Source: Saccharothrix algeriensis
Lineage (GTDB): Bacteria; Actinomycetota; Actinomycetes; Mycobacteriales; Pseudonocardiaceae
Length of the DNA: 64,000 nt
Direction: 5' to 3'
Assembly: GCF_016907655.1 (NCBI RefSeq)
Contig: NZ_JAFBCL010000001.1
Coordinates: 744,001-808,000, forward strand
The notes under the pieces were generated by a model that searched no databases, was not told the DNA's origin, and worked only from the letters and a program-made list of their open reading frames with translations. This document shows positions 1 through 64,000 of the stretch, piece after piece. A program made the translations under genes and the position numbers. The first letter of the stretch is position 1, and each line of letters starts with the position of its first letter.

Positions 1-50
1 CGGCGATCGCGCAGGCGGACGTCGAGATCCCCGTCAGCGGCACGTTCTGA
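1..50 (+). CDS. 3' end of an upstream gene (partial)
   Basis: Only the last 15 codons and the TGA stop (48-50) of a gene that begins left of the window are visible, read in the frame starting at base 3. The tail ends in VEIPVSGTF and is too short to assign. The next gene starts 13 bases after this stop with no clear ribosome-binding site, so the two may be translationally coupled. Confidence 0.5.
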   Translation, partial: AIAQADVEIPVSGTF

Positions 51-63
51 CCTCGCCGACCTG

Positions 64-636
64 ATGCCCCACAAGCACTCGCCGGGCCGGGTCCTGGTCG
101 TCACGCTGCTCGTCGTGACGGCCGGGTGCCTGGCCTGGTGGGTCGCCGTCCTCGCGGGCCTGGAGGCCCACTTCGGCAGCGGCCTCGACGAGCAGCGCTT
201 CAACCGGCTGCAGCAGGAGTACGACCGCCACGAGGACGCCTTCGCCCGGGCCGACGCCCGGATGCGGAAGCTGATCGCGGAACACCCCCGCGCCGAACGC
301 ATCGACTGGAGCCAGTACCAAACCTGCGTCCGCGAGCCCGGCCGCCCCTCCGACACGTGCACGACAACGCCCCCGAGCGACCAGCAGGTGTACGACGCCC
401 TCTGGGGTGTCAGCGTGATCCTCTACCAGTCCAAGGACGAGGACCGCATATTTTACCGCTTCTACCACGAGGACCCCCCGCGCTACACGATCATGAGCGC
501 CCCCGAGGACACCGCGGAGGAGGCCGAGGAGTACGCGGACGCCCACGGCTTCCGCTCCACCCGCCCCCTCGGGCCCGGCTGGACGATCCTCGGCCCGATC
601 GACGATGTCGGCCGCGAGGGGGAACAGTTCCCGTAG
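64..636 (+). CDS. hypothetical single-pass membrane protein
   Basis: I do not recognise this 190-residue protein. It has a short basic N-terminus, one hydrophobic segment at about residues 9-31, then a hydrophilic, acidic domain with paired cysteines (near residues 109 and 120) and a C-terminal half rich in Glu, Asp, Tyr and Pro. This suggests an N-terminally anchored protein with an extracytoplasmic domain. The segment contains a Cys but lacks a convincing lipobox. The ATG lies 13 bases after the preceding stop with no obvious Shine-Dalgarno, consistent with an operon with the truncated upstream gene. Codon third positions are strongly G/C, supporting real coding. Confidence 0.6.
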   Translation: MPHKHSPGRVLVVTLLVVTAGCLAWWVAVLAGLEAHFGSGLDEQRFNRLQQEYDRHEDAFARADARMRKLIAEHPRAERIDWSQYQTCVREPGRPSDTCTTTPPSDQQVYDALWGVSVILYQSKDEDRIFYRFYHEDPPRYTIMSAPEDTAEEAEEYADAHGFRSTRPLGPGWTILGPIDDVGREGEQFP

Positions 637-763
637 GAACGGTCACGACCGACCGCGTCACTGCTCCACCCCGTACCAGCGTCAGTCTCCATGGGCCTGC
701 TGTCGGGGGGATGGTTCGTGGTGCCACCTGTCCGCCTCTCACCAGCCCACCCGACGTGTCTCC

Positions 764-1711
764 CGGTATCCCACCGATGTCACCGACGCCCAATGGGCCG
801 AGCCGGACCCGCTGCTGCCGGATCCGGCGTGCCTGGCCGGTCGGGGTGGGCGGTGGGAGAAGCACTGCCGTCGGGTGATCGTGGACGCGATCCTGTACGT
901 GGTCGACAACGGCACCAAGTGGCGGGCCCTGCCCCCGGACTTCACACCGTGGCCCACCGTCTACAAGCGCTTCGCCTTGTGGAAGAAGGCCGGTGCCTCG
1001 CAGCGGCTGCTCGACGGGTTACGCGACCGTGTCCGGCTCGTGGAAGGACGGACGGCGCCGTCGGCGGCGATCATGGACTCGCAGTCGGTGCGCGCCGCCG
1101 AGACGGTCGGCCGCGAGACCCGCGGTTACGACGCGGGCAAGAAGGTTGCGGGCCGCAAGCAGCACATCGTCGTGGACACGCTGGGCCTGCTGATAGTGGT
1201 GCTGGTGACCCCGGCCTCGACACAGGACCGGGTCGCCGCGCGCAGCCTGCTACCCCGGATGCGCGACACCGCCCCCAGTAGCTCGGAAACAGCTACTAAG
1301 GAGTGGTTGAGGCATAAGCACTTCCCCAGCACTCGGCACTACGCGGCGACCGGCGGCGAGCAGCCGTGGAAGTACTACGACCTCGGCGACGGGTACTGCA
1401 CCTACGACTTCTTCGCCAAGTGCCAGCATCGACTGGCCTGCGCTCGCTGCTCCTTCTATCTGCCCAAACAGTCCAGCGCCGGGCAACTGCTGTCCATCAA
1501 GGACGGCGTCGAGCAGATGCTCGAACGCCTCACCTTCACCGACGACGAACATGCCGCTCTCGAAGGCGACCGCGACGCACTCACCACGCTGGCCGAACGC
1601 CTCGCCAACGTCCCCACTCCCACCGGCCCGGCCCCGGAGCAACTCGGCGCGGACCGCGCGTTCATCGCGCTCGCCGCCGTCCAGGACAGCATCACCGGAG
1701 GACGACCATGA
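764..1711 (+). pseudogene. Fused remnant: IS5-family transposase N-part joined to tyrosine-recombinase C-part
   Basis: One open frame encodes two unrelated pieces. The first (about 764-1280) is an IS5-family transposase: the N-terminal TDAQW motif, LYVVDNGTKWRALP, then MDSQSVRAAE and GYDAGKKVAGRKQHIVVDT around the first DDE aspartate. It stops at LLPRMRDT, before the second catalytic aspartate. The second (about 1296-1711) is the C-terminal end of a Tn554-type tyrosine recombinase: RHYAATGG, DLGDGYCTYDFFAKCQHR and a CxxCxxxY zinc-like segment. Neither half is complete, so the protein is very unlikely to be active as either enzyme. The simplest origin is IS5 insertion into a recombinase gene followed by a deletion that kept the frame. 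The frame is open upstream to 605, but that part has no transposase similarity. The stop overlaps an ATG at 1708. Confidence 0.75.
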
Positions 1712-1722
1712 ACACCCAGTCG

Positions 1723-1950
1723 CTACTCAGGTTCGTGCCCGAACAGGACCTCGCTGCCACTGCCGCCGAGCAGGAAGGTGAACCGGTTGAGATCCGCGCG
1801 GAGCCCAGCGACGTCGTAGGCACGGCTTCCAACGAAACCGCTCAGCGACTCGCTGAGCCGATCGGTGTCAACGGCAAGCCAGTCATGCAGGAACCGCTGC
1901 AGCTCAGAGAGCTCGGCAGCGTCACCGGTATCCGGGTTCACAGCGGGCAT
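1723..1950 (-). CDS. small hypothetical protein, recombinase-associated
   Basis: A 75-residue acidic, helical protein with the pattern LQRFLHDWLAVDTDRL then GFVGSRAYDVAGLRADL and FTFLLGG. From memory, small proteins with this DWL...D..RL...FVG..AY...LR.DL.RF.FLLGG pattern occur beside Tn554-like recombinase genes in actinomycetes. That is recollection, not a search result. It faces the recombinase fragment tail-to-tail (12 bp apart). Function unknown. Coding is supported by third-position composition and the pattern. Confidence 0.5.
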   Translation of the reverse strand: MPAVNPDTGDAAELSELQRFLHDWLAVDTDRLSESLSGFVGSRAYDVAGLRADLNRFTFLLGGSGSEVLFGHEPE

Positions 1951-2085
1951 GGTGGGCGCCGTCCTCAGTCAAGTGGCGTTGTGGTGCGCGCCGTCAGCTT
2001 GGCAGATGTCGGGATGCTCAGCGGTGAGTCAGGCGCCCACTGCCATGCTGAGGGCAGCCGGCCCACGATCGGCCTCGCGCTACGG

Positions 2086-2823
2086 CTAGGTCAACGCCGT
2101 TTCCAACTCGGCCCGGTGCACGACAACCCATTCGTAGGCGGCCCGCACAGACCGGGCAGCACCCGAGTCGCGCAGGCGCACCATTGCCGCGTCACCCGCT
2201 GCCGCACCCGCCTCGATCCCGCGCCAGCAGCGGTCCTGCCACCACAGGACCGTCTCCACGACTCGACTACGGTCTACCGGGCCATAGGCATCACACATCA
2301 CGCGCAGCCGATGCGACGTCGTGGCGAGATCGTCCACAGCCGGGCCGAGATCCAGGTACTGCCAGCACATATGTGCCACGTCATGGATACGAGCACCCGG
2401 CGCGGCGATGTCCCAGTCGAGGAAGGCGACCGGCAGCAGCAGGCCCCTGCCGCCGTCCCGATACACGGTGTTCTTGGGCGACAAGTCGTTGTGACAAACC
2501 ACCTCCTGGTCACCGGCCAGTGGCGTTCCGGCCGTCAGGTCGTGGAACCGGCGAACGAGTCGAGCAACCTGCACCAGGCTCTCGGTCGAGTTCACGCGAT
2601 CGGTCGGGGACTGCCAGGCGACGTAGCCGTCCACGAACGTCAGGACCTCGCGTCCCTGCTCATCCAGTCCGAGCACCCTCGGAGCGCCTGCCCACCCGTG
2701 CTGCTCGAAATGACGAAGCAGTCGATGGACGAACTCGGCACGATCTCCAATACCGCGTCGCACCGTATCTCCTACCCGGACGACGCGGTTGACGAAGCCA
2801 CCCGGCAACGGAACCTCAACCAT
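2086..2823 (-). CDS. aminoglycoside phosphotransferase (APH) family kinase
   Basis: A 245-residue protein of the APH/choline-kinase fold. The catalytic loop is clear: VVCHNDLSPKNTVY with H111-N112-D113 as the Brenner-type loop, followed by FLDWDIA (D136, D138) as the Mg-binding segment. An N-terminal glycine-rich loop is weak (PLPGGFVNRVVRVGDTVRR), and the protein is shorter than APH(3') enzymes, as in many uncharacterised actinomycete family members. Substrate cannot be predicted: aminoglycosides, other antibiotics or small metabolites are all possible. It lies between mobile-element remnants, consistent with acquired cargo. The ATG at 2823 lacks a strong ribosome-binding site. Confidence 0.8.
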   Translation of the reverse strand: MVEVPLPGGFVNRVVRVGDTVRRGIGDRAEFVHRLLRHFEQHGWAGAPRVLGLDEQGREVLTFVDGYVAWQSPTDRVNSTESLVQVARLVRRFHDLTAGTPLAGDQEVVCHNDLSPKNTVYRDGGRGLLLPVAFLDWDIAAPGARIHDVAHMCWQYLDLGPAVDDLATTSHRLRVMCDAYGPVDRSRVVETVLWWQDRCWRGIEAGAAAGDAAMVRLRDSGAARSVRAAYEWVVVHRAELETALT

Positions 2824-2859
2824 TCACCCAGTCTGGGCGATCGTTACCGGATATTCGCA

Positions 2860-3180
2860 ATGACTTGCCCGTTCCACGGCAACGCGGGTTGGCGCTGGGT
2901 ACGCGACCACGACCCGCAGGGCTGGGCGGAGGCGGTCGGGTTCGACCGCGCCATCCGCCACGGCTACCCCCACGCCTCCGCCAAAGGCCAACAGCTGCGC
3001 GAACAGTACTTCCTGCACCGCTCCTGCATCCCCCTGGACCAAGCCGACCTGGACACGCCCGCCAAAGCCAAGCGGCGCCTGCAGCTGGTCGACGCCGAGC
3101 CCACAAGCACAGGGACAGAGGACGACGACCCGGACGGTTGCTCACCCTGGTCGTGCCGCTCCGGTGAACCCGTCACCGGT
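2860..3180 (+). pseudogene. C-terminal fragment of a phosphoadenosine phosphosulfate reductase-like protein
   Basis: The translation reads CPFHGNAGWRWVRDHDPQGW, then AVGFDRAIRHG, YFLHRSCIPLDQADL and a C-terminus of DGCSPWSCRSGEPV. In my memory this is the C-terminal third of PAPS-reductase-like (adenine nucleotide alpha hydrolase fold) proteins common in actinophages and integrative elements. The N-terminal ATP-pyrophosphatase part is absent, and the frame runs past the conserved end without its own stop. I treat it as a decayed remnant. It supports the view that 0.7-3.2 kb is the scar of an integrated element. Confidence 0.6.
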
Positions 3181-3225
3181 ACAGCACTGCACGCCGACTC
3201 CCGGGCCTGTTTCATGAGCCGGCGG

Positions 3226-3741
3226 TCACTTGGCGATGAGCTTCGCGGCGTCGGGGGCGTAGACGGTCATCCAGTGCGGACGCAGCCGGTAGTAGAACAC
3301 GTCCTTGTCCCACTCGGTGTGATCGCCGTAGAAGTCCTTGAGGTACGTGAGCAAGTCCGGCCAGTCCGAGTCCGGGTCGCCGTCCTCCGGGTTGAGGACC
3401 TCCACCGTGCCGTGCGTGAACACGCCCAGGTCTTCGCCGCGCATGTGCGCGACGCTGGCGGCGGGGCGAGCCGCGAGGTGGCGGGCCTTGGCGGCGCTGC
3501 GCGCTGTGCCGAAGTACCACTTGCCGTGCAGGAAGTGCCCGTCCGCGCCGCTGATCCGCGGCTCGCCCTTCGCCGTCACGGTGGACAGGGCGAGGGTGCA
3601 CATGCCGACCAAGACCTGGGTGAGCTGCTCGGCGGTCAAAGTGTGCTCGGTGACGATCGAGCGGAGGTGATCGGTGGAGCGGGACAGGGAGGCGTCGAGC
3701 AGGGCCTGGAGTTCATCGAGTTCTTCGGGCGTCTCACGCAC
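3226..3741 (-). CDS. pyridoxamine 5'-phosphate oxidase (PPOX) family protein
   Basis: About 171 residues with the split-barrel flavin/F420-binding fold. Visible markers are LALSTVTAKGEPRISGADGHFLHGKWYFGTA (read in two parts around GEPRI), then ARHLAARPAASVAHM and EDLGVFTHGTVEVL, and a C-terminal YRLRPHWMTVYAPDAAKLI. These are typical of actinobacterial PPOX proteins that reduce or bind small substrates with FMN, F420 or haem; the substrate is unknown. The frame stays open to 3909, but similarity begins only at ELDELQALL, so I chose the GTG at 3741 and rejected the Arg/Cys/Pro-rich extension. No strong ribosome-binding site is visible, so the start is uncertain (an ATG at 3792 is possible). 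Confidence 0.75.
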   Translation of the reverse strand: MRETPEELDELQALLDASLSRSTDHLRSIVTEHTLTAEQLTQVLVGMCTLALSTVTAKGEPRISGADGHFLHGKWYFGTARSAAKARHLAARPAASVAHMRGEDLGVFTHGTVEVLNPEDGDPDSDWPDLLTYLKDFYGDHTEWDKDVFYYRLRPHWMTVYAPDAAKLIAK

Positions 3742-3948
3742 CAGTCCACGATAGTCACCGCTGGACCATCCCCGGCATCGCACCGCGGCCATAGGACACG
3801 GCCACTGCCCCGAACACGAGGGGGCCACCGTCGTCGTCGGCCTCAACGCGACGGCGTGGCGACGCGCCGCCAGCTCTCCGAAACAGCGGTAGGCCGGACA
3901 GCCCGACACCGCGTGGGGGTGGATCCGGTGTCAGTCCCGGTCGTCAGC

Positions 3949-4581
3949 TCACAGGTTGGCGTGCACGGTGCGCACGGTCTGCTCGGCTTGGTCGTCGCGC
4001 AGGTCGAAGGCGGAGCCGTCGGTGAACTGCAGGCGCAGGAACCACTCCGGGGTGACGTGGCGGCCCAGCGGTGCCGGTGTGAAGGCCCGGGCGGTGGCGA
4101 CGGGGCCTTCCCACCAGGTCACCAGAGGCGGCACGTCGCGGGTCTGCGCCAGGGACCGTACGCGGCCCAGCAGACCACCGGAGGCGGGTTCCTCGGGGAT
4201 GGCGACTTCACCCTCCACGATCAGGGCCAGGCGCCGGTTGGTGATGAGCAACCAGCACTCGTCGCGGCCGACGGTGAACAGGTCGGCGAAGCGGACCGCC
4301 AGTTGATCGGGGCGCTGGGCGTGGGCCCAGCCCCAGATCGCCGGGTCGTGCGCCCACTCGTCGAGGTGGAAGTGCCCACGGCCCACGGCCGCGGTGGGCA
4401 GGGGCCACTCCGCTGCGGATCCGGGCAGCGCGGGTGCGCTGGTGCGGTGGGGGGCGGTGCGGGTGGGGCCGACGGTGCTGCCCACATGTCCCTGCGGGTT
4501 GGCCAGCCACACGACCTGCTCGCCGGGGGCGACCCAGTGCCGCTGGGCGATCTCGCCGATCTTCGTCCGGTTCTTGGGCAC
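3949..4581 (-). CDS. hypothetical protein of a type VII secretion-associated operon
   Basis: A 210-residue soluble protein starting at GTG 4581 with an AGGAA ribosome-binding site. Segments such as CWLLITNRRLALIVEGE and FTDGSAFDLRDD, with many Trp residues, suggest a PH-like or bacterial-PH 'lets-see-if-it's-a-membrane-protein' sensor domain. This is only a fold impression. It is the last gene of a five-gene minus-strand operon with YbaB-, EspC- and WXG-like proteins, 8 bp after the preceding gene, which has similar LLTPRRLAWV and VSLVDGSGVDV segments. The two look like diverged paralogues. No signal peptide or membrane segment is visible. Function unknown. Confidence 0.65.
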   Translation of the reverse strand: MPKNRTKIGEIAQRHWVAPGEQVVWLANPQGHVGSTVGPTRTAPHRTSAPALPGSAAEWPLPTAAVGRGHFHLDEWAHDPAIWGWAHAQRPDQLAVRFADLFTVGRDECWLLITNRRLALIVEGEVAIPEEPASGGLLGRVRSLAQTRDVPPLVTWWEGPVATARAFTPAPLGRHVTPEWFLRLQFTDGSAFDLRDDQAEQTVRTVHANL

Positions 4582-4589
4582 GTCGTTTC

Positions 4590-5270
4590 CTAGGCGTTGA
4601 CGAGGGCAAGCAGCCGTTGCGCGATTTCCGGGCGGCCCTTGGCCAGCACGTCCACGCCGGAGCCGTCGACCAGGGACACGCGCAGCACGGCCACAGAGCC
4701 GGGCACGGAGCCACGGGGCATCCTGCGCTCGGCGAGCGCGACGCCGGTGATGTGCTGTCGGGGCACCTCGGCGGTCGAGGTGACCGCGGCGGTGGGCACT
4801 GGTTGGTGTGGCGGATAAGGGCTCTTGCCGGCGAACGCGTCGCGGGCACCACGGGCGAGGTCGCCGACCCGGTCGAACAACGACTTCTCCGGCTCGGGCT
4901 CGACCGGCTCAGGCACGGCCGCCACCCAGGCCAGGCGGCGCGGGGTGAGGACCAGCCAGGCCACGGCGGCCTGCCGGGCGGCTGCGGCGGCCGCCGGCAC
5001 GAGCGCGTCGGGCGAGGCGCCGAAGACGACGAGGCCGGGCAGTTCCCGGGCGCCGAGATCCTCGTTCGCCGCGGCGGAGACGACGCTGCCGGCGAAGCCC
5101 GCCACGCCCCGCAGCGCCCTGCCCGCCAGTCCGGCGGCGGGGTCGCCGGACCAGTCCAGGCCGGGCACGTCGAACCGCGTGGACGCCCCGGCCGCACTCG
5201 CGCACAGCAGCACGGGTTCGTCCGGCGCGGCCCAGTGCTCCCTGATCGCCAAGACCCCGTCGAGCCTCAC
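4590..5270 (-). CDS. hypothetical protein of a type VII secretion-associated operon
   Basis: 226 residues, starting at a GTG whose GTGA overlaps the stop of the upstream WXG protein, a standard translational-coupling arrangement. It contains an Ala-rich region, a segment WLVLTPRRLAWVAAVPEPVEPEPEKS, a DRVGDLARGARDAF helix and a C-terminal VAVLRVSLVDGSGVDVLAKG with a helix. The layout resembles the next gene and suggests a shared fold, perhaps PH-like, but I cannot name a family. No secretion signal is seen. Its job is inferred only from context: an accessory of the WXG/EspC-like cargo encoded upstream. Confidence 0.65.
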   Translation of the reverse strand: MRLDGVLAIREHWAAPDEPVLLCASAAGASTRFDVPGLDWSGDPAAGLAGRALRGVAGFAGSVVSAAANEDLGARELPGLVVFGASPDALVPAAAAAARQAAVAWLVLTPRRLAWVAAVPEPVEPEPEKSLFDRVGDLARGARDAFAGKSPYPPHQPVPTAAVTSTAEVPRQHITGVALAERRMPRGSVPGSVAVLRVSLVDGSGVDVLAKGRPEIAQRLLALVNA

Positions 5271-6412
5271 CAGGTGAACCCGCGTTCCTGCGCCTCGCGG
5301 CGCTCCTGCTCCGACGGCGCGTTGCGCGCCTGGTCGTAGACCTCCTGGGTGCCGAACTTGACCGCGCCGTCCACGGCCGCATCCACACCGGCGCTGAAGG
5401 CGGCGCCGCCGACCCGGGTCTGACCGCCGAGCATGCCGCTGAGCACGGTCTGGGCGATGTTGCCGGCCAGGGCGCCCTCGCCGGTGACGTTCTGCATGAA
5501 CCGGTTTCCCGTGGTGGAGGCCAGCGAGACGTCGTCGGCCCTGGTCATGATGTTGACCAGCGGGTTCGAGCCCAGATGGCGGCCGGCGAACTGCTGGGCC
5601 ATGTTGCCTCCGCGCAGGCCGTTCATCCGCTGGATGACCTGGCGCAGCGGGCCGCGCAGCCGGGTGAGCAGGGCCTCCAACCGCTTGACGATCTTGAACA
5701 ACTCCATCTGGAGCTTGGACACGCGCATGGTGATGCGCATACCCGTGCTGCCGACCTGGACGGTGGTGGTGGCCCCGGCGGCGGCCACCGAGCCGCCCGC
5801 GGTGATCCAGGAGGCGGCCAGCGCGGCCAGCCACTGCACGATCAGGCCGATGATCAGCTCGGTCAGGATCTGGACCACGAACTCGACGAACATGTCGAAC
5901 AGCTCAGCGATCATGTCCAGGGTCTGCTTGAGGCCCCGCACGTCCTCGGCCAGCGCCGACACGCCCTCACCGAACTCGGTGACCTGGGCGCGGAAGGCGT
6001 CGCCCGCGGCGCCCTCCCACACCCCGGCGGTGGCCTGGGCGCGCTTCTTCTCGGCCTCGGCGACCTCGTCCAGCCAGCCGGCGACCTGTTCCCAGCCGGC
6101 GCCGGTGGCGCGCATCTGCTCCGGGTCGCCGACCGCCCACTCGGCGATCTCGATCAGCGGGCTGAGCACGATGGAGACCAGGAAGCCCAGGCCGTTGTCC
6201 AGCAGCGCCTGACCGGGGCCGGCCATCGTCTGGAGCAGCTCCACGCGCCCGGAGATCGTGGCCGCGGCCATCTCCGGCGGGCTGGTGGCGTCGGCCAGGT
6301 CCTGCAACGCCCCGATGCCCGAGCTGCCGCGCCCGGCGGCCTGCTCGAACCAGTTCTTCTGCTCACCCCCGTTGAGGTCGGCGAACGTGCCCGGACCCGA
6401 CGCGCCGGTCAT
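5267..6412 (-). CDS. WXG100-like type VII secretion cargo with hydrophobic middle
   Basis: 381 residues. A WXG-type turn is clear at VWEGAAGDAF (W132-E-G134), inside a long helical hairpin (about residues 95-175). It is followed by hydrophobic helices (about 165-225, with FMVEFVVQIL-like and IIGLIVQWLAALAASW segments) and a basic, helical C-terminal half ending in a charged tail (QERREAQERGF). This combination is common in actinobacterial proteins exported by ESX/type VII systems or inserted in the membrane as partners of toxins. It overlaps both neighbours by 4 bp (ATGA with the EspC-like gene, GTGA with the next gene), so the operon is tightly coupled. No toxin domain is recognisable at the C-terminus. 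Confidence 0.7.
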   Translation of the reverse strand: MTGASGPGTFADLNGGEQKNWFEQAAGRGSSGIGALQDLADATSPPEMAAATISGRVELLQTMAGPGQALLDNGLGFLVSIVLSPLIEIAEWAVGDPEQMRATGAGWEQVAGWLDEVAEAEKKRAQATAGVWEGAAGDAFRAQVTEFGEGVSALAEDVRGLKQTLDMIAELFDMFVEFVVQILTELIIGLIVQWLAALAASWITAGGSVAAAGATTTVQVGSTGMRITMRVSKLQMELFKIVKRLEALLTRLRGPLRQVIQRMNGLRGGNMAQQFAGRHLGSNPLVNIMTRADDVSLASTTGNRFMQNVTGEGALAGNIAQTVLSGMLGGQTRVGGAAFSAGVDAAVDGAVKFGTQEVYDQARNAPSEQERREAQERGFTW

Positions 6413-6735
6413 CGGCCACCGCCCAGGCCGCCGCCGATCTGCGTCAGCGCTTGCGAGATGCCGTCGTCAACACCGCGGTAGACCTCGAAGCTGTCGCGCA
6501 ACTGCTCGCCGGTCTGCTCCAGGAAGTCCTTGGCGTCGTTCGCCAGCTGCCGGCACTCGTCCAGGCTGGAGAAGTAGCCGCTGCTCAGCCCCACCGCGTC
6601 ACCGATCAGCCCGAAGCACTGGTCGTCCACCCTGGCCTGTTCCAGCAGTTCGGCGAGCTGCCCGAACTTCCCGGCCAGGCTCTCGCTACCGGCCGCGAAG
6701 GCGGTCAACGCCTCCGGGACGATGCTGAACGCCAT
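6409..6735 (-). CDS. EspC-like type VII secretion target protein
   Basis: A 108-residue, almost entirely helical protein starting MAFSIVPEALTAFAAGSESL. The size, the early helix and the central SLDECRQLANDAKDFLEQTGEQLRDSF-type helix (shown in part) fit the EspC/ESX-1 secretion-associated family, small substrates or chaperone-like partners of type VII secretion. The YxxxD/E export signal is not obvious at the very end, which is Gly-rich. The ATG has a strong GGGGAGGGG-type ribosome-binding site. It is the second gene of the operon and is followed directly by the WXG protein, its probable dimer partner. Confidence 0.75.
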   Translation of the reverse strand: MAFSIVPEALTAFAAGSESLAGKFGQLAELLEQARVDDQCFGLIGDAVGLSSGYFSSLDECRQLANDAKDFLEQTGEQLRDSFEVYRGVDDGISQALTQIGGGLGGGR

Positions 6736-6747
6736 CCGCCCCTCCCC

Positions 6748-7287
6748 TCAACGCAAGTACGTGCTCGGCGGTTCGTCGTCTTCGACGCCGGCTGGAGCCG
6801 GACGGTTCCGCGGCGGTCGGCTGGATGGCGGAGCAGGCGGTGGCTGCCCGAACCGCGGCCCTGTGGCAGGTGCCGCAGGCTGCCCCGACTGCGGCGGCGT
6901 GGCCTGGGGCTGCCCGGCCGGCGGGGGCGCAGACGGCATGATCGGCTCGACGCCGGACGCCGCCATGCCCTGCTTGAACTGCTCCAACCGGTCACCCAGG
7001 ATCGGGGCCAGCGCCGCGTCGAGCTGCCGGGCGGCATCCTGGGTGGCCGCCCGGATCGCGTCCAGGATCTCCTGCTGCAACGCCACGTGCGAGCGCCCCA
7101 TCGCAGCCGGCGCAAGCTGCAACCCCAGCACGGCCCCGGACGGCGCCGCGGTCACGGTCACCGCACCGTCCCGGCTGCGCCCGACCCCGCGCAGCTCCTT
7201 CATCGCCTCCTGGAGCTGACTGGCCTTCGCCGCCTGCTCCTGGAAAGTCCGCAGCATGTCCTGCACACGCCTCTGCGGATCGACCAC
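6748..7287 (-). CDS. YbaB/EbfC family protein heading a type VII-associated operon
   Basis: 179 residues. The first about 95 match the YbaB/EbfC nucleoid-associated family: a coiled helix (MLRTFQEQAAKASQLQEAM), SRDGAVTVTAAPSGAVLGLQL, then a helix with EILDAIRAATQDA. The rest is Pro/Gln/Ala-rich and probably disordered. The frame is open to 7416, but the GTG at 7287 has a GGAGG site 6 bases upstream and gives the family's usual N-terminus. YbaB-like genes often sit next to WXG/ESX cargo genes in actinomycetes. Whether they bind DNA or act in secretion is unclear. It is the first gene of the minus-strand operon. Confidence 0.75.
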   Translation of the reverse strand: MVDPQRRVQDMLRTFQEQAAKASQLQEAMKELRGVGRSRDGAVTVTAAPSGAVLGLQLAPAAMGRSHVALQQEILDAIRAATQDAARQLDAALAPILGDRLEQFKQGMAASGVEPIMPSAPPPAGQPQATPPQSGQPAAPATGPRFGQPPPAPPSSRPPRNRPAPAGVEDDEPPSTYLR

Positions 7288-7627
7288 GACAACCCTCCGT
7301 TCGGTGGAACACCCGCTTCCGCCCAGGCTCCTGGGACCACGGGGACCTCGCCAGCACGGTAGCGGCACCGGTCCCGTCCGGCGGCGGCAACCGGACAACT
7401 CCCGGACCGATGACAAGATTGATGTTCGCCGGGAGATCGTGTCGACAGGGACGCGGTCCGCCGCCGACCACTGTGATCGTCACGCTATCGCGAGTGCCGT
7501 CATGGCGTGCTGCGAGTGGACGCGCGGTGCAGTTCAACGAGGACACCGAGCTGGACACGCCACAAGTCTCGACCAGCTTGGTGTGGGTGGTCGGCCGCGT
7601 CGCAGTCGCAGGAGCCGACCCGGACGG
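7288..7627. other. intergenic stretch, no gene seen
   Basis: 340 bases between the 5' end of the YbaB-like operon and the 3' end of the carboxylesterase gene. It should contain the promoter of the minus-strand operon. I see no convincing -10/-35 pair, terminator hairpin or conserved small ORF; the open frames that cross it lack any family signature. Confidence 0.4.
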
Positions 7628-9118
7628 TCACGGGAGGTCGAAGGGGGCGGGGAAGTGGCCTTCCCAGACCTGACGGGACGCCTGTTCGGGGTAGGGCAGG
7701 GTCTTCGACTCGGTGTCCAGGACGCGGGTGAGGTGCTCGCCGGGCAGATGGGCGGACCAGCCCGCGTCGCCGGTGGTGACGAAGCGGACCCATGCCTCCC
7801 GGAGTTCGCGGGAGAGCGCGACGGCTTCGGCAGTGGGCTCCTCGCCGATGAGCTGGGTGCCGACGGGGCTGTCCAGCGTGCCGAACGCCAGGGGCATGTC
7901 GAGGCTGTGGCAGGCGCCCAGGATGCCGTCGAGGACCGGGGCGACCCAACGCAGCTCGAACAGGTACGAGGTGCCGCCGGCTGCGGTGTTCGCCTCGGCC
8001 AGCTTCTGTGATGGCATGCGGAAGAAGGCGTCGGAGTACACCGTCTCCACCAGCTCCTCCGGGGTCGCCTGCGGGAACGCGGCGCGGTAGGCCCGCGCGC
8101 CGTCCGGCTGCGGGGCGTGCGCTTCCAGGGCCACGCGGGCGTCCTCCTCGGTGAAGGTGCCGTACCGTCCGCTCACGACGCTGAAGTACCGGAATTCGTC
8201 CCGGGTGTGGCCGACGAGCAGTTCGGTCCCGCTGGCGCGCGCGCCGGTCAGCGCGGGCCAAGGCATTTCCGGGAGGACTTCGCCGTCGACGACGGGGCAC
8301 AGCGCGGTGCCGGCCTCCGCGAGGCGTCCCCAGCTCTCCCGGTGCGCGTGGAGACCGGCGTTGAAGGAGGTGAGCTCGGCGGCCAGGCGCCACGGGTCGA
8401 TGTCGCGCAGGGCCTCGGCGGTGGGGGCCGCCGCGCCGAGCCGGTCCGCGAACGCGGCGGTGGCCTGCCGTGCCAGCGCGGGGGTGCTGTACAGCCCCGG
8501 CACCGAGTGGGCGATGGCCCGCCGGAACAGGCCGCGCGCGGACTTCATCGTCAGCAGGGCGGCGACCGAGCCCGCCCCGGCGGACACCCCGCCCACGGTG
8601 ACCCGGCCGGGGTCGCCCCCGAAGGCGGCGATGTTGCGCTGCACCCACTCCAGCGCCGCGATCTGGTCGAGGAACCCGCGGTTGGGCGGCACGTCGTCGA
8701 GGAACGCGAACCCCTCCGCGCCCACGCGGCAGTTGGCGGTCACCACGACGACCCCCGCCTCGGCCAGCGCTGCCGGGTCGAACATCGGGTCGCTCGACGC
8801 CGCCGAGAGGTAGCCGCCCACGGGGATCCACACCAGCACCGGCAGTCCCGCCGCGCCGGGGTCCGGGGTGCTGACGTTGAGCGTCAGCCAGTCGGGGCCC
8901 TGCGGGGACACGTCGACCGGCAGGGACAGCGGCACCGCGGGGCCGAACTCGACCGCCTGCCTCGTCCCCTCCCAGCGGTGCGGCGGCGCGGGTGCGGCGA
9001 AGCGGAGCGCTCCGACCGGGGGCTGGGCGTAGGGGATGCCGCGGAACACCGCGTGCCCCTGCCGCCGGCGCCCCTGCACCACGCCTTCCGCGGTCCGCAC
9101 CTTCGGCTGCTCGGACAT
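7628..9118 (-). CDS. type B carboxylesterase
   Basis: 496 residues of the carboxylesterase/cholinesterase alpha/beta-hydrolase family. Seen in order: FRGIPYAQPPVGALRF, the oxyanion region VLVWIPVGGY, NCRVGAEGF, GFLDQIAALEWVQRNIAAFG, the nucleophile elbow VGGVSAGAGS (Ser179) and a late HSLDMPLAFG histidine. Two usual residues differ: the elbow is GVSAG instead of GESAG, and the oxyanion loop has PVGGY where HGGG is typical. The fold is certain, but substrate preference may be unusual. It probably hydrolyses small esters in the cytosol, as no signal peptide is present. The ATG at 9118 has a GGAAGGA site. It is divergent from a TetR regulator 96 bp away that probably controls it. Confidence 0.9.
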   Translation of the reverse strand: MSEQPKVRTAEGVVQGRRRQGHAVFRGIPYAQPPVGALRFAAPAPPHRWEGTRQAVEFGPAVPLSLPVDVSPQGPDWLTLNVSTPDPGAAGLPVLVWIPVGGYLSAASSDPMFDPAALAEAGVVVVTANCRVGAEGFAFLDDVPPNRGFLDQIAALEWVQRNIAAFGGDPGRVTVGGVSAGAGSVAALLTMKSARGLFRRAIAHSVPGLYSTPALARQATAAFADRLGAAAPTAEALRDIDPWRLAAELTSFNAGLHAHRESWGRLAEAGTALCPVVDGEVLPEMPWPALTGARASGTELLVGHTRDEFRYFSVVSGRYGTFTEEDARVALEAHAPQPDGARAYRAAFPQATPEELVETVYSDAFFRMPSQKLAEANTAAGGTSYLFELRWVAPVLDGILGACHSLDMPLAFGTLDSPVGTQLIGEEPTAEAVALSRELREAWVRFVTTGDAGWSAHLPGEHLTRVLDTESKTLPYPEQASRQVWEGHFPAPFDLP

Positions 9119-9214
9119 GGCGATTCCTTCCCTCGAGTGGATCCCAGGGTTATGGGTCAGATGTATTATGTCAACCGTATTGGAACGGGCACGGGCACGG
9201 AAGAGGGGCCGGCG
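9119..9214. promoter_or_regulatory. divergent promoter region, esterase / TetR
   Basis: A 96-bp spacer with a distinctly AT-rich core (9150-9182). On the minus strand TTGACA (complement of 9170-9175) followed about 16 bases later by TAACCC is a plausible sigma-70-type promoter for the esterase. A TetR operator is expected here, but I see only imperfect dyad symmetry. Confidence 0.4.
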
Positions 9215-9814
9215 ATGCCGAAGCAGGTGGATCACCGCGGACGCCGCGAAGCGATCGCCCGCGCACTGTGGCGGGTGGTGGAGCAGCGCGGCGTCACGCA
9301 GCTGACGATGCGCGTGGTGGCGCAGGAGGCGGGCATGTCACTCGGGCAGCTGCAGCACTACTTCGCCTCCCGGACCGCCATGCTCTCCTTCGCCATGGAT
9401 TTCGCGTCCGAGCAGACCTCGGCGCGCGTGCACCAGGGGCTCGAGAAGCTCGGTGACCGCCCGCACCCCCGTGACGTGCTGCGACTGACGCTCGCGGAAA
9501 TGCTCCCCCTGCACGCCGACGCCCGCGCGACCAGCCGGATGAGCGCCGCCTACGTCCTGGAGGCGCTGCACGACGAGGCCGTGCGCGAGCAGGCGCGCCG
9601 CGGCCTCGTCCAAGGACGGGCCCTCGTCGAGCAGCTGATCCGCCGGGCGATCGCCGACGGGCACATCGATTCCGCCCGCGACCCGGCGACCGAGACCAAC
9701 CTGCTCCTCGCCCTCACCGGCTTCACCCCCCTGATCGAACTCGACGTGATCGAGCCCCAGGACGCGCTCGCCGCGATCGACGTGCACCTGGACCGGCTGT
9801 TCAGGAGCACGTGA
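9215..9814 (+). CDS. TetR family transcriptional regulator
   Basis: 199 residues. The N-terminal helix-turn-helix is typical: REAIARALWRVVEQRGV, TMRVVAQEAGMSLGQLQHYF. The C-terminal ligand domain is helical and of the PfmR/BetI-like type. It is divergent from the type B carboxylesterase across a 96-bp spacer, so it is probably a repressor of that gene and of itself, released by an ester or its product. The ATG at 9215 has a GAAGAGGGG site 6-7 bases upstream. The frame is open far upstream, but that part is only antisense to the esterase. Confidence 0.88.
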   Translation: MPKQVDHRGRREAIARALWRVVEQRGVTQLTMRVVAQEAGMSLGQLQHYFASRTAMLSFAMDFASEQTSARVHQGLEKLGDRPHPRDVLRLTLAEMLPLHADARATSRMSAAYVLEALHDEAVREQARRGLVQGRALVEQLIRRAIADGHIDSARDPATETNLLLALTGFTPLIELDVIEPQDALAAIDVHLDRLFRST

Positions 9815-9908
9815 CCTGCCCCCGGGCACGCTCGAAAGCCGCCTCCGACACGATCCCCTCCGATCACGGGACGAGCGGAATTGACGTGCCGCGCCGTCGC
9901 ATTTAGAG

Positions 9909-9922
9909 TGAACTTCTGTTCA
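9909..9922. promoter_or_regulatory. putative operator of the 9948 TetR gene
   Basis: TGAACTTCTGTTCA is a perfect 5-bp inverted repeat (TGAAC/GTTCA) with a 4-bp spacer, in an AT-rich patch 26 bases upstream of the TetR start. Position and symmetry fit autoregulation; binding is inferred. Confidence 0.5.
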
Positions 9923-9947
9923 TTCAATACTCCGGCGGAGGACGCGG

Positions 9948-10577
9948 TTGCCGAGGACCGAGGCGCAGTACGAGGCCATGCGGGCCGACACCCGGCGCCG
10001 GATCGAGATCGCGGCGGTGAGGCTCTTCGCGCGGCAGGGCTTCGCGGCCACGAGCGTGCGGGACATCGCGCGCGAGGCGGGGATCAGCACGGGGTTGATG
10101 TACCGGCACTACCAGACCAAGCAAGACCTGTTCGGCGACCTGGTCGCCCGGGCGGCGGACGGCCTCGGCGCCCTCGCCCGGCGGTTTCGGGACGACGTGC
10201 CCCCGGCCGCGCTGATCCGGGAGTTCACACGGGAGTTCGTGCACGACGTCCTGGCCGGCGACGGGTTCGTCGAGTTCTTCCTGATCATGAACCAGTCGTT
10301 CACCATGGCGGAACCGCCGGCGCAGGTGCGCGCGCTCAGAGCACGGCACGTCACGATGATGCGCAGCGCTGTCGGGCTGATCGGGAGAGGGCAACGGCTC
10401 GGCCAGTTCGACCAGGGGGACGCCGCGGAACTGGCGAGCTGTTACTTCGCCGCGCTCGGCGGGCTGGCGATGATGAGTTTCACGCTCGGGGATCGGTTCG
10501 TGGCGCCCAACCCCGCGATGCTGACGAACTTCTTGATCAAGGAGGGTACCGGTGCTGGAGATCCGACGGGCCGATGA
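9948..10577 (+). CDS. TetR family transcriptional regulator
   Basis: 209 residues. The HTH is standard: RIEIAAVRLFARQGFAATSV, DIAREAGISTGLMYRHYQTK. The C-terminal domain is helical with a Met-rich stretch. The start is probably the TTG at 9948, 6 bases after a GGCGGAGGA ribosome-binding site; no ATG or GTG fits the family N-terminus. A dyad (TGAAC/GTTCA) sits just upstream. The 3' end overlaps the next gene, an acetyltransferase, by 26 bp, so the two are co-transcribed and probably form a resistance or detoxification pair in which the regulator senses the acetyltransferase substrate. Confidence 0.88.
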   Translation: MPRTEAQYEAMRADTRRRIEIAAVRLFARQGFAATSVRDIAREAGISTGLMYRHYQTKQDLFGDLVARAADGLGALARRFRDDVPPAALIREFTREFVHDVLAGDGFVEFFLIMNQSFTMAEPPAQVRALRARHVTMMRSAVGLIGRGQRLGQFDQGDAAELASCYFAALGGLAMMSFTLGDRFVAPNPAMLTNFLIKEGTGAGDPTGR

Positions 10578-11142
10578 GCTCGGCGAGAGCGCGCGGGCCG
10601 GGATCTGCGCGGTCTTCGTCGACGGTTTCGGCGAGTACCTGGACTACTTCGCGAAGGACCGGGCGAGGCTGGTGGACGCGTTCGCGCACATGCTGGTCCT
10701 CGACCTGTTCCACGTCGCCGTGATCGACGGGCAGCCCGCGGGCATCGCCGCCTGCACGGACGGGCAGCAGTTGCCGCTCCGGCACGATCGGGCGGTACTG
10801 CGGCAGCAGCTGGGCTTCGTCAAGGGGACGATCGCCGACTTCGTGTTCCGGCGCGAGTTCCAGAAGCCGTGGGCGACGACGACGGACGGGGTGGCGTCCG
10901 TCGAGTTCGTCGCGACCGCAGCGCAACACCGGGGCAGAGGCGTCGCGACCGCCTTGTTGAACCACCTGCTCGCGCTGCCGCAGTACCACGAGTACGTGCT
11001 GGAGGACGTCGCCGACACGAACGCGCCCGCGCTCGCCGTCTACGAAAAGCTCGGATTCCGCGAGTTCAGGCGGGAGAAGGTGCGACACACCAGGCGGACC
11101 GGCATCAACTACTACGTGTCGCTGAAGCTCGTTCAGGAGTAG
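10552..11142 (+). CDS. GNAT family N-acetyltransferase
   Basis: 196 residues. The acetyl-CoA-binding motif A is seen as VEFVATAAQHRGRGVATALL (R/Q-x-x-G-x-G/A), followed by ALAVYEKLGFREF. An N-terminal extension (residues 1-70) contains the FVDGFGEYLDYFAKD segment typical of longer GNATs in actinomycetes. The acceptor is unknown. The GTG start at 10552 lies inside the end of the TetR gene (26-bp overlap), and GGAGGG just before it serves as ribosome-binding site. Co-transcription with the TetR gene suggests an inducible acetylation of a small molecule. Confidence 0.85.
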   Translation: MLEIRRADELGESARAGICAVFVDGFGEYLDYFAKDRARLVDAFAHMLVLDLFHVAVIDGQPAGIAACTDGQQLPLRHDRAVLRQQLGFVKGTIADFVFRREFQKPWATTTDGVASVEFVATAAQHRGRGVATALLNHLLALPQYHEYVLEDVADTNAPALAVYEKLGFREFRREKVRHTRRTGINYYVSLKLVQE

Positions 11143-11509
11143 GTCGGCGCGCCAGGACCATGTCACCACCTGCAGCCGCGGCCCGGTGCCAAGGAACCGA
11201 GCCGGTCACATCCCGCGGCCGAGCAGACTGCCATGCGGATCACCGCAACTCAGCGGTCCTCAGCAGTCAACTGGTGAACAAGCACCCCGGCATCTTCAAC
11301 CACACCGCTGCACTCGCCACCACTGCCTCGGACACCCGGTCCGAGACCTGCCCATCACCGACCGCCCGGACAGCGCCCTCCCGGGGGAGCGTGAACCTGT
11401 TGCGGATCATGACGTTGGTGACGGCTGTCAAGGGCCGAGCAAGGGGACGGGTCTTCGGCGGCAGGATGGAAGTGCGGCCAACACATCCGCCGAGCAGAAA
11501 GACCCGTCC
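11143..11509. other. intergenic stretch, then left end of an IS481-like remnant
   Basis: No gene is supported in 11143-11428. From about 11429 the sequence (TGTCAAGGGCCGAGC and on) looks like the terminal region that precedes the IS481-family transposase at 11510. No matching right end is visible because the element is truncated downstream. Confidence 0.4.
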
Positions 11510-12134
11510 ATGCTCCACCGTGACGCCCCGCTGTCCGTCGAAGGCCGCCACCGCCTGGTCCAACGCTGCCGAACCCGCCCGATCTCCCACGTCGCGGTCG
11601 AGATGGGCATCTCACGCCAGTGCGCTTTGAAATGGACCGCTATCGCCGCTTCGGCGAGGCCGGTCCGGTCGACCGTCCCAGTGCTCCGCACCGGCAGCCC
11701 ACCGCGACCCCGGCCGCAGTGGTGGTCCGGATCGAGCGGCTGCGGCGGGAGCGCAAGTGGTCGGCCCGCCGCATCGCCCCGGAGCTCGGGGCCGAGGGCA
11801 CGGCCGTGTCGGTGCGCACCGTCGGCCGGCACCTGGCCCACCTGGGGTTCAACCGCCGCCGGTTCCCCGACCCGACCGGGGAGAACAACCACGCGCCGCG
11901 GCGGATCGTCGCCCGGTGGCCCGGCCACATGGTCGACCTGGACGTCAAGAAGGTCGGGGTGATCCCTGACGGCGGAGGGTGGGGAGTCCACGGCCTGGCC
12001 AGTGAGCAGGCCGAACAGGTCGAACGCGCCAAGCACACCGGCACCGGCAAGACCGCTACGCGGCGCAGTCACACCTACCGCACTCCGCGGTCGACGGATT
12101 CTCCCGCCTGGCCTACAGCCTCATACACCTAGGC
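11510..12134 (+). pseudogene. IS481-family transposase, frameshifted and truncated
   Basis: The start MLHRDAPLSVEGRHRLVQRC with RPISHVAVEMGISRQ is the N-terminal HTH of an IS481-family transposase in one frame. The continuation DRYRRFGEAGPVDRPSAPHR, KWSARRIAPELGAEGTAVSV, HMVDLDVKKVGVIPDGGGW lies in a second frame (from about 11630). SAVDGFSRLAY appears in a third frame near 12080-12115. The catalytic core beyond this point is missing. Thus there are two frameshifts and a truncated C-terminus. The fragment ends against, and slightly overlaps, the 3' end of the minus-strand TetR gene at 12129. Confidence 0.8.
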
Positions 12135-12686
12135 GGGACGCGCCTTCGTCACGATGGCGCTCATCGCGACCTCGAACAGGCGCTCGGCGCGCGCCTCCAG
12201 CCCCGGCTGGTCGCTGAGCCAGACGAGTGAGGAGACCAGGGCGAACAGGTCGGCGCCGTCGAGGTCGGCGCGTGCAGCGCCGGCCTCCTGGGCGCGGGTG
12301 AGCAGCCGCGCCCCGGACCCGCGCATCGCGACGCAGGAGGTGTGCAGCGCCGATTCGGGGTCTTCGATCGCCTGCACCATCGCCGTGACGACGCCGCGGT
12401 AGTTCGTGCAGACCGCGATGAAGTCGCGCAGCCACAGCACCAGCGCCTCGTCGGGCGGGTTCGAGGTCTCGACCTGCGCCGCCCGTTCGGTCAGCTCGTC
12501 GAAACCCGTGCGGAGCAGGGCTTCGAGCAGCGACTCCCGGGTCGGGAAGTGCCGCTGCAACGTGGCGAGCCCGACCCCGGCGCGGCGCGCGATGTCGCGC
12601 ATCGACGCCTCGGCGCCCTGCTCGGTGATGACGGCGCCGGCGGCGACGAGCAGGCGGTCGTGGTTGACCCGGGCGTCCGCCCTCAT
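12129..12686 (-). CDS. TetR family transcriptional regulator
   Basis: 185 residues. HTH: RLLVAAGAVITEQGAEASM, DIARRAGVGLATLQRHFPTR; the C-terminal domain is of the SbtR-like type with VCTNYRGVVTAMVQAIED. The ATG at 12686 follows a good AAGGAGAG site. It is divergent from an MDR-type oxidoreductase. The 110-bp spacer contains three near-identical 15-bp palindromes, so I infer that it represses both genes and is released by a quinone, enone or other electrophile. Its 3' end abuts an IS481 remnant, but the reading frame and the family C-terminus look intact. Confidence 0.9.
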   Translation of the reverse strand: MRADARVNHDRLLVAAGAVITEQGAEASMRDIARRAGVGLATLQRHFPTRESLLEALLRTGFDELTERAAQVETSNPPDEALVLWLRDFIAVCTNYRGVVTAMVQAIEDPESALHTSCVAMRGSGARLLTRAQEAGAARADLDGADLFALVSSLVWLSDQPGLEARAERLFEVAMSAIVTKARPA

Positions 12687-12704
12687 CCGCTCTCCTTGCC
12701 TAAA

Positions 12705-12761
12705 CGGGTCACTGACCCGTATTATCGGGTCAGTGACCCGGAAAAACGGGTCTCTGACTCG
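12705..12761. promoter_or_regulatory. three tandem palindromic operators, 21-bp spacing
   Basis: CGGGTCACTGACCCG (12705-12719) and CGGGTCAGTGACCCG (12726-12740) are palindromes with a single unpaired central base. CGGGTCTCTGACTCG (12747-12761) is a degenerate third copy. Start-to-start distance is exactly 21 bp both times, two helical turns, so three dimers would bind the same DNA face. They fill the spacer between the TetR gene and the oxidoreductase. Confidence 0.8.
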
Positions 12762-12796
12762 TTTCGAGTCTACCCCCGCGGGACGTGGAGGCAGCT

Positions 12797-13810
12797 GTGC
12801 CGACGGAGACCATGAACGCGATCCGCCTGCACGAGTACGGCGGACCCGAGGTGCTGCGCTACGAGGCGGTGCCCGTGCCCGAGCCGGGGCCGGGCCGGCT
12901 GCTCGTCCGGGTGCACGCGGTCGGCGTCAACCCTCCCGACTGGTATGCGCGCGAGGGGATGCCCGGCGTGCCGGCCGAGCTGAAGCCGCCGGTCGAGCTG
13001 CCCCTGATCCCGGGGACCGACGTCTCGGGCGTCGTCGCGGCGGTCGGCACCGGCGTCGAGGGCTTCGCGGTCGGCGACGAGGTGTTCGGCCTGCTGAACT
13101 TCCCGACCTCCTTGCAGGGCAACGCCTACGCCGAGTACGTCACCGCGTCGGCGGCGGACTTCGCGCACAAGCCGGCCGGTGTCGACCACGAGCACGCCGC
13201 GGCCGTGGCCATGTCGGGGCTGACGGCGTGGCAGTTCCTGATCGAGCTCGGCCACGACTTCCCCTCACCGTTCCAGCAGGCCCAGCACCGCCCGATGGCG
13301 CTCGACGCCGGGAGCACGGTCCTGGTCAACGGCGCCGCCGGCGGCGTCGGGCACCTCGCGCTGCAGCTCGCCAAGTGGCAGGGCGCGCGGGTCGTCGCCG
13401 TCGCCTCCGGCGCCCATGACGCGTTCCTGCGCGACCTCGGCGCCGACGAGGTCATCGACTACACGAAGGACCGCCCCGAGGAGGTCGCCCACGACGTCGA
13501 CCTCGTCCTGGATTGCGTCGGCGGACCGCGGAGCAAGCGCTTCCTCAAGGCGATCAAGCGCGGCGGCTCCCTCTACCCGGTCTACTTCGGCGAGTTCGAC
13601 GACGAGGAGAACGCGAGGCTGGGCATCACGGTCACGGCCACGCAGGTCCGGTCGAGCGGCGCGCAGCTGGCCGCGATCGGCCGCCTGCTCGAAGACGGCG
13701 CCCTCCGCGTCGCGATCGACAGCGCCTTCCCGCTCGAGGACGCCCGAGCCGCGCACGAGCGAGCCGCGCAGGGGCACCTCCAGGGCAAGATCGTGCTCAC
13801 CGTCGCATGA
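12797..13810 (+). CDS. zinc-independent NADP-dependent oxidoreductase (quinone oxidoreductase/MDR family)
   Basis: 337 residues. N-terminal GroES-like domain (MNAIRLHEYGGPEVLRYEAV, HAVGVNPPDWYAREG, IPGTDVSGVV) and Rossmann domain with VLVNGAAGGVGHLALQLAK and LGADEVIDYTKD. The catalytic and structural zinc cysteines of alcohol dehydrogenases are absent, as in QOR-type enzymes that reduce quinones or alkenals with NADPH. The GTG at 12797, 5 bases after TGGAGG, is the best start; an in-frame GTG at 12785 overlaps that site. Regulation by the divergent TetR through the tandem palindromes is likely. Confidence 0.88.
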   Translation: MPTETMNAIRLHEYGGPEVLRYEAVPVPEPGPGRLLVRVHAVGVNPPDWYAREGMPGVPAELKPPVELPLIPGTDVSGVVAAVGTGVEGFAVGDEVFGLLNFPTSLQGNAYAEYVTASAADFAHKPAGVDHEHAAAVAMSGLTAWQFLIELGHDFPSPFQQAQHRPMALDAGSTVLVNGAAGGVGHLALQLAKWQGARVVAVASGAHDAFLRDLGADEVIDYTKDRPEEVAHDVDLVLDCVGGPRSKRFLKAIKRGGSLYPVYFGEFDDEENARLGITVTATQVRSSGAQLAAIGRLLEDGALRVAIDSAFPLEDARAAHERAAQGHLQGKIVLTVA

Positions 13811-14159
13811 GCCCGGCAGAGCGGCTTACCGTCCACGGGCCCCGGCCCGCTGCGCCTGCGCGCCGGACCGGCCTGATCGACAGGCGGAAGTAGGCCGTGG
13901 GAGCAGAACGGGAGCCATCCGGCGCGTTCAACCGCACCGAACCGCACCCGATGCCCTCGACAGCTTCACCCCATCTGCGAAAAGTGTGTCTTCCCGGTGG
14001 AGGGCCCGCATGGGATTCATTCCCACCGGAGAGGTCACCGGTCCGATCCCGATATCGCCCACAGGACACTTACCCGGTCAACGCCCATAGACGATTTTTG
14101 CCTGCGGACCGCTGACCGTTGCGAGGAGCAATCGCTCCCGACGTCACGGCACCCCCGGC
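13811..14159. other. intergenic stretch with a hairpin, no gene seen
   Basis: Between convergent genes. CCGGTGG (13994-14000) pairs with CCACCGG (14023-14029) around an inner GGGATTCATTCCC hairpin, and could be a terminator or processing site, though no T-run follows closely. The flanking GGTCACCGGTCCGATCCCG resembles a tRNA T-arm but no complete tRNA folds. Confidence 0.35.
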
Positions 14160-15020
14160 TCAGCGCGTGTTCGTGATCAGCAGCACGACGTCCAGGACGG
14201 CGATCAGGAGGGTCAGCCGGAACGCCACGGGGCTGCGCGGTGCGCGGATCGCGGCCGCGGTGGTGGCGGCGGCCAGCGCGATCCCGAGCGCCGGCACGGC
14301 CAGCGCGAACCCCGTCGACGTGCCCGCGGGGGCGAGGCCGAGCACGACCGACGCGGCGGCCAGCGCCAGGGCCATGGCGATCACGCCGGCACGGGGGCCG
14401 AGCCGGTGGGGAAGCCCGCGCACCCCGGTCGCCGCGTCCGCCCGCAAGTCGGGTAGGACGTTGGCGAAGTGGGCGCCGAACCCGAGCAGCGCGCCGACGA
14501 CCGGCACCCACCACGGCGGCCACTGCTGCCCGGGCAGCGCGGCGTAGGGCGCGACGGGCAGGGCGCCGAAGGCGAGCAGGTAGGCCGCGCCGGACCAGAT
14601 CGTGGACTTGAGCCCGAGGTTGTACGCCCAACCGGCCGCGACCACGACCAGCAGGGCCGCCGCGGCGGCCGGCCCGAGCAGCGCGGACAACACGGCCGTC
14701 ACCACCAGGGCGGTCGTCGCGGCGGCGGCGATCACCGCCCGCGGCACGGTCCCGGCGGCGACCGGCTTGTCCGTTCGCCCGACGGCGCGGTCCCGCGCGG
14801 CGTCGATCCAGTCGTTGGACCAACCGATCGACAGCTGGCCGGTGAACACCGCGGCGCCGAGCAGCGCGACCCGCCCCGCGGGGAGCCCCGTGCCGGCGGC
14901 CAGCGCCACGGCCACCGCGGTCACCGCCAGCCCCGGCACGGGGTGGCAGGCGCCCGCGAGGCCCCGCGACAACTCCAGCCTGGTCCGCGTTGCGCCCGGT
15001 ACTGCCGTCGAGCCGGTCAT
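14160..15020 (-). CDS. UbiA family prenyltransferase
   Basis: 286 residues, about eight membrane segments. The first Asp-rich prenyl-diphosphate motif is [11 protein letters not shown] (N69, D70, D73, D77), followed by RTDKP. The second is weaker: [16 protein letters not shown] (D, D). This is typical of the UbiA superfamily, which transfers isoprenyl chains to aromatic or other acceptors in the membrane. The frame is open to 15212, but the ATG at 15020 gives the normal N-terminus. It is divergent from the type III PKS gene with only 27 bp between starts, so a joint pathway (prenylated phenol, quinone or pyrone) is plausible but inferred. A menaquinone-type role elsewhere cannot be excluded. 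Confidence 0.85.
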
Positions 15021-15047
15021 CTGCCGAGTGTAGGCACAAGCCGTACC

Positions 15048-16115
15048 GTGGCACCGGTGACGACGATCCCGGCGGTCCGCGGTGTCCTGGCGCCGCACCG
15101 ATACCCGCAGGAGCAGCTGACCGAGTGGTTCGGTCGGCTGTGCCTGCCCGACCGGACCGCGCGAGCCGTGGCGAGCCGGCTCCACACCAGTGCCCGGGTC
15201 GAGTCCCGCCACCTGGCGTTACCGCTGGAGCGCTACACCGAGCTGGACGGCTTCACGGCGGCGAACGACGCGTTCCTCCCGGTCGCGGTGGACCTCGGCT
15301 GCGAGGCCGCGCTCGCCGCCCTCGCCGACGCGGGCCTCGCGCCCTCCGACGTGGACCTGGTGGTGTCCACGACCGTGACCGGCATGGCGGTGCCCTCCCT
15401 CGACGCGCGCATCGCGTCGCGGATCGGCCTGCGCCCGGACGTCAAGCGGCTGCCCGTCTTCGGGCTGGGCTGCGTGGCCGGTGCGGCGGGGATCGCGCGG
15501 CTGCACGACTTCCTGCGCGGCTGGCCGGACTCGGTGGCGATGCTGGTGTCGGTCGAGCTGTGCTCGCTCACCCTCCAGCGCGAGGACGCCAGCACCGCCA
15601 ACATGGTCGCGTCCGGGCTGTTCGGCGACGGCGCCGCCGCGGTGGTCGCGGTGGGTGAGCGGCACCCGGCCGCGACGGCGGGACCGCGCGTGGTCGACTC
15701 GGTCAGCCACCTGTACGAGAACTCCGAACGCGCGATGGGCTGGGACATCGGCAGCACCGGGCTGAAGGTGGTGCTCGGCGCGGAGGTCCCCGAACTCGTG
15801 CGCGCGCACCTCGCGGAGGACGTCGAGCGGCTGCTGTCGCCGCACGGTTTGGAAGTCGGCGACGTCGCGCGCTGGATCTGCCACCCCGGCGGGCCGAAGG
15901 TGATCGAGGCGATCCAGTCGGTGCTGGGCCTGGACGAGGACGACCTGGCGATGACGTGGAACTCGCTGCGGCGGATCGGCAACCTGTCGTCGGCCTCGGT
16001 GCTGCACGTGTTCGCCGACACGCTGGCCGACCGGGCGGCGGCCAGCGGTGATTGGGGCGTGGTCATGGCGATGGGCCCGGGGTTCTGCGCCGAACTGGTG
16101 CTGCTGCGGTGGTGA
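15048..16115 (+). CDS. type III polyketide synthase (chalcone/alkylresorcinol synthase family)
   Basis: 355 residues, the normal length. The catalytic triad is visible: Cys142 in [15 protein letters not shown], His279 in [14 protein letters not shown] and Asn312 in [19 protein letters not shown] is replaced by [10 protein letters not shown] near the C-terminus. It condenses an acyl starter with malonyl-CoA units to a resorcinol, resorcylic acid or pyrone. The first GTG (15048) or the next (15057) may be the start. It heads an operon with ICMT-type methyltransferase, two flavoproteins and an SDR; the PKS-methyltransferase-hydroxylase order matches the srsABC phenolic-lipid operon of Streptomyces griseus (known family precedent). 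The start is only 27 bp from the divergent UbiA gene. Confidence 0.9.
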
Positions 16116-16630
16116 GCCAGGTGTGGTACTCGGTCCTGGTCGGGCTGGTCGCCGTCGAGCGGCTGGCCGAGCTGGTCGTGGCGAAGCGCAACCTGGCGTG
16201 GAGCCTGGCCCGGGGAGGGCGGGAGACCGGGTTCGGGCACTACCCGTTCATGGTGGCGCTGCACACCGGGCTCCTCGCCGGGTGCCTGGTCGAGGTGTGG
16301 GCCGCCGACCGGCCCTTCGCGCCCGCGCTCGGCTGGTCGATGCTGGCGCTGGTGGTGGCCTCGCAGGCGCTGCGGTGGTGGTGCATCCGCGTCCTCGGCC
16401 GGCAGTGGAACACCCGCGTCGTGGTCGTCCCCGGGCTGCCCCGCGTCACCGGCGGCCCGTACCGCCTGGTCCCGCACCCCAACTACGTCGCCGTCGTCGT
16501 CGAGGGCTTCGCCCTGCCGCTGGTGCACGGCGCGTGGCTGACGGCCGTCGCGTTCACCGCCCTGAACGCCGGGCTGCTGGCGGTGCGCATCCGCGCGGAG
16601 GACCGGGCGCTGGAGTCGGCCGGTGCCTGA
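16112..16630 (+). CDS. isoprenylcysteine carboxyl methyltransferase (ICMT) family protein, polyketide O-methyltransferase-like
   Basis: 172 residues, four to five membrane segments. The C-terminal SAM-binding half shows [20 protein letters not shown] and RIRAEDRAL, typical of the ICMT/PEMT family. In type III PKS operons this family methylates the polyketide (SrsB methylates alkylresorcylic acid). The GTG start overlaps the PKS stop as GTGA, so translation is coupled. No other function is suggested by context. It acts at the membrane, where the long-chain substrate would sit. Confidence 0.85.
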
Positions 16631-17654
16631 ACGCCTGCACGACGTGCTCGTCGTCGGAGGAGGTCCGGCCGGGCTCGCGGTGGCGCTGGGCTGCGCGCGT
16701 GCGGGCATGGACGTGGTGGTGTGCGAGAAGCGCGCCGGGGTCATCGACAAGGCGTGCGGCGAGGGCCTGATGCCCGGCGCCGTGCGCGCCCTGGCCGCGC
16801 TCGGCGTCGACCCGCCGGGGTACCCCATCGAGGGCATCACCTACCGGCAGGGCCCGCTGACCGCGCACGCCGCGTTCCGCACGGGGCCCGGCAGGGGGGT
16901 GCGGCGCACCGTGCTGCACGACGCGCTGCTCGGCGAGGTGCTCCGGCACGGCGTGCCGGTCCTGCCGATCGCGGTCGCGGACCTCTCGCAGCACGACGAC
17001 CACGTGCGGGCCGGCGGCCTGCGGGCGCGCTACCTGGTCGCCGCCGACGGGCTGCACTCCGCGGTCCGCGGCCTCGTCGGCCTGGCCGGGGGCGGCGCGG
17101 GCACGCCCCGCTGGGGGCTGCGCCGCCACTACGCCCTCGCGCCGACCACCACCGCGGTCGAGGTGACGTGGGCGGCGCGGTCGGAGGCTTACGTGACGCC
17201 GGTCGGGCCGGGCACGCTCGGCGTCGCGATCCTCTCGTCGGCGCGCGGCGGGTTCGCCGAGCAGCTCGCCGCCTTCCCCGACCTCGCGGCCCGGGTCCGC
17301 GGGGCGGAGCCGGTCTCCCCGGTCCGGGGCGCGGGCCCGCTGCGGCAGCGGGCGTCGGGCCGGGTCGCGGGGCGGGTCCTGCTCGTCGGGGACGCGGCGG
17401 GCTACGTCGACGCCCTCACCGGGGAGGGGCTCGCGCTGTCCCTGACCACCGCGGCCGAACTCGTCCGCTGCCTGCGCGCGGGCCGCCCCGCCGACTACGA
17501 CCGCGCCTGGAAGCGGACGTCGCGGCGGTCGCGCTGGCTGACCGAGGCCCTGCTGTGGGCGCGCGGGCGCCCCGCGCTCGCCCGTCGGATCGTGCCGGCC
17601 GGCGCCCGGGCGCCGGGGTTGTTCGCCGCCGTCGTCGACCAGCTCGCGCGCTGA
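16623..17654 (+). CDS. FAD-dependent monooxygenase, SrsC-like
   Basis: 343 residues. Rossmann FAD motif VLVVGGGPAGLAVALGCARAG, the middle motif RYLVAADGLHSAVRGLVG (DG motif), and VLLVGDAAGYVDALTGEGLA (GD motif). This is the aromatic hydroxylase/GGR superfamily. KACGEGLMPGAV at residues 43-54 matches flavoproteins found after type III PKS/ICMT genes, which oxidise resorcinols to hydroxyquinols or quinones. It starts at a GTG inside the methyltransferase gene (8-bp overlap) and overlaps the next gene at TGATG. It is probably the ring hydroxylase of the pathway. Confidence 0.85.
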   Translation: MPERLHDVLVVGGGPAGLAVALGCARAGMDVVVCEKRAGVIDKACGEGLMPGAVRALAALGVDPPGYPIEGITYRQGPLTAHAAFRTGPGRGVRRTVLHDALLGEVLRHGVPVLPIAVADLSQHDDHVRAGGLRARYLVAADGLHSAVRGLVGLAGGGAGTPRWGLRRHYALAPTTTAVEVTWAARSEAYVTPVGPGTLGVAILSSARGGFAEQLAAFPDLAARVRGAEPVSPVRGAGPLRQRASGRVAGRVLLVGDAAGYVDALTGEGLALSLTTAAELVRCLRAGRPADYDRAWKRTSRRSRWLTEALLWARGRPALARRIVPAGARAPGLFAAVVDQLAR

Positions 17655-18793
17655 TGAGCGGGGTCGACTGGGACGTGGTGGTCGTCGGGGCCGGGCCCGC
17701 CGGGTCGACGGCGGCGATCGCCGCGCTGCGCGCCGACCCGTCCGCGCGCGTGCTCGTGCTGGACGCCGCCGACTTCCCGCGGGACAAGGTGTGCGGTGAC
17801 GGCGTCGCGCCGCACGCCCTGGACGTGCTCGCCGGCCTCGGCGTGGACGTCGCCGGGCTCGCGGCCGGCACCGGGCCGGTCACCGCGCTGCGCCTGGTGT
17901 CGCCCAACGGCGTGCAGGCCAGGCGGGGCTTCGCGCGGCCGGCCTCCGTCATCCCCCGCGTGCTGTTCGACGCGAGGCTCGTGCGGGCCGCCCAGGACGC
18001 CGGCGCGGTGCTCCGGCGGCACCGCGTCCGCACGCTGGTCCAGCAGGACCGGGCGGTGCTCGTCGACGGCGCGATCCGCGCCCGGACCGTCATCGGCGGG
18101 GACGGCGCGGAGTCCGTGGTGCGGCGGCGGTGCGGCGCGGGGAGTGCGCGGGCCGGCACCGTCGCGATCGCGCTGCGCGGCTACACCGGCGCCGACCCGT
18201 GGCCGGGCGACGAGCAGCGGCTCGTCATGACCACCGCCCACTGGCCCGCCTACGCCTGGGTGTTCCCGGTCGGCGACGGCACCGCGAACGTCGGCTACGG
18301 CCAGCTCGTCCGCACCCCGCCGCCCACCCGCGCGGAGCTGACCGCGCGGCTGCACGACCTGCTCCCCGACCTGCCGCCGGTGCCGCTGCGCGGGCACCGG
18401 CTGCCGCTGTCACCGGGGCGCCCCGGCGTCGCACACGGCCGGGTGCTGCTGGCGGGCGACGCCGCGTCGCTGATCAACCCGCTGACCGGCGAGGGCATCT
18501 ACTACGCGGTCCTCTCCGGCGCCCTGGCCGGCGCCGCCGCCGTGACGCCGGACCCGGCGGGCTCCTACCGCCGGTCCCTGCGGCACCGGCTGGGCAGGCA
18601 CCTGCGGCACACCGACGTGCTCGCCCGGCTCACCCGCGGGCCGCGGCTGGTCGACCTGGCCACGGCCGCGGCCCGCGACGGCCGGCGCGCCTTCGACCGC
18701 CTCGTCGAGATCGGCCTCGGCGCGGGCACGCTCGACCTCCCGCTGGCCGCGGCGGTGCTCACCGCCTCCGTGCGGCGCGAGAACGCGCCGTGA
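17654..18793 (+). CDS. geranylgeranyl reductase family FAD-dependent oxidoreductase
   Basis: 379 residues. FAD-binding VVVVGAGPAGSTAAIAALRA, then FPRDKVCGDGVAPHALDVL (the PxxKxCG element of the geranylgeranyl-reductase family), ARTVIGGDGAESVVRR and VLLAGDAASLINPLTGEGIYYAV. Members reduce isoprenoid chains or hydroxylate aromatics. In this operon it could saturate a prenyl chain installed by the divergent UbiA enzyme or perform a second ring oxidation. The substrate cannot be decided from sequence. It starts at the ATG that overlaps the preceding stop. Confidence 0.85.
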   Translation: MSGVDWDVVVVGAGPAGSTAAIAALRADPSARVLVLDAADFPRDKVCGDGVAPHALDVLAGLGVDVAGLAAGTGPVTALRLVSPNGVQARRGFARPASVIPRVLFDARLVRAAQDAGAVLRRHRVRTLVQQDRAVLVDGAIRARTVIGGDGAESVVRRRCGAGSARAGTVAIALRGYTGADPWPGDEQRLVMTTAHWPAYAWVFPVGDGTANVGYGQLVRTPPPTRAELTARLHDLLPDLPPVPLRGHRLPLSPGRPGVAHGRVLLAGDAASLINPLTGEGIYYAVLSGALAGAAAVTPDPAGSYRRSLRHRLGRHLRHTDVLARLTRGPRLVDLATAAARDGRRAFDRLVEIGLGAGTLDLPLAAAVLTASVRRENAP

Positions 18794-18862
18794 CCCGGGC
18801 CCGGGGGTCTCCCGATCCGGGGCATCCGGTGTCGGCCGGGATCGAACGGGTATGCCACTCCC

Positions 18863-19744
18863 ATGTTCCCCAAACGGCCGGTCGAAGGTCGAGTCGTGCT
18901 GGTGACGGGCGGTTCCGCGGGCATCGGGCGCTCGGTCGCGGCCCGTCTCGCGGCCTCCGGCGCGACCGTCGTGACGTGCGCCCGCGACGGGACGCGGTTG
19001 CGGGCGCAGGCCCGCGACCTCCCCGGGAACGTCGACCCCGTCGCCTGCGACCTCACCGACCACCGACAGCGCCGTGAGCTGGTCGACCGCGTCGTCGAGC
19101 GCCACGGCCGGCTCGACGCGCTCGTCAACAACGCCGGCCAGGGCCGGGTCGGGATGCTCGCCGACCTGGACGCGGACGCCGTCGACGAGGTGATGGCGCT
19201 CAACGTCGTCGCGGTCACCGACCTCACCCGGCTGGCCCTGCCGCACCTCGCGGCGCGGCGCGGCGACGTGGTGATGATCGCCTCCGTCGCCGGGTGGGTG
19301 CCGATCCCGCCCCTGTCGCTGTACTCGGCCACCAAGGCGGCGGTCGACGGGCTCGTCCACGCCCTGCGGCGCGAATCACCGCCCGGGCTGCGCGTGCACA
19401 GCGTCAACCCCGGCCCGGTGCGCACGGAGTGGCTGCTGCGCGCGGCGGGTCTCCGGCCGAGCGACGACGAGGGCCGACGCGGGCACACGTTCGGCGTCCG
19501 ACCGGAACGCGTCGCCGACGAGGTGCACCGGTGCCTCACCGGACGCCGGCACCGCACCGTCACCGTGCCGCGCTGGCTCGGTCCCGCGCGGTTGGCCGGC
19601 GCGCCGCCGCTGAGCAACGCCCTCGACCTCGTCCTGCCACCGATCGCGCCCCTGGTGGCGCGGTGGGGGCGCCGCTACCAGGACACGCTGGTGCGCCGGG
19701 CACGCGACCAAGGGCAACGGGACGACGACCCGGCCGCGCCATGA
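18863..19744 (+). CDS. short-chain dehydrogenase/reductase
   Basis: 293 residues, classical SDR with an extended C-terminus. Cofactor motif VLVTGGSAGIGRSV, NNAG at LDALVNNAGQGRVG, catalytic Ser in MIASVAGW and YSATK (Tyr, Lys). The C-terminal 70 residues are basic and partly hydrophobic (LSNALDLVLPPIAPLVARW), possibly a membrane-surface anchor, fitting a lipid-like substrate. It follows the flavoprotein after 69 bp and is probably the last gene of the PKS operon, although an internal promoter is possible. Confidence 0.85.
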   Translation: MFPKRPVEGRVVLVTGGSAGIGRSVAARLAASGATVVTCARDGTRLRAQARDLPGNVDPVACDLTDHRQRRELVDRVVERHGRLDALVNNAGQGRVGMLADLDADAVDEVMALNVVAVTDLTRLALPHLAARRGDVVMIASVAGWVPIPPLSLYSATKAAVDGLVHALRRESPPGLRVHSVNPGPVRTEWLLRAAGLRPSDDEGRRGHTFGVRPERVADEVHRCLTGRRHRTVTVPRWLGPARLAGAPPLSNALDLVLPPIAPLVARWGRRYQDTLVRRARDQGQRDDDPAAP

Positions 19745-20209
19745 AGCCGCCCGGAGGTGCGCCGGCATGACGGCTCGGCCCGGAGGGGCGGATCGCCTCG
19801 GGCGACCGAGGAGCACTTCGGACACGCTGCCCTCGATGAGCCGGGTCTGACGTCGGGGCGCCGGCCGCGGTGGTCCTGGAGCAGAGTGGTCAGGGATCGC
19901 GGCAGGTTCACCCCGGCCACCTGCGGTCGGGCGAAGTTCGCGACAGGGATCAGCCCCGATCAGGCCCTCGCGGAACGCCCCTTTCAGGTGAACGTTACGC
20001 CCGGTCGGTGTAGGGCTGCCCCCTTCCGTGAACCCTGCCTGCGAGTCAGCAGCGGTTGGGCGCCGCAAGGAGGCGTGGGAGGACCGCCTGTGCCTCGGCG
20101 CCCTGGCGCGGACCACGGGGGTTTCCGACCGCACGCGGCCGGGGCGGTCGAGCGAACCCGCAGTCCGGCTGCCCGGGACTGCCTGAACTCCACGGGAGGC
20201 GTTTCCCAC
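19745..20209. promoter_or_regulatory. long leader region upstream of the tryptophanase-like gene
   Basis: 465 bases without a supported gene. A strong nested hairpin is present: GGGCGCCG (20058-20065) pairs with CGGCGCCC (20096-20103), and inside it AGGCG (20071-20075) pairs with CGCCT (20085-20089). A GGGAGG ribosome-binding site lies at 20194-20199. No known riboswitch core (TPP, cobalamin, SAM, glycine, c-di-AMP) was recognised. I infer a structured leader or a site for post-transcriptional control. Confidence 0.45.
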
Positions 20210-21586
20210 GTGTTCATGGAGCCTTTTCGCATCAAGGTGGTGGAACCCATCCCGCTGCCGTCCGCCGAGCAGCGGTCCGCCGCCCTGCGCAACGCGGCGT
20301 ACAACGTCTTCGGCCTCCACTCCGAGGAGGTGACCATCGACCTGCTCACTGATTCGGGGACAGGCGCGATGTCGACTTCCCAGTGGAGCGCCCTGATGAA
20401 GGGGGACGAGTCCTACGCGGGGGCCGCCTCGTTCGAGCTCTTCGAGTCGGCCGTGCGCGAGTTGACGGGATTCCCCCACGTCCTGCCGACGCACCAGGGT
20501 CGCGGCGCGGAACACGTCCTGTTCAGCCTGCTGCTGGACGAAGGGGCGATCACCGTCAGCAACGGGCACTTCGACACGACCGCCGCCAACGTGAAGCTCG
20601 CCGGCGGTGAACCGGTGGACCTGCCGTGCGAGGAGTCGAAGTCGGCGGAAAGCGACTTCCCCTTCAAGGGCAACCTCGGCCTGGCGGCGCTGGAGGAACT
20701 GCTGGCCGGCGACCGGGGCGGCGACGTGGCGGCCGTGATCCTCACGCTCACCGACAACGCCAGTGGCGGCCACCCCGTTTCACCGGCCAACGCCCGCCGC
20801 GCGCGGGAGATCTGCGCAGCCCACGGGCTGCCGCTGTTCCTGGACGCGGCCCGCTTCGCGGAGAACGCTTACCTGGTCACCCAGCGCGATCCCGACTACC
20901 GCGAGAAGCCCGTTCACGAAGTAGCCCGGGAGTTCTTCGGGATGGCCGACGGAGCCTGGTGCTCGCTGAAGAAGGACGGTTTCGGCAACATCGGCGCTTT
21001 CCTCGCCCTCGAGGACGAAGGTCTGGCCGACCGCTGCCGCCAACTGGTCATCGCCACCGAGGGTTTCCCGACTTACGGCGGACTCTCCGGACGCGACCTC
21101 GAAGCGCTGGCCGCGGGGATCAAGGAGGCGGTCGACCCCCACCACCTCGCCTACCGGGCCGCCGGCGCCGAGTGGCTGGCCAGCGCCTTGGACGAGGTGG
21201 GGGTACCGGTCGTGCAGCCGACCGGCTGCCACGCCGTCTACGTGGACGCGGGCCGGTTCCTCCCGCACTTGGAACCGCAGGAGTTGCCCGGCGTGTCCCT
21301 GTCCTGCGAGTTGTACCTGGCGGGCGGCATCCGCACGGCGGAGATGGGCACGCTGGCGATGGGCCACCCCGATCCCGACGGTGGACCGGATGCTCCCGCA
21401 CCGCGCGAACTGCTGCGCTTGGCCTTGCCGCGCCGCGTCTACACGCGAAGCCACCTGGAGTACGTCGTCCGCACGGCAGCCGGAATCGTCGAGCGCGCGG
21501 CGGAACTCCCGGCGTACCGCATCACGTCCCAACCCGAGCAGCTCAGGCACTTCTCGGCGAGCCTGGCCCCGATTCCCGGGGGCTGA
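20210..21586 (+). CDS. tryptophanase-like beta-eliminating lyase (PLP)
   Basis: 458 residues of the tryptophanase/tyrosine phenol-lyase family. EPFRIKVVEPI, IDLLTDSGTGAMS, VLPTHQGRGAEHVL, FLDAARFAENAYL, the PLP lysine in SLKKDGFGN (Lys255), EGFPTYGGLSGRDLEALA and a C-terminal LRHFSASL. His447 matches the tryptophanase-type His (Phe in tyrosine phenol-lyase), and the position of the TPL-specific Arg is Met379 (GIRTAEMG). It therefore resembles tryptophanase, splitting an amino acid to pyruvate, ammonia and a leaving group; the true substrate could be an S-conjugate or modified Trp. GTG 20210 is 10 bases after GGGAGG; an ATG at 20216 is the alternative. An amidohydrolase and a glutamate-cysteine ligase follow. 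Confidence 0.88.
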   Translation: MFMEPFRIKVVEPIPLPSAEQRSAALRNAAYNVFGLHSEEVTIDLLTDSGTGAMSTSQWSALMKGDESYAGAASFELFESAVRELTGFPHVLPTHQGRGAEHVLFSLLLDEGAITVSNGHFDTTAANVKLAGGEPVDLPCEESKSAESDFPFKGNLGLAALEELLAGDRGGDVAAVILTLTDNASGGHPVSPANARRAREICAAHGLPLFLDAARFAENAYLVTQRDPDYREKPVHEVAREFFGMADGAWCSLKKDGFGNIGAFLALEDEGLADRCRQLVIATEGFPTYGGLSGRDLEALAAGIKEAVDPHHLAYRAAGAEWLASALDEVGVPVVQPTGCHAVYVDAGRFLPHLEPQELPGVSLSCELYLAGGIRTAEMGTLAMGHPDPDGGPDAPAPRELLRLALPRRVYTRSHLEYVVRTAAGIVERAAELPAYRITSQPEQLRHFSASLAPIPGG

Positions 21587-21715
21587 CCGGCGATCCGCTC
21601 CGCGGGCGAGGAAGGCCACCGGAGCACCCGGTGGACGTGTCCGGTGATCCACGCCGGCGTTCGCGGTGGAAAACCCGGTGCCCGGGACCGGCCGCACCGC
21701 ACAGCAGGAGGAAGG

Positions 21716-23014
21716 GTGAACCGCTCCACGCGAGACGACCGCGGTGAACGCCGGGGGGAACCGGCGAAGGACGGCGGATCGGTCATGGTGACGGCCCGCC
21801 GGTTCTGGGACGGGGTGTCCCGCTCCCCCACCGGTCCCGTCGAGGTGCTCGTGCAAGGGCGGACCATCACCGCCGTCGGCAACGGGTTGGAACGGCCGCG
21901 CGGCACGTCCGTGATCGACCTGGAGGACCGCACGCTGCTGCCGGGGTTCATCGACTGCCACGTGCACACCGTCGACAGCCCTCCCGAGACGACCATCAGC
22001 GGGCAGACCCTCGCGGCGCTGCCGGCCCTGCGTTCCCTGCTCGCCAACGGCTTCACCACGGTTCGGGACCTGGGCTGCGCCGACCGGTCGGTCACCGTCG
22101 ACTTGCGACAGGCCCAGCGGGACGGGATCGTCCAGGGGCCCGCGATGATCGTCGCGCCGCACATCATCTCCGCCCGCGGCGGCCACGGCGACAAGTCCAT
22201 CGCGTTCGCCCCCCGGTTCGACGTGGAGGTCGGGACCCTGGCCGACGGGGTCGAGGAGATCCTCCGGGCCGTCCGGAGCGAAGTGCGCCTCGGCGCCGAC
22301 TGGATCAAGTTCGCGGCGACCGGCGGGTTCAACTTCCCGCAGGACGACCCGGAACGGGTCACCTACACCGCGGAAGAGATGACCGCGCTCGTGGCGGCGG
22401 CGCGCGACCTGGGGATGCCCAGCGCCGCACACGCCTTCAACGACGAGGGGGTGCGGCGGTGCGTGCACGCGGGCGTCCGGACGGTGGAGCACGCCGCTCT
22501 CGCCGCACCGGACACGCTGGCGTTGATCGCCGGCCGCCGCGACTGCTGGCTGGTGCCGACCCACATGGTCACCGTCGGGCACCTGGCGCACCTCGACGAC
22601 GACGCGTTCTGGACCGACAAGCCCGCGCACGTCCGGGAAAAGGTCCGGCAACACGAGGACCGGCTGCGGCGGAGCATTTCCACCCCGATCTCCGACGACA
22701 TCCGGGTCGCGTTCGGGTCCGACTCCAGCGTCTTCCCGCACGAGGAGAACTGGCGCGAGTTCACCGCGATGGTGTCCACCGGCATGACCCCGCTGCGCGC
22801 GTTGCGGGCGGCCACCGTCGAAGCCGCCGCGCTGCTCGCCGTGCCCGACCGCGGCGCGGTGCGCCCCGGCCTGCTCGCCGACCTCGTGGCGATGCCGGGC
22901 AATCCCTTCGACGACATCGCCGCGACCGGAGAGGTCGACTTCGTCATGCAGCACGGCGCCGTCGTCAGCGGGCCCGGACAGCGAGGGGGCGCAGTCGCAC
23001 GCGGGCAAGCCTGA
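21716..23014 (+). CDS. amidohydrolase family protein (imidazolonepropionase/Xaa-Pro dipeptidase-like)
   Basis: 432 residues. All metal-centre residues of the amidohydrolase superfamily are visible: HVH (H82, H84) in GFIDCHVHT, carbamylated-lysine candidate Lys198 in WIKFAATGG, His239 in SAAHAF, His259 in TVEHAAL and Asp336 in FGSDSS. The sequence resembles the group that includes prolidase-like and imidazolonepropionase-related hydrolases, so it probably cleaves an amide or cyclic amide in the cytosol. GTG 21716 follows an AGGAGGAAG site; internal ATGs are less well placed. It lies 129 bp after the lyase, probably in the same unit, and a terminator follows. Confidence 0.85.
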   Translation: MNRSTRDDRGERRGEPAKDGGSVMVTARRFWDGVSRSPTGPVEVLVQGRTITAVGNGLERPRGTSVIDLEDRTLLPGFIDCHVHTVDSPPETTISGQTLAALPALRSLLANGFTTVRDLGCADRSVTVDLRQAQRDGIVQGPAMIVAPHIISARGGHGDKSIAFAPRFDVEVGTLADGVEEILRAVRSEVRLGADWIKFAATGGFNFPQDDPERVTYTAEEMTALVAAARDLGMPSAAHAFNDEGVRRCVHAGVRTVEHAALAAPDTLALIAGRRDCWLVPTHMVTVGHLAHLDDDAFWTDKPAHVREKVRQHEDRLRRSISTPISDDIRVAFGSDSSVFPHEENWREFTAMVSTGMTPLRALRAATVEAAALLAVPDRGAVRPGLLADLVAMPGNPFDDIAATGEVDFVMQHGAVVSGPGQRGGAVARGQA

Positions 23015-23033
23015 CGCGACCGCGAAACGTGTT

Positions 23034-23062
23034 GCGCCCCGATCGGCGCCGGGCGGTTTTTC
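23034..23062 (+). terminator. Rho-independent terminator
   Basis: CGCCCC (23035-23040) pairs with GGGCGG (23051-23056), with GATCGGCGCC as loop, directly followed by TTTTT. It lies 20 bases after the amidohydrolase stop. Confidence 0.7.
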
Positions 23063-23193
23063 TGGCGGATCGATCACGTGCCCCTGCGGGGAAACACCTG
23101 TTCGAGTGAAGGTCGAATTCGACGCCTCTGATCTTACCGGTGTTTTCGCCTCGCAGCGGAGTGGGTTGACGACGCCCGATCGGGGAACTCGAG

Positions 23194-23221
23194 TCACATG
23201 TGATGCGCGTTCACGTGAACG
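23194..23221. promoter_or_regulatory. two adjacent perfect palindromes
   Basis: TCACATGTGA (23194-23203) and CGTTCACGTGAACG (23208-23221) are perfect palindromes of 10 and 14 bp, 4 bp apart, both centred on a CAnnTG-like core. They are 30 bp upstream of a small ORF and 227 bp upstream of the glutamate-cysteine ligase gene. They probably bind one or two dimeric regulators; none is encoded beside them. Confidence 0.55.
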
Positions 23222-23251
23222 TGGGCGCGCGCGAAGACGACGGAGGTCGGG

Positions 23252-23473
23252 ATGGGCGTCAGGGTGAACGGGAATCCGCCACCGATCCCGGGCGAGGACA
23301 CCTTCCCCCGTCGAACGGCGACGCGGATCACCGCCGGCGGGGCCGGTGTCCGGTCGTCCGCCCGGACTGCGGGACGGGTCGGCGCCGGAGCCCCCACGCG
23401 GACGGGTGAGCGAGGGGCGTCGGCGACACCGCGTTCGAGGCATCGACCGTGCTGCCCGACGGCACCGGCGTGA
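23252..23473 (+). CDS. possible small protein preceding the glutamate-cysteine ligase
   Basis: A 73-residue Arg/Pro/Gly/Thr-rich ORF starting MGVRVNGNPPPIPGEDTF. It has a good GGAGG site 5 bases before its ATG and runs into the ligase gene with a 25-bp overlap, which would couple translation. It has no recognisable family, its amino-acid composition is typical of chance ORFs in GC-rich DNA, and it could simply be the leader of the ligase mRNA. I report it because of the ribosome-binding site and the overlap. Confidence 0.3.
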   Translation: MGVRVNGNPPPIPGEDTFPRRTATRITAGGAGVRSSARTAGRVGAGAPTRTGERGASATPRSRHRPCCPTAPA

Positions 23474-24594
23474 CGATCGGGGTGGAGGAGGAGTTCCTCC
23501 TGGTCAGCCGCGAATCCCTGCTGCCCGTCGACGGCGCCGCGGCGGTGCTGGCCGGCGTGGCGCCCACCGAGCTGGCCGGTGGGAGCCACGCGTCGCGCGA
23601 GCTGTGGGACACCGAGGTCGAGACGAGCACCGGGGTCTGCTCAGACCTCGCGCAGGTGCGGGACCAGCTCGCCCGCAACCGCGCCGCGCTGCGGCGTTCG
23701 GCTCGGGCCCACGGCCTGGAGCTGGTCCCGGCGGGACACCCGCTGTTCGGCGCGGAGACCGCACCGCCCAGGCGTGACGGCCACTACAGGTGGATGAGCG
23801 ACACCTACGCGGGAGCCCTGGCCGACCAGGAGATCTGCGGCTGCCACGTCCACGTCGGGCTCGGCGACCGCGACACCGGCGTCGCCGTGCTCAACCACCT
23901 GGCGCCGTGGTTGCCGACCCTGCTGGCGCTCACCGCGAACTCGCCCTTCCGCCGGGGACGGGACACCGGGTTCCACAGCTGGCGGATGATGGTCCTGACC
24001 CGCGTGCCCGCCTCCGGCATCCCCCCGTGGTTCGGCTCGGCCGCCGAGTACGACGCCGACCTGGCCCGCCTTCGGGAATGCGGTCTGCTGCCCCCCGACC
24101 ACGGTGGCTCGCGCCTGGCACGCCTGTCCAACCACCTGCCCACCATCGAGGTCCGCGTCGCCGACACCGTTGCCACGACCGATGAAGCGGTGCTCTACGC
24201 CGCCTTGGTCCGCGCCCTCGTGCGCACCGCGCTGGGCGAGTTGGACGCCGGTCGGGAAGGCCGCCGATCCAGCGACACCGTGCTCGGCGACGCGCTGTGG
24301 GCAGCCGCTCGGCACGGCCTCGACGGCTCTGCCGTCGACCCGTGGAGCGGCACGCGCGCATCACCGCACGCGATGGCGTCGCGCCTCTACCGGCACACCG
24401 AGGACGCCTTGACCACGACGGGCGACCTCGACGAGGTGCGCACGCTGCTCCGCACGCTGCTCACCCGCGGCAACGGGGCCATGCGGCAGCGCCTCGCCGC
24501 CGCGCGGCACGGCGTGCCGGGTGCGCTCGACATGCTCGCCCGGGACACGGGGGCGGAACACCTGCACCGCTCGGAAAGTCATCATCTCCGGTAG
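23449..24594 (+). CDS. carboxylate-amine ligase, glutamate-cysteine ligase type 2 (YbdK/GCS2) family
   Basis: 381 residues. TIGVEEEFLLVS at the N-terminus, SRELWDTEVETSTGVC, AGHPLFG, CGCHVHVGLGDRD, LTANSPFRRGRDTGFHSWRM and VRVADTV are the hallmarks of the GCS2/YbdK family, which has a glutamine-synthetase-like ATP site and joins glutamate (or another carboxylate) to an amine such as cysteine. Actinomycetes use mycothiol, so the role is probably not glutathione synthesis. Ergothioneine-type, secondary-metabolite or stress roles are possible. GTG 23449 is the best start. Its neighbourhood (lyase, amidohydrolase, tandem palindromes) is the best clue. Confidence 0.85.
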   Translation: MLPDGTGVTIGVEEEFLLVSRESLLPVDGAAAVLAGVAPTELAGGSHASRELWDTEVETSTGVCSDLAQVRDQLARNRAALRRSARAHGLELVPAGHPLFGAETAPPRRDGHYRWMSDTYAGALADQEICGCHVHVGLGDRDTGVAVLNHLAPWLPTLLALTANSPFRRGRDTGFHSWRMMVLTRVPASGIPPWFGSAAEYDADLARLRECGLLPPDHGGSRLARLSNHLPTIEVRVADTVATTDEAVLYAALVRALVRTALGELDAGREGRRSSDTVLGDALWAAARHGLDGSAVDPWSGTRASPHAMASRLYRHTEDALTTTGDLDEVRTLLRTLLTRGNGAMRQRLAAARHGVPGALDMLARDTGAEHLHRSESHHLR

Positions 24595-24749
24595 TCCTCC
24601 GGCTCGACCACCACGACGTGGTCCCGGTGCCACCCGGTGGTGTCGATCACCGGGAACGTCCGGCACGGCCTCGCCGGCCAGAGCCACCGCTCGACGCCAG
24701 GTGCGGAATGTGGACATGAGGGCTCTCCTTGCGTCAGGGTGGTCGGCAC
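24582..24749 (-). CDS. possible 55-residue protein
   Basis: A short minus-strand frame with unusually protein-like content: SCPHSAPGVERWLWPARPCR followed by TFPVIDTTGWHRDHVVVVEP. The Trp/His/Asp-rich stretch and the strict hydrophobic pattern look evolved rather than random. The start is a GTG at 24749 without a strong ribosome-binding site, and an ATG in another frame at 24717 has a better site (AAGGAGAG), so a frameshift in a slightly different gene is possible. The 3' end overlaps the ligase gene by 13 bp. Function unknown. Confidence 0.35.
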   Translation of the reverse strand: MPTTLTQGEPSCPHSAPGVERWLWPARPCRTFPVIDTTGWHRDHVVVVEPEDYRR

Positions 24750-24884
24750 CGCTGTTCACATGTCGGTACCGGCCGACAAGAGATCCGGCGACGTGGTGCA
24801 GGAGTGGCTCGGGAACGCCCGCTGGGCACCGGTCGGGCCACCGGGAGTTCCCCCTCTGCCGACACTCGCCGCCGGAAACCGCGG

Positions 24885-26453
24885 TCACTGCGGGGCGACG
24901 TCGGCGCAGTCGACCCTCTTGTCCGGCAGCCGGCCGGTGGTCAGGAACGTCACCGTCGCCTCGTCCACGCACGTGGAGCCCTGGTTGTAGACGTAGTGGC
25001 CGCCGTTGTCCGCGCCGACGAAAGCCGCCCGCTCGCCGAGGACCCCGTACAGCCCGAGGCCGTCCTCCCACGGCGTGGCGTTGTCCCTGCGGTTCTGCAG
25101 GATCAGCGTGTTGCGCGGCCCCTTGTCGGTCACGCGGACGGGCTCTTCGACCGGCTCCGGCCAGAACGCGCACGCCCAGACGTTGGCCGGCATCCCCGCG
25201 GTGAGCGGCCAGGCCGCGCGGTCCTCGGCGGTGCGGCGGGCGTACTGCTCGACGTCGTCGGGCCACTGCGCGTCACCACAGGTCAGTGCCAGGAACATGG
25301 TGGCCTGGTTGTCGGCCGGCACGCCCGGGGTCGGCGGCGGCGCGGTGAACACCTGCCGCAGCACCTGGCCGTCCGCCTCGGTGAGCGTGCCGTCGGCCAG
25401 CGCGACGGCGGCCTTCCAGAACTGCGCGAGCACCGGGAGGGTGTCGTTGTGCAGCAGGAGGCTGTAGGTGACGGTGCGCAGCACCGAACCCGTCAGGGCC
25501 TGTGAGGTGCCGGGGACGGGCGCGGGGGTGCGGTCGAGGCGGTCGGCGAGGGCGAGGTACTTGCGGGTCACCTCGTCGGCGGTGCCGCCCAGCCCGAGCG
25601 TGGCGTGCTGCGCCGCGGCGACCTTCGCCGCGTCGGGGAAGCGTTCCGACATGGCCTTGCCCCAGTTGTCCGTCGCGTCGGCCCAGACCTTCGTGGGGTC
25701 GACGTTGCCTTCCAGGACCACCCGGTCGGCGCGATCCGGGAACAGCGAGGCGTAGACGGTGCCGAGGTACGTGCCGTAGGACTGGCCCCAGTAGGAGATC
25801 TTCTCCTCACCGAGCCCCATGCGGATGCGGTCCATGTCGCGGGCGGTGTTGGCGGTGGTGAAGTGCCGGAGCTCCTTGCCGGCGTTCGTCGCGCACCGCT
25901 CGGCGTCGGTGCGGGCGTGGTCGACGTTCGCGGTGATCGAGCCGTCCGCGGCCGGGTACGGGAAGAGGCCGGCCAGGGACGGGTCGTCCAGACCGCAGCT
26001 CTGCGGGGTGCTGTGCCCGACCCCGCGCGGGTCGAAGCCGATCAGGTCGTAGGCCGCCAGCACCGACGGCGGCAGGGTCGGCGCCACGGCACCCGGCGTG
26101 TCCAGGCCGGGCGAGGCCGGGCCGCCCGGGTTCAGCAGCAGGGCACCGCGGCGGTCGCCGGACTCCGCCGCCGGCAGCTTCGAGACGGCCACCTCGATCT
26201 CCCCGCCACCGGGGTTCCGGTAGTCGAGCGGGACCTTCACCGTCGCGCAGGTGAGCCGGGGGTCGCGACTGGCGCCCTCGGCCAACGCCGGGCACGCGCC
26301 CCAGGTGATGCGCGGCGCGGCGACCGCCTCGGTGACGGCCGGTGGTGCGCCCCCGCCGGTCGCGTCCCCTTCCGAGGCGGCGTCACAGGCCGCCACCGCC
26401 GCGACGGTGAACGCCACCGCGATCACCCTTCCGGCCCCTGTTGACCGTTGCAC
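24885..26453 (-). CDS. secreted lipoprotein alpha/beta hydrolase, tripeptidyl aminopeptidase-like
   Basis: About 522 residues. A signal peptide with a lipobox ends in VAAC, followed by an Asp/Glu/Gly-rich linker, so the mature protein should be a lipid-anchored exoprotein. The hydrolase shows RGALLLNPGGPASPG (oxyanion), YDLIGFDPRGVGHST, the nucleophile SYWGQSYGTYLG (GQSYG serine) and a C-terminal TAP-like domain with NTLILQNRRDNATPW (Asp) and GGHYVYNQG (His). Family members release tripeptides from protein N-termini in Streptomyces. GTG 26453 gives a standard signal peptide; TTG 26462 and ATG 26501 are alternatives. Confidence 0.88.
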   Translation of the reverse strand: MQRSTGAGRVIAVAFTVAAVAACDAASEGDATGGGAPPAVTEAVAAPRITWGACPALAEGASRDPRLTCATVKVPLDYRNPGGGEIEVAVSKLPAAESGDRRGALLLNPGGPASPGLDTPGAVAPTLPPSVLAAYDLIGFDPRGVGHSTPQSCGLDDPSLAGLFPYPAADGSITANVDHARTDAERCATNAGKELRHFTTANTARDMDRIRMGLGEEKISYWGQSYGTYLGTVYASLFPDRADRVVLEGNVDPTKVWADATDNWGKAMSERFPDAAKVAAAQHATLGLGGTADEVTRKYLALADRLDRTPAPVPGTSQALTGSVLRTVTYSLLLHNDTLPVLAQFWKAAVALADGTLTEADGQVLRQVFTAPPPTPGVPADNQATMFLALTCGDAQWPDDVEQYARRTAEDRAAWPLTAGMPANVWACAFWPEPVEEPVRVTDKGPRNTLILQNRRDNATPWEDGLGLYGVLGERAAFVGADNGGHYVYNQGSTCVDEATVTFLTTGRLPDKRVDCADVAPQ

Positions 26454-26852
26454 TGTCTTCAACGCCCTTGCCCTCCGGTTTCTCGGCGTGCCGCAACGCA
26501 CTGACGCCGTCGCTGACGAAACCTACGAGAGGCTGCGACGCCACGAATCCCCCTGGCGTGGACACTCCCCTGTAGTCCTCACGGGGGACAACGGCCTGCG
26601 GTCGACCGACCGTCGCCCGATGCGTGGGCGGCGTCGCCCGAGAGCTGATCGAGTGGCCGAGCAACGACTTTTCGCGTGGGTCCGAACAAGGCCCGAGCGG
26701 TTTGCGCGGAACACGACGGCCTGGCAAGCAAAACGGTGTCCGCCCGAAACCTCGGCCCATCACCCGGAGGGTTGATTTCGTTTCGGCGTGAATTCGGCAA
26801 TCGCTAGGCTGTCCCTGCTCCCGCCTCTTCCGCGGTCATCGAAGGAGATCGG
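26454..26852. other. divergent intergenic region, aminopeptidase / beta-mannanase
   Basis: 399 bases between divergently read secreted-enzyme genes. Bases 26774-26820 are relatively AT-rich, with TTGATTTCG near 26774 and TAGGCT near 26807 as weak -35/-10 candidates for the GH26 gene. No gene, clear operator or terminator is seen. Confidence 0.4.
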
Positions 26853-27863
26853 ATGCGCGCCCCGTCACGCCTGGCCTGGGCCCTGCTGGCCGTGGTGCTG
26901 GCCGCCCCGGCGCCGATGCCCGTGGCCGCCCAGCGGTTGCGCACCGGCGCGCCGCAGTGCTCGGTCGACCCGGTGACGCCCGACCCGACGCCGCAGGCGC
27001 GCAAGCTGCTCTGCTACGTGTACTCGCAGTACGGCAACCACATCCTCTCCGGCCAGCAGGAGTCGACGTGGATCGGCGGCCCGGACTACGAGATCGACCA
27101 CATCCACGACAACACGGGCGAGCACCCGGCCATCCGCGGCCTGGACTTCGGCGACTCCAAGGACCTCGCGCCGCGCGCCATCGCGTGGTGGAACGCGGGC
27201 GGCATCCCCATGATCGGCTACCACATGGGCGCCCCCACCGAGCCCGACACCTACGACGGCACGAAGACGCCGGTGTCGATCGAGGCCGTGCTGACGCCGG
27301 GCACGGCCGAGCACCGCTCGTTCACCGACCGCCTGGACCAGGCCGCGGCCATGCTCCAGCAGCTGGAGGACGCGGGCGCGGCGGTGATCTGGCGGCCGTT
27401 CCACGAGGCCGGCGGCACGTGGTTCTGGTGGAGCATGGAGGGCGGGGCGCAGTACAACCGCCTGTGGAACTTCATGTTCGACCGCTTCACCCGCGTCAAG
27501 GGCCTGAACAACCTGGTGTGGCTGCACGGCTACGACGGCCGGCCGCAGTCGTCGTTCCACCCGGGCAAGGCCGTCGTGGACATCGACGGCGCCGACACCT
27601 ACGCCGGCGACGGCGACTACGACCCGCAGAACGCCCTGTACAACTCCGTGCGCGACATCGTCGGCTCGTCGATCCCGATCGCGCTGCACGAGAACGGCCC
27701 CATCCCCGACCCCGACCTGCTCCGGTCCACCGGCACCCGGTGGGTGCTGTTCGGCACCTGGCACGGCAACCACCTGACCGCCGGCAACAGCGTCAGCCAC
27801 CTGCGGAAGGTCTACGGCCACAGCTACGTCGTCACCCGCGACGAGCTGCCCGACCTCGGGTAA
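26853..27863 (+). CDS. secreted glycoside hydrolase family 26 (beta-mannanase)
   Basis: 336 residues with a signal peptide ending near PVAAQ (residue 27). GH26 signatures: YGNHILSGQQEST, the acid/base Glu185 in WRPFHEAGGTWFWW, and the nucleophile Glu280 in IALHENGPIPDPD, after IDGADTYAGDGDYD. It should cut beta-1,4-mannan backbones outside the cell. Length fits a single-domain enzyme without a carbohydrate-binding module. The next genes are an alpha-galactosidase and a lectin, together suited to galactomannan. The ATG follows GAAGGAGATCGG. Confidence 0.9.
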   Translation: MRAPSRLAWALLAVVLAAPAPMPVAAQRLRTGAPQCSVDPVTPDPTPQARKLLCYVYSQYGNHILSGQQESTWIGGPDYEIDHIHDNTGEHPAIRGLDFGDSKDLAPRAIAWWNAGGIPMIGYHMGAPTEPDTYDGTKTPVSIEAVLTPGTAEHRSFTDRLDQAAAMLQQLEDAGAAVIWRPFHEAGGTWFWWSMEGGAQYNRLWNFMFDRFTRVKGLNNLVWLHGYDGRPQSSFHPGKAVVDIDGADTYAGDGDYDPQNALYNSVRDIVGSSIPIALHENGPIPDPDLLRSTGTRWVLFGTWHGNHLTAGNSVSHLRKVYGHSYVVTRDELPDLG

Positions 27864-28018
27864 CGGCCCCCGCGGGCGTCGGGGACGAGCGCCTCGACGT
27901 CGGCCGGGTGCGGCGGGCCGGTCCGGCCGAGCCCACGACCCGGTGAAAATCCGTGCCGCGAGTTTCCCGCTCGGCCGGTTTCTGGTTGCGTGGGCCGCAT
28001 CGTCTTCCCGGAGGTGTC

Positions 28019-29194
28019 GTGCGCCGGTCGGTAGCCAAGGTCGCGCTCGCGGTGCTGTTCGCCTCCGCGGTGGTCGGGGTGGCGCCTCCCGCGGTCCACC
28101 CGGTGTCGGCGGGCTTGGCGCCGACTCCCCCGATGGGGTGGAACACGTGGAACCGGTTCGGTTGCGACGTGGGAGAGCGGATGGTCCGCGAGATCGCGGA
28201 CGTGATGGTGGCGTCGGGTATGCGCGACGCCGGCTACACGTACCTGAACCTGGACGACTGCTGGATGGCGCGTGACCGGGACGAGCGGGGCAGGCTCGTG
28301 CCGGACCCGGTGAAGTTCCCCCACGGCCTCGCGCCGGTGGCGGACTACGTGCACGAGCGCGGGTTGAAGTTCGGCGTCTACGCCGACGCGGGCTCGAAGA
28401 CGTGCGCCGGTTACCCCGGCAGCCTGGGGCACGAGCAGGTCGACGCGCGCAGCTTCGCCGAGTGGGGTGTCGACTACCTCAAGTACGACAACTGCAACAA
28501 CGACGGCAGCCCGGCGGCCGAGCGGTACGCGACGATGGGGCGCGCGTTGCGCGAGTCGGGCAGGCCGATCGTGTTCAGCATCTGCGAGTGGGGGCACGAG
28601 CGCCCCTGGGAGGGCTGGGGGCGCAAGGCGGGCGGGCACCTGTGGCGCACGACCCGCGACATCGCCGACTCCTGGGCCAGTTGGACGGCGCTGCTGGACC
28701 TCCAGGTCGGGTTGGAGGAGCACTCCGGGCCGAACGGCTGGAACGACCCGGACATGCTGGAGGTCGGCAACGGCGGCATGGCCGAGCACGAGGACCGGGC
28801 GCACTTCACGATGTGGGCGCTGCTGAACGCGCCGTTGATCGCGGGGAACGACCTGCGGGTGATGAGCCCGGTGACCAGGGGCATCCTGCTGGACCGCGAC
28901 GTCATCGCCGTGAACCAGGACTGGGGCGGGAAGCAGGGGCACCGGCTGCACGACGACGGCGAGCAGGAGGTGTGGGTGAAGCCGATGTCGGACGGGTCGG
29001 CCGCGGTGGTGCTGTTCAACCGGGGGTTGTCGGACCGCGAGATCGGCATCACCGTCGACGCGGTCGGCCTCCCGTCCGCGGCGGAGTACCGGGTGCTCGA
29101 CCTGTGGACCAAGCAGCAGAGCACGACCACCGACGAGCTGCGCGCCCGCGTGCCGGCGCACTCCGTCGTGGCCTACCGGGTCTGGCTGACGTGA
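28019..29194 (+). CDS. secreted alpha-galactosidase, glycoside hydrolase family 27
   Basis: 391 residues. A signal peptide precedes APTPPMGWNTWNRFGC, the standard mature start of GH27. The nucleophile Asp157 lies in YLKYDNCNNDG and the acid/base Asp in GWNDPDMLEVG; FSICEWG and LLNAPLIAGNDLR are also typical. It removes alpha-1,6-galactose side chains from galactomannan or melibiose-type sugars and thus complements the GH26 mannanase 155 bp upstream. GTG 28019 with GGAGG gives a normal signal peptide; the open frame upstream is not conserved-looking. Confidence 0.9.
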   Translation: MRRSVAKVALAVLFASAVVGVAPPAVHPVSAGLAPTPPMGWNTWNRFGCDVGERMVREIADVMVASGMRDAGYTYLNLDDCWMARDRDERGRLVPDPVKFPHGLAPVADYVHERGLKFGVYADAGSKTCAGYPGSLGHEQVDARSFAEWGVDYLKYDNCNNDGSPAAERYATMGRALRESGRPIVFSICEWGHERPWEGWGRKAGGHLWRTTRDIADSWASWTALLDLQVGLEEHSGPNGWNDPDMLEVGNGGMAEHEDRAHFTMWALLNAPLIAGNDLRVMSPVTRGILLDRDVIAVNQDWGGKQGHRLHDDGEQEVWVKPMSDGSAAVVLFNRGLSDREIGITVDAVGLPSAAEYRVLDLWTKQQSTTTDELRARVPAHSVVAYRVWLT

Positions 29195-29212
29195 GCGATC
29201 CTGTCTGAAATC

Positions 29213-29276
29213 CCGGGGAAATCACCCGCACGAGTGCCGTCCGGTTCGTCGCGTGGGGGGTGCGGGGATTCCCCGG
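29213..29276 (+). terminator. long imperfect hairpin after the alpha-galactosidase gene
   Basis: CCGGGGAA (29213-29220) plus CCCGCAC (29225-29231) pair with GTGCGGG (29260-29266) plus TTCCCCGG (29269-29276), separated by a small internal bulge and a GC-rich loop. No T-run follows. It may terminate, protect or attenuate transcripts between the glycosidase and lectin genes. Confidence 0.5.
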
Positions 29277-29321
29277 TAACGTCGTCCTGGTTCCGTCCCC
29301 GGACGAGGAAATTGATCAAAA

Positions 29322-29825
29322 ATGACCTTTGGAACAGCGAGAAAACTGCTCACCTTGGCGGCCTCCATTGTCGTCTGCGGTTCCGTCATCGGCTTCGCGG
29401 GCACCGCGTCGGCCCAGGACGGCATCACGGTCCGCAACAGCAGCAGCGCCCGTTGCCTGGACGCCGACCTGGGCACCATCAGCGGCAACGGGACCAAGGT
29501 GCAGCTGTGGGACTGCCACAACGACGACAACCAGCTGTGGGACTTCGAGCACGGCGGCCTCATCCGCAACAACCAGAGCGGGCGCTGCCTGGACGCCGAA
29601 CTGGACGACATCGCGCACAACGGCACGAAGGTCCAGTTGTGGGACTGCCACGGCGACAAGAACCAGATCTGGGATTACGACGCCGATCGCGGGGCGCTGG
29701 TCAACTACCTGAGCGGGCGCTGCCTGGACGCCGATCCGGGCGCGATCAACGGCAACGGCACGGGGATCCACCTGTGGGATTGCGACGGCCGGGCCAACCA
29801 GCAGTGGCGGTTCCAGTCGCCCTGA
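29322..29825 (+). CDS. secreted ricin-type beta-trefoil lectin protein
   Basis: 167 residues: a signal peptide ending ASAQD, then one complete beta-trefoil with three repeats. Each has SxRCLDA(D/E)L/P followed by NGT and LWDC and ends in a QxW motif (NQLW, NQIW, NQQW). These are the sugar-binding signatures of ricin-B/CBM13 modules, and no catalytic domain is attached. A free-standing CBM13 lectin after GH26 and GH27 genes probably binds galactose-containing polymers outside the cell. The ATG at 29322 has no strong ribosome-binding site. Confidence 0.88.
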   Translation: MTFGTARKLLTLAASIVVCGSVIGFAGTASAQDGITVRNSSSARCLDADLGTISGNGTKVQLWDCHNDDNQLWDFEHGGLIRNNQSGRCLDAELDDIAHNGTKVQLWDCHGDKNQIWDYDADRGALVNYLSGRCLDADPGAINGNGTGIHLWDCDGRANQQWRFQSP

Positions 29826-29902
29826 GGCGGCCGGGGCGTCGGTGGCGAAGCACCCGTGGAGGCGTGACAGGACTCGCGTGGGTCGGCTCCGGCCCACGCG
29901 GG

Positions 29903-31369
29903 TCAGTCGAGCGGTTGCCGGAGCGGCGCGTGGCGTTCCCCGTGCTCCCCCACCAGGCCGTGGCGCGTGAGCTCCCAGTGGTGGCGCTTGCCGGGGCGCA
30001 GCAGTTGGACCAGCGCCTTGTAGGCGGCGACGCTCATCAGCGCCCAGTACAGGGGAACGGTGAGCATGGTGGGCACGGCGCGGTGCAGGTCGCGCTGCAT
30101 GCAGCCGGCCATGACCTGGTAGAGCATGGCGAGGTTCCCCGCGAGCATGGCGGCCGTTCCCGCGTAGAGCGCCGCCGGGGTGAACAGCGGTTGGATCAGC
30201 TCGGGACCGGTGACGAGGTACAGGCACGTCAACGACCAGAACAGCGGGTTGACCAGCGTGGTGAGGGTGGTGAAGCCGAACGTCAGCTGGAAGGCGAGGA
30301 ACCCCCGCGGTCCCAGGTCCCGCAGCAGTCGCCAGGGGTCGCGCATGTGCACCAGCCAGGTCTGGAGGTAGCCCTTGATCCAGCGGCTGCGCTGGCGCAC
30401 CCAGTTGCCCAGCTCGCTGTTGGCCTCCTCGTAGGTGACCGAGTCGAAGATCCGCACCTCCCAGCCGCGGCGGGCGATGCGCACGCCCAGGTCCGCGTCC
30501 TCGGTGACGTTGTGCGGGTCCCAACCGCCGAGCACGCGCAGGGCGTCCACCCGGAAGTGGTTGGACGTGCCGCCCAGCGGGATGGGCAGCCGGAAGCGGT
30601 CGAGCCCGCGCAGCGCCAGCGCGAAGTTCACGGCGTACTCGGCGGCGAAGTGGCGGGTCAGCCAGTTCGTCCAGGGGTTCCAGTAGGCCAGCTCGGCCTG
30701 CACGCACACCACCCGGTCCGGTTGGGCCTCCAGCGCCGCGGCCGCCTTGCGCAGCTGGTCGGCCTCGGGTCGGTCCTCCGCGTCGTAGATGACGCACAGC
30801 TCACCGGTGGCGCGGGCCAGACCGGCGTTGCACGCGTTCGGCTTGGTGCGTGGCCCGCCCTCGGGCACGAGCACCACCTCGAACTCCGGCGGCAGATCGA
30901 GGCGGTCCAGCGCCGCGCGGGTGACCTCGTCGTCCTGCTCGACCAGCAGCAGCACCTGGAGCCGTTGCGCGGGGTAGTCGAGCCGGTGGACGGTCTCGAC
31001 CAGCTTCGGCAGCACCACCGCCTCGCGGTGCACCGGGAGGAGCACCGTGTAGGGCGGCAGGTCCCGGTCGGGGGTCCGGGCTCCGTCCCGCGCCCGGATG
31101 ATGCGCGCGCCGGGGCCTGCGATCACCAGCAGGCACCGGAAGGAGATCAAGACCACGTAGACGGCCGTGACAGCGGCCACCGACGCCCGCGCCCACCACA
31201 GCGGGCTCGGCGCGGCGGCGGTCACGGCGCCCGCCACGACCGCGCCCGCCAGGGCGACGGACACCGCGGCCAGGGCGACCCGCTGCCCGCGGCCGAGCAG
31301 CCTGCGGGCGCTGAACCGCTCGGGGAGGACGGGGTGACCCGCCTGGTGCGGTGGGGAGCCGGTCGTCAT
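29903..31369 (-). CDS. membrane glycosyltransferase family 2, processive type (QxxRW)
   Basis: 488 residues. Two N-terminal membrane helices (about residues 28-50 and 60-83), a GT-A domain with PYTVLLPVHRE, LLLVEQDDE, VIYDAEDRPE (DxD-like), VTEDADLGVRIARRG (TED) and QRSRWIKGYLQTW (QxxRW), then several C-terminal helices. This is the cellulose-synthase/NodC-like plan of enzymes that polymerise and export a beta-linked glycan, though some make glycolipids. It is the last gene of a three-gene glycosyltransferase operon (124 bp after the GtrB-like gene). Donor and product cannot be told. Confidence 0.85.
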   Translation of the reverse strand: MTTGSPPHQAGHPVLPERFSARRLLGRGQRVALAAVSVALAGAVVAGAVTAAAPSPLWWARASVAAVTAVYVVLISFRCLLVIAGPGARIIRARDGARTPDRDLPPYTVLLPVHREAVVLPKLVETVHRLDYPAQRLQVLLLVEQDDEVTRAALDRLDLPPEFEVVLVPEGGPRTKPNACNAGLARATGELCVIYDAEDRPEADQLRKAAAALEAQPDRVVCVQAELAYWNPWTNWLTRHFAAEYAVNFALALRGLDRFRLPIPLGGTSNHFRVDALRVLGGWDPHNVTEDADLGVRIARRGWEVRIFDSVTYEEANSELGNWVRQRSRWIKGYLQTWLVHMRDPWRLLRDLGPRGFLAFQLTFGFTTLTTLVNPLFWSLTCLYLVTGPELIQPLFTPAALYAGTAAMLAGNLAMLYQVMAGCMQRDLHRAVPTMLTVPLYWALMSVAAYKALVQLLRPGKRHHWELTRHGLVGEHGERHAPLRQPLD

Positions 31370-31493
31370 GCGCGGCGCGGTTCCGCGTTCCGCCGCGGGA
31401 ACCCGTTCGGGCGGTTCACGAAGACCTCCTCGCCGTGGCGGATCACCGTGTCGCGGCCCGTGCTCGCGGGCGGGCTCGTGCCGGTGACGGGTT

Positions 31494-32525
31494 TCACCGG
31501 TTCAGCATCCGGTCGCCCGGCTGCGCGGACCGGTCCGGCGCGGCCTGCGCCGGAACGCGCGGGTCGGTGGCCGTGCGCACGGACGAGACGGTGTAGAGGG
31601 GCCGGCCCTGCGCCTCGGCGTAGGTGCGGCCGATGTAGCTGCCCAGCACCCCCTGCATGGTGATCTGCACACCGCTGAGGAAGAACAGCGCGATGGAGGT
31701 GAAGGCCCAACCGGGCACCGCCGTCTCCGGCGCCAGGACCTTCACCCCGACCGTGTACACGATCCCCAGGAAGCTCAACAGCGAGATCGCGTAACCGAGC
31801 CGGCTGATCAACCTGAGCGGGGCGACGGAGAAACCGAGGAGGGCGTCCGCCGCCAACCGCAGCATCTTGCTCAGGGAGTAGCCCGTGGTGCCGGCGTGCC
31901 GCCGGTCCCGGTCGAACAGCACCCCGGTCTGGCGGAAGCCGATGTAGCTGACCAGGCCCCGGAGGAACCGGTCGCGCTCGCGGAACCGGCGCAGCTCCTC
32001 GACCACCTTGCGGTCCAGCAGCCTGAAGTCGCCGGTGTCACGCGGGATGTCGATCGAGGCGATCCTGCGCAGGACCCAGTAGAACGCGCTCGCGGTGAGC
32101 TTCTTGAACGTCGGGTCGCGGCGCGAGCGGCGTTGGGCGTACACCACCTCGTAGCCCTGCTGCCACTTCGCGATCAGCTCCAGGCTCACCCGTGGCGGGT
32201 CCTGCAGGTCGCTGTCCATGATGATCACGGCGTCGGCGTCGGCGAGGTCCAGGCCCGCGGTGACCGCCGTCTGGTGGCCGAAGTTGCGCGCCAGTTCGAT
32301 CACCGTGACCCGGTCGTCCGCGTCGGCCAGCGCCTGCAGCCGACCGGCGGAGTCGTCCTCGCTGCCGTCGTCGACGTAGATGAAGGTGAAGCGGTAGCGG
32401 TCGGCGAGGTCCTGCGTGACCCGGCACACCGTGCCGTGCAGCAATTCGACGTTCTCCGCCTCGTTGTACACCGGGAAGACATACGCGATGGATCGCCGCC
32501 CGTCCCGTTGCCCGCCTCGGTCCAC
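31494..32525 (-). CDS. GtrB/DPM1-like glycosyltransferase family 2 (polyprenyl-phosphate glycosyltransferase)
   Basis: 343 residues. GT-A domain: IAYVFPVYNEAENV, FIYVDDGSEDDS, ARNFGHQTAVTAGL, IIMDSDLQDPP (DxD), GDFRLLDRKVV and DRFLRGLVSYIGF; two C-terminal membrane helices with FLSGVQITMQGVLGSYIGRTY, the typical GtrB ending. Such enzymes move a sugar from a nucleotide to undecaprenyl phosphate on the cytosolic face. The flipped lipid-sugar could feed the GT-C enzyme encoded just upstream (18-bp gap). It is the middle gene of the operon. The C-terminal 40 residues are Ala/Pro/Arg-rich and probably disordered. Confidence 0.88.
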   Translation of the reverse strand: MDRGGQRDGRRSIAYVFPVYNEAENVELLHGTVCRVTQDLADRYRFTFIYVDDGSEDDSAGRLQALADADDRVTVIELARNFGHQTAVTAGLDLADADAVIIMDSDLQDPPRVSLELIAKWQQGYEVVYAQRRSRRDPTFKKLTASAFYWVLRRIASIDIPRDTGDFRLLDRKVVEELRRFRERDRFLRGLVSYIGFRQTGVLFDRDRRHAGTTGYSLSKMLRLAADALLGFSVAPLRLISRLGYAISLLSFLGIVYTVGVKVLAPETAVPGWAFTSIALFFLSGVQITMQGVLGSYIGRTYAEAQGRPLYTVSSVRTATDPRVPAQAAPDRSAQPGDRMLNR

Positions 32526-32543
32526 GGTGCCACCAACCCTTCC

Positions 32544-34838
32544 TTACTCGGGAACCGCTCGTGGGGTGGGCTGACCCGGTGCGGTGAGGTCCACGCGCCG
32601 GTAGAAGACGTGGTGGTCGTCGGCGTAGGCCGGTTCGTACCCGGAGCGCACCAGGGGGCTGTCGTGCAGGCGCCGCCACACCTCGTCCTCGCCACCGGGG
32701 GTGCGTCGCATGTGGATCCAGCGGATCCCCTGCGCGACCGGGTCGTGGAGAGCCTGCTCCCACTGGCGGAAGCTGCCCTCGTAGACGATCCGCCCCGTGG
32801 GCGCCCGGGAGTCGAAGCTGACGGTCTCGTTGCTCCACGACTGCATCAGCACCCGGCCGCCGTCGTAGTGCTCGCGCAGCCAGGAAGCGGCCTGCGCGTT
32901 GACGCGTTCGGCGGCGCTCGCGCGGAAGACCTCCGCTTCCCGCGCCGTGACCGGTGCGGCCAGGAGGAGCTGACCGCAGCCCGCCAGCACCGCCGCCGCG
33001 GGCAGGAGCCTGAGCGGCACCCGATCCGCGGCCACGGCGAGGTAGGCGGTGAACACCGCGGCGGGCAGCACCATGACGAGCGCGAACCGGACGTTGTAGA
33101 GGTCGCCGCCGATCTCGGGCACGTGCAGCGGCCGTTGGCCGGAGTACAGCGCGCAGACGAAGAACGGCAGGAACACCAGCAGGGGCAACGGCGCCAGGGC
33201 CGCGCCCCGCAGCCTGGTCCGCCACGCGAAGCAGGCCAGGCCGACCGCGCTCAGCGCCGCCACGACCGGCCCGAGGACGTGGACCGCGGCGTGCGCGTAG
33301 GTCCGCAGCGACGTGCTCCAGTCGCCGACGGCCCGCTCTGCCCCGTCGACCCACAGCGCGGGCTTGGCGAACTCGCCCCGCAGGAAGTGCAGCGGGTCGC
33401 CGAAGATCGCGGCGTTCCACATCACCCAGCCGACCGCGCCGCTGACCGCCAGGCAGCCGAAGAAGAGCAGGTCGGCTCGCACGAGGACCAGGGGCTCCGG
33501 TGCGCCCCTCGACCGCTGCCACGAGCGCACCGCGACGACGACCGCCACCGCCGCCAGGAACACCCAGCCCTCGTAGCGCACCAACGTCGAGCAGAACACG
33601 GCGAGGGCGGTCGCCAGCAGGTGCCGGTAGTCGCCCTCCCGGCACCAGAGCAGCAGGTGCCAGGTCGCCGCGGCCAGGCAGGCCAGCAGCAGCGCCTCGG
33701 TCATCGGCGTGCTCTGCAGGTACAGGACGTTGGGGTTCGCGCAGAACACCAGCGCCGCCGCCACCGCGCCCGCGCGGCGCCCGGTGAGCGCCAGGCCGAT
33801 GCGGTACAGCCACCCCGCGGTGGCGACGTAGGCGCACATGGACACCGCGCTCGGCAGGACGCCGGCGTGGTACCAGGGCTCCGCCACGACGAGCGGCAGG
33901 GCCAGCACGTGCGGCAGCGGCAGCCAGACCCCGCCGAGCTGCGCGGCCCCGGGCGTCGAGGCGTCGAGCACCCGGCGGGTGATCAGCAGGTGCGACACCG
34001 CGTCCGGGTACGCCAGCGTCATCCCGCTCGCGGCCACCGCGGCGCAGGCGCCGACCGACAACACCACCGCGACCGCCAGCACCGCAGGCAGGAGCGGGTC
34101 GCGTGGCCGGACGACCCGGTCGGCGACGCGGCGGACCAGGCCCTTCCGGAGGTCCGGCACGCTCACCACCGGACCACCGCCGTCCCGTCCGGGCGCGGTC
34201 CGGACCAGGATCCTCGCGTCACGTCGACGCAGCTCGTCGAGCAGGTGCTCGCGCGTCCCGGCGGATCGCGCGGTCAGGTCCAGGTCGGCGAGCGTCCGCC
34301 GGTCGACGAGGTGGTGGGCCGGGCCCCGGCGGAGGCGGCCGGTGCGCGGCGCGGCCGGGAGCACCGCGGACCGCAGCCACGACAGCCCGCGACGCGGCGC
34401 GTCGGCCCGGTCGCGCCAGTACGCGACCACGAGGTCGGCCCGCTCCGCCCGCGCCGTCGCGAGCATGAAGGGCAGTTGCGCCGCGGGGATGCGGCCGTCG
34501 GTCAGGAAGATCCGCCGGTGGTCGGTCTCCGCCAGGGCCACCGCCAGCCCCGCGCGCGGCGACCCGTGCTCGCCCTCACCCGTCCCGTGGCGGACCGCCC
34601 TCACCCGGTCCGGGTAGCGGTCCGCCAGCCCGGCGGCGACGTCGCCGGTGGCGGGAGGGCTGTCGTCGGCGAGCACGAGGAGCACGCAATGCCGTTCGCC
34701 GGCCCGGTCCAAGGTGGACAGCATGTCGTCCACCGCGACTGCCAGGTCGCCCTGGTCCCGCTGCACGGACATGACCACGGTGACGCCCTCGGCGGCGCGC
34801 GGCTCGGCTGGACCCGGGCGGGGCATCTGGGTAGTCAC
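32544..34838 (-). CDS. fusion protein: GT2-like domain plus GT-C membrane glycosyltransferase
   Basis: 764 residues in two parts. Residues about 18-240 look like a diverged GT2 nucleotide-sugar domain (VTVVMSVQRDQGDLAVAVDD, LVLADDSPPATG, AETDHRRIFLTDGRI). Residues about 255-620 contain about ten membrane segments with YPDAVSHLLITRRVLD in the first loop, an acidic/His motif like ArnT/GT39-type enzymes, then RYEGWVFLAA and a soluble C-terminus with SNETVSFDSRAPTG. This should use a lipid-linked sugar on the outer face. The GT2 part lacks a clear DxD and may be regulatory. First gene of the operon; GTG 34838, or the ATG five codons later, is the start. Confidence 0.78.
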   Translation of the reverse strand: MTTQMPRPGPAEPRAAEGVTVVMSVQRDQGDLAVAVDDMLSTLDRAGERHCVLLVLADDSPPATGDVAAGLADRYPDRVRAVRHGTGEGEHGSPRAGLAVALAETDHRRIFLTDGRIPAAQLPFMLATARAERADLVVAYWRDRADAPRRGLSWLRSAVLPAAPRTGRLRRGPAHHLVDRRTLADLDLTARSAGTREHLLDELRRRDARILVRTAPGRDGGGPVVSVPDLRKGLVRRVADRVVRPRDPLLPAVLAVAVVLSVGACAAVAASGMTLAYPDAVSHLLITRRVLDASTPGAAQLGGVWLPLPHVLALPLVVAEPWYHAGVLPSAVSMCAYVATAGWLYRIGLALTGRRAGAVAAALVFCANPNVLYLQSTPMTEALLLACLAAATWHLLLWCREGDYRHLLATALAVFCSTLVRYEGWVFLAAVAVVVAVRSWQRSRGAPEPLVLVRADLLFFGCLAVSGAVGWVMWNAAIFGDPLHFLRGEFAKPALWVDGAERAVGDWSTSLRTYAHAAVHVLGPVVAALSAVGLACFAWRTRLRGAALAPLPLLVFLPFFVCALYSGQRPLHVPEIGGDLYNVRFALVMVLPAAVFTAYLAVAADRVPLRLLPAAAVLAGCGQLLLAAPVTAREAEVFRASAAERVNAQAASWLREHYDGGRVLMQSWSNETVSFDSRAPTGRIVYEGSFRQWEQALHDPVAQGIRWIHMRRTPGGEDEVWRRLHDSPLVRSGYEPAYADDHHVFYRRVDLTAPGQPTPRAVPE

Positions 34839-35048
34839 CTCTCGTGGCGGGGACCGGCTCGTCGCGGTACGGCCGACGCGACCGGATCGCGATCACCCGA
34901 CGGCCCTCTACCGCGACCGAGCATGGATGTGGCGCACCGTTGCCGCAAACGGAACGGATGCGATAGCGAGCCCTTACACCCGTGCAGGTGACGACGGGGC
35001 AGCGCCGTGATCGTGACGCCCGTCCAGGGCGCGAGGTCGACCGAGCAG

Positions 35049-35217
35049 GTCCTGGCCGGTTCGCCGGGCCAGGGCACCGACGAGTCGCGGCTGCGCCATC
35101 GTGCAAGCGGCCGAACGCCTTCGGCTCAACACGTGCGTGGTGTGATCCACGCGTTCAACGAGCGGGGGTTCGCTGCGCTGAACCCGAAATGAAGTGGGGG
35201 ACGCCAAGGTGATCGGT
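35049..35217 (+). pseudogene. IS630-like transposase fragment with a nonsense mutation
   Basis: QHVRGVIHAFNERGFAALNPK followed by a TGA and then SGGRQ in the same frame matches the conserved (V)RDVIHxFNExGxxxLxPKWSGGR block at the N-terminal HTH end of IS630-type transposases, with Trp changed to stop. Upstream residues QGTDESRLRHRA resemble the preceding block. The DDE domain is missing. It lies in a 468-bp non-coding gap between the glycosyltransferase operon and the PadR gene; the remainder of the gap (34839-35048) shows nothing else. Confidence 0.6.
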
Positions 35218-35268
35218 GAGCTGTGCGGTAGCAGTGGCCCATTGTGCGGACTGCGGGCACACCATGTC

Positions 35269-35303
35269 CTACAAGCTATCGTGCAGCGCAAGGTAGCCTG
35301 TAG
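35269..35303. promoter_or_regulatory. putative PadR operator/promoter
   Basis: CTACAAGCTA (35269-35278) and TAGCCTGTAG (35294-35303) form a 10-bp inverted repeat with one mismatch and a 15-bp spacer, ending 3 bases before the PadR ATG. The position fits autorepression. There is almost no room for a ribosome-binding site, so transcription may be leaderless, with part of the repeat acting as the -10 box. Confidence 0.55.
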
Positions 35304-35306
35304 AGC

Positions 35307-35651
35307 ATGAGCGATGGGCGGGACCCGTTGACGCAAATGCGGCGCGGGGTGGTCGAGTACTGCGTGCTCGCGCTGCTGGGGCAGCGGGAGCGGTACGCGG
35401 TGGAGCTTGTCTCCGTGCTGGGTCGGCACGGGCTGATCGGCGGTGAGGGCACGATCTACCCGTTGCTGTCCAGGTTGCGCAGGCAGGGACTCGTGGAGAC
35501 GACCTGGCAGGAGAGCGCGACCGGACCACCACGCCGCTACTACCGGATCAGTCCGCAGGGCGCCGCGGCGGTGGAGCGGTTCGCCCGGGACTGGACGGCG
35601 TTGAGCGAGTCGGTGCGCGAGATCATGACTGGAGAGGGCGATCGGGCATGA
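35307..35651 (+). CDS. PadR family transcriptional regulator
   Basis: 114 residues: winged-helix PadR domain with VVEYCVLALLGQRERYAVEL, EGTIYPLLSRLRRQGLVETTW and GPPRRYYRISPQGAAAVERF, plus a short C-terminal helix for dimerisation. It overlaps the next gene (HAAS protein) as ATGA, a widespread pairing in which PadR controls a small membrane protein. A near-perfect inverted repeat precedes the start. The inducer is unknown; related pairs respond to envelope stress or drugs. Confidence 0.9.
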   Translation: MSDGRDPLTQMRRGVVEYCVLALLGQRERYAVELVSVLGRHGLIGGEGTIYPLLSRLRRQGLVETTWQESATGPPRRYYRISPQGAAAVERFARDWTALSESVREIMTGEGDRA

Positions 35652-36271
35652 GCAAGTCGGTGACGCAGCACCCGCTGATCTCCTCCTACCTGGACCGGCT
35701 CACGCGTGAGGCCGTGCCGCTGACGCCGTCTCGCCGTGAGGAACTGGTGCAGGAGATCCGGTCGCACATCGAGGACCTGCTGCCCGCCGGTCCGTCCGAA
35801 GCGGAGGTCTCCGACGTGCTGGGCAGACTGGGCACGCCCGAGGAGATCGTGGAAGCGGAACTGGTCGACATCGAGGAGGCCACCGGCGGACGAGCAGGCA
35901 GGTCGCCGCTGCGCACCGCGATCGCCTCACTGCGGCCACGGGATGTGCTCGGGATGGTCCTGTTGTTGACAGGAGGCGCGGTGCTGCCTCCTGTGGGCTA
36001 CCTGGCCGGCGCCGCGCTGGTGGGCCTGTCGCCACGCTGGTCGCCGGCGGCGCGACTGCTGCTGGTGGCGCTGCCCTGCACGGCGGGGATGATCGTCCTG
36101 ACCGGTTTGGACGGCTGGTACACGCCGGCCGATCTGGTGGAGGACCCCCGCCGGATGTTGACGGGGTTCCTCCACCTGGGCTTCGACGTGCTGCCCTGCA
36201 CCGCTGTCCAGGTTCTGGCGCTGATTGCGGTACGGCTCCTGCCCGGTCGGCTCGGCGCCGGGCGCAGGTGA
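35648..36271 (+). CDS. HAAS domain membrane protein, PadR partner
   Basis: 207 residues. The N-terminal about 80 residues are the HAAS-type helical domain (YLDRLTREAVPLTPSRREEL, EIRSHIEDLLP, LGRLGTPEEIVEAEL), named for association with PadR regulators. Then come three to four membrane segments (about residues 100-125, 127-150, 175-200). Translation is coupled to the PadR gene (4-bp overlap). The pair probably forms a membrane-stress or signalling unit; the exact role is unknown. A strong bidirectional terminator follows. Confidence 0.85.
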   Translation: MSKSVTQHPLISSYLDRLTREAVPLTPSRREELVQEIRSHIEDLLPAGPSEAEVSDVLGRLGTPEEIVEAELVDIEEATGGRAGRSPLRTAIASLRPRDVLGMVLLLTGGAVLPPVGYLAGAALVGLSPRWSPAARLLLVALPCTAGMIVLTGLDGWYTPADLVEDPRRMLTGFLHLGFDVLPCTAVQVLALIAVRLLPGRLGAGRR

Positions 36272-36329
36272 GTCCGACGGCAGCACCGGTCGCCTGTCGG
36301 CGACCCGTCCGCCTCGGCGGCGCCGACCG

Positions 36330-36368
36330 ATCGTTGTGTGCCACCCGGCCCGGGTGGCACACAACGAT
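36330..36368. terminator. bidirectional terminator hairpin between convergent genes
   Basis: A 39-bp palindrome with two perfectly complementary 19-bp arms (36330-36348 and 36350-36368; arm start ATCGTTGTGTGCC). It lies between the convergent HAAS and I36-like genes, with the A/T-containing ends serving as weak U-tracts on either strand. Confidence 0.75.
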
Positions 36369-36398
36369 TCCGGCTGCGCAGCGAACGCGCTCTCGTGA

Positions 36399-36965
36399 CT
36401 AGCAGTTCCTCATCCGGTCGACCGGCGTCCAACTTCCGCTGGCATCCTTGCTGTGCGCGGGCGGCGTCTCGTAGATCACCGTGCCGGCATCGTTCATCAT
36501 CCGCGCCACGGTGTTCTTCGACTGGTTGTTGTCCCACGATCCCGGACCGACCCACGTTTCAGGGATGTCGTACACCTTGCAGGCGTACATGTCGATGTGC
36601 GTTCCGGTGAACCCCTCACCCCGGTATGCGCAGAAGTGCAGGTGGTCCGCGTGCCTTCCGTCGCAGTTCGCGTCCAGGGCGCCGGGGCCGAGCTTCCGGG
36701 GCTGCGCCTCGCCCGGCAGCGCGATCCTGATGGTGGCGCCGTCGAGTTCGATCCGGTTCAGCGCGACCTGCCTGCCGCCGAGTTCTTCCAGGTACCCGTC
36801 GGCCTCGGCTTGCAGGGTGTCGACCTGCGCGGTGGTCAGCCCGGCCGCTGCCCCCTGCGCGGCGAAGTCGCCACCGACGACGGGTGCGGCGTGGGCCGCC
36901 GCAGCTCCACCGATGGAGAGCACCGCGGACAACAACACGGTGCCGAGCCTGCTCGTGAATCGCAT
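36399..36965 (-). CDS. secreted peptidase inhibitor family I36-like protein
   Basis: 188 residues. Signal peptide (residues 1-29, ending AHA), then a helical N-terminal segment and a C-terminal beta/gamma-crystallin-like domain with four to five cysteines: HLHFCAYRGEGFTGTHIDMY, ACKVYDIPETW and GSWDNNQSKN. This C-terminal pattern is that of peptidase inhibitor I36 (SmpI-like) proteins, which inhibit metalloproteases or bind cell-wall targets. The ATG at 36965 gives a proper signal peptide with a GGAGGG site; the open frame to 37199 is not meaningful. It is divergent from a two-component system. Confidence 0.8.
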   Translation of the reverse strand: MRFTSRLGTVLLSAVLSIGGAAAAHAAPVVGGDFAAQGAAAGLTTAQVDTLQAEADGYLEELGGRQVALNRIELDGATIRIALPGEAQPRKLGPGALDANCDGRHADHLHFCAYRGEGFTGTHIDMYACKVYDIPETWVGPGSWDNNQSKNTVARMMNDAGTVIYETPPAHSKDASGSWTPVDRMRNC

Positions 36966-37176
36966 GTGAAATCCCTCCGCTTTTCGCACTTTCCTCGATC
37001 GGATCGCAGTGGTCCGTGGACGAGGAGAACTCCCCTCCTCCACCGGCCCGGTCCGCCGGGTGTTCCGGGCACCCCCCGTTCTTCCGGCCCGGCCACCCGG
37101 CAGGATCGACCTGTTGCGCTCGACCCGCGGACCGGCGACACCATGGCAGACGGAAGCTGAAGGCGACCTGTAGAAG

Positions 37177-37194
37177 CCTGAAGCGGATTTCAGG
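37177..37194. promoter_or_regulatory. inverted repeat upstream of the response regulator gene
   Basis: CCTGAA-N6-TTCAGG, a perfect 6-bp inverted repeat 33 bases before the response-regulator start, in the 262-bp spacer shared with the divergent I36-like gene. It may be a site for the OmpR-type regulator or another dimer. Confidence 0.4.
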
Positions 37195-37227
37195 GACAAG
37201 CGGCGGCGGCTGCGCCATGGTGGAGGT

Positions 37228-37899
37228 ATGCGGGTACTGGTGGTGGAGGACGACCGGCGTCTGGCGGGCCTGCTCGTTCGTGGACTCGTCGCCGAGAATT
37301 TCGCGGTCGACGTGGAGCACGACGGCTCGGACGGCCTGTGGCGGGCGACCGAACACGCCTATGACGTGATCGTGTTGGACGTGATGCTCCCGGGCCTCAA
37401 CGGCTACCGGGTGTGCGGCCGACTGCGCGCCGCCGGGGTGTGGACACCGATCCTCATGCTCACCGCCAAGGACGGCGAACTGGACGAGACCGAGGGCTTG
37501 GACACCGGCGCCGACGACTACCTGACCAAGCCGTTCTCCTACCCGGTCCTGGTCGCCCGGCTGCGGGCACTGGTGCGCCGCGGCGGCCCGGCCCGCCCGG
37601 TCGTGCTGCGCGCCGGGGACCTGGAACTGGACCCGGCCGCCCGGACCTGTCGGCGCGGGCACCAGGCCATCGCCCTCACCGCCAAGGAGTTCGCGGTGCT
37701 GGAACTCCTGCTGCGCCACCAAGGGCGAGTGGTGACCAAAGCCGAGATCATCTCCGGGGCCTGGGACGAGGCCCGCGAACCGGACCCGAACCTGGTCGAG
37801 GTCTACATCAGCACCCTGCGCCGCAAGATCGACGCACCGTTCCACCGGCACACCATCACCACCGTCCGCGGCGTCGGCTACCGCCTCGACGGCCGTTGA
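37228..37899 (+). CDS. OmpR-family response regulator
   Basis: 223 residues. Receiver domain with acidic pair D8/D9, phosphoacceptor Asp51 (VIVLDVMLPG), Thr79 (MLTAKD) and Lys101 (DYLTKPFSYP). DNA-binding winged helix: LTAKEFAVLELLLRHQGRVV, VYISTLRRKID, TTVRGVGYRL. It is followed 11 bp later by its histidine kinase. The ATG at 37228 follows GGTGGAGG. It probably controls its own operon and perhaps the divergent secreted inhibitor. Confidence 0.93.
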   Translation: MRVLVVEDDRRLAGLLVRGLVAENFAVDVEHDGSDGLWRATEHAYDVIVLDVMLPGLNGYRVCGRLRAAGVWTPILMLTAKDGELDETEGLDTGADDYLTKPFSYPVLVARLRALVRRGGPARPVVLRAGDLELDPAARTCRRGHQAIALTAKEFAVLELLLRHQGRVVTKAEIISGAWDEAREPDPNLVEVYISTLRRKIDAPFHRHTITTVRGVGYRLDGR

Positions 37900-37910
37900 G
37901 AGGCCCACCC

Positions 37911-39449
37911 GTGAACGGACGGACTTCCCAGTCGCGCGGGCTGCGCCGACGCGTGACCGCGATCGCCACGGCGGTCCTCGCCGCGCCTGTCCTCGCCGTC
38001 GCCGCGTTGGCGGCGGTCTTCCTGCGGGAACAGGCCATGCGGCCGGACGCCGCCCCCTACCGGTACGCGATCATCTGCGCCGGGACGTCCGCCGACAGCA
38101 CCAAGCCACGAGTATCCCTTGCCGGCGAACCTTCGCCGTCCACACCCCTCCGGGACCGCCACTGCGTCCGTGATGCGAACCGCATCGAGACGCCTTCTCT
38201 GAGGCTCGGTGACCTCGGGCCGCGCAAGTTACTGGACCCGGACGACACGGTGCGCGTCTTCGCGTACCACTACTCGACCGTCTCTGTTCCCGACTTGTCG
38301 TTGTGGCCATTCACGGACCCCTACGACATCATGCACGTGCAGATGGTCGCCTTCGGCGAAACGGCTGGTTTCCACCCGTTACCGGCAGGGGAGAGCACGC
38401 GCATCGAAGAATTCGAGTCGGTGACCGCGGTGAGCATGGAGGTGCAGAAGGCACGGGAACAACTGGCGCAGGCACAACGAACCCTCAACCACCAAGTGCT
38501 GTCGCTGTCGGGCGGCGCGTTGGTGCTGATCGGTCTGTTCGGGTGCGTGGTGTGGGTTGCGATGGGTCGGGTGCTACGGCCCGTGGAGGCGATCCGACGT
38601 GAGATGGCCGACATCACCGAGCACGACCTGTCCCGCCGCGTTCCCGTACCCCGCAGGCTCAACGAGGTCGCCCACCTGGCCGCCACCGTCAACGCCAACC
38701 TGGACCGACTGGAAGTCGCCGTGGAGGACAACCGGCGCTTCGTCGCCGACGCCTCGCACGAACTGCGCAGCCCCCTCGCCGCACTGCGCGCCGAACTGGA
38801 GATCGCCACCGCACACCCCGGACAGGCCGACTGGCCGGCCGTGGTCGACGCCGCCCTGGCCGACACCGACCGCCTGCAACGCCTGGCCACCGACCTGCTC
38901 CTGCTCGCCCGCCTCGACCACACCACCAGCGCGGGTGCCGCCGGTGAGAACGTCGACCTGATCGCCCTGGTCCGCGACCACACCACCCACCGCCGCAGCC
39001 GCCACGCCCTCACCGTCGGCCTGCCCGACCGCCCGACACCGATGCGCGGCCGGCGCGCCTTGCTGGAGCGCCTGCTGGGCAACCTGCTCGACAACGCCGA
39101 ACGCCACGCCGCCACCACCATCACCGTCCGCCTGAGCACCGTTGACGGCCGCACGGTCTTGGAGGTTCTCGACGACGGCCCCGGCATCCCGCCCGAAGAC
39201 CGCGAACGCATCTTCGACCGCTTCACCCGCTTGGACGACGCCCGCACCCGCGACACCGGCGGCACCGGACTCGGCCTGCCCATCGCCCGCCGCATCGCCG
39301 CCGCCCACCACGGCACCCTCCACGCCACCGACCGCCCCGACACCGCCGGCGCACGACTCGTCGCCGCCTTTCCCAGCGGCCCGCACGACACTTCGAGGAA
39401 CACCGGTACCGGCGCGGAGCACACCACCACGGACCGCGGAGGGCGGTGA
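37911..39449 (+). CDS. sensor histidine kinase
   Basis: 512 residues. One N-terminal membrane helix (about 17-40), an extracytoplasmic domain of about 155 residues containing two cysteines, a second helix (about 197-220), then HAMP (RPVEAIRREMADITEHDLS), HisKA with phospho-acceptor His283 (FVADASHELRSPLAAL), and HATPase with LLGNLLDNAERHA (N box), VLDDGPGIPPEDRERIFDRF (G1/F) and GGTGLGLPIARRIA (G2). Partner of the preceding response regulator. The sensed signal is unknown. GTG 37911 is the only start that gives a normal N-terminal anchor. The C-terminal tail is Thr/Gly-rich. Confidence 0.92.
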   Translation: MNGRTSQSRGLRRRVTAIATAVLAAPVLAVAALAAVFLREQAMRPDAAPYRYAIICAGTSADSTKPRVSLAGEPSPSTPLRDRHCVRDANRIETPSLRLGDLGPRKLLDPDDTVRVFAYHYSTVSVPDLSLWPFTDPYDIMHVQMVAFGETAGFHPLPAGESTRIEEFESVTAVSMEVQKAREQLAQAQRTLNHQVLSLSGGALVLIGLFGCVVWVAMGRVLRPVEAIRREMADITEHDLSRRVPVPRRLNEVAHLAATVNANLDRLEVAVEDNRRFVADASHELRSPLAALRAELEIATAHPGQADWPAVVDAALADTDRLQRLATDLLLLARLDHTTSAGAAGENVDLIALVRDHTTHRRSRHALTVGLPDRPTPMRGRRALLERLLGNLLDNAERHAATTITVRLSTVDGRTVLEVLDDGPGIPPEDRERIFDRFTRLDDARTRDTGGTGLGLPIARRIAAAHHGTLHATDRPDTAGARLVAAFPSGPHDTSRNTGTGAEHTTTDRGGR

Positions 39450-39637
39450 CCGCCTCAGGCGGCAGCAGCGGCGTCACCACCGGGTCCAGCGGAATCCTCA
39501 GGCGGCGCAGGCACCTCCGCTGGAGCAGGCCGTGGGCAGCGCACCCGACACCTCCACCCCCGCCGCGGTCGAGCACGCCGCGGGTATGCATCCCCTCGAT
39601 CCGCACCCCGCACACACGCAGCCGACGCCGCCCGCAC

Positions 39638-39860
39638 AAACCGCACGGCGACAAGGCTTACGACACCGCCACCTGCGCGACCGGTTACGCGCCCAGGGCA
39701 TCATCCCGCGCATCGCCACGCCGGACGCGGCACCGCAACCCGCCCAGGCCACCGCTGCCGGGTCGTCGAACGCACCCTGTCCCGGCTCGCCGCCTTCCCC
39801 GGCCGACAGGCGTCCAGGTCATCGTGCATCGTTCGCGCACAACGATCGCCTCGTCCGCCT
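39638..39860 (+). pseudogene. IS5-family transposase remnant in three frames
   Basis: KPHGDKAYDTA is in one frame (from 39638), HLRDRLRAQGIIPRIATPD in a second and VVERTLSRLAAF in a third (from 39762). Together they are the C-terminal half of an IS5-family transposase, including the second catalytic Asp (GDKAYD) and the WVVERT-like Glu. At least two frameshifts separate them, so the element is dead. Bases 39450-39637, between the kinase stop and this remnant, hold nothing I can support. Confidence 0.7.
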
Positions 39861-39862
39861 GG

Positions 39863-40855
39863 TCACAGCTGCACGGCGCGGATGGCGCCCGCCCACGGCT
39901 CGGCTTCGAGGTGCGTGAGGTCGGGGTTCGCGTCGAGGCGCACGGCCGCCGCCGACACCAGCCGCTGGAACGGCAGCACGGTCACCAGCGGGCGCGCCAG
40001 CGGGTGGGTCGCCGCGAACCGCACGTCGCCGTCCTCGGCGACGATCAGCGTCGTCGCGCCCAGCTCGTCGAGCAGGCCCTTCAGGTCGGCGGTCCGGCCG
40101 CCGTCGGCCGCGGAGCGGAGGAGGAACGCGGCGGTCGAGGAGGAGAACACCGCGGGCGTGCCGTGCAGCGCGAACTCGGTGTGCAGGCCCTCCGCCCAGC
40201 GGTAGGTGCCCTCCTTGAGCTTCAGGGCCGCCTCGTCCGCCGTGATCGCGTCGAGCCCGGTGCCGGTGACGATGGTCGGCGTCGCGGACACGACCGCGTC
40301 CACCGCGTCGGCGGGAAGCGGCAGGGCGAGGGTCTCCCTCATCGCCGCGGGCGCCTCGGCGAGCGCCTCGGCCAGCCCGGTGGCGTCGAACGCCCGCGCC
40401 ACGAGGCGTCCCAGCACGACGAGCGCCGCCGTGTACGACACCGTGTGCGTGCTCGCCTTCTCCTGGGGGCAGGTATGCACGACCGCGTCGGCGACGGGGG
40501 CGTCGACCCCCGCGCCGGTGACCGCGATCGTCGACGCCCCGGCCTCCCGGGCCGCGGCCAGCACCCGGTTCGGGTAGCGCTTGGTGCCCCTGTGGCTGAC
40601 CACGACGACCTGGTCGGCCGGCTGCACGGACTCGCCCAGCGCGAGGTCGTGCGCGTCGATCGCGGCCGGGCGGACGCGGCCGTCGGTGGCGATCCTGGTC
40701 CACGCCGCCGCCACCCGGCAGGCGTGCAGCGACGTGCCGATCCCGGTGAACACGACGGGGCGGTCGGGGTCGAGCGCGGGCAGTTCGGCGTCCAGCAGCG
40801 CCGCGACCACGTCCGGCTGCTGTAGGACGTGCTGGTCGAAGGCGAAGCCCGTCAT
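39863..40855 (-). CDS. SIS domain sugar isomerase/deglycase-like protein
   Basis: 330 residues with two SIS (sugar isomerase) domains, like the C-terminal isomerase half of GlmS without the glutaminase domain. Seen: VVFTGIGTSLHACRVAAAW, VVVVSHRGTKRYPNRVLAAA, ASTIAVTGAGVDAP, STHTVSYTAALVVLGRL, then ADEAALKLKEGTYRWAEGLH and ATHPLARPLVTVLPFQRLVS. Stand-alone proteins of this plan are fructosamine-6-phosphate deglycases or amino-sugar isomerases. It is translated from an ATG overlapping the stop of the GNAT gene (4 bp). In this cluster an amino-sugar or aminocyclitol substrate is an attractive but unproven idea. Confidence 0.82.
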   Translation of the reverse strand: MTGFAFDQHVLQQPDVVAALLDAELPALDPDRPVVFTGIGTSLHACRVAAAWTRIATDGRVRPAAIDAHDLALGESVQPADQVVVVSHRGTKRYPNRVLAAAREAGASTIAVTGAGVDAPVADAVVHTCPQEKASTHTVSYTAALVVLGRLVARAFDATGLAEALAEAPAAMRETLALPLPADAVDAVVSATPTIVTGTGLDAITADEAALKLKEGTYRWAEGLHTEFALHGTPAVFSSSTAAFLLRSAADGGRTADLKGLLDELGATTLIVAEDGDVRFAATHPLARPLVTVLPFQRLVSAAAVRLDANPDLTHLEAEPWAGAIRAVQL

Positions 40856-41403
40856 GGCGTGGTGTCCTGTCCGTCCTGGTAGCGCGATAGGTTCTCGGGG
40901 AAGACCAGCTGGAAGACCGCGAGGTCCACCAGCCTGCCCAGCTTCATCCCGATGTGCCGGATCAAGCCGGTGCGCACGAACCCGTGCCGCTCGACCATCC
41001 GGATCGACGCGGTGTTGGTGTCCGTGTTGAAGCTGATGATGGTGCTGTAGCCCACCTCGCGCGCGAAGTCCACCAGCCACCCGGTCAACGTCCCGCCGAC
41101 GCCCGTGCCCCGGGCGTCGGCCGCGACGTAGATCGAGATCTCCGTGCTGGGGAAGTACCCGCCTCGGGCCGCGAACGGGCTCAGGGTGCCGTAGCCGAGG
41201 ACGCGACCGTCCCGCTCGGCGACCACCGCGGCGTTGCGACCGCTGTGCGCGGCCAGCCACGCGACCATCTGCTCGGCCGTCTTCTCCTCGGTGTCGAGGG
41301 TGGCATCGGTGTGCCGCACCGCGTGGTTGTAGATCGCCCGCACGGCCTCCAGGTCGGCGGCGGTGGCCGCCCGGACGGTCGTGGTGGGTGCGGAGGTGGT
41401 CAT
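40852..41403 (-). CDS. GNAT N-acetyltransferase, phosphinothricin acetyltransferase-like
   Basis: 183 residues. TVRAATAADLEAVRAIYNHAV, TEISIYVAADARGTGVGGTL (acetyl-CoA loop RGTGVG) and ERHGFVRTGLIRHIGMKLGR resemble the phosphinothricin/methionine-sulfoximine acetyltransferase group, which acetylates small amino-acid-like compounds. The ATG at 41403 follows AAGGAG. It overlaps the SIS gene (ATGA). In a biosynthetic cluster such an enzyme could be a self-resistance or tailoring acetyltransferase; detoxification of an external compound is equally possible. Confidence 0.85.
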   Translation of the reverse strand: MTTSAPTTTVRAATAADLEAVRAIYNHAVRHTDATLDTEEKTAEQMVAWLAAHSGRNAAVVAERDGRVLGYGTLSPFAARGGYFPSTEISIYVAADARGTGVGGTLTGWLVDFAREVGYSTIISFNTDTNTASIRMVERHGFVRTGLIRHIGMKLGRLVDLAVFQLVFPENLSRYQDGQDTTP

Positions 41404-41582
41404 CCGGTGGACTCCTTCAAGCGGACCGGGTTCTTCGAAGCGGTCACGTGCCGCCGGGTCGCGAACGGCGTGCGGCGCTCCGGGGGCGCGGTCGCCGGTT
41501 CGGCCGTTCCCCCGGCGCCGGCTCGGACGAGCGCGGCCTTCGGGCGCGCGGTGAGGGCGGGTACAACCGGTGGACAGCCCGT

Positions 41583-42503
41583 TCACCCCTCACACGGCAG
41601 CCCGTTCCTCCGGTACACGCCGACGCCTTCGGACGTCGGGATCACGCGGTGCACGTCGTAGAACTCCCCCAGGTGCGCCGCCCACTTGGCGAACTGGGCC
41701 TTGTTGTCGGCGATGCGGCCCGCGAAGTAGCGGTTCCCGGTCGGGTTGTCCAGCAGCACGTTGTGCGCCACGAGCAACGCGCCCGGCGGCAGCGCGTGGC
41801 TGGTCGCCCGCGTGTGCGGGTAGTAGATCGCCTTGTCCCGCAGGTCGGGGTCCGGCGCGTCGAGGGGGCCCTCGGCGTCCAGCACGCACAGGTCCACGTC
41901 GCGCAGCGTGCGCGCGTACTCGGATGCGTCGGCGACCACGAAGTCGACCAGGTCCGAGTAGCCGAGCGCGGCGATGTTGCGCTCCGCCAGCGACATCACG
42001 CCCTCGTCGATGTCGACGAGCGTCACGCGCCCGCCCGCGGCGGCGACGGCCGGCAGCGCCCAGATCGCCCAGTACCCGTAGTAGGAGCCGAGGAACACCG
42101 GGTTGCGCGGTCGCACCTGGTGCGAGAGCGCGAACATCAGCCGGGCTTCCTCGGGGAAGATGAAGGTCGTCCGGCCGGCGTGGTCCCACCCTTTCGCCAC
42201 GCGTTCGGCGAGTGCGTCGAACGCGTCGACCGGGTAGTCGCTGCCCGGCACGAGGCCGTCTTCCGCGAGCAGCTCGAGCGCGTTCGTCACGAAGGCGTGG
42301 TCGTCCACCGGAAAACGCGTGGACAGGTTCTGCTTGTCGCGGTCGAGTCCGAGTTCGGCCAGCTCGTCGAACCGCGACTCGACCCAGCACGAGTAGTCCG
42401 CGCGTGCCATCAGCCCGTTCCGGAAGTTCCGGTATTCCGCGTAGCCGCGCAATGTCGCGTCGATGACGGCGTAGGCCGTAGCCAACCGCACGGTGGCAGT
42501 CAT
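41583..42503 (-). CDS. class I SAM-dependent methyltransferase
   Basis: 306 residues. A helical N-terminal domain, then the Rossmann part: PVFLGSYYGYWAIWALPAV (motif I region), VTLVDIDEGVMSLAERNIA (acidic end of beta2, D164/D166), FVVADASEYA and VDLCVLDAEGP. The fold is that of O/N-methyltransferases of small molecules, but motif I is GSYYGYW rather than GxGxG, so it belongs to a divergent group. ATG 42503 has a GGGAG site. It lies 179 bp before the GNAT gene on the same strand and probably belongs to the same cluster. Substrate unknown. Confidence 0.75.
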   Translation of the reverse strand: MTATVRLATAYAVIDATLRGYAEYRNFRNGLMARADYSCWVESRFDELAELGLDRDKQNLSTRFPVDDHAFVTNALELLAEDGLVPGSDYPVDAFDALAERVAKGWDHAGRTTFIFPEEARLMFALSHQVRPRNPVFLGSYYGYWAIWALPAVAAAGGRVTLVDIDEGVMSLAERNIAALGYSDLVDFVVADASEYARTLRDVDLCVLDAEGPLDAPDPDLRDKAIYYPHTRATSHALPPGALLVAHNVLLDNPTGNRYFAGRIADNKAQFAKWAAHLGEFYDVHRVIPTSEGVGVYRRNGLPCEG

Positions 42504-42579
42504 TGAATCTCCCTGTGGGACTCGCGGCGGATTCGCCTTCGCGGGTTCGCCGGGAACCGGTCGGGCGAGTGGTGGGTGT

Positions 42580-43101
42580 TCACTCCTCCGGCGGGAGGCC
42601 GGCGCGCGCCGGGGCCGCCGGGCTCTTCCGCGCGGTCGCGGCCGAGGTGCGCCACACCGGGGCGGCCTGCCGCCAATCGGAGCATCGCCGCAGGTAGGAG
42701 GGCAGGTCGAAGGCTTCCCTGGCCCAGTCGCGGGGAAGCACCCCCCAGTCGGCGTCCGCACGTGCGCCCGCGACGTACGCCCCACCGCGGCCGACGTCGA
42801 GGTCGATCTCGCGCAGTTCGTAAGAACGCGCTTCGAACGCGTCCACTATCCGCCATTCGGTTGACGTGAGGTCGGTGAGGAGCACACCGACGGCTACTCC
42901 CGCACCGGGCACGAGAACGGGGAAGGGCCGGTCGCGCAAGGCGGCAATACGCCATCCGGGTGCTGTTGCCGGCACGGCCGCCGGAACACGGCCGAGCAGG
43001 ACTTCCAGCACTTCCGGGAAGGTGAGGCTGCCATACGCGAACAGCGCATCGGGCCGGTCCGCGAGTCGGTCGCGCCCAGTGGGGTCGATCACGCCTGCCA
43101 C
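42580..43101 (-). CDS. gamma-glutamylcyclotransferase-like (AIG2/GGCT fold) protein
   Basis: About 173 residues. FAYGSLTFPEVLEVLLGR carries the YGSL loop of the GGCT/AIG2-like fold, and VDAFEARSYELREID supplies the catalytic Glu (E90 from the chosen start). Family members release a gamma-glutamyl group as 5-oxoproline or cleave related amides; BtrG of butirosin biosynthesis is a precedent for a deprotecting role. GTG 43101 follows GGGAGG (11 bases); the frame is open to an ATG at 43170 without a ribosome-binding site. It is divergent from the MFS/ATP-grasp operon. Confidence 0.78.
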   Translation of the reverse strand: MAGVIDPTGRDRLADRPDALFAYGSLTFPEVLEVLLGRVPAAVPATAPGWRIAALRDRPFPVLVPGAGVAVGVLLTDLTSTEWRIVDAFEARSYELREIDLDVGRGGAYVAGARADADWGVLPRDWAREAFDLPSYLRRCSDWRQAAPVWRTSAATARKSPAAPARAGLPPEE

Positions 43102-43171
43102 TGTTCCGGAAGCCTCCCGAAGTGGAAAGGAAGCCCTGGGAATCGACGTGTGATCTTCATCACACCACATT

Positions 43172-44434
43172 GTGCGTGAAATGCCCCCGTGTGAATGTGC
43201 GTGGGTGGGCAGCGCACGAGGGGGCGGTTTCGGGCTGCTGTGGGCCGGTCAGACGGCCAGCGTGGTCGGGGGCCAGATCGGCGACGTGTCCGTGCGGCTG
43301 TTCGCCGCGACCGCGCTCGCCGCGACACCACTCCAGCTGGGCTTCCTGTCCGCGGCCCAGACCATCGGCTTCCTGCTCGTCGCGCTGCCCGCCGGAGTGC
43401 TGGCCGACCGGGTGCGCCGTCGTCCCGTGCTGATCACCTGCAACCTGCTGCGCGCGGGTCTGCTCGCGCTCGTGCCCCTGCTGTGGTGGCTCGACCTGCT
43501 GACGCTCCCCCAGCTGCTCGCCGTCGTGGTCGCCGCGGGCCTCGCGCAGGTCGTGTTCGACGTGACCTACCAGTCGTACGTGCCCGCCCTGGTCGGTCGC
43601 GCGGGACTGGTGGCCGCCAACGGACGCCTGGAGTCCACCCGCTCGACGGCGGTGGCCGCGGGCCCGGCTCTCGGCGGCGTGCTGTCCCAGGCCCTCGGGG
43701 CCGTCAACGCCGTCTTCCTGACCTCCATCGGCTACCTCGCCTCGGCGTTCCTGCTGTCCCGCATACGCGCGGTGGAGGAACGGCCCGCGCGTCCCGAGGC
43801 GCGCTCGCTGCGCGGTGAGATCGCCGAGGGTCTGAAGTTCGTGCTGGGCAACGGTCTGCTGCGCGCGACCACGGTGGCGGCCACGATCTTCAACTTCAGC
43901 TACGGCATGACCCAGCCGCTGGTCATCGTGCTGCTGGTGCGCGAGCTGGCGCTGACGGAGGCCGCGGTCGGTGCGATGCTCGCGCTGGCGGGGGCAGGCG
44001 GCCTGGTCGGCGCCCTGGTGGCGGGCAAGGTCGCCGACAGGATCGGCCGCTCGCGCGCCATCTGGGTGTCGGAACTCGCGTGCGTGCCCGCGTTCCTGTT
44101 GCTGCCGCTGTCGTTCCCGGGTCGAGGGCTCGCGTTCTTCGCCGTGGGCTTCTTCCTGATGCACCTGATCCTGTCGGTGTTCAACGTGTCGAACCTCAGT
44201 TTCCGCCAGGCGATCTGCCCCGACCGGCTGCTCGGTCGCATGAACGCGAGCGTGCGCTTCCTGATGTGGGGCGCGCTGCCGCTGGGTGGTGTGGCGGGAG
44301 GTGCGCTGGGCACGGCGCTCGGCACGCGTTGGGCCCTGGTGGTGGCCGGCGCCGGTTTCCTCTTCGCCGCCCTGGTGCTGCTGGCCTCCCCGCTGCGGCG
44401 GTTGCGGGACCTCCCCGAGGCGGTGGCGGCGTGA
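43172..44434 (+). CDS. MFS efflux transporter
   Basis: About 420 residues, 12 membrane segments. GLLWAGQTASVVGGQIGDVS at helix 1, VALPAGVLADRVRRRPVL at the helix 2-3 loop (MFS motif A, AGVLADRVRRR), and GALVAGKVADRIGRSRAI in the second half. This is the enterobactin-exporter/EntS-like group that exports small molecules. GTG 43172 is the annotated start, but the membrane domain begins around residue 17, so a GTG near 43200 is possible. Its end overlaps the ATP-grasp-like gene as GTGA; together they suggest synthesis and export of one product. Confidence 0.85.
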   Translation: MREMPPCECAWVGSARGGGFGLLWAGQTASVVGGQIGDVSVRLFAATALAATPLQLGFLSAAQTIGFLLVALPAGVLADRVRRRPVLITCNLLRAGLLALVPLLWWLDLLTLPQLLAVVVAAGLAQVVFDVTYQSYVPALVGRAGLVAANGRLESTRSTAVAAGPALGGVLSQALGAVNAVFLTSIGYLASAFLLSRIRAVEERPARPEARSLRGEIAEGLKFVLGNGLLRATTVAATIFNFSYGMTQPLVIVLLVRELALTEAAVGAMLALAGAGGLVGALVAGKVADRIGRSRAIWVSELACVPAFLLLPLSFPGRGLAFFAVGFFLMHLILSVFNVSNLSFRQAICPDRLLGRMNASVRFLMWGALPLGGVAGGALGTALGTRWALVVAGAGFLFAALVLLASPLRRLRDLPEAVAA

Positions 44435-45705
44435 ACCCGGTGACGGCGCGGTACCTCTCGAACCCGGCGCTGGTCGACGCGGTCGGTGAGGCGGAGGTGC
44501 CGCCCGCCTACCGGCACTACCGGAACGGCAACCTGCTGTCCCGCCCGCTCTTCGTGCCGGAGACCGAGCTGCTGGCGTGCGCCCGCGACGCGATCGCCGT
44601 GCTGGACCTGCTGGGATCGCTGCCCTCGCGCGTGTTCGACGGCGACGTGGCGCGCTACTGCTCGGCCCTGGGCATCGATCCGGCGACCTCGGACCTGCTC
44701 GTGTCCTACCACGACGGACCACCCGTCCGGTACGGCCGCGCGGACTTCTACCACGACGGCTCCTCGTTCAGGATGCTGGAGTTCAACGTCGCCAGCGACC
44801 TCGGCGGCCTGGACAACGCCTCGCTGCACCGGGCGCTGCTGGGCGTGCCCGCGTTCGCCTCGTTCGCCGCGGAGCACCGGCTGGGGTACGTCGACACGGC
44901 CGCCGAGGTGGCCCGGTCGTTGCGCGCGGCGGCGGGGGCGCCCGATCCGGTGGTGGCCCTGGTGTGCGCCGACTCCGACCTGCCCGCGTACCGCGACCTC
45001 CTGGGTTCCGCGCTCGAGGCGTTGTCCCGGGCCGGCCTGGAGGTGGTGCTGGCCGGGCTGGGCGGGGTGCGTGCCCGCTCCGGGCGGCTGCTCGTCGGCA
45101 GCAGGCGGGTCGACGTGGTGCTGCGGTACTTCACCGTCGACCACGTGCCGGCGAACGCTCCGGCGGTCGCCCGGATCCTGAAGGCCCACGCCGACGGCAC
45201 GTGCGTGCTGTTCACGCCGATGAGCAGCTCGCTGTACTCCAACAAGGGCGCACTCGCGCTGCTGTCCGACGCGCGCTGGACGTCCGCCGCGGAACGGGCG
45301 CTGGTCGACCGCGTGCTGCCGTGGACCAGGCGGATCACCCGCGACCTCGTGGACCAGTGCGTCCAGGAGCGCGAGCAGCTGATCGTGAAGCCGTCGCGCG
45401 ACTTCGGTGGCCGCGGTGTGGTCGCGGGCTGGGAGACGCCCGAGGAGGACTGGAAGGTGTTGTTGGACGAGGCCGTGCGACGGTGCCACGTGGTGCAACG
45501 CCGCGTGGTCCCGGCAACCGAGCCGATGGTGGACGTGACGACGGGCGAGGTGGGCGACTGGACGCCAACCTGGGGCCTGTTCGTGACGCCGGAGGGCTTC
45601 GCCGGCTCGATGATCCGGGCGGCGCCGCGAGGCAGCGGCGCGGTGGTGAACCTGGGCGCGAACTCGAAGGCCCGAGCGACCGTGGCCTTCACCTATCGCG
45701 ACTGA
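44431..45705 (+). CDS. ATP-grasp-like ligase
   Basis: 424 residues. I see features of a divergent ATP-grasp/glutathionylspermidine-synthase-like fold: MLEFNVASDLGGLDNASLHR (substrate/metal segment with E-x-N), VVLRYFTVDHV, LFTPMSSSLYSNKGALALLS, and a late nucleotide-binding part with EQLIVKPSRDFGGRGVVAGW (Lys plus glycine-rich loop). These enzymes form amide bonds through an acyl-phosphate. The GTG overlaps the MFS stop. With the divergent GGCT-like gene it suggests ligation followed by gamma-glutamyl release (the BtrJ/BtrG idea from butirosin), but no carrier protein gene is visible. Family assignment is moderate. Confidence 0.65.
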   Translation: MNPVTARYLSNPALVDAVGEAEVPPAYRHYRNGNLLSRPLFVPETELLACARDAIAVLDLLGSLPSRVFDGDVARYCSALGIDPATSDLLVSYHDGPPVRYGRADFYHDGSSFRMLEFNVASDLGGLDNASLHRALLGVPAFASFAAEHRLGYVDTAAEVARSLRAAAGAPDPVVALVCADSDLPAYRDLLGSALEALSRAGLEVVLAGLGGVRARSGRLLVGSRRVDVVLRYFTVDHVPANAPAVARILKAHADGTCVLFTPMSSSLYSNKGALALLSDARWTSAAERALVDRVLPWTRRITRDLVDQCVQEREQLIVKPSRDFGGRGVVAGWETPEEDWKVLLDEAVRRCHVVQRRVVPATEPMVDVTTGEVGDWTPTWGLFVTPEGFAGSMIRAAPRGSGAVVNLGANSKARATVAFTYRD

Positions 45706-46029
45706 CCCTCCCCGGACGGCCGGGCGGGGCCGGGTCGCCGGCGGCGCCCTGACCGCCACCACGACGAGCGCCCGCTGACAGGCGCTGGAGGACGGGGTCG
45801 GGGTCCACCGAGGTGGAGAGGGTCGAGGCGGACGGCGCCGAGCAGTGGTTCGGCGTGCGGTCCCCGGTCACGCCGTCCGGTTGAACTCGTGCACCCGCCA
45901 GGCCGCTGACCGGCGTCGACCGACCTGTCGCCCCCGTCGGCGCGGCCCCCGGTCGCGATGGCGGCGTTCCGCTCCGCGTGGTTTGGTGGGCGGTGCCGTC
46001 GAAGGCGGCATCAGGCGGAGGGGAGCGGA
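45706..46029. other. intergenic stretch, no gene seen
   Basis: 324 bases between the ATP-grasp-like gene and the SDR gene. Very GC-rich with several short inverted repeats near 45712-45760 that may terminate the upstream operon. The GGAGGGGAGCGG ribosome-binding site of the SDR gene is at its end. No conserved ORF was recognised. Confidence 0.4.
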
Positions 46030-46824
46030 ATGCGTCTCGACCTGACCGGGAAGACGGCTCTGGTCACCGGTTCCACGCAGGGCATCGGTGAGGCCATCGC
46101 CACCGCCCTGGCCCGTGCGGGCGCCCGGACGGCGGTGAACGGGCGCAAGCCCGACGCGGTGGCGGGCGCCGTCGCGCGGATCCGGGCCGAGGCGCCGGGC
46201 GCGGAGCTGGTCGAGGCCGTCGGTGACGTGGCGTCGGCGGAGGGCGTGGCCGGGCTGCGGTCGGCGGTGCCCGAGGTGGACGTGCTGGTGAACAACGTCG
46301 GCGTCTTCGGCGCGCGGCCCGCGTTGGAGATCGGCGACGACGAGTGGCGGCGCTACTTCGAGGTCAACGTGCTGTCCGCGGTCCGGCTGACGCGCACGTA
46401 CCTGCCCGGCATGAAGGAGCGCGGTTGGGGCCGGGTCCAGTACATCGCCAGCGACTCGGCCGTGGCGATCCCGGCCGAGATGATCCACTACGGGGTGTCC
46501 AAGACGGCGCTGCTGGGCGTGTCGCGCGGGTTCGCCAAGGAAGCGGCCGGGACGGGTGTGACGGTGAACAGCGTCATCGCGGGCCCCACGCACACCGGCG
46601 GTGTCGAGGGCTTCGTCCACGAGTTGGTGGACGACTCCCTGCCGTGGGAGCAGGCGCAGCGCGAGTTCATGCGCCTGCACCGCCCCCAGTCCCTGCTCGG
46701 CAGGCTGATCGAACCGGAGGAGATCGCCAACCTGGTGGTCTACCTCAGCTCCCCGCAGGCTTCCGCCACGACCGGCGCCGCCGTCCGCGTGGACGGCGGC
46801 TACGTGGACTCCATCCTGCCGTGA
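46030..46824 (+). CDS. SDR family oxidoreductase
   Basis: 264 residues, classical SDR: TALVTGSTQGIGEAIA (TGxxxGIG), NNVGVFG (NNxG), YIASDSAVAIP with the catalytic Ser, and YGVSKTALLG (YxxxK). The C-terminal NLVVYLSSPQASATTGAAVR is that of FabG-like members. Substrate unknown; cytosolic NAD(P)H-dependent oxidation or reduction of a carbonyl. ATG 46030 follows a strong GGAGGGGAG site. It is convergent with the sigma factor gene, 22 bp apart, and is probably a single-gene unit. Confidence 0.88.
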   Translation: MRLDLTGKTALVTGSTQGIGEAIATALARAGARTAVNGRKPDAVAGAVARIRAEAPGAELVEAVGDVASAEGVAGLRSAVPEVDVLVNNVGVFGARPALEIGDDEWRRYFEVNVLSAVRLTRTYLPGMKERGWGRVQYIASDSAVAIPAEMIHYGVSKTALLGVSRGFAKEAAGTGVTVNSVIAGPTHTGGVEGFVHELVDDSLPWEQAQREFMRLHRPQSLLGRLIEPEEIANLVVYLSSPQASATTGAAVRVDGGYVDSILP

Positions 46825-46846
46825 CCCGGCGTGGGGCAGGTCGGCT

Positions 46847-48124
46847 TCATCGGCGGCCCGGCGGGTCGAGGCGGTCGGCCCTGTCGTGCAGGTACCGCTG
46901 TTCGACGTGGTTGTCCGTGAGGGCGGCTGCCTCGCGGTAGAGGGTGGCCGCGTCGGCGGTGTCGCCGGTCAGCTGGAGCAGGTGGGCGCGGACGGCGCGT
47001 TCCCGTTGGCGGGTCAGCGGATCCCGGTCCAGGCGGTGGCGCCGGTTGAGGTCGTCGAGCAGTGCCAGCCCCCGTCCGGGGCCGTGGGCCCGGGCTACCG
47101 CGACGACCCGGCTGAGCCGGACCGGTGCGGTGGGGGCGAGTCGCTCCAGCCACAGGTAGAGCGCCGCGATCCGCGGCCAGTCGGTCAGCTCGGCCGACCC
47201 GGCGGTGGCGTGCGCGGCGGCGATCGCGGCCTGCAGCCGGTACGGGCCGATCCCGCGCCGGTGCCGGACGCCGTCGAGCAGCGCGGTCCCCTCGCGGATG
47301 AGGTCCGCCCGCCACCGCGTCCGGTCCTGTTCCTCCAACGGCACCAGTTCGCCGTCGTCGCCCGTGCGGGCCGGCTGCCGGGCCTCGGTGAGCAGCATCA
47401 GCGCCAGCAGGCCGGTCGCCTCGGCGGTTGTCGCGTCGTCGGCCGGCAGGCTGTCGCGGAGCATCCGGGTGAGCCGGATCGCCTCGCGGGTCAGGTCGAC
47501 GCGGGTCAGCTCGTCGCCGGACGAGGTCGTGTAGCCCTCGTTGAAGACCAGGTACAGCACCTGCATGACGGCGGCCACCCGGTCGGCCCGGTCGGCGTCG
47601 GAGGGCGGGGTGAAGCGGGCGCCCGCGCGGACGAGCTGCTGCTTGGCGCGGGCGATCCGCGTGCCCATCGTGTTCTCCGAGACGCCGTGGGCGTGGGCGA
47701 TCTCGGCGGTGGTCAGGCCGCCCACCGCGCGCAGCGTGAGCGCCACCCGGGAGGTGGTGGACAGCGCGGGGTGGCAGCAGAGCAGCAGCAGGGTGAGGCT
47801 GTCGTCGGTGTCCGGTGGCGGGCCTGCGGCACGGGCGGGTTCGCGCATCGCCGACTCGGCGAGGCCGGCTTCCTGCTCGCGCCTGCGCCGGGCCCGGTCG
47901 GAGCGGAGCAGGTCGACCATCCTGCGGTAGCCGACGCGGATCAGCCAGCTGCGCGGGTCGTCCGGCACGCCGTCGGCGGGCCACGCCCGGCTCGCGGCGA
48001 GCAGCGCTTCCTGCACCGCGTCCTCGGCGGTGTCGAACCGGCCGAACCGCCGCACCAGCGCGCCGAGCACCTGCGGCGCCTCGGCGCGCAGCAGGTGCTC
48101 GACGGTCGCGGTGCGGTCGCTCAC
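46847..48124 (-). CDS. ECF42-type RNA polymerase sigma factor with C-terminal TPR-like extension
   Basis: 425 residues. Sigma region 2 (FGRFDTAEDAVQEALLAASR, WLIRVGYRRMVDLLRSD), region 4 (LRAVGGLTTAEIAHAHGVSE, RIARAKQQL), then a long C-terminal domain with LYLVFNEGYTTSSG, ALLALMLLTEARQPART-like and RLQAAIAAAHATA helices. The long C-terminus and coupling to a DGPF (YCII-like) gene are the known hallmarks of ECF group 42, which lacks an anti-sigma factor and is thought to be controlled by its own C-terminus. The GTG start overlaps the DGPF stop as GTGA. Two candidate target promoters lie upstream. Confidence 0.9.
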   Translation of the reverse strand: MSDRTATVEHLLRAEAPQVLGALVRRFGRFDTAEDAVQEALLAASRAWPADGVPDDPRSWLIRVGYRRMVDLLRSDRARRRREQEAGLAESAMREPARAAGPPPDTDDSLTLLLLCCHPALSTTSRVALTLRAVGGLTTAEIAHAHGVSENTMGTRIARAKQQLVRAGARFTPPSDADRADRVAAVMQVLYLVFNEGYTTSSGDELTRVDLTREAIRLTRMLRDSLPADDATTAEATGLLALMLLTEARQPARTGDDGELVPLEEQDRTRWRADLIREGTALLDGVRHRRGIGPYRLQAAIAAAHATAGSAELTDWPRIAALYLWLERLAPTAPVRLSRVVAVARAHGPGRGLALLDDLNRRHRLDRDPLTRQRERAVRAHLLQLTGDTADAATLYREAAALTDNHVEQRYLHDRADRLDPPGRR

Positions 48125-48492
48125 CCGGTGAAGTCCTCGCCCGTGATCGGGCGGATCTCGATCGGTTCGCCCAGCACCTCGACGATGCGCGCGGCGATCT
48201 GGACGGCCCGCTCGTGGCTGGCCACGTCGATCACGGCGAAGCTGGCCAGGACCTCCTTGAGCTCGGCGAACGGCCCGTCGGTCGCCACCACGCCGTCCGC
48301 CGTCCTGCGGACGGTGGTGCTGACCGCGGGGTGACCGAGGCCCTCGCTGCCGACGAACTCGCCGGTCTCGACCAGTTCCTGCTCGAACTCGCGGTACGCG
48401 GCGAACGCGGCCAGCGCGTCCTCGGAGGGTGTGTCGGCGGTGTCGGCGTCCCAGGCGGCGGCCGGGGTGTAGCCGAGCAGCAGGTACTTCAC
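48121..48492 (-). CDS. YCII-related DGPF domain protein
   Basis: 123 residues. KYLLLGYTP at the N-terminus, SEDALAAFAAYREFEQELVE, then VVATDGPFAELKEVLASFAVI with the name-giving DGPF motif, and a C-terminal helix plus EIRPITGED. This family accompanies ECF42 sigma factors and is their main regulon member; its biochemical function is unknown. GTG 48492 has an AGGAAGAGGGA site; the frame upstream is not conserved. Probably co-transcribed with the sigma factor. Confidence 0.9.
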   Translation of the reverse strand: MKYLLLGYTPAAAWDADTADTPSEDALAAFAAYREFEQELVETGEFVGSEGLGHPAVSTTVRRTADGVVATDGPFAELKEVLASFAVIDVASHERAVQIAARIVEVLGEPIEIRPITGEDFTG

Positions 48493-48609
48493 GGTGGTCC
48501 CTCTTCCTCGATCGTGCCCGGCAACGGTACGTGGCCCGGGCGGCGTCACGCAGTGACAGCGCGACGGCGGTGGTCACGGCTCCTCCCCGAGTGAGTGCTC
48601 GCCGTGACC

Positions 48610-48635
48610 ACGTCGCCGGTCCGCTCGCCTCGACA
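48610..48635 (-). promoter_or_regulatory. candidate ECF42 promoter for the DGPF-sigma operon
   Basis: On the minus strand TGTCGA (48635-48630), 17 bases, then CGT (48612-48610). TGTCGA is the -35 element I recall for ECF42 promoters. The same arrangement occurs on the opposite strand. The start codon is about 115 bases downstream. Confidence 0.55.
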
Positions 48636-48669
48636 CGGTTCGAGTGTGACCCGGGTCACGACAGGTGGG

Positions 48670-48698
48670 TGTCGAGACCGCGGTGACGCCTCCGAGGT
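48670..48698 (+). promoter_or_regulatory. candidate ECF42 promoter for the 48733 gene
   Basis: TGTCGA (48670-48675), 17 bases, then CGAGGT (48693-48698), 35 bases before the start codon. It matches the divergent site in -35 sequence and spacing, so both genes probably respond to the same sigma factor. Confidence 0.6.
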
Positions 48699-48732
48699 AC
48701 CGGCGACCAGCAAGCGACCCGAGGAGGACGAG

Positions 48733-49161
48733 ATGTCCGGAACGACCACCCGACCGAGCGCCGACCTGCAGGCCCTGGACCGACTGGTGGGCACGTGGGC
48801 GGTGAGCGGTGGCGCCGGGGGAACCGTGCGGTACGAGTGGATGCCCGGCCGGTTCTTCCTGCTCCAGCACGTCGAGCTGACCCAGTTCGGGCAGCCGGTC
48901 ACGGGCCTGGAGGTGATCGGCAACCTGCGCCCGTTCGGCGAACCCGCCGGCGCGGACGTGGTGTCCCGGTTCTACGACTCGACCGGCAACACCCTCGACT
49001 ACGTCTACGAGCTGACCGGCGACACCCTGACCATCTGGGGTGGCGCGAAGGGCGGCCCGGCCTACTACCGGGGCACGTTCAGCGCCGACGGCGCCACCGT
49101 CACCGGGGAGTGGGTCTACCCCGGCGGCGGCGGGTACCCGTCCACCATGACGCGGGTCTGA
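48733..49161 (+). CDS. DUF1579/lipocalin-like small protein, likely ECF42 target
   Basis: 142 residues: LQALDRLVGTWAVSG, YEWMPGRFFLLQHVE, GLEVIGNLRPFGE, FYDSTGNTLDYVYELTGDTL and YYRGTFSADGATVTGEWVYP. The strand-rich pattern with an initial LxGTW motif is that of DUF1579/lipocalin-like proteins that bind small ligands. Function unknown. ATG 48733 has a GAGGAGGACGAG site. A TGTCGA-N17-CGA promoter precedes it, tying it to the neighbouring ECF42 sigma factor. Confidence 0.8.
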   Translation: MSGTTTRPSADLQALDRLVGTWAVSGGAGGTVRYEWMPGRFFLLQHVELTQFGQPVTGLEVIGNLRPFGEPAGADVVSRFYDSTGNTLDYVYELTGDTLTIWGGAKGGPAYYRGTFSADGATVTGEWVYPGGGGYPSTMTRV

Positions 49162-49162
49162 T

Positions 49163-49213
49163 CCCGGCCGGGAGCGGTGGCCCTGCCGGAACACGCCACC
49201 GCTCCCGGCCGGG
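49163..49213 (+). terminator. strong hairpin after the 48733 gene
   Basis: Two perfectly complementary 18-bp arms (49163-49180 and 49196-49213; arm start CCCGGCCGGGAGC) with a 15-base loop, starting 2 bases after the stop codon. No T-run, as is common in actinomycete terminators. Confidence 0.75.
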
Positions 49214-49591
49214 CGCCGATCCCGGCGGTCCGCTTCCACCCGGTGGGGCGGCACTCCCCTGCTCGACCCGGCACCGCCTGCCGCGGTCGCGGCGCCCGCA
49301 GAGGCGGGCCGGCGACCGGTGCGAGGACGCCGGGGCCGCCGCGCCCGAAGGGGGGCGCCGCCCCACGACGGTGTCGCGGGGCGGCGCGTCCTCCGACCCG
49401 TCCGGCGTCAAGGCCGCCGAACCGGGTGGCCGAGCGCGTGTTCCGGAAGGGCCGGACCAGGGGGCTCCGGGGTCGCTGCTTCGAGGACGTGGCGTCGGCC
49501 ACGGTGCAGTGCGACCGTTCCGCCCTCGTCCGGGTGCGGGCTGTGCCATGCTGCTCGTCGCTGTTGATCGACGGGGGCACGGGAGTACGCG
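49214..49591. other. intergenic region upstream of the second type VII locus
   Basis: 378 bases without a supported gene; several frames are open, but none has family character. The promoter of the YbaB-led operon must lie here. I see no convincing operator. Confidence 0.4.
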
Positions 49592-50092
49592 GTGAAGACG
49601 CCCGACGAGTGGATGCGGGAGTTCGAGGCGAAGATCGCCGACGCGCAGCGCAAGGCTGCCGCGGTGCAGGAGGGGTTGGCGAGCGCCCAGGGGTCCGCGA
49701 CCTCGAAGGACGGGTCGATCTCCGTCACGGTCGCGCCCAACGGCGCGCTGACCGACCTGAGGTTCACCGCCGACGTCATGCGCAGGTCGCACACGCAGCT
49801 CGCCGCGGAGGTCGTGGCCGTCGCGAGGGAGGCCCAGCGGGCGGCCGCGGTGCAGGTCGCGGAGACGTTCGGGGCGATCGAGGGCACCGACTCCGAGACG
49901 TACCGGGTCATCACCGAGTACCTGCCCGAGCCGGTCGAGGACGAGCCGGAACGGCCGCGGTACGCGTTCGAGCAGGAGCTCGACGGGCCGGCGGCGCGCA
50001 GCGACCCGCCGCCGCGCCGGTCCGCGCCGCCGCGTCCGGTGGACGACGACGACCGCGATTTCAGCAGCGAGTCGATTTTCCGGAACCAGTAG
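49592..50092 (+). CDS. YbaB/EbfC family protein heading the toxin operon
   Basis: 166 residues: a coiled helix (WMREFEAKIADAQRKAAAVQ), SKDGSISVTVAPNGALTDLRF and LAAEVVAVAREAQRAAAVQV, the YbaB/EbfC fold, then an acidic/Pro-rich tail ending SSESIFRNQ. It is a paralogue in plan of the YbaB-like gene at 6748-7287, which also heads a WXG/EspC-type operon. GTG 49592 is the best start. It is followed 18 bp later by the WXG-type protein and then the giant toxin, so its role is probably linked to the secreted cargo rather than to general nucleoid structure. Confidence 0.78.
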   Translation: MKTPDEWMREFEAKIADAQRKAAAVQEGLASAQGSATSKDGSISVTVAPNGALTDLRFTADVMRRSHTQLAAEVVAVAREAQRAAAVQVAETFGAIEGTDSETYRVITEYLPEPVEDEPERPRYAFEQELDGPAARSDPPPRRSAPPRPVDDDDRDFSSESIFRNQ

Positions 50093-50110
50093 GTCGGTCG
50101 GCGGGTAACA

Positions 50111-50944
50111 GTGGCAGAAGAAGAGAGCACCACCACCTGGTCCACCGGCGCAGGTGTGTTCGACAGCGTCAACGGGCTGGTCACCTCGCTGACCGCGGAG
50201 TCCGAGGGCGAGGGCGTCGACGTCATCGACGTCGCGCTGGGCGGCGCGGGCGTCGTGGTGGACCTGGTCGGCGTGGCGGTGAACCCGCTGGGCGCGCTGG
50301 CGTCGGCGGGCGTGGGGTGGCTGCTGGAGCACGTGAGCTTCATCCGGGAGCCGCTGGACGCGTTGCTGGGCAACCCGGACGAGATCAACGCCAACGTCGA
50401 CCAGCTCAAGCAGGCGGCGCTGGAGATGAAGGTGATCGCCGAGGAGCACCGCCGGGACCTGGACTCGGTGTCCGGCTGGGAGGGCCGGTCCGGCGACGCG
50501 TTCCGCTCCGAGATGGACACCATGGCGGCCGAGTACGAGGCGCTCGGGTCGACCATGGACGGCACGGCGGCGATCTACGCGCTGTCCGGCGCGCTGGTGT
50601 GCGAGCTGCGGGCGCTGATCTTCGGGTGGATCTCCGACCTGATCGGGGAGCTGATCGCGGGCGCGCTGATCGCGGCGGCGTCGGCGGTGGTGACCGCGGG
50701 CGGGTCGATCGCGGCGTACGCCGGGTACGCGGGCACGCGGGCGGCGATGCTGGCGACCAGGATGGCGACGCGGCTGTCGAAGCTGGGCGCGGCGATGGCG
50801 CGCATGGGCGGCCGGATCGCGAAGCTGGCCGACAAGATGCAGGGCCTGGTCAAGGGGCTGGAGCGGTTCGCCGAGTACGGCGGCTACGCCAAGACGGCCT
50901 ACGACGCGGTCAAGCCGTACGAAATGCCGCCGGCCAACGCCTGA
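50111..50944 (+). CDS. WXG-type type VII secretion cargo/partner with hydrophobic segment
   Basis: 277 residues. The WXG turn is VSGWEGRSGDAF (W123-E-G125), nearly the same as VWEGAAGDAF in the first locus. Hydrophobic stretches lie at about 40-75 and 165-215 (FGWISDLIGELIAGALIAAA), and a basic helical end follows. This resembles the N-terminal LXG/WXG-like partners that guide large toxins to the type VII machine. It is separated from the giant toxin gene by a TGATG overlap, so the two are made together and probably form a heterodimer through the toxin N-terminus. GTG 50111. Confidence 0.72.
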   Translation: MAEEESTTTWSTGAGVFDSVNGLVTSLTAESEGEGVDVIDVALGGAGVVVDLVGVAVNPLGALASAGVGWLLEHVSFIREPLDALLGNPDEINANVDQLKQAALEMKVIAEEHRRDLDSVSGWEGRSGDAFRSEMDTMAAEYEALGSTMDGTAAIYALSGALVCELRALIFGWISDLIGELIAGALIAAASAVVTAGGSIAAYAGYAGTRAAMLATRMATRLSKLGAAMARMGGRIAKLADKMQGLVKGLERFAEYGGYAKTAYDAVKPYEMPPANA

Positions 50945-53900
50945 TGGCCGGCAACCGGACCGGTCGCGGTCCGTCCTCGCACCGCGGCGGTGACGACGGC
51001 AGGTCGTCGTCACCGCCGGCGGCGTCCACCCCCGCCGGCACCGGGGGTTCGATCGGCGGTCGCGGCACGCGGATGGACACCGACGCCGTCGAGAACCTCG
51101 GCGGGCGGATCACCGGCCGCGGCGAGCAGCTGCGGACCGGTGTCGCGGCGAAGCTGAACATCAGCGCCGGTTCGAGCAGCGCGGGCGTGTTCGGGCAGGT
51201 CGCGATGATCCAGGCCGACCGCGCCATCGCGACCGCGCGCAACGGCGCGGACAAGGCGGCGGAGGCGGCGGACAACGCGGGCGCGAAGACCAAGGCCACC
51301 GCGCAGACGGCCCGCGACACCGACCAGTCGGCGGCGAACTCCCTGCGCCGCATCGAGAGCCGCCCCCCGGTCACGACGTCCACCGGTTCGACGGGCACGG
51401 GCACGTCGTCGTCCCCGTCCTCGTCCTCGGCCGGCCGCACGTCCGCCGCGCCGACGCTGCCCGGCGGTCCCGCCGGCACGTCGAGCCCGGCCCGGCCCGG
51501 CGGCGCCTCGACGCCCGCGAGCCCGCCGCCGTCGTTGGGCAACCGCCTCGGCGGGCCGCCGGCGACCGGTGGGCCCTCGACCACGCCCGGCCGGTCCGGT
51601 GGCCCGGTCCCGCCGGTCACCCGGCCCGGTGGCCCCGCGCCCGGTGGCCTTCCGGGTGGTTCTCCGGGTGGCTCTCCGGGTGGTCTTCCGGGCAGCCCGG
51701 CTCCCGGGACCACGCGACCCGGTGGCGCGCCGGCCGCGCTCGACCGGCACGCCGGCGGGCCGCAGGCGGCGACGCGTCCCGATGGCGTGCCGCGCGCCGG
51801 GGGCGTGCCGGGCGGGCTCCCCGCCAGCGGGCCGCAGGCTGGTGGGGCCCAGGCTGGTGGGGCGCGTCCGGGCGGTGTGCCCGGTGGGAGCGCGCCCGGT
51901 GGTGCTCCGCGGACCGGTGGGGTTCCGGGCGGTGGGGTTCCGGGCGGGACGCCTGGCGCGCCGCGGGCGAGCAATGCGCCCGGTGGGATGCCGAGTGGTG
52001 TGCCCGCTGCGACGCCGAGTGGTGGGGCGCGGCCCGGCGGTGCGCCAGGCGCTGTCCCGGGTGGTGCGCCTGGCACTGCCCCCGGTGGTGCGCCGCGGCC
52101 CGCCGGCACGCCTGGTGGGATGCCGCCGCAGGGCGGGATCCCACCGCGAGGTGGGCACACTCCCCCAGGGGGCGGGATGCCGCCGCAGGGCGGGCCCGCG
52201 CGACCGGGTGGACCGCACGACCGCCCGTCTCCCGGCACCGCGCCAGGGGGGCGGCCGATGCCGGCCGGGAACGCGCCGCACCCCGGGCCCCCGCCTTCCC
52301 CGCAGCAGCCGAACCCCGGCCGGCCACCGCACCCCGGACAACCGCACACCGGACAGCCGCACACCGGACAAGCACACCCCGGGCAGCCGCACACCGGGCG
52401 GTCGCACACAGCGCCTTCGCACGCCGGCCAACCGCACGCCGGCCAACCGCACGCCGGGCAACCGCGCCCGGAACAGCCGTTCTCCAGGCCGCACACCGGA
52501 CAGCCGCACCCTGCGCAACCGCACACCGCACACCCTCACAACGCTCAACCTCGCGCCGCGCAACCTCATCCCGGGCAACCTCACCCCGGGCAGACGCCGC
52601 GCCCCGGCCAGGTGCCGCACTCCGGGCCACCACCTCGGTCCACCCCACCGCCGAGTGGAATGCACGCGCCCCGGGCGGGCACCGGTCCGTTCGCCCCGCC
52701 GCACGGCGGGCAGCAGACGCGCCCCGGCGGTCCGCCCGCACCCGGCCGCGCGCCGGACTTCGGGCAGCGGCCCCACCAGCCCGCGCCGTGGGCCCCGCCG
52801 GGCGCGGCTCCCCCGCCCGAGCGGGCGAACGCCGGGGGCGCGCCTCCGCAGGGCCCGCCGGACAGCGGAACCGCCCCGCGCCAGGACGGGCCGCCACCGG
52901 TCGCGCTGCACCACGTCGACCCGTCGACGTACGGCGTGTCCACTGTGGTCACGAGGGACGTCGAAGGGTGGGCGCGGGACGAGAACGCGCTCTACCGCGG
53001 GGACACCCGGTCGCCGGAGGAGGTCCGCGCGGCGGGCGGGTTCCACCCGCACCGGCCGGACGCGCCCGACCTGCGGCAGCACGTCCACGGTGACACGAAC
53101 GCGTTCGTCAGCACGTCCACCGACCAGGAGGTCGGCGTGGAGCGGGCCGGGCGCGGCGCCGTCTACGTGATCCACGCGCCGGGCGGGGTCCTGACCGACC
53201 CGACCATGCGCGCCAACGGGGACACCCGCGGGTACGGCGAGTCGGAGGTGCTGTTCCCGGGCGGGGTGGACTGGCGGTACGTCGCCGGGTGGCACGAGGT
53301 CCGGTACGACCCGGGCGAGCGCAGGTTGGTGCCCGGACCGTTCGTGCCCAACCCGAACTACATCGGTGACCGGGTGGCGGGCACGCCCGGCTCCGGCGCC
53401 GTTTCCCGCTCCGACGCGTCGCCGAGCACGCCGCAGGCCGCCGACCCGACGCCGAGCCGGGCACCGGACCCCGCACCGCCGCCGCCCCGGACCGCACCCG
53501 ATGTCGCCACGCACAGCCCCGCGCAGGCGTGGCCGCCGGCCAGGCAGGAGCCGGCGGCGCAGGGCCGGCCGGGAGACGCGCGGCAGCCCGCCCCCGGACA
53601 GCCCGCCCCCGGACAGTCGGGCCACGGACAGGCGCGGACCGACCACCCCCACGGCGGGCAGCCCCGGCAAGACGGCGCGCCCCACCAGGGCCGGCAGCAC
53701 CCCGGTCAGCAGCCGGGCCAGCAGCACCCGGGCCAGCAGCACTTGGGCCAGCAGCACTTGGGCCAGCAGCACCCAGGACAGCAGCACCCAGGGCAGCGCC
53801 AGCCGGGACAACAGCACCCGGGACAGCACCAGCCGGGACAGCACCAGCCGGGCAACCGGCACCCGGGCCAGCAGTCGCCGGTCGGCCAGGCGCAGCCGCA

Positions 53901-55767
53901 CGCGCCGTTCCGCGGCGACCAGTTCCCGCCGCCCACCGACCGCGCACAGCAGCCCCACCCCTACGACGCCCACAGCCGGCCACCGGCCGGCCCGTTCGAT
54001 CCGCGGGTGCAGCAGCCCAGGCCGCACGACGCCCCGCCGAACCCGTACGCGGATCGGACCCAGCCCCAACACACCCAGCCCCAACACACCCAGCCCCAGC
54101 ACTTCCCGCCCGGTCACCCGCCCACCCAGCAGCCCTCGTTCGGCCCGATGGGCAGCGAGGCGTGGGAGGCGCAGCGGCGCGAAGCGGAGGCCGAGCAGGC
54201 GCGGCAGGCCCAGCGGACCGCCGAGCAGGAGCGACCGCGCAGGTTCGAGGCGCCGCCGCGGGAGGAGCGACCCCGGCGGCCGTTGGGCGAGCGGCTCCGG
54301 GAGCTGCCCGACGAGCGGCTGGACCGCCACCGGCAGCACATGCAGGCCACGCCCGCCGGCATGTCGATCTTCCCCAGCGGCGAGAGCGGCGAGCGGTACT
54401 CGGCCAACCAGGTGCCGAAGATCCCCGGCAGGTTCGTGGTCGACGTGCACGGCTCCGCCGGGGCGGTCCGCGTCGACCGCTCGAACCTGAGCGCGGACGA
54501 CCTCGCCGACATCCTGATGGCCAACCCGGACTGGGACGGCAAGACGCCGATCACGCTCGCGGGCTGCCGGACGGGCCAACTGCCGGACGGGTTCGCGGCC
54601 CGGCTCGCGGAGCGCACGGGCGTGCCGGTCACCGCGCCGACCACCGACGCGTGGGTCGACTACGACGGCAACATGTTCGCGTCCGACACGCACGGCACGC
54701 CCAACGGCGACCGCCCGGGTTGGCCGCCGAACGGCGAGTGGCACACCTTCGGCCCCGACGGCTCCCACCACGTCGACGAAAGCCCTTACCCGCCGGGCCA
54801 CCCCCCGACGTGGGGCGACGACCTGCCGGCCGAGGCCCCGTCGCACGCGACCCAGCGCGGCGAGGTGGTGTCGGAGCTGAAGGTCCTGGAACCGAACCAG
54901 GTCTCCGGCCGCTCGATCCTCAAGGACGTGCGGGAGGAGTACGTGCGGGACTACCGCGACCGGATCGAGCAGCAGGGCAAGCAGGTCGCGGTGATCCGGT
55001 TCGACCCGCAGCCGACCGACCCGGACTCGTGGAAGGCCAAGATGGACGCCTCGCGCGCCTCGGCCGACCAGAAGGAGAAGAACATCGGGGCGCTCGGCTA
55101 CCAGGTGCACCACCACCTGCTGCCCCCGAACGCGAGCCGCGAAGACCTGCAAGCGCTGATGGACCGGTTCAACAACGACAGCGACGTGAGCGGCATCATC
55201 CTCCAGATGCCCGCACCGCAGCGTTTCCAGGACTTCGTCGAGCAGATCAGCCCCGAGAAGGACATCGACGCGCTGCTGCACGACGACGCCTCGCCGCACG
55301 ACGCGTGCGCGACCGCGGACGGCATCGTGCGCGTGGTGGACCCCTTCCTGGAGGGGCGGCCCACGGTGGCGGTGGTCGGCTCGGACGGGTTCGTCGGCGG
55401 CGGTGTGGTGCGGCTGCTGGAGCAGCGCAGCGCCGAGATGGTGCTGCTGGACCAGGGCAGCGACCTGATGCGCGTCCGGGACGCGGACATCGTCGTCTCG
55501 GTCACGGGCGCGCCGCGCATCCTGGGGCCGGAGCACCTGCACGAGGGTCACCTGCTCGTGGTGGACTCCGGGTTCGTGCCCCAGCCGGGCACGAAGACGA
55601 TCCTCAGCGACGTGCAGCAGGAGGCGTCCGCGCTCCCCCGGCTGGTCACGCCCGTGCCGGGCGGCATCGGGCCGGTGGAGATGGCGGTGCTGCTGGACCG
55701 CCTGGTGCGCCGGGACGTCGACCCGGACCTGCCGCCGTGGCGGGTGGTGCGCCCGGAGGGGACGTGA
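50944..55767 (+). CDS. 1607-residue polymorphic toxin-like protein: EspC-like helix, ADP-ribosyltransferase, clan-CD-like domain, FolD-like C-terminus
   Basis: Modules: residues about 44-140, helical EspC/WXG-like segment; 141-650, Gly/Pro/His/Gln low-complexity linker; about 650-808, ADP-ribosyltransferase of the R-S-E class (R685 in LYRGD, S723-T-S725 in AFVSTSTD, E766-S-E768 in YGESEVLFPGG); 809-1135, Gln/His/Pro repeats; about 1140-1290, a domain with His1169 in VVDVHGSAG and Cys1208 in ITLAGCRTG, like clan CD cysteine peptidases; about 1310-1607, FolD-like dehydrogenase/cyclohydrolase with K1377, Q1421 in ILQMPAP, D1442 in KDIDAL and TPVPGGIGP. The FolD tyrosine position is Ser1373. Probably exported by type VII secretion with the WXG protein upstream; toxicity is inferred. 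ATG 50944 overlaps that gene's stop; the open frame upstream is not coding. Confidence 0.8.
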   Translation: MAGNRTGRGPSSHRGGDDGRSSSPPAASTPAGTGGSIGGRGTRMDTDAVENLGGRITGRGEQLRTGVAAKLNISAGSSSAGVFGQVAMIQADRAIATARNGADKAAEAADNAGAKTKATAQTARDTDQSAANSLRRIESRPPVTTSTGSTGTGTSSSPSSSSAGRTSAAPTLPGGPAGTSSPARPGGASTPASPPPSLGNRLGGPPATGGPSTTPGRSGGPVPPVTRPGGPAPGGLPGGSPGGSPGGLPGSPAPGTTRPGGAPAALDRHAGGPQAATRPDGVPRAGGVPGGLPASGPQAGGAQAGGARPGGVPGGSAPGGAPRTGGVPGGGVPGGTPGAPRASNAPGGMPSGVPAATPSGGARPGGAPGAVPGGAPGTAPGGAPRPAGTPGGMPPQGGIPPRGGHTPPGGGMPPQGGPARPGGPHDRPSPGTAPGGRPMPAGNAPHPGPPPSPQQPNPGRPPHPGQPHTGQPHTGQAHPGQPHTGRSHTAPSHAGQPHAGQPHAGQPRPEQPFSRPHTGQPHPAQPHTAHPHNAQPRAAQPHPGQPHPGQTPRPGQVPHSGPPPRSTPPPSGMHAPRAGTGPFAPPHGGQQTRPGGPPAPGRAPDFGQRPHQPAPWAPPGAAPPPERANAGGAPPQGPPDSGTAPRQDGPPPVALHHVDPSTYGVSTVVTRDVEGWARDENALYRGDTRSPEEVRAAGGFHPHRPDAPDLRQHVHGDTNAFVSTSTDQEVGVERAGRGAVYVIHAPGGVLTDPTMRANGDTRGYGESEVLFPGGVDWRYVAGWHEVRYDPGERRLVPGPFVPNPNYIGDRVAGTPGSGAVSRSDASPSTPQAADPTPSRAPDPAPPPPRTAPDVATHSPAQAWPPARQEPAAQGRPGDARQPAPGQPAPGQSGHGQARTDHPHGGQPRQDGAPHQGRQHPGQQPGQQHPGQQHLGQQHLGQQHPGQQHPGQRQPGQQHPGQHQPGQHQPGNRHPGQQSPVGQAQPHAPFRGDQFPPPTDRAQQPHPYDAHSRPPAGPFDPRVQQPRPHDAPPNPYADRTQPQHTQPQHTQPQHFPPGHPPTQQPSFGPMGSEAWEAQRREAEAEQARQAQRTAEQERPRRFEAPPREERPRRPLGERLRELPDERLDRHRQHMQATPAGMSIFPSGESGERYSANQVPKIPGRFVVDVHGSAGAVRVDRSNLSADDLADILMANPDWDGKTPITLAGCRTGQLPDGFAARLAERTGVPVTAPTTDAWVDYDGNMFASDTHGTPNGDRPGWPPNGEWHTFGPDGSHHVDESPYPPGHPPTWGDDLPAEAPSHATQRGEVVSELKVLEPNQVSGRSILKDVREEYVRDYRDRIEQQGKQVAVIRFDPQPTDPDSWKAKMDASRASADQKEKNIGALGYQVHHHLLPPNASREDLQALMDRFNNDSDVSGIILQMPAPQRFQDFVEQISPEKDIDALLHDDASPHDACATADGIVRVVDPFLEGRPTVAVVGSDGFVGGGVVRLLEQRSAEMVLLDQGSDLMRVRDADIVVSVTGAPRILGPEHLHEGHLLVVDSGFVPQPGTKTILSDVQQEASALPRLVTPVPGGIGPVEMAVLLDRLVRRDVDPDLPPWRVVRPEGT
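51640..52620 (+). repeat. Gly-Pro-Gly and His-Pro-Gly-Gln coding repeats
   Basis: Degenerate repeats inside the toxin gene. About 51640-52260 encodes GGxPGG-type units (15-24 bp), and about 52310-52600 encodes QPHTGQPHAG-type pentapeptides (15-bp units such as the one starting CACACCGGACAGCCG). They form a disordered linker before the ADP-ribosyltransferase domain. Confidence 0.75.
53695..54105 (+). repeat. 15-bp tandem repeats encoding HPGQQ units
   Basis: 53695-53875 has about a dozen 15-bp units (such as CAGCACTTGGGCCAG) coding for HPGQQ/HLGQQ/QPGQH. 54061-54105 has three copies of CAGCCCCAACACACC or close variants (QPQHT). Unit length keeps the frame on expansion or contraction. They separate the ADP-ribosyltransferase from the clan-CD-like domain. 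Confidence 0.8.
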
Positions 55768-55772
55768 CCGGG

Positions 55773-56252
55773 TCAGAACTCCCAGCCGAGCGCCCGCACC
55801 GTCTCGGGCACCGGGTCGAGCCCGAGGTCGCCGTACAGCTCCTCGAACTCCGCCGCCCGGTAGTTGCGGTGCTTCTTGATGTCGTCGTGGTAGTGCCCGT
55901 TGAAGTAGAGCAGGTCGGTGACGACGAACTCCTCGGGAGCGCCGTCGATGTACCGGTCGGAGAACTCACCGAAGTGCTGCACCCACAGGACTTGGTCCCA
56001 CGGCACCTCCACCGAGTCGCCGACCGCCGCGCGCAGCGCCTCGGCCGGCCGGTCGAAGTAGCCGAGCGACCAGTGCCGGGAGTTGCTGCGGATCTCGGTG
56101 AACACCGCGACCGGCGGCAGCGGCGGCTCGCGCAGGACGAGCCGGGCCAGGCAGTGGGCGTCCCGGCTGTCGCGCAGGTGCTCGTAGCGCAGGATCATCC
56201 GGATCTGGGCGCCCTGCTCCTTGGTCACCACGTCGCGGTGGTCCTGCCCCAT
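55773..56252 (-). CDS. hypothetical protein convergent to the toxin (possible immunity protein)
   Basis: 159 residues, no signal peptide or membrane segment. Features: IRMILRYEHLRDSRDAHCLA, VAVFTEIRSNSRHWSLGYFD, QVLWVQHFGEFSDRYIDGAP, EEFVVTDLLYFNGHYHDDIKKHRN. I do not recognise the family. It begins 5 bp after the toxin stop on the opposite strand. Cytosolic location, small size and position make it the only immunity candidate beside the toxin, although immunity genes are usually co-directional. ATG 56252 has a GAGG site 7 bases upstream; the frame is open to 56339. Confidence 0.65.
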   Translation of the reverse strand: MGQDHRDVVTKEQGAQIRMILRYEHLRDSRDAHCLARLVLREPPLPPVAVFTEIRSNSRHWSLGYFDRPAEALRAAVGDSVEVPWDQVLWVQHFGEFSDRYIDGAPEEFVVTDLLYFNGHYHDDIKKHRNYRAAEFEELYGDLGLDPVPETVRALGWEF

Positions 56253-56419
56253 CGGCGCACCTCGTCGGAATCGGCTCCGGGAGCGGGGCCCGGTCGGCTC
56301 CGGGCGCGCCCGCGGGACGAACGCTACCAGCCCCGCCACCGGTTTTCGGCCGTTCCGCCGACGACCGCCGACCGCCGGGCGATATCGTCGGGCGCACCGA
56401 GTGCAGGGGAGATTTCCGC

Positions 56420-58783
56420 GTGAGCGAGCCGTTCGACATCGCGATCCGGGGCGCGGAGGCGTTCCGCTTCGAGCACGCGCCCGAGGCGACGGCGTACGTC
56501 GCGCCCGAGGCGACGGCGGACGAGAGCTGGCCGCCGTTCGACCTGGACGGTCGGTCGGTGCGCCGCATCCCGCTGTCGGAGTTCGAATCGGTCGTGTCGA
56601 TCCGGACGTGGCGGGTGCCCGCCGACGGCGCGCCGGAGCGGATCGACGTCGACCCGTTCGAGGGGCGCCTGGCGGCCGGGGAGCGACTGGTGCAGGTGCG
56701 CGAGGACGCGCCGCCGCCGGGCCTGTGGCCGCCGTACCCGGTGGTGCCCGCCGGCGACTCGTGGCCGCCCGACCACGAGTCGCTGTTGGACACCGTCGAG
56801 GAGGAGCTGCCGAAGCTCGCGCCCGAGGGGTGGCGGGTGCTCGCGGTGGAGTGCCGGGCCACGGCGCGGCGCGTCGAGTTGGAGGCCGGTGTCACGTTCG
56901 ACGACGGCGTGGCGCGCGCGTGGTCGCCGCCGCCGTTGGTCGGGCAGTGGCTGCACCGGCTGCGGATGCGGGACTACAGGTCCACGCTCGGCGTGTGGTA
57001 CACGGCGCGGTTGGAGTTCACCCGGGACGAGCCCGTGCGGCGGCACTTCGACATCGAGGGCAAGCCCGCGTGGGTGGCGCCCCTGTCGTTCCGCGAGGAG
57101 CTGGACCACTACGCCGACGAGCTGCGGCTGCTGCCGCGCCGCCCGGAAGCGATCCTCCCGTGGCTGTACGAGGCGGCGGCGAAGGCCCAGCAGCACGCGA
57201 TGGCGGGTGTGCTGGCGCGCCCGGACCGCGTGGACCCGGAGGACGAGCCGGCGGCGCTGATCGCGCCCGTGTTCGACGACGTCGACGCGAGCGGCCGTCC
57301 CGTGGCGTACCGGCCGATGGTCGGCGCGCGCGAGCGGCACGCGATCCTGGAGTACCTCGACGGCGCGCCGCTCGCGCTGTCGGGGCGCGGCCTGGCCGTG
57401 GACCGGTTGAGCGACGACGACGAGCCGGTCGTCCCCCTGGGCTACCGGACCGACGGCCGTTGGGTGTGGCACACGTCCGTGCCGTACTACCTGCGCAAGT
57501 ACCACGTGTCCCCGGCCCTGCCGCTGGTGGACCACATCCGGCGGCGGCGCTACCGGCTGCCCGAGCGGGTGCCGTCGATCGCGCTGGGACGCGCGGCGGA
57601 CCTCGCGATGGGCCGGTACGACAACGGGTCGCGGGCGGAGAGGGCGCTCGGGCGGGCGCTGGAGCCGCTGTTCGACGTGCTGCGGACGTGCCAGACGAGC
57701 CCCCGGCACTACCGGCTGGACGGTCACCAGGACCAGTCGTGGTGCCTGGTCCGCGAGGGCGACTGGTACCTCGTGTACTGGGCGGAGGGCAAGGAGAAGC
57801 AGCGGCTCGTGCGGTTCGCGGACGTGCGGGAGGCGGTCGCCTGCTTCGCCGGGCACGTGCAGCTGGAGCAGGGCGCGCTGCGGTACGACGTGGACGAGGA
57901 GCTGCCGTGGTGGCAGGTCCCGTTCACCGTGGTGTCCGAAGTGGACCCCCCGCTGTCGGAGTACGGCGAGGTGGCGCTGACGGTGGCCGTCGACCTGGAG
58001 GTCGACCGGTACGGCACGCCGGACGGCAACACCGGGTACGTCGCCGACACGCCGTTCGAGCAGCGCGGGCTGCCCGCCGAGCACGCGGGGCGCGAGTACC
58101 ACCGGTACCGGCTGCGCGGGCCGTGGAAGCTGGTGACGGCGGTGTCGCCGGCCGGCGGGCGGCTGTACGTGCTGCCCCGGCCGTTCGCGGACTACCTGGC
58201 GTCGGGCGACGTCGAGGAGGTCACGCCCGACCACCCCGGCCTGCCGCCGGTCACGGACGCCCTGCGCGCCGAGGCGCGGCGCAACCCGGGCGGCTGGGTG
58301 TGGTGCGCCGACCCGGACGTCGACCCGCGCTTCATCCAGGGCGTGCCGGACTTCGCCCTGCTGGGCGCCTACCGCGTCGGCCCGTCCGGCGAGCTGACCG
58401 GCGAGACGCACCTGAACCCCTCCTACCGCCCCTCCCCCCGCCGCCGCGGCTACCCGGAACCGCAGTCGGACTTCGAGGCGGTGCTCGGCTTCGTCGCGGC
58501 CGGCTGGCTGCCCCAGGACCGCGTGCTCCAGGCCGCGCTGGAGGGGCTGTTCCTGGTGGAGGCGGACCCGCAGGGCAGCTTCCGGCTGGGCCAGACCCCG
58601 GCCGGCGCGCGCTTCCTGGCGGTCTACACGTCACCGGGGTACGTGCCCGCGGGCGCGAACACCGTGCAGGTGCCGGGGCGCGCGCTGCTGCCCGTGCTGG
58701 CGGGCACGACGCTGGTGATCAACCCCGGTGGGCAGATGGGCATCGAGCTGCCGGGCGACGACCTCCTCGCGGCGGGGTCCTGA
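56420..58783 (+). CDS. TNT-related NADase-like protein with C-terminal SseB-like domain
   Basis: 787 residues. Residues about 100-245 (EELPKLAPEGWRVLAVECRA, WYTARLEFTRDEPVRRHFD) resemble YezG-type immunity-like domains, and a second similar block lies at 420-520. Residues about 515-615 are a TNT-type domain: VDRYGTPDGNTGYVADTPFE, QRGLPAEHAGREYHRYRLRG, LYVLPRPFADYLASGDVEEV. R530 and H561 match the catalytic Arg and His of the mycobacterial TNT; the Gln of the GGGTQY motif is Leu582 here by my alignment. The end (FLAVYTSPGYVP, LVINPGGQMGIELP) is SseB-like. No signal peptide. GTG 56420; type VII export or an intracellular role are both possible. Confidence 0.72.
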   Translation: MSEPFDIAIRGAEAFRFEHAPEATAYVAPEATADESWPPFDLDGRSVRRIPLSEFESVVSIRTWRVPADGAPERIDVDPFEGRLAAGERLVQVREDAPPPGLWPPYPVVPAGDSWPPDHESLLDTVEEELPKLAPEGWRVLAVECRATARRVELEAGVTFDDGVARAWSPPPLVGQWLHRLRMRDYRSTLGVWYTARLEFTRDEPVRRHFDIEGKPAWVAPLSFREELDHYADELRLLPRRPEAILPWLYEAAAKAQQHAMAGVLARPDRVDPEDEPAALIAPVFDDVDASGRPVAYRPMVGARERHAILEYLDGAPLALSGRGLAVDRLSDDDEPVVPLGYRTDGRWVWHTSVPYYLRKYHVSPALPLVDHIRRRRYRLPERVPSIALGRAADLAMGRYDNGSRAERALGRALEPLFDVLRTCQTSPRHYRLDGHQDQSWCLVREGDWYLVYWAEGKEKQRLVRFADVREAVACFAGHVQLEQGALRYDVDEELPWWQVPFTVVSEVDPPLSEYGEVALTVAVDLEVDRYGTPDGNTGYVADTPFEQRGLPAEHAGREYHRYRLRGPWKLVTAVSPAGGRLYVLPRPFADYLASGDVEEVTPDHPGLPPVTDALRAEARRNPGGWVWCADPDVDPRFIQGVPDFALLGAYRVGPSGELTGETHLNPSYRPSPRRRGYPEPQSDFEAVLGFVAAGWLPQDRVLQAALEGLFLVEADPQGSFRLGQTPAGARFLAVYTSPGYVPAGANTVQVPGRALLPVLAGTTLVINPGGQMGIELPGDDLLAAGS

Positions 58784-59002
58784 GCGGTGGCCGCGGCGCC
58801 CGTGCCGCGGCTCGCCGGGGAGGGCGCCGCCGTCGGGCCGGCCTCCGAGTGATCGGGCGGGCGCCGGGCCGGGGTGCCGGGGCATTGGTGCCAACAGGGG
58901 TACCGGGCGCTTCCCGGGCGGCTACGGTCGGGTGTCGAGCGGTACCCCACTGCAGGAGTTCGTCCGCTGCCGGACTTCCTCGTCCTGTAGGAGGTCGACG
59001 AC

Positions 59003-59815
59003 ATGTCATGGGTTTCACGCATTTCCTTGATCGCGGCTGCCGTTGTCGCCGGGTCGTTCATCGCCGGACCCGCGTCGGCGGTCGAGTCGCCGGGGGGAAC
59101 GCAGGTCGGGCCCGCCATCATCGGCGGCAGGGTCGTCACCACGCCCTATTCGTTCTTCGCCTCGCTGCAACGCGGTGGCCGGCACTTCTGCGGGGCGTCG
59201 CTCATCGCCCCGCAGTGGCTCGTCACCGCCAGGCACTGCGTCCAGGGTTCCACCGGTGGCGGTTTCTCCGCTCGGATCGGATCGCTCACCACGGGATCCG
59301 GTGGTGAACTCGTCACCGCGGCCGGCGCGATCCTCGGCGAGAACGACATCGCCGTGGTGAAGCTGTCCAGGCCCGCCGCCTCCCAGCCCATCCGGATCGC
59401 GGCGAGCAGCCCGGCCGTGGGCACCGTCAACAAGCTGATCGGCCATGGGCAGACGTGCGGCACCCCGGGTTGCGGCGGCCCTTCGCCGCAGCTCCGCGAA
59501 GTGGACACGAACACCGTCGCGGATTCCCGGTGCACGGCCTCCTTCAAGAGGGGCAAGGAGATCTGCTTCCAGGGCGCACCGGGCACCAGCGCCTGCTACG
59601 GCGACTCCGGCGGGCCGTCCGTCCTGGGCGGCGAGCTGACCGGCGCCACCAGCCGATCCGGCAACAACAGCCGCAACTGCCTCGACGGTCCCGGCATCTA
59701 CAACAGCGTTCCCGGCTACCGGGCCTGGATCGACCGGGTCACCGGTGGCGCGGTGAGCGCGTGGGAGGCGACGCCGCAGGCGTGGGCCACCGGGGCGTCG
59801 GCGTCGGCGAGCTGA
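59003..59815 (+). CDS. secreted trypsin-like serine protease (S1)
   Basis: 270 residues. Signal peptide to about residue 26, short propeptide, mature start near IIGGRVV (39-45). Triad: His78 in LVTARHCV, Asp115 in ENDIAVVKL, Ser202 in CYGDSGGP; cysteines CGAS/RHC and two further pairs fit chymotrypsin-fold disulfides. The activation sequence is VGPAIIGG, which lacks a basic residue before IIGG, so processing is not by trypsin itself. The residue at the S1 base (ACYGDSGGP preceded by GAPGTS) does not show Asp, so trypsin-like specificity is uncertain. The ATG follows GTAGGAGGTCG. Confidence 0.9.
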   Translation: MSWVSRISLIAAAVVAGSFIAGPASAVESPGGTQVGPAIIGGRVVTTPYSFFASLQRGGRHFCGASLIAPQWLVTARHCVQGSTGGGFSARIGSLTTGSGGELVTAAGAILGENDIAVVKLSRPAASQPIRIAASSPAVGTVNKLIGHGQTCGTPGCGGPSPQLREVDTNTVADSRCTASFKRGKEICFQGAPGTSACYGDSGGPSVLGGELTGATSRSGNNSRNCLDGPGIYNSVPGYRAWIDRVTGGAVSAWEATPQAWATGASASAS

Positions 59816-59876
59816 AGGGGTTCGGCCGCTGGTGAACGCCTTTTCCGGAGGCCCCTGCCGATCCGGTCGAGCCCGC

Positions 59877-60287
59877 TCACGCCCGGCGGGAGCGGGCTCG
59901 CTGGATCAGCAGGATCGCGACCGCCATCGCGGTGACGACGGCGCCGTTGCCGAACGCCCACAGCACCGCGTGGTCGTGCACGACGTCACGGGTGGCGGTC
60001 GGATCGCGGAACACCGGGTTGACCCGCGTGATCAGCAGGACCTTCAGCACGACCGACACCGCGAGGCACCCGAGCGCCGGCCGCGGCACGCGCGCGACGA
60101 CCGCCAGCACGACACCGAGCGGCCCCCACGGCAGGTAGTAGTAGATCGGGCTGCCCGCCGCGAACACGCCGACGAGCGAGCCCGGCCGCGGGTCGACCAG
60201 CACCTGCGGGTTCCACACGACCTGCTCGTAGAGGTTCCCGAAGAACCACATGCTCAGCAAGGGCACGACCAGCTTCGAAGGGATCAC
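59877..60287 (-). CDS. small integral membrane protein
   Basis: 136 residues with four predicted membrane helices (about 5-25, 52-72, 75-95, 110-130). The N-terminal LLSMWFFGNLYEQVVWNPQV and HDHAVLWAFGNGAVV resemble unnamed actinobacterial membrane proteins near DUF1772. No catalytic motif is recognised. The GTG at 60287 has only a weak ribosome-binding site; the ATG just upstream (60295) leads at once to a stop. It is divergent from the putative RiPP operon and may be its transporter or immunity partner, but this is guesswork. Confidence 0.6.
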   Translation of the reverse strand: MIPSKLVVPLLSMWFFGNLYEQVVWNPQVLVDPRPGSLVGVFAAGSPIYYYLPWGPLGVVLAVVARVPRPALGCLAVSVVLKVLLITRVNPVFRDPTATRDVVHDHAVLWAFGNGAVVTAMAVAILLIQRARSRRA

Positions 60288-60602
60288 CGGACCATGATGT
60301 CGCGCACCACGACCGGCCGGCCTCGTCGCGCGTCGCCTGCCCACCGCGACCCGGGCGGCGCCCGCGAGACCGCCGAGAACCCCACCGCCACCGGGTGATC
60401 GCAATTCCTCGACCCTGGGGCAGCGGTGACGGCGAATATTCCACAATAATGTTCTACCACCCGAAAAAATCATCGGATTCGACCGGACAGGCCCTTCCGC
60501 AAAACCCGCCGCCCTTGCAGCATGGGGCACGGGGAGAAGCACACTTCCAGTCGCCGATCGCACCTTGCGAACGGCGTCGGGACCGGCACTGCGGAGGGCG
60601 CG
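60288..60602. promoter_or_regulatory. promoter region of the short-precursor operon
   Basis: 315 bases between the divergent membrane protein and the precursor gene. A conspicuous AT-rich patch (60435-60475) stands out from the GC-rich context and is the most likely promoter. The precursor ribosome-binding site GGAGGG is at 60593-60598. An in-frame ATG at 60522 would add 27 residues to the precursor, but it has no ribosome-binding site. Confidence 0.45.
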
Positions 60603-60731
60603 ATGGACAGTCGAACGGATGCCGAGCGGACGACCACGATCGACGACATCAAGGGGGCGGTCGAATCGGACGGCGGCGTCGACCTGGTGGAGCTCGGCGA
60701 GTACGCCGAGAGCTGCTGGACGGGCTGCTGA
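60603..60731 (+). CDS. putative RiPP precursor peptide, 42 residues ending SCWTGC
   Basis: The peptide has an acidic, helical N-terminal part (MDSRTDAERTTTIDDIKGAV), a GG at residues 24-25 (ESDGG), and a C-terminal VDLVELGEYAESCWTGC with Cys38, Trp39, Thr40, Cys42. This is the layout of a leader plus a modified core; cleavage after GG would give a 17-residue core. The ATG follows GGAGGG by 4 bases and third codon positions are almost all G/C, so it is probably real. A hairpin separates it from the enzyme genes, as often seen in RiPP operons. No standard modification enzyme (LanB/C, YcaO, radical SAM, MNIO) is seen within the window. Function inferred. Confidence 0.6.
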   Translation: MDSRTDAERTTTIDDIKGAVESDGGVDLVELGEYAESCWTGC

Positions 60732-60768
60732 AGCGATCCGAAAACCTTCGGTCGCCTTGAAGCGGGCG

Positions 60769-60796
60769 GAGCCCTGCCCGGATCCGGGCAGGGCTC
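60769..60796 (+). promoter_or_regulatory. 28-bp perfect palindrome between precursor and enzyme genes
   Basis: GAGCCCTGCCCGGA and its exact reverse complement lie head to head, giving a 14-bp stem without T-run, 37 bases after the precursor stop and 31 bases before the next start. It is probably a partial terminator or RNA-stabilising hairpin that makes precursor mRNA more abundant than enzyme mRNA. Confidence 0.7.
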
Positions 60797-60827
60797 CCAC
60801 CGGTCCCGACGCGTGGAGGGTTCCGCC

Positions 60828-61301
60828 ATGGGTGCTCCGAGGATCGAGGACTACATCCCCGAGGCCGTCTACGAAACCCTGCGCAAGCGCCTGCCCGGCC
60901 GCAGCTCCGCCGAACTGCGGCTGCAGACGGAGGAGTGCCTGAAGTTCCTCGTCATCGCGTCGGAGGCCGATCCGCTGTTCATCCCGATGACGCGCGAGGT
61001 GGACGAGGTGTGGCACGAGCTGATCCTGCAGACCCACTTCTACGCCGAGCTCTGCGCGCGGCTGCCGGGCAGCAGGTTCATCCACCACCAGACGGTCGGG
61101 ATCGGCGAGTACGCGGCCGGCGGGCGAAGGGCCGGCCTGCTCGACGAGCTGGTGTCCTGGATACCGGCGTACGTCAGCCGGTTCGGGGAGTTCACGCCCG
61201 AGCGGGCGCGGTACTGGAGCGTGCTGCGGTACCTGGCCGAGAAGCACGGGATACCGCTGGACGCGATCAACTCGGCGGGCCGCTCGGCACTTCGGGGATG
61301 A
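60828..61301 (+). CDS. DUF1399/glycine-rich-domain-protein-like cytosolic protein
   Basis: 157 residues. FLVIASEADPLFIPMTREVD, EVWHELILQTHFYAELCARL, PGSRFIHHQTVGIGEYA. The 'DEVWHxxIL.T..Y..FC...G.xIHH' pattern is that of DUF1399/GRDP-like proteins, whose molecular function is unknown; the conserved His residues could bind metal. ATG 60828 follows GGAGG. It is followed 3 bp later by the aminotransferase gene, and a compact operon continues to the window end. It may bind the precursor or be a metal-dependent modifying enzyme. Confidence 0.65.
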   Translation: MGAPRIEDYIPEAVYETLRKRLPGRSSAELRLQTEECLKFLVIASEADPLFIPMTREVDEVWHELILQTHFYAELCARLPGSRFIHHQTVGIGEYAAGGRRAGLLDELVSWIPAYVSRFGEFTPERARYWSVLRYLAEKHGIPLDAINSAGRSALRG

Positions 61302-61304
61302 GGC

Positions 61305-62282
61305 ATGGGACAGCTGCCGGGCGAACGGCCCATCGGGGCGTGCGCGGGGGCGCCCGACCCGCTGCGGGAGGCGGTGCTCCGGGACCTGCGGGAAGCGCGC
61401 TGGCACCAGCAGCCCCGGCTCGGCGGGGAGTTGCGCGCGCGGATCGGCGCCCACTACGGGGTCGCGCCGGAGAACGTGCTGGTCGCCAGGGGGTGCACCG
61501 AGGCGGTGGCCTGGGCTTTCTCGTGGGCGGTCCGCACCGCCCCGCGACACCGGCGCGCCGTCCTGGCGATACCGCGGCCGAGTTGGCCGGGTTTCACCCG
61601 CCTGGCGGACCACGCGGGGATCGCGTGGTCGCACTACGACGCGGGTGATCCCCCCGCCCCGGACCGGATCCCCGTCGTCTGCTCACCGAACAACCCCACC
61701 GGGCACGTCGTCGACGAGACCCGGTTGGCGCGGTGGTGCTCGAGCGCGACGGTCCCGGTGGTGGTCGACTGCACCTACGACGACTTCGCCGACGACCCGG
61801 TGCTCCCCCGCGCGCACCGGTACCTCGGCGGCCCCGTCGCCTTCTGCGCCAACCTGACCAAGTCCACCGGGCTGGTCGGCGTGCGCCTGGGGCTGCTGAT
61901 CGCCGCCGCGGACGTCGTGGCCGGGATCGAGGCCGGCGTCGACCCGTTCCGCCTCGACCTGTTCCAACTGGCCGTGCTGAACGCGCTGTTCACCACCAGC
62001 GGCCGGGCAGCGTGGCGGGACCTGGTCGTCAGGACGCGCGACGCCGGTGCGCGTTGCGCCGCGTTGTTGGCCGAGTTGCTGCCGTGCGGCGCCATCGGCC
62101 CCACTGTCGGCAACGTCGTGTACGGGCGATCGGACGGCTGCTGCGACGAGCACCGCGCGCTTCTGGCCGCGATGGCGGACGTGACCGTGTTCCCGGTCGA
62201 GCGCCGTTTCCGGCTGCACGTCGACGACGGCACCGCGGAGGCGCTCACCGCGCTTGCCCGCGACGGGAAGGGGTGCCGATGA
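61305..62282 (+). CDS. class I/II PLP aminotransferase, HisC-like
   Basis: 325 residues. NVLVARGCTEAVAWAFSW, IPRPSWPGFTRLADHAGIAW, VVCSPNNPTGHVVDETRL (NNPTG), VVDCTYDDFADDP, the PLP lysine in LTKSTGLVGVRLG, and a C-terminal RFRLHVDDGTAEA. Shorter than histidinol-phosphate aminotransferase (about 350) and lacking an obvious substrate Arg motif, so it is a divergent member. In this operon it may transaminate an amino acid or a peptide end (MbnN does so in methanobactin), but the substrate is unknown. Start ATG 61305; it overlaps the globin gene by 4 bp. Confidence 0.78.
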   Translation: MGQLPGERPIGACAGAPDPLREAVLRDLREARWHQQPRLGGELRARIGAHYGVAPENVLVARGCTEAVAWAFSWAVRTAPRHRRAVLAIPRPSWPGFTRLADHAGIAWSHYDAGDPPAPDRIPVVCSPNNPTGHVVDETRLARWCSSATVPVVVDCTYDDFADDPVLPRAHRYLGGPVAFCANLTKSTGLVGVRLGLLIAAADVVAGIEAGVDPFRLDLFQLAVLNALFTTSGRAAWRDLVVRTRDAGARCAALLAELLPCGAIGPTVGNVVYGRSDGCCDEHRALLAAMADVTVFPVERRFRLHVDDGTAEALTALARDGKGCR

Positions 62283-62647
62283 CCCAGGCGCCGAGGCTCG
62301 CACCGGAGGAACTGCTCATGGCGCTGGCGGACCGGTTCTACGCGGAGGTCTCCGCGGACGAGGTGCTCCGCGCGCTCTACCCCGACGAGGACCTGACCGA
62401 CGCGGCACGGCACCTCGGCTGGTTCCTGGTGCAGGCCCGGGGCGGCCCGCTGACCTACTTCGACCGCCGAGGGCACCCGAGCCTGCGCGCGAGGCACGTC
62501 CCGTTCCCGATCACCGGCGGTCTGCGGGACCGGTGGCTCCGCCACATGCGCACCGCGCTCGACGGCAGCGGTATCGACGACGGCGAGCGGGCGAAGCTGT
62601 GGCGGTGGTTCGTCGCGAGCGCGGACGCGCTGGTGAACGTGCCGTGA
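62279..62647 (+). CDS. truncated haemoglobin, group II
   Basis: 122 residues. ADRFYAEVSADEVLRALYPD, GWFLVQARGGPLTYFDRRGH, PSLRARHVPFPITGG with proximal His73, RDRWLRHM with Trp86 at G8: the group II (GlbO) pattern. It binds haem and could carry O2, scavenge NO or act as an oxygen-dependent redox partner. Truncated globins are uncommon in biosynthetic operons. ATG overlaps the aminotransferase stop and its end overlaps the TPR gene, so it is firmly part of this operon. Confidence 0.85.
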   Translation: MTQAPRLAPEELLMALADRFYAEVSADEVLRALYPDEDLTDAARHLGWFLVQARGGPLTYFDRRGHPSLRARHVPFPITGGLRDRWLRHMRTALDGSGIDDGERAKLWRWFVASADALVNVP

Positions 62648-63300
62648 ACGAGCACGCGCACGACACCTCCGCCGCGGCGGAGGCCCGTGCGAACGCCCTG
62701 CTCCGCGCCGGACGCACCAGGGGCGCGGCAGCGGCCTTTCGCACGGCCATGGCCCTCGCCATCGCCGAACACCCGCACGACGGGGACCGGCTCGTCGCGC
62801 TGCGGCACCGCCTCGCCTGGTCGTTGTGGGAATCGGGCCGCAGCGACGAGGCCATCGCGGTGTACGAGGAGGAACGGGTGCCGCTGGATCACCACGGGTG
62901 CCGCACCCTGGGCGACCTGTACGTCGAGACCGGGCGGCTCGCCGAGGCGCTGCGGGCTTACACGGTCGTGCTGGACTGGGTCCGGCGGCGGCTGGCAGCC
63001 CGGTTCGCCGGCATGGCGGTGCTGGCCGAGGCCCTGGCGACCGCGCCGGGCCGCGGGCTCAACCTCCTCGTCGTCGACGTGCTGCGCGAGAACCTGCACG
63101 GCCTCGGCGCGGGCTACCGGCGCAGGTCCCTGGGGTTGCCGATGCTGTGGTCGTGCCTGGCGGACGTGCACCGGCGGCTCGGCGAACGCCGTGAAGAGGC
63201 CCGCTACCGCGAGGACTTCCTGCGGTACTGGGCGTGGTACGCCGGCCGGGAGCACGAAAGCGTCCTGGCACTGGCACGTGGAGGTGGTCCGCATGCGTGA
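62644..63300 (+). CDS. TPR-like helical repeat protein
   Basis: 218 residues, all helical, with at least three TPR-like pairs: ANALLRAGRTRGAAAAFRTA, RLAWSLWESGRSDEAIAVYE, LGDLYVETGRLAEALRAYTV; the C-terminal part has a fourth (LADVHRRLGERREEARYRED). TPR proteins scaffold protein-peptide interactions, so it may hold the precursor or the enzymes. GTG start overlaps the globin stop; the end overlaps the dioxygenase start by 8 bp. No signal peptide. Confidence 0.72.
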   Translation: MNEHAHDTSAAAEARANALLRAGRTRGAAAAFRTAMALAIAEHPHDGDRLVALRHRLAWSLWESGRSDEAIAVYEEERVPLDHHGCRTLGDLYVETGRLAEALRAYTVVLDWVRRRLAARFAGMAVLAEALATAPGRGLNLLVVDVLRENLHGLGAGYRRRSLGLPMLWSCLADVHRRLGERREEARYREDFLRYWAWYAGREHESVLALARGGGPHA

Positions 63301-64000
63301 GTTCGACCTGGCCCCCGCGCGCGGTGCGCACGCCGCGCCGGTCGAGGAGGCGCGGCGGGCGCTCGTCGAGGACGGGTGCCTGCTGCTGAGGGGCGCGCTG
63401 CCCGTCCCAGCGGTCCGGCGACTCCGGCGGGAGCTGGCCGGCTCCTACTCCCGGCTCACGGGCGAGAGCTGGGACTGGGCGCGCCTGCGCCGGTCCGCGG
63501 CGGACGACGACCTGCTCGGCCTGCGACGGGCGCTGTTCGGCTGCGCGTCGAACGGCGCCCTGTTCCGGCACCGCCGGCTGGTGTCCTTCCTCGAAGGTCT
63601 GCTCGGCGCGCCGCCCTACCTCCACCCCCGGCGGTGGTTGCGCCTGAACCCGCCCGGCGGCGGGCTGGGGCAGTGGGCGGTGCCGTACCACCAGGACTAC
63701 CGGTTCGTGCAAGGCACGCCTGACGTGGTGACGGTGTGGCTGCCCCTCCACCGGTGCCACGGCGGCGGCATCCGGGTCGAGTCGCGGTCGCACCGCCGCG
63801 GGCTGCGGCCACTGGGTGACCGGATCCCCTCGAACCACCTGCGGCCCGTGGCCGGCGTCAGGCAGGAACGCGTCGACGAGCCCGCCTGCGACATGGGCGA
63901 CGTGGTCCTGTTCCACAGCCTCACCGTGCACGGCACCGCGCCGAACACCGGCTCGTTGAACCGCATCTCGGTGGACGCCCGGTTCCAGCGCCGGGACGAC
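63293..64000 (+). CDS. phytanoyl-CoA dioxygenase (PhyH) family protein, 3'-truncated by the window
   Basis: 236 codons are visible and the frame is still open at the edge. The Fe(II)/2-oxoglutarate facial triad is present: His133-x-Asp135 in PYHQDYRFV and His213 in TVHGTAPN, followed by the 2OG-binding Arg224 in LNRISVDARF. PhyH-type enzymes hydroxylate lipids, amino acids and peptide natural products. Co-transcription with the precursor suggests hydroxylation of the core peptide or of an amino acid, to be confirmed from the missing part of the cluster. Confidence 0.82.
   Translation, partial: MREFDLAPARGAHAAPVEEARRALVEDGCLLLRGALPVPAVRRLRRELAGSYSRLTGESWDWARLRRSAADDDLLGLRRALFGCASNGALFRHRRLVSFLEGLLGAPPYLHPRRWLRLNPPGGGLGQWAVPYHQDYRFVQGTPDVVTVWLPLHRCHGGGIRVESRSHRRGLRPLGDRIPSNHLRPVAGVRQERVDEPACDMGDVVLFHSLTVHGTAPNTGSLNRISVDARFQRRDD

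Follow-up and report, generated by a model that had tools for sequence, protein, structure and literature searches.

The window analyzed here is a 64,000-nucleotide stretch of the Saccharothrix algeriensis genome (contig NZ_JAFBCL010000001.1, positions 744,001 to 808,000), and the coordinates below refer to it. A run of three genes ends in a gene for a very large modular protein, and a small convergent gene and a TNT-type gene follow. The features are listed in order.

49592..50092, + strand: YbaB/EbfC-like gene, the first of the three-gene run (Pfam YbaB_DNA_bd, E 2e-11)
50111..50944, + strand: WXG100-like helical protein, 277 aa (Pfam WXG100, E 0.0013, and NCBIfam WXG100_ESAT6, E 6.5e-4, both below cut-off)
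50944..55767, + strand: polymorphic-toxin-like gene, 1607 aa; its ATG (50944) overlaps the stop codon of the upstream WXG-like gene
50944..51363, + strand: N-terminal region, residues 1-140 (68-84% identity in L092, L093 (residues 44-140 only) and L095)
51600..52900, + strand: low-complexity linker 1, with PGG and PHTGQ-type repeats
52990..53361, + strand: Scabin-like ADP-ribosyltransferase domain, residues 683-806 (Pfam E 1.2e-14, 54.7 bits against a cut-off of 27)
53430..54310, + strand: low-complexity linker 2, with HPGQQ-type repeats
54319..54858, + strand: His-Cys module, residues 1126-1305 (180 residues), with His1169 and Cys1208
54859..55764, + strand: FolD-like domain, residues 1306-1607, the proposed warhead, with Ser1373, Lys1377, Gln1421, Asp1440, Asp1442 and Asp1503
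55773..56252, − strand: partner gene, 159 aa, a candidate immunity gene; convergent, tail to tail, 5 nt past the toxin stop codon
56420..58783, + strand: TNT (NAD-glycohydrolase-type) and SseB protein (Pfam TNT, E 1e-10; SseB, E 1.5e-7; NCBIfam NF033532 above cut-off)

The giant protein consists of a conserved N-terminus, repeats, a Scabin-like ADP-ribosyltransferase (ART), the His-Cys module and the FolD-like domain, in this order. The 1607-residue frame described in a sequence-only reading of this DNA is present with the overlapping start codon, and the repeat linkers noted there were confirmed, with a period of mainly 15 bp. That reading also proposed an EspC-like N-terminus. This was not confirmed: a Pfam search of residues 1-149 at E values up to 10, in which the HMMER filters drop most weak matches, gave no match of any kind. 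The N-terminal region is conserved in three relatives and is presumed to be an export domain; in another relative, G864, the N-terminus matches WXG100_2 above the cut-off. The WXG100-like protein is 86-94% identical across three relatives and is probably the secretion partner of the giant protein. The YbaB/EbfC-like gene also precedes the WXG gene in L092, L093 and L095.

Three other genomes (G023, G010 and G277) have the gene order of the window: YbaB-like, WXG-like, giant FolD-like-ended gene, small convergent gene and TNT-type gene. In each of them, the giant gene is one open frame that contains the N-terminus, the His-Cys module and the FolD-like domain together. The TNT-type gene is the next gene in four genomes (the window, L092, L093 and L095), and a diverged copy lies near the G864 toxin in L128. 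Its family, NF033532, is classified by NCBIfam as type VII secretion-associated, and the protein is possibly a second NAD-directed toxin of the same island. A gene for a trypsin-family serine protease (59003-59815, + strand) lies shortly after it. At 5606-7260 (− strand), the window has another YbaB-like/WXG-like pair, which shows 26-32% identity to the pair studied and perhaps belongs to a further toxin export operon.

The ADP-ribosyltransferase recognized earlier from its residues was borne out by the Scabin-like Pfam match, and PDB sequence matches were obtained with 5zj4 and Scabin. The R-S-E motif can be read in the sequence. This mid-protein domain resembles the Scabin-like ADP-ribosyltransferases (PF22596) in its above-cut-off match and its motif; it differs in that the same protein has a second candidate effector domain.

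The module between the second linker and the FolD-like domain retains His1169 and Cys1208 in all four aligned rows, including that of the window. Matches to DUF4347 fell below the cut-off (E 0.17 for the window and 0.026 for P0012). The module is likely to be a caspase/CHAT-type peptidase that releases the domain behind it. Most caspase-like domains in polymorphic toxins are described as releasing peptidases in the consulted part of PMC3482391, and we infer the same role here.

The His-Cys module was found in 149 of 297 genomes of the family, mostly in large frames. Thirty loci were fetched (the row of L159 was viewed in part); the first four are FolD-like fusions, and the other 26 carry a different downstream part. 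Ten of these 26, picked for variety, were scanned with Pfam. APH, AbiEii, GT4-conflict and Scabin-like domains passed the cut-off, while RelA_SpoT (two), Toxin-deaminase (two) and ADPrib_exo_Tox (one) matched below it, and the following region of one locus had no Pfam match. Some of the regions run past the fetched stretch, and these are following domains rather than proven ends in every case. An exchangeable domain behind a shared module, by which polymorphic toxins are recognized, was found in this survey. RelA/SpoT-like (below cut-off), AbiEii-type and GT4-conflict domains stand behind the same module in L149, L158, L162 and L166.

The C-terminal domain has the two-domain fold of FolD. Both Pfam halves matched above their curated cut-offs: THF_DHG_CYH (PF00763) at residues 1321-1442 with 52.5 bits (cut-off 32.8) and THF_DHG_CYH_C (PF02882) at residues 1455-1589 with 57.7 bits (cut-off 27). 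The last 299 residues gave 26 distinct matches to PDB sequences, all of the FolD/MTHFD type. Alignment upheld the landmarks picked out by eye. Lys1377, the catalytic Gln1421 and the pterin-binding Asp1442 are retained, the catalytic Lys/Gln/Asp set is invariant, and the TPVPGGIGP loop lies at residues 1569-1577. The Tyr-x-x-x-Lys substrate motif is altered, with Ser1373 in place of Tyr and Lys1377 kept; Ser occupies this position in 166 Ser-type rows of an alignment that includes 126 protein rows. The Tyr of FolD stacks on folate (PMC3368264, consulted in part); because Ser replaces it here, folate may not be the substrate. Asp1503 lies at the position after strand 2 where FolD has its NADP-reading Ser. 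This position is Asp or Glu in 165 of the 166 Ser-type rows and Ser in 63 of 79 FolD rows, although the alignment could be off by one residue here.

Elsewhere in the 6.88-Mb genome, at C1:3957459, lies the housekeeping FolD, which scores 195.5 bits to the family, compared with 63.2 for the domain of the giant protein. The two are 28% identical over 221 aligned columns, and the FolD-like domain falls into a clade separate from FolD (support 100/100). A third place, C1:6691771, scores 21.2 bits, below the cut-off.

A search limited to large proteins returned six carriers of the FolD-like domain and one ordinary multi-domain FolD. The G864 carrier (L128:4697-12229) has 2510 aa and combines WXG100_2, two ART domains, two papain-type deamidase stretches and the FolD-like end; the chain thus holds up to five effector-type domains, and an amidase gene is next to it. 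Other proteins with this end are a 2603-aa WXG100_2 protein, two carriers of 1.3 kaa, and one with a LysM-like stretch (read by eye; no Pfam match). A single origin of the fusion was not rejected in a tree test (p-AU 0.415), which gives repeated independent fusion no support over it. Occurrence is patchy: 14 of 390 genomes in the family, 4 of 394 in the class (the window's own included) and 7 of 199 in the genus of G420, probably Streptomyces.

When protein size was restricted to about 165-527 aa, the search returned 344 proteins. The best 120 of the 344 are mostly lone domains, from Streptomyces where named. Because lone proteins outnumber fusions in these two length-limited searches (344 matches and 6 large carriers), the ancestral job of the domain may have been something other than killing. 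At E 1e-20, the domain matched fourteen plasmid records, four of them from Pseudonocardia and ten from cyanobacteria. On two Acaryochloris plasmids, the FolD-like/partner pair adjoins a MobF relaxase gene; genes of the TraG/VirD4 coupling type lie within about 6 kb in L096, L104, L117 and L118, and L104 also has a TrbL-like gene. The tails of 118 listed lone-size proteins, the best rows of a longer list, have a median length of 74 aa and are net positive in 107 cases, and Arg is the last residue in 87, compared with 9.6% Arg in the tails; kinship is ignored in these counts. These sequence features are a lead that the lone copies may be transferred through conjugation machinery.

Some lone copies have other surroundings. 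In three Streptomyces-type genomes (L102, L119 and L120), the lone gene and its partner adjoin genes that are presumably rpoB and rpoC, recognized from sequence with no database match. In L102 and L120, the pair stands at the end of a gene run resembling the conjugation clusters of other loci. The lone copies in L098, L131 and L132 (one genus, g5, probably Pseudonocardia) look interrupted, and partner and amidase genes remain nearby.

The start of the small partner gene was placed at M-G-x-D-H-R-D-V-V, which is conserved in close relatives. In the alignment of the protein, W90, H93, G95, F97 and S98 are invariant; its model (pLDDT 89.4) gave no confident fold match. Of 28 distinct loci with the FolD-like domain, 25 have a relative of the small gene next to it according to a profile of the family. 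L110, which duplicates L097, and shorter stretches from places already covered were left out of this count, as were G977 and relatives represented by proteins alone. The three loci in which the profile found no partner (L113, L114 and L115) are on Nostocales plasmids and carry Ser-type FolD-like genes; a glycosyltransferase gene is next in L113 and L114. With the window copy as query, 10 of 386 genomes matched, each at a FolD-like locus. The co-occurrence has a Fisher p of 6e-17, a value that assumes, wrongly, that the genomes are independent; the family searches behind it covered 386 and 390 genomes. Whether fused or alone, the FolD-like domain keeps this partner gene. Because the gene follows the domain between genetic settings, its job appears to be tied to that domain.

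We consider it slightly more probable than not that the giant gene encodes a modular toxin-type protein whose FolD-like C-terminus is predicted to act as an effector after delivery into other cells, and that the neighboring small gene is likely its immunity gene. The idea of a FolD fold as effector, raised in the sequence-only reading, is supported by comparison because the domain stands behind the His-Cys module where other proteins have known toxin domains, ends several carriers and has a dedicated partner. The effect on a target, folate or NAD, is as conjectural as it was then; that reading did not include the His-Cys module, the partner gene or the copies that stand alone on plasmids. A type VII system would export the giant protein together with the WXG-like protein, and the His-Cys module would cleave the giant protein, freeing the FolD-like domain. 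In the target cell, the domain would use NAD+ to oxidize 5,10-methylene-tetrahydrofolate, or a closely related one-carbon carrier, outside host control. The supply of the one-carbon donor for thymidylate would run down, and the NAD balance would be upset. The small protein would bind the released domain and protect the producer.

A wider proposal also covers the lone copies. The Ser-type, NAD-reading FolD offshoot would be a mobile effector cassette of two unrelated delivery machines, fused behind a WXG/His-Cys chassis for type VII export and, as a lone protein with a basic Arg-ended tail, sent through conjugation (type IV). With the same dedicated antidote nearly always beside it, it would hijack the one-carbon metabolism of recipients and thereby kill them or arrest their growth. 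We put this forward tentatively, as possible rather than probable.

Alternatively, the pair of FolD-like domain and small protein, to which an amidase is often added, might form a specialized enzyme set for a non-folate substrate that serves conjugative elements, the giants then carrying a delivered or surface enzyme and no killer. Lone copies are the commoner form found, and many have both partner and amidase. The amidase gene (Pfam Amidase) is present at 13 of 28 loci, including that of the G864 toxin, where it also follows the toxin; its product might be another partner, one that clears a reaction product. The change of Tyr to Ser would weaken folate stacking, and the strongly conserved W..H.G.FS motif, more conserved than expected for an immunity protein, suggests a catalytic or subunit role for the partner. 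However, in other proteins known toxin domains take the place of the FolD-like domain behind the His-Cys module, and neither the window nor the stretches fetched from G023, G010 and G277 gave an amidase match. We regard such an enzyme set as unlikely.

The small protein could also be a secretion chaperone or an obligate subunit of the FolD-like domain rather than an antidote, to which we assign a low probability. It is encoded directly upstream on the same strand in all 20 lone loci that have a partner, and a search of 386 genomes with a single sequence found no copy apart from a FolD-like locus; this query missed the partners in G128, G182 and G964 found by the profile, and distant orphans would escape it. 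Against this, the gene lies downstream on the opposite strand, outside the export operon, in all five WXG-type fusions (with the amidase gene in between in G864), which fits a tie to the domain rather than to its route. An immunity protein is the plainest reading of these arrangements and likely the right one, with subunit and chaperone as its rivals.

It is improbable that the ADP-ribosyltransferase is the only weapon, with the FolD-like end a passenger or NAD scaffold. Scabin-like ARTs are a known family of toxins, and the proteins of the window, G023 and G010 each have one, but the G277 relative retains the FolD-like end with no ART match, the catalytic Lys/Gln/Asp set is invariant, and the partner also accompanies FolD-like copies that lack an ART. 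That a housekeeping folD was fused through a missed stop or start or a misassembly is refuted, with next to no probability left, by the separate FolD at C1:3957459, the one-frame fusion in three other genomes and the separate clade, and nothing was found in its favor.

The protein shares with the WXG/T7SS polymorphic toxins that have caspase-type releasing peptidases, as covered in the consulted part of PMC3482391, a WXG-like gene in the operon, repeats, a His-Cys module, an exchangeable following domain and a linked small gene; its FolD-like warhead sets it apart. The words 'folate', 'tetrahydrofolate' and 'methylene' do not occur in the examined text of that article. Like NAD-targeting toxins such as TNT (PF14021), whose gene is a conserved neighbor, it would have a target pool that includes NAD, but it would reduce NAD+ rather than hydrolyze it. 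With FolD/MTHFD methylene-tetrahydrofolate dehydrogenase-cyclohydrolases it has in common the two-domain fold, the Lys/Gln/Asp set and the TPVPGGIGP loop. It differs from them in the Ser for the catalytic Tyr, the Asp or Glu for the NADP-reading Ser, the fusion to toxin modules and the private partner gene. A search of the open-licence literature, pairing folate-enzyme terms with toxin or conflict, found no toxin with a folate-enzyme domain, in agreement with the earlier statement that none had been described, and the literature searched attributes one-carbon metabolism as a target to no polymorphic toxin. Polymorphic toxins are already known; within the reach of these searches, what is new is the FolD-like warhead, its partner and the fact that plasmid-borne pairs share them.

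If this reading is true, a toxin-partner pair is ready for assay, and there is a function to test for more than 100 Ser-type proteins (126 alignment rows), many of them annotated as FolD-type enzymes, an annotation that may be wrong. Central one-carbon metabolism would then be a direct target of bacterial warfare, and a housekeeping fold would have been turned into a weapon.
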